A DNA stretch of 7,192 bases from Deltaproteobacteria bacterium (GTDB lineage Bacteria > DRYD01): assembly GCA_028276365.1 (NCBI GenBank), contig JAPYWL010000055.1, positions 1 to 7,192 on the forward strand, given 5' to 3'. The position numbers and the translations under genes are program-made. The notes under the pieces were generated by a model. That model saw only the letters and a list, made by a program, of their open reading frames with translations, did not search any database and was not told the DNA's origin. Every line of letters starts with the position of its first letter. Position 1 is the stretch's first letter. Shown one piece after another: positions 1 to 7,192 of this stretch.

Positions 1-237
1 GACAATACCCATAAAGGTAGAATAGATTTAACAGTAATAGTGGATAGGAGTATAGTGTATATAATAGAGGTGAAGGTAATAGAAAGAGAAGAGGAGAAAG
101 GTAAAGCGATAAAACAAATTCAAGAGAGGGAGTATTATAAGAAGTATATGAATTATGAGAGGGTGTATATAGTAGGAATAGAGCTAAATAGGAATAAGAA
201 GAGGATAGTGAATTATGAATATAAAAGGATGAAATAG
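1..237 (+). CDS. C-terminal part of AAA-ATPase-like / PD-(D/E)XK nuclease-like protein, cut by window edge
   Basis: The reading frame is open from base 1, so the gene starts left of the window; the GTG at 40 is an internal Val codon, not a start. The visible 78 residues match the last 78 of the complete paralogue at 3636-5162, with two differences that I can see (His for Asn and Thr for Ala near the left edge). The piece holds the nuclease-like core: GRID with Asp at visible residue 9, then a hydrophobic strand ending in EVK (Glu 23, Lys 25), the D...ExK pattern of the PDDEXK_9 family that is often fused behind an AAA-ATPase-like domain. The ATPase half is not in the window, so I cannot say whether this copy is intact. 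It ends in TAG, 25 nt before the first possible start of the next gene, which suggests one transcript. The biochemical role of this family is not established; the nuclease label rests on fold assignment and motif only. Confidence 0.88.
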   Translation, partial: DNTHKGRIDLTVIVDRSIVYIIEVKVIEREEEKGKAIKQIQEREYYKKYMNYERVYIVGIELNRNKKRIVNYEYKRMK

Positions 238-299
238 AGTATTTTTTAGTTGGATAATATTATTGATGTTGTATTCATATAATAGGTGGTATAAGGGTC

Positions 300-304
300 A
301 GGAG
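300..304 (+). promoter_or_regulatory. Ribosome binding site that favours the start at 311
   Basis: AGGAG stands 6 nt before the in-frame ATG at 311. The earlier in-frame starts, TTG at 263 and ATG at 266, have no purine-rich site at a proper distance. The same arrangement is found in copy B (site 5225-5229, ATG 5236). The site lies inside the longer reading frame, so it decides between two protein lengths but does not prove the shorter one. Confidence 0.5.
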
Positions 305-310
305 ATGAAG

Positions 311-1117
311 ATGTTAAGGACAAAGTATATATCGCCGACATTTAGGAATATGAGATATAAAGTATGGATGATAAACGATGTGATAAAGAGTAAGGGAGAG
401 TTGATATGGGGAGATGAAAAATTCAGCCCATTCCTCCCTATTGATTTAAATGTAGCAGCGCCATCCCCTTTTAAGGAGGATATATTTTTAGATAGTGATA
501 ATCAAAATAATCTATATGAGAGAGTAAAGATAGTAGTAGGGGAACCAAGTAATCCAAATCCAGATGTATTACTATATAAAAATAATACTCAATATGATAT
601 GTTAAGTCAAAAAAGTAGATATGAGAGGGATAAATTCATAGAATTTCAGGAAGCAGTGAGAAGGCAATTGAGTGTGGGCTTAGTGGAGCAGGTAAGGAGT
701 GAAATACCGATAGAAAATGGGAAGCTAGTGGAGAATGGTGGTATAAAGGAGAGTAGTTATGAAGGGATAGTGGGAAAGATAAGGGGAGTGACGTATGAGT
801 TAGTAAAGAGGTTAATAGGGTATGGAGTGATAGAAGAGGTGTATGAGGTAAGGATAAGGGATAGGGAGCTGGTTATAGAGAATAGGAAGTATATATATCA
901 TAGGGTGAGGATGACGCCAGTGTTTAAGGTGCCAAGAGAGATAAATAATAAGGCATACAAAATAATAGATGATACAGATGTAAGTTTGACAATAGTTTAT
1001 AAAATTAATTATGTCGTTAATATTGAGGCTAAGTATAGTAGGGAACAAACGGGAGTGGGAGTTACAGTGGTAGGAAACCCAGCATTGGAATTAAAAAGAA
1101 TAGGTTATGGAGAATAG
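311..1117 (+). CDS. Protein of unknown family with hypervariable middle (copy A)
   Basis: I do not recognise the family. From the ATG at 311 the protein has 268 residues. A longer form (ATG 266 or TTG 263, up to 284 residues) is possible and would begin MMLYSYNRWYKG; I prefer 311 because it has an AGGAG site. Numbered on the long form, three zones are visible by comparison with the copy at 5236-6015. Residues 1-61 (TFRNMRY, WMINDVI, LIWGDEKFSPF) are nearly identical. Residues about 63-169 are strongly diverged but still alignable (NPD.VLLY). Residues 171-254 (IRGVTY, VKRLIGYGVIEEVYEV, KVPREINNKAYKIIDD) are nearly identical. A short variable patch follows, and then a conserved GNPALELKRIGYGE end. 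No signal peptide, membrane helix or catalytic motif is seen; the C-terminal half looks rich in beta strands and basic residues. The position right behind the nuclease-like gene suggests a functional partner (inference). Confidence 0.85.
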   Translation: MLRTKYISPTFRNMRYKVWMINDVIKSKGELIWGDEKFSPFLPIDLNVAAPSPFKEDIFLDSDNQNNLYERVKIVVGEPSNPNPDVLLYKNNTQYDMLSQKSRYERDKFIEFQEAVRRQLSVGLVEQVRSEIPIENGKLVENGGIKESSYEGIVGKIRGVTYELVKRLIGYGVIEEVYEVRIRDRELVIENRKYIYHRVRMTPVFKVPREINNKAYKIIDDTDVSLTIVYKINYVVNIEAKYSREQTGVGVTVVGNPALELKRIGYGE

Positions 1118-1223
1118 AGAATAAGTAATTTTTGTTAGTTAATTTTCTACTTTTCGTTTATTATAAGAATATGTACTTTGTTGTATAATTTTTAGTTTTA
1201 AAAAAAGTAATATAAAATGGTAA

Positions 1224-2651
1224 TTAGGGATTAGTGCTGAGATTACTGGTCCAAGGGGAGGGTTGGACAGTATAAAGAGTAGTAGAAGTAGTTAAGGAAG
1301 AGGTAGATAAGGTAATAGTTTGTGTAGTAGGTAAAGTGTAAGAGGAAGAGGTTATATTAACATTAGTAGGATTATTGACGACATTAAAGATGTTGTTTTC
1401 AGTGAGATTAAATAGGTTGTTAAATTTGAGGAAGAAGACTTTATAAGAAGAAGGATTAATATCGCCAGTAAGAATAAAACTGTGATCAGGTGTTTCATAA
1501 TATTTTTGGTATTCATACATAAATAATTGGTTATTATTGGTATCTAATTCAAAGGAGCGGATGTGGTTTAAATTAGTATCAAAAATAATAAAGAGTAATT
1601 TATTGATAGAGGATTCAGATTTAGAGATACCGACAATAATTTGATTATTTATTTTGGAGATGTTAATATTCCTAATAATAGAGGAGGAGGAAAGAGAGAT
1701 TTGTTTAGAGGCAATGAGTCCAGGAGGTATGGAGATTTTATTAATATAGATGGAGTTAGAATTAATACCGTCAGCGAAATAAAGGTAATCATTGCTAGAT
1801 TCAGAGGTAATTAATGGGCTTTGATCTGTTAAGTATTCAGTAGTGAAACGTATATAGTTAGTAGGAATTTTAGTAGCAGATGTGAGATTAGATTTAGAGA
1901 TAATAAAAATACCAGTATTTAAAATAGAAGAGTTAGAATCAGCATTTACTAAAGTTCCGGATAAGTTAGTAAGAGTGGAAGAATAGAGATAAATAGTATC
2001 AGGGAAACCAGTAGAGGTAGGGTCTGTTTGATATTGCGATAGAATATTAAGATTATTATCTAAAACAAGGAGATAACCTTGGGAAGAAGGAGTATCTGCT
2101 CTAAGGGATAAGTAGATATTAGGGGTGTCAAAGATAATTCTGGGAAACATAGTATTATTGAAGAATAGCTGCTGTTGAAGAGAGAGGGAGGATTTATTGA
2201 TTTTGAGGATAGCGGAGTCATATTGCGTGCCAACATTACCGTTGAGGATATAGGCTGAAATAATCAATTCAGAGGAATTATCTAAAATATTAGTAGGAGA
2301 AACAGTTTGGTCATTACCTAATAGAGTAAAGGCGAAGGATGTAGAAAAAATAGAGGAGAAATTGGAAGATATTCTATGAATAATTAATTTACTAGCGGTA
2401 GCAGCATCGTATTGACCAAGTAAGTAATAATAGTTTCCGTCAAAGATAGAGGAATAGGATCGTTTAGTATTATCGATAGAGAGAGCGGGGTTAGAGAGGG
2501 AGGGACTGCTGGGGGGAGTAGGAGTAAAGATACCGCCGGAACCACCGCTGTTAAAGAGATTACATTCAAAGGAAAGGAAGAAGATAGTGAGGATGAAGGA
2601 GAAGATAATAGCGAGTAGAGTTTTATTGGGTTTTAAGTTGGAAGAATTCAT
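1224..2651 (-). CDS. Secreted, probably lipid-anchored seven-repeat beta-propeller-like protein (copy A, complete)
   Basis: The gene codes for 475 residues from ATG at 2651, chosen because AAGGAGG stands 7 nt upstream. Residues 1-30 form an export signal: Lys 7 and Lys 10, a hydrophobic stretch 12-28, then Cys 30. The residues before Cys (Ser-Phe-Glu) are a poor lipobox, so lipidation is plausible but not sure; an uncleaved anchor is the alternative. A flexible Gly/Ser/Pro/Thr tether follows (31-55). I then see seven similar segments, each a hydrophobic strand, a short loop, a second strand with a Lys or Asp, and a third strand: about 73-100, 127-165, 178-207, 219-262, 288-319, 336-368 and 391-417. 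This suggests a seven-bladed propeller, by pattern only. The tail (434-475) is Ser/Thr-rich and ends WTSNLSTNP, also in copy B. The gene converges on its plus-strand neighbour. Ser, Thr, Asn and Ile are abundant, in step with the pyrimidine-rich coding strand. Function and exact family are not recognised. Confidence 0.88.
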   Translation of the reverse strand: MNSSNLKPNKTLLAIIFSFILTIFFLSFECNLFNSGGSGGIFTPTPPSSPSLSNPALSIDNTKRSYSSIFDGNYYYLLGQYDAATASKLIIHRISSNFSSIFSTSFAFTLLGNDQTVSPTNILDNSSELIISAYILNGNVGTQYDSAILKINKSSLSLQQQLFFNNTMFPRIIFDTPNIYLSLRADTPSSQGYLLVLDNNLNILSQYQTDPTSTGFPDTIYLYSSTLTNLSGTLVNADSNSSILNTGIFIISKSNLTSATKIPTNYIRFTTEYLTDQSPLITSESSNDYLYFADGINSNSIYINKISIPPGLIASKQISLSSSSIIRNINISKINNQIIVGISKSESSINKLLFIIFDTNLNHIRSFELDTNNNQLFMYEYQKYYETPDHSFILTGDINPSSYKVFFLKFNNLFNLTENNIFNVVNNPTNVNITSSSYTLPTTQTITLSTSSLTTSTTLYTVQPSPWTSNLSTNP

Positions 2652-2658
2652 AAAAGCG

Positions 2659-2665
2659 CCTCCTT
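2659..2665 (-). promoter_or_regulatory. Ribosome binding site of the propeller-like lipoprotein gene
   Basis: Read on the minus strand this is AAGGAGG, 7 nt before the ATG at 2651. It is a near-perfect Shine-Dalgarno sequence and fixes the start of the gene. Confidence 0.85.
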
Positions 2666-2698
2666 TAGAATGTAATTATTAGGTGCCTACATTAAAAT

Positions 2699-2704
2699 AT
2701 TATA
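2699..2704 (-). promoter_or_regulatory. Possible -10 box of the propeller-like lipoprotein gene
   Basis: The minus strand reads TATAAT here, about 48 nt before the start codon. No good -35 box is found at 16-18 nt, but a run of nine A (minus strand, 2725-2733) lies upstream and could act as an UP-like element. A small dyad, TAGG-TG-CCTA at 2680-2689, falls just downstream of the expected transcription start. In DNA this AT-rich a TATAAT can occur by chance, so this is only a candidate. Confidence 0.35.
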
Positions 2705-2750
2705 GGTTTAAGACAAAAATCCTCTTTTTTTTTGAGTGTTTTTAATTAAG

Positions 2751-3540
2751 GGAGCCAAAGGGAACCAAAGGGAACTAAAGGAAACAATAAAGGAAACAAA
2801 AGGGAGCCAATTGAAGCAAATTGAAGCAAATTGGATCAAATTGAATCAAATTGAAGCAATTGAAAGTAATTGAAAGCAATTAAAGCTAATTTAAACCAAA
2901 TGAAAGCAAAGGAAGCCAAAGGAAGCCAAAGGAAGCTAAAGGAAGCTAAAGGAAGCTAATTGAAGTCAAATGAAATCAAATGAAGCCAAAAGAAACCAAT
3001 AGAAACCAATAGAAAGCAAATGAAACAAATTGAAGCTAATTGAAGCTAAATGAAACTAAAGGAAACCAAATGAAACCAATTAAAGTTAATTGAAGCCAAC
3101 TGAAGCCAATTGAAACCAATTGAACCAATTGAAGCAAAATCAAGCCAAATGAAGTTAATTGAAGTTAATTGAAGCCAAAGGAAGTCAAATGAAGCCAAAG
3201 GAACCTAAAGGAAACCAAAGAAACTCAAAAGAACCCAAAGGAAGCCGAATGAACCCAAAAGAACCCAAAAAAACCCAAAAGAACCCAAAAAAAACCAAAA
3301 GAACCCAAAAGAACCAAAAGAACCCAAAAGAACCAAAAGAACCCAAAAGAACCAAATTGAGATTAATTGAAATCAATTGAAGCCAAATGAACTCAATTGA
3401 AGCTAATTGAAACTAATTGAAACTAATTGAAAACAAAGGGAAGCAAATGAAAGCAATAGAAATCAATTGAAATCAAAGGAAACTAATAAGAAACCAATAG
3501 AAGTCAATTGAAACAAGTTGAAACCAAAGGAAACCAAGAG
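2751..3540. repeat. Degenerate 10-bp minisatellite, about 79 units, between divergent genes
   Basis: The stretch is built almost wholly of 10-bp units of the form (T/G/A)GAA(A/G)(C/T)(C/T)AA(A/T), such as GGAAGCCAAA and TGAAACCAAT. The phase holds over long runs (for example 2861-3120), with occasional 9-bp units that shift it, near 2851-2860 and 3121-3129. Different variants cluster locally: GGAAGCCAAA near 2911-2950, TTGAAGCAAA near 2811-2850 and GAACCCAAAA near 3250-3355. That is the pattern expected of growth by slippage or unequal exchange. The A3-A4 tracts recur once per helical turn, so curved DNA is predicted. The plus strand carries G but few T in the GAA/CCAA core, so its purine bias matches the rest of the window. 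Most frames are closed by TGA or TAA inside the units, so it is not coding. Role unknown; a spacer, curved-DNA element or protein-binding array are possibilities. Confidence 0.93.
3301..3357. repeat. Higher-order 19-bp sub-array within the minisatellite
   Basis: Here 10-bp (GAACCCAAAA) and 9-bp (GAACCAAAA) units alternate, giving a 19-bp period repeated almost without change about three times. This is the most homogeneous part of the array and probably its youngest expansion. The A4 tracts make it, with the preceding 50 bp, the strongest predicted bend. Confidence 0.75.
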
Positions 3541-3627
3541 GAATTAAAAAAAACAAAAGGAAATAAAAGGAAAAAGAGAAGAAAAAAGGAAAAGAAAAAG
3601 GGAAAAATAAAATAAGGAAGAGGAGGT
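3541..3627 (+). other. Nearly pure purine tract leading into the nuclease RBS
   Basis: Behind the minisatellite the plus strand becomes almost only A and G. Bases 3565-3607 are 43 purines without a break, and 3614-3626 are again purines ending in the AGGAGG of the nuclease gene. No -10 or -35 box for that gene is visible in this stretch. It may be a decayed continuation of the minisatellite, and it would form an unstructured, purine-rich leader in the messenger if transcription starts upstream. Confidence 0.7.
3621..3627 (+). promoter_or_regulatory. Ribosome binding site of the AAA-ATPase-like/nuclease gene
   Basis: AGGAGGT lies 8 nt before the GTG at 3636. It is a full-strength Shine-Dalgarno site and supports a GTG start, which gives the family's usual N-terminus (KKLGIGISDFKELI). 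Confidence 0.88.
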
Positions 3628-3635
3628 AATAGACG

Positions 3636-5162
3636 GTGAAGAAGTTAGGAATAGGGATAAGTGATTTTAAAGAATTAATAAAAGGAAATTACATATATGT
3701 AGATAAAACGGAGTATATATATAAGCTAATAAATAGCGGGAAGTATTATTTTTTAAGTCGTCCAAGACGTTTTGGAAAATCATTATTGCTATCAACAATT
3801 GAGTATTTATTTAGAGGAGAAAGAGAGTTATATAAGGGAATGTATATAGAAGATAAGTGGGAATGGGAAGAGACTAAGCCGGTAGTAAGGATAGATTTTG
3901 CCAAAGATATAAAAAAAAAGGAAGATTTAAAAGAGAAAATGTATCAGGAATTAAGGAAGAATTATATGTGGAATAAGTTGGAGATGCCAAAAGAGACAAG
4001 AGATGAGAGTATATTATTAGAGGAATTAATAATGAGAATAAGTGAAAGAGAGAGGAAGCAGGTGGTAGTATTAGTAGATGAATATGATAAGCCGATATTA
4101 GATGTAATAGAGGATAAAAAAGAAGCAGAAGAGGTAAGAAAAGAACTAAAAGCATTGTATTCTGTCTTAAAAGGATTAGATAGGTATATAAGGTTTGTAA
4201 TAATAACAGGAGTGAGTAAGTTTTCAAAAGTATCATTATTTAGTGGATTAAATCAGTTAAAAGATATCTCATTAGATTTAAGATATGGGAACATATGTGG
4301 ATATACGCAAGAGGAATTAGAGAAATATTTTAAGGAGTATTTAGAAGGAGTGGATTTAGAGGAAGTAAAGGAATGGTATAATGGGTATAATTTTTTAGGA
4401 GAGAGATTATACAATCCATTTGATATATTGTTGTATTTGGATAGTAAGGTGTATAAGAATTATTGGTATAAAACGGGAACGCCAAGTTTTTTAATAAAAC
4501 TAATAAAGAGTAGGAGATATGATATAACAAAATTAGAGAATATGGTAGTAAGAGAGGATATATTGGAAAAATTTGATATAGAGGAGATAAGAATAGAGGC
4601 AATAATGTATCAAACGGGATATTTGACAATAAAAGAGGTGTATAAAAAGGAATATGGAGAGGAATATAGATTAGGGTTTCCGAATAAGGAGGTAAGAATA
4701 TCGTTTAATGAGGATGTATTACCGTTGGTATTGAAAGATGAAGTAAGGGAAAATATAGCGGGTAAGATAATAGAGATATTAAAGGGAGAGAAATTAGAGG
4801 AGCTAAGAGAACAGGTAGAAGTGTTAATAAGCAATATAAGTTATGTACATTATAGGGGGGAGTCAAGTTATGTAATAGCGATATTTAGTTTATTGTATAC
4901 AACGGGATTAAATGTAATAACAGAAGATAATACAAATAAAGGTAGAATAGATTTAGCGGTAATAGTGGATAGGAGTATAGTGTATATAATAGAGGTGAAG
5001 GTAATAGAAAGAGAAGAGGAGAAAGGTAAAGCGATAAAGCAAATTCAAGAGAGGGAATACTATAAGAAGTATATGAATTATGAGAGGGTGTATATAGTAG
5101 GAATAGAGCTAAATAGGAATAAGAAGAGGATAGTGAATTATGAATATAAAAGGATGAAATAG
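3636..5162 (+). CDS. AAA-ATPase-like protein with C-terminal PD-(D/E)XK nuclease-like domain
   Basis: The protein has 508 residues, a normal full length for this family, and starts at GTG behind a strong RBS. Residues 1-210 form the AAA-ATPase-like domain (PF09820 type): GISDFKELI...YVDKT at 7-24, a Walker A-like RPRRFGKS at 42-49, a Walker B-like VVLVDEYDKPI at 144-154, and TGVSKFSKVSLFSGLNQLKDIS at 191-212. The linker carries the family marks WYNGY (247-251), YNPFDILLYL (259-268), YWYKTGTPSFLIKLI (276-290) and YQTGYL (325-330). The C-terminus is the PDDEXK_9-like domain with Asp 439, Glu 453 and Lys 455 (GRID ... IIEVK). All key residues are present, so the gene looks intact. Proteins of this kind often occur in many copies in one genome; their cellular role and substrate are not known, and DNA cleavage is an inference from the fold. 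Arg is mostly AGA/AGG, but two of the three Arg codons in the Walker A stretch are CGT. The partner gene follows after a short gap. Confidence 0.93.
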   Translation: MKKLGIGISDFKELIKGNYIYVDKTEYIYKLINSGKYYFLSRPRRFGKSLLLSTIEYLFRGERELYKGMYIEDKWEWEETKPVVRIDFAKDIKKKEDLKEKMYQELRKNYMWNKLEMPKETRDESILLEELIMRISERERKQVVVLVDEYDKPILDVIEDKKEAEEVRKELKALYSVLKGLDRYIRFVIITGVSKFSKVSLFSGLNQLKDISLDLRYGNICGYTQEELEKYFKEYLEGVDLEEVKEWYNGYNFLGERLYNPFDILLYLDSKVYKNYWYKTGTPSFLIKLIKSRRYDITKLENMVVREDILEKFDIEEIRIEAIMYQTGYLTIKEVYKKEYGEEYRLGFPNKEVRISFNEDVLPLVLKDEVRENIAGKIIEILKGEKLEELREQVEVLISNISYVHYRGESSYVIAIFSLLYTTGLNVITEDNTNKGRIDLAVIVDRSIVYIIEVKVIEREEEKGKAIKQIQEREYYKKYMNYERVYIVGIELNRNKKRIVNYEYKRMK

Positions 5163-5224
5163 AGTATTTTTTAGTTGGATAATATTATTGATGTTGTATT
5201 CATATAATAGGTGGTATAAGGGTC

Positions 5225-5229
5225 AGGAG
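5225..5229 (+). promoter_or_regulatory. Ribosome binding site that favours the start at 5236
   Basis: AGGAG, 6 nt before the ATG at 5236, is the same as at 300-304 in copy A. Bases 5163-5240 are identical in the two copies, so comparison cannot decide between this start and the upstream TTG/ATG pair at 5188-5193. Confidence 0.5.
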
Positions 5230-5235
5230 ATGAAG

Positions 5236-6015
5236 ATGTTAAGGACAAAGTATATATCGCCGACATTTAGGAATATGAGATATAATGTGTGGATGATAAA
5301 CGACGTGATAAAGAATAAAGGAGAGCTGATATGGGGAGATGAAAAATTCAGCCCATTCTTTCCTATTGATTTAGGAATATCCCCTTATACTTCTGATCCG
5401 ATCTTTATTGCTGTACGTATATCAAATTGTAATAGAATAAAACTAAAATTAGATGATATATATAATCCGGATATAGTATTATATGAACCTGGAGATACTC
5501 AGGGAAAATTATTAAGTAATGTGAATAATAACCTTAATAATTTTGGAGAATTTAAGCAAAGAGTGGGGGCTCTGTTTGCTAACCCTAACAAAGAATACTT
5601 AATGAGTCAAGTAGTTGGGAAGTTTCCGGAAGTAAATGGTGAAATATATGATGAGGGAATAAGGGAGAAGATAAGGGGAGTGACGTATCCGTTAGTAAAG
5701 AGGTTAATAGGGTATGGAGTGATAGAGGAAGTGTATGAGGTAAGGATAAGGGATAGGGAGCTGGTTATAGAGAATAGGAAGTATATATATCACAGAGTAA
5801 AGATGACGCCAGTGTTTAAGGTGCCAAGAGAGATAAATAATAAGGCATACAAAATAATAGATGATACAGATGTAAGTTTGACAATAGTTTATAAAATTAA
5901 TTATGTCGTTAATATCGACGCTCAGTACAAAAGTAATCAACAAGGGAGGATAGTTTGGGTCGAAGTAAAAGGAAATCCAGCATTAGAACTAAAAAGAATA
6001 GGATATGGAGAATAA
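5236..6015 (+). CDS. Protein of unknown family with hypervariable middle (copy B)
   Basis: This is the paralogue of 311-1117, with 259 residues from the ATG at 5236 or up to 275 from 5188. On the long numbering, residues 1-61 differ from copy A at only three places (Asn 33, Asn 43, Phe 58) and residues 160-243 at very few. Residues 63-158 are strongly diverged and 11 residues shorter in net length, yet still share NPD.VLYE and EF...V marks, so the segment evolved from a common ancestor and was not replaced by an unrelated one. The front of the variable segment (about 5360-5420) is richer in pyrimidines than its surroundings and uses a CGT Arg codon, unlike the conserved parts. The end GNPALELKRIGYGE is shared. 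It lies directly behind the intact nuclease-like gene and is likely co-transcribed with it. No known family, signal peptide or membrane segment is seen. Confidence 0.86.
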   Translation: MLRTKYISPTFRNMRYNVWMINDVIKNKGELIWGDEKFSPFFPIDLGISPYTSDPIFIAVRISNCNRIKLKLDDIYNPDIVLYEPGDTQGKLLSNVNNNLNNFGEFKQRVGALFANPNKEYLMSQVVGKFPEVNGEIYDEGIREKIRGVTYPLVKRLIGYGVIEEVYEVRIRDRELVIENRKYIYHRVKMTPVFKVPREINNKAYKIIDDTDVSLTIVYKINYVVNIDAQYKSNQQGRIVWVEVKGNPALELKRIGYGE

Positions 6016-6128
6016 AATATTAGTGTAGTTATATATATTTTTGATTACTTATTAAATAAAAACAATCTTAAGTAAAATTTTCATATGTAAAAAGATCTTA
6101 TTTTGTTTTTTTATAATTCTATAGTGAG

Positions 6129-7192
6129 TTAAGGGTTAGTGCTAAGATTACTAGTCCAGGGATAAGGTTGGACAGTATAAAGAGTAGTAGAAGGAGTTAA
6201 GGAAGAAGGAGATAGAGTAAAAGTTTGAGTAGCAGGAAGAGTATAAGAAGAAGGATTAAAAGTGATATTAGGTGAGTTATTAACATTAAAGATGTTGTTT
6301 TCAGTGAGATAAAATAGGTTGTTAAATTTTAGGAAGAAAATTTTATAAGAAGAAGGATTAAGATCGCCAGTAAGAATAAAACCATTGTCAGAGGTTTCAT
6401 GATATTTTTGAAGATGAACCATATAGAGCTGATTATTATTAATATCTAATTCAAAGGAACGAATAAAACTTAAATCTGAGGGACTAAGAATGATAAATAA
6501 TAATCTGTTAATGGAGGATTCAGATTTAGAGATACCGATAACAATTTGATTATTAATTTTGTTAATATTAATATTTCCAATAGAGGAAGAGGGAAGAGAG
6601 ATTTGAGTGGAATGAATAAGTCCAGGTGGTACAGAAATTTTATTGATATGAATAGTATTGGAATTGACGGCATCAGCAAAATAGACAAAATCATTACCGG
6701 ATTCAGTGGTAATTAAGGGATTTTGACGTATTATATAGTCAGTAGTAGGATAAGAATAGTTGAAAGGAATCTTAGTAGCAGTAGTAAGATTGGATTTAGA
6801 GATAATGATGACACCGGGATTTAGGATATTGGAGGAAGGATCTTGAGCTCCTCCAGTTAAGCATAGATTAGAGTTTGTTTGAGAGAGTAGGTAAATATTA
6901 GTAGGGTAGCCAGAGATGGATTCAGTATCAGTTTTATATTGCTCAATGATATTGAAGTTAGTATCAAGTTTAAGGAGGTAACCTTGTGAGGGAAAGGAGT
7001 CAGTAACAAGGGATAGGTAAATATGATTATTCGAATTGTCAAATAGTATAAGAGGGTATTGGGTGTTATTGAAGAAAAGATGTTGTTGAAGAGAGAGGGA
7101 GGATTTATTGATTTTGAGGATAGCGGAGTCATATTGTGTGCCAACATTAAGGTTGTGTATATAGGATGAAATAATCAATTCAGAGGAATTAT
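6129..7192 (-). CDS. Seven-repeat beta-propeller-like secreted protein (copy B), N-terminus cut by window edge
   Basis: The frame is open to the right edge, where it still reads NSSELIIS as in copy A. The TTG at 7178 is an internal Leu codon and not the start. The 354 visible residues correspond to residues 125-475 of the copy A protein, with a net gain of two codons within the aligned region. Roughly two thirds of positions look identical by eye, spread along the whole length. The best-kept parts are NVGTQYDSAILKINKSSLSLQQ, INNQ...GISKSESSIN.LLFII, SFELD.NNNQL and SSYK.FFLKFNNLF.LTENNIFNV. Six of the seven propeller-like repeats are inside the window. The Ser/Thr-rich tail again ends in WTSNLSTNP. 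The signal sequence is presumed to lie outside the window. The gene converges on the partner gene with a 113-bp spacer in which I see no clear terminator hairpin. Confidence 0.85.
   Translation of the reverse strand, partial: NSSELIISSYIHNLNVGTQYDSAILKINKSSLSLQQHLFFNNTQYPLILFDNSNNHIYLSLVTDSFPSQGYLLKLDTNFNIIEQYKTDTESISGYPTNIYLLSQTNSNLCLTGGAQDPSSNILNPGVIIISKSNLTTATKIPFNYSYPTTDYIIRQNPLITTESGNDFVYFADAVNSNTIHINKISVPPGLIHSTQISLPSSSIGNININKINNQIVIGISKSESSINRLLFIILSPSDLSFIRSFELDINNNQLYMVHLQKYHETSDNGFILTGDLNPSSYKIFFLKFNNLFYLTENNIFNVNNSPNITFNPSSYTLPATQTFTLSPSSLTPSTTLYTVQPYPWTSNLSTNP

Follow-up and report, generated by a model that had tools for sequence, protein, structure and literature searches.

Truncated copies of a predicted pseudopilin gene in a nuclease-bearing tandem array: a candidate store for surface variation in an uncultured deltaproteobacterium

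Surface variation from stored gene cassettes is known chiefly from a few pathogens. At the pilE/pilS locus of Neisseria, a type IV pilin gene is accompanied by incomplete, silent copies, and G-quadruplex motifs occur at the locus. The vls cassettes of Borrelia are marked by a GC skew of 0.52 versus 0.18, a raised GC content, G-runs, variation limited to variable regions, and open reading frames (PMC11499132). A family expansion of another kind has been described in Cardinium cCpun, where about 25-30 divergent DUF1703 paralogues (AAA-ATPase_like + PDDEXK_9) are found in one small genome and recombination has been examined and reported (PMC6387759); DUF1703-type families and their motifs are described elsewhere (PMC1913061).

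The locus considered here, from a Deltaproteobacteria bacterium, has features of each. Like Borrelia vls (PMC11499132), it is a cassette array with raised GC, a GC skew near 0.5, block-limited heterogeneity, and open frames; unlike vls, it involves an unrelated protein, has a nuclease gene, a 10-bp repeat array, and a further gene (termed 'propeller' below) between the cassette copies, reaches a GC content of only 32%, and carries a skew that extends over an opposite-strand gene and over nuclease clusters elsewhere. With pilE/pilS it shares incomplete copies, in tandem, of a gene of the type IV pilin class, mosaic segments in common with an intact gene, and G-quadruplex motifs, but the gene encodes a minor pseudopilin rather than the major pilin, and a nuclease and an opposite-strand gene lie inside each unit. 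Both pilE/pilS and vls are switching systems, whereas this locus is known from one consensus genome alone. The DUF1703 expansion in a small genome recalls Cardinium, with the difference that a subset of the copies is joined here to a pilin cassette and to 10-bp arrays. As expected of silent cassettes, 5'-less copies accompany an intact copy, variation is confined to blocks, and segments are common to intact and truncated copies; the contiguous cassettes free of intervening genes that characterize vls were not found within the window.

Layout of the tandem repeat

The window, 7,192 nucleotides long, spans contig C24 from end to end. Its genes and repeats run in the order nuclease (+), partner (+), propeller (-), 10-bp array, nuclease (+), partner (+), propeller (-), with the propeller gene antisense to the nuclease and partner in both units:

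1..237, + strand: nuclease gene of DUF1703 type (AAA/PD-(D/E)XK) that closes the preceding unit; only its 3' end lies on the contig
239..1117, + strand: partner copy 1, a pseudopilin gene missing its 5' part; homology to its intact counterpart on contig C52 runs from 239, in the middle of the transmembrane segment
1224..2651, - strand: copy 1 of the 'propeller' gene, encoding a secreted, beta-rich protein of 475 aa with an N-terminal hydrophobic signal
2487..2516, + strand: G-quadruplex motif GGGGTTAGAGAGGGAGGGACTGCTGGGGGG, within the propeller gene
2748..3600, no strand assigned: purine-rich 10-bp units repeated in tandem, consensus near CAATTGAAGC (TRF and autocorrelation, period 10)
3254..3286, - strand: G-quadruplex motif GGGTTCTTTTGGGTTTTTTTGGGTTCTTTTGGG, within the 10-bp array
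3636..5162, + strand: nuclease gene, 508 aa, PF09820 AAA-ATPase_like + PF08011 PDDEXK_9
5164..6015, + strand: partner copy 2, a 5'-truncated pseudopilin, with a junction identical to that of copy 1
6129..7190, - strand: 'propeller' copy 2, C-terminal part only; the contig stops within the gene

Direct repeats:

1-300 and 4926-5225: 97% identity
759-1058 and 5651-5950: 90% identity
1224-1573 and 6129-6475: 79-83% identity
2152-2281 and 7063-7192: 92% identity

A sequence-only reading of the window had proposed a three-gene tandem duplication with a period of about 4.9 kb, and the direct repeats, spaced 4892-4925 bp apart (4.89-4.93 kb), confirm it. The nuclease end at 1..237, which corresponds to residues 431-508 of the nuclease query, is 97% identical to 4926-5162. 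The two units differ, block by block, at 3-60% of sites; the assembly error that had been named as a possible refutation, a copy collapsed or doubled, is therefore rejected. The array of about 850 bp, the truncation of the partner, and a strand-asymmetric base composition had not been part of that reading.

Searching the genome revealed a third unit on contig C62 and, on C52, intact relatives of both the partner and the propeller gene. Collapsed derivatives were found on C2, where a nuclease end is fused straight to a 10-bp array, and on C93, where a helix remnant is fused to the leader of the next nuclease; decayed partner fragments are present on C1, C16, and C74. The sequence-only reading had favored unequal crossing-over as the origin of the array, and either this process or gene conversion within the array fits the mosaics described below and the collapsed units. 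These contigs terminate in repeats, and the physical linkage of C52 to C24 and C62 is an inference. The fragmented MAG probably mixes two strains, since C1 and C16 carry versions of one locus at 92-98% identity; some of what looks like an array may consist of alleles.

Partner and propeller genes

The intact partner gene on C52 encodes 310 aa and stands third behind two prepilin genes, followed by a propeller gene on the opposite strand (pilin - pilin - full-length pseudopilin - propeller). Its product has a basic leader ending in Gly and then a hydrophobic helix (VRGKRWERAG followed by IMISLALFLLVFFSWIILLMM). Prepilin 1 matches PF07963 above the cut-off (E 1.4e-5) and prepilin 2 lies just under it; the partner has no match to this family. 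Near its N-terminus, over residues 17-80, the partner aligns in hhalign (E 1.2e-4, probability 55) with K-like pseudopilins from three-gene pilin operons that this family carries at other loci. Two prepilins followed by a third pseudopilin without Glu5 is the arrangement of GspH-I-J-K / PilV-W-X operons, although the sequence similarity is limited to the N-terminal 60 residues and the C52 order differs from that of the family's other operons, in which the K-like gene stands first. The partner is thus predicted from its sequence to derive from a pilin operon and to be a minor pilin of the GspK/PilX position, and the genome encodes pilus machinery (prepilin peptidase, PilB/GspE-type ATPases, and GspF). 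AF2 models of the partner, built from window sequences only, have a mean pLDDT of 37, too low for use of the fold. No relatives of the partner were found in 40 related genomes, viral contigs, or GTDB contigs.

In the window, by contrast, both copies have lost the leader together with half of the membrane helix and start inside the helix (the listed ORF of copy 1 starts at 263). The truncation falls at an identical base, GTATTTTTTAGTTGG, in both C24 copies and in C62. Since all three begin mid-helix, 1-2 bp past the nuclease stop, a single nuclease/partner junction has been amplified, which bears out the earlier suggestion that the three genes were amplified as one unit. In the C62 copy, a 10-nt deletion shifts the helix remnant out of frame, and the other 279 codons are open. 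The partner ORF lies 25 bp behind the nuclease gene in the same direction, and the truncated copies could, from their sequence context, be co-transcribed with it.

Four partner sequences are available for comparison (n=4). Divergence is focused in one block and is not uniform: the conserved end blocks have a dN of 0.01-0.07, and the variable middle block (about 420-760 in copy 1, which has a second variable loop at about 1000-1060) reaches a dN of 0.83 at a dS of 0.64. Across 45 informative sites, the copies fall into 15 runs, and none of 20,000 shuffles was equally clustered (p<5e-5). The intact copy shares identical tracts with the C62 copy (25 sites, p<0.0005) and with the second C24 copy (21 sites, p=0.0025). 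Blocks have thus been shuffled among the partner copies, and the intact copy has taken part in this with two of the truncated ones. Every partner and propeller copy retains an open frame at a dS of 0.2-0.9, and omega is far under 1 in most conserved-block comparisons.

The antisense gene had been read as encoding a 'propeller lipoprotein'. Its product is indeed beta-rich with an N-terminal hydrophobic signal, but a canonical lipobox is absent (LSFE/C, LSFQ/C), making a lipoprotein doubtful, and the AF2 model from window sequences (pLDDT 35, mostly strands) does not confirm a propeller. The protein has no match in Pfam, and no homologues were found in related genomes. Omega is about 0.23-0.27 between copies, and about 0.23 throughout the gene, indicative of purifying selection; the copies look like selected whole genes, which suits expressed paralogues as well as donors.

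The nuclease family and strand composition

The nuclease matches PF09820 and PF08011 in one protein (E 1.3e-61 and 1.7e-13, both above cut-off) and contains Walker A (RPRRFGKS), Walker B (DEYDKP), and PD-(D/E)XK (GRIDL...EVK) motifs. Among the 29 full copies in this genome, Walker A is retained in 28, DEYDKP in 24, and GRIDL...E.K in 26. Comparison of the nuclease with PDB sequences gave chance matches only. A search of NCBIfam gave no matches. The partner follows directly behind only two full copies and the cut copy at the window edge, and four other genomes of the family, in which the nuclease is also expanded, have no detectable partner (0/4). The proposal of a functional nuclease-partner-surface trio consequently fails, as the genes lie mostly apart elsewhere, a finding that the sequence-only reading had itself named as refuting; that of joint amplification stands. 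Adjacency of nucleases and pilins as a general rule (C71, C93, G001 C41 and C5) is not claimed: a rough hand count gave ~5/66 nuclease clusters versus ~2 expected, partly orthologous.

Arrays similar to that of the window lie upstream of six other nuclease copies. The cassette contains 11 G-quadruplex motifs versus 0.19 expected from shuffles, with none in 192 kb of background. Its GC content is 32% versus 22-28% at most other loci, its + strand GC skew is mostly +0.4 to +0.77, and 72-92% of 4-fold sites on the + strand are purines in cassette genes of either direction. The ligT and mnmE genes and the pilin gene of C93 have normal proportions, and the combined signature ends at the genes adjoining the cassette. 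The purine bias is not confined to cassettes with a pilin, because nuclease clusters without a partner, including those of the sister species, share it.

Competing explanations and implications

We consider the chances about even that the locus is a pilS/vls-like candidate store from which two products, a surface pseudopilin and another secreted protein, are diversified, and that the nuclease embedded in this store belongs to a family amplified in the lineage. The window would then be part of a tandem store of headless variant copies of both genes, adjoining the intact C52 pilin operon. Recombination would copy segments from the headless copies into the intact gene, altering an exposed part of the pilus, and the G-quadruplex-prone 10-bp arrays and G-skew would favor such exchange. 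The nuclease belongs to a separately amplified family and may have entered the array as a passenger, through tandem duplication of one nuclease/partner junction; whether or not it assists DNA breakage there, either would fit.

The main rival, which we regard as a real but lesser possibility, is passive amplification: a nuclease became joined inside the pseudopilin gene of a pilin-operon copy, and the hybrid unit was duplicated by unequal crossing-over between repeats, its copies diverging, exchanging tracts, and vanishing with no programmed surface role. The one common junction, the collapsed derivatives on C2 and C93, the decayed fragments on C1, C16, and C74, and the tendency of the nuclease family to tandem amplification in two species all agree with such a history; the maintenance of every partner and propeller frame at a dS of 0.2-0.9, with omega mostly well below 1 in conserved blocks, and the concentration of divergence in one block argue against it. 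We think it unlikely that this is a new type of surface-diversification locus in which each silent pilin cassette has its own DUF1703 nuclease and G-quadruplex-prone array, the nuclease initiating recombination and the direction-independent, strand-linked purine skew being its mutational scar.

It is also quite unlikely that the DUF1703 clusters themselves are the diversifying or mobile entity, with recombination among them producing the purine and G-skew and the pilin genes as passengers. Clustered nucleases in both species do have 81-95% purines at 4-fold sites, versus 28-70% in most dispersed single copies, and recombination among the Cardinium paralogues has been reported (PMC6387759), but the direct non-cassette neighbors of skewed clusters have normal composition, and the signature also covers the C52 pilin genes ahead of any nuclease. 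The conflict system suggested by the sequence-only reading, with the nuclease as toxin or anti-phage effector and the partner as immunity or specificity subunit, seems very improbable. The two genes are co-directional and closely spaced, the partner is variable, and PF09820 AAA-ATPase_like domains occur in the defense systems RADAR, PARIS, and Old-tin (PMC10952713). Against this, the partner is a truncated pseudopilin of pilin-operon origin and not an immunity protein, it is missing at 28/31 nuclease copies or ends, PADLOC found no match among all the proteins, and the adjacency traces to one junction event, the pairing being confined to this array.

If the locus is indeed a cassette store, it would place a candidate for such variation in a small-genome uncultured lineage, bearing the GC-skew and G-quadruplex marks of Borrelia vls and Neisseria pilE. 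Such a case would suggest that these marks are a convergent signature of programmed recombination, and the array would offer a first place to ask whether DUF1703 nucleases, which are widely amplified but uncharacterized, act in recombination.

Layout of the repeat

The tandem repeat described in the sequence-only reading was confirmed. Its period is 4892-4925 bp, and its alignable blocks are 74-97% identical, with a stretch between them that does not align. Doubling during assembly is ruled out as its source, since the two units are too divergent from each other.

Features of the window (the complete contig C24)
1-237, +, nuclease end
263-1117, +, partner copy 1
1224-2651, -, putative propeller gene copy 1
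2748-3600, array of 10-bp period
3636-5162, +, nuclease
5188-6015, +, partner copy 2
6129-7190, -, propeller copy 2, open

A third unit lies on contig C62, and contig C52 carries an intact partner and a propeller gene. The source genome is a fragmented metagenome-assembled genome (1.59 Mb, 124 contigs, 87% complete, 2.8% contamination) that probably mixes strains, to judge from contigs C1 and C16, which carry one locus at 92-98% identity. This locus (L047 on C1, L045 on C16) includes trmD-like and yggU-like genes, and the nucleases between its conserved flanks are just 77% identical to each other; the pair may represent two strains, or else a duplication whose nuclease site is hypervariable.

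The partner as a probable headless pseudopilin

The partner in the window is probably a headless pseudopilin. On C52 (locus L044) the gene order is mnmE (-), ligT (+), prepilin P0004, prepilin P0005, the intact partner P0001 and propeller (-). P0004 matches PF07963 above the cut-off (E 1.4e-5), and P0005 scores slightly under it. P0001 (310 aa) starts with a basic leader, followed by a glycine and then a hydrophobic helix (RGKRWERAG|IMISLALFLLVFFSWIILLMMYSYNRW); it has no Glu5, a residue usually absent from GspK/PilX-type pseudopilins. Three-gene operons of a K-like gene and two prepilins occur at other loci of the source genome, in the sister species (G001) and in family members G002 and G005; profile comparison aligned the partner with their K-like proteins over residues 17-80 (E 1.2e-4, probability 55). 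Predicted structures of partner and propeller gave unusable models. The 1.6-Mb source genome has 24 PF07963 prepilin matches and the sister species 30, a high pseudopilin gene count for a genome of this size.

In both C24 copies and in C62, homology to P0001 begins at GTATTTTTTAGTTGG, mid-helix and 1-2 bp past the nuclease stop. Since this junction is common to every truncated copy, it goes back to a single event that was then amplified. The C62 partner has a 10-nt deletion that leaves the helix remnant out of frame; the following 279 codons are open.

Mosaicism and composition

The N and C blocks differ little among the four partner copies (dN 0.01-0.07). In the middle block dN rises as high as 0.83 (dS 0.64) and length varies without loss of frame; close to the C terminus there is another variable loop, a short one. 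Affinities between copies change along the gene: over the first half of the variable block C62 matches the intact copy (94-100%), and over the second half C62 tracks the first window copy and the intact copy tracks the second window copy. Informative sites form 15 runs (equal clustering in 0 of 20,000 shuffles), and identical tracts join the intact copy to C62 (25 sites, p<0.0005) and to the second window copy (21 sites, p=0.0025), the p-values being indicative, as they come from only four sequences with clustered variability. These tracts look like conversion tracts. Propeller copies are of two types with swapped pieces, at an omega of about 0.23 throughout.

The cassette has a GC content of 32%, versus 22-28% for most other loci. 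GC skew of its + strand is mostly +0.40 to +0.77 over the genes, the minus-strand propeller included, and four-fold degenerate sites on that strand are 72-92% purine in genes of either direction; the coding-strand value in 118 other genes is 41 ± 9%, and immediate neighbours are normal (ligT 17%, mnmE 43%, C93 pilin 36%). This strand-linked purine/G skew spans window positions 1-7192 and C52 positions 6263-10689 regardless of gene direction, with a sharp boundary at the step from ligT to the first cassette pilin. In both species clustered nucleases share this purine bias (81-95%), and most dispersed nucleases are without it (28-70%). G-quadruplex motifs are clearly restricted to cassettes, with 11 in 16.3 kb (block-shuffle mean 0.19, an excess overstated because the repeats are not independent) and 0 in 192 kb of other loci. 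Borrelia vls cassettes are described as having high GC, G-runs and GC skew, the last at 0.52 vs 0.18 (PMC11499132; PMC3585125), and pilE variation requires a G4 structure (PMC3899283).

Nuclease expansion, turnover and a possible donor store

The window nuclease has the PF09820 plus PF08011 architecture of DUF1703 proteins, with RPRRFGKS and DEYD motifs (described in PMC1913061). The source genome holds 29 full copies (median dN/dS 0.21 over usable pairs), often head-to-tail in runs of up to five (contig C73, L046 7356-15983); in the sister species, three head-to-tail copies adjoin a giant prepilin-like gene (L081 6763-11363). The nuclease is also expanded in four genomes of the family besides the source genome (39, 19, 16 and 10 matches, fragments counted), and such expansion has a precedent in Cardinium (PMC6387759). 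Small lipoprotein-like genes (family F4; MKKWILWIIVAYIM..GC) adjoin several dispersed nucleases (L050, L054, L055, L060). The earlier suggestion of a conflict system fails by its own test, under which genes lying mostly apart elsewhere would refute it: only two of the 29 full copies, plus the partial copy at the window start, directly precede a partner.

On C2 a nuclease end is joined straight to an array, and on C93 a partner remnant is joined to the leader of the following nuclease; both fusions are collapsed units. Partner 5' fragments adjoin nuclease and array on C1, C16 and C74, and a 63-bp coding piece of P0004 lies within or beside the arrays of C52, C62 and C93.

P0004 63-bp coding fragment in or beside 10-bp arrays
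L044 10563-10625
L043 755-838
L048 14407-14469

Arrays lie upstream of 7/29 nucleases, with pilin- or partner-derived sequence near six of the seven; the seventh (C2) is apparently a deletion derivative. In the sister species a pilin directly follows ligT, whereas its C93 counterpart sits behind two nucleases; the cassette therefore appears to have been inserted between ligT and a C93-type pilin in the source species, their linkage being inferred across contig ends.

The chief rival account is passive amplification of the units within a recombination-prone cluster. The best-supported reading sees the units as a store of donor copies that would recombine into the intact pseudopilin gene, with a nuclease gene in each unit. 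The source genome encodes pilus machinery (one prepilin peptidase, PilB/GspE-type ATPases and GspF). We infer that the headless copies are silent and would donate segments by recombination to the intact gene, with the propeller gene perhaps also a recipient; each unit would carry its nuclease gene along, and the nuclease may itself have a role.
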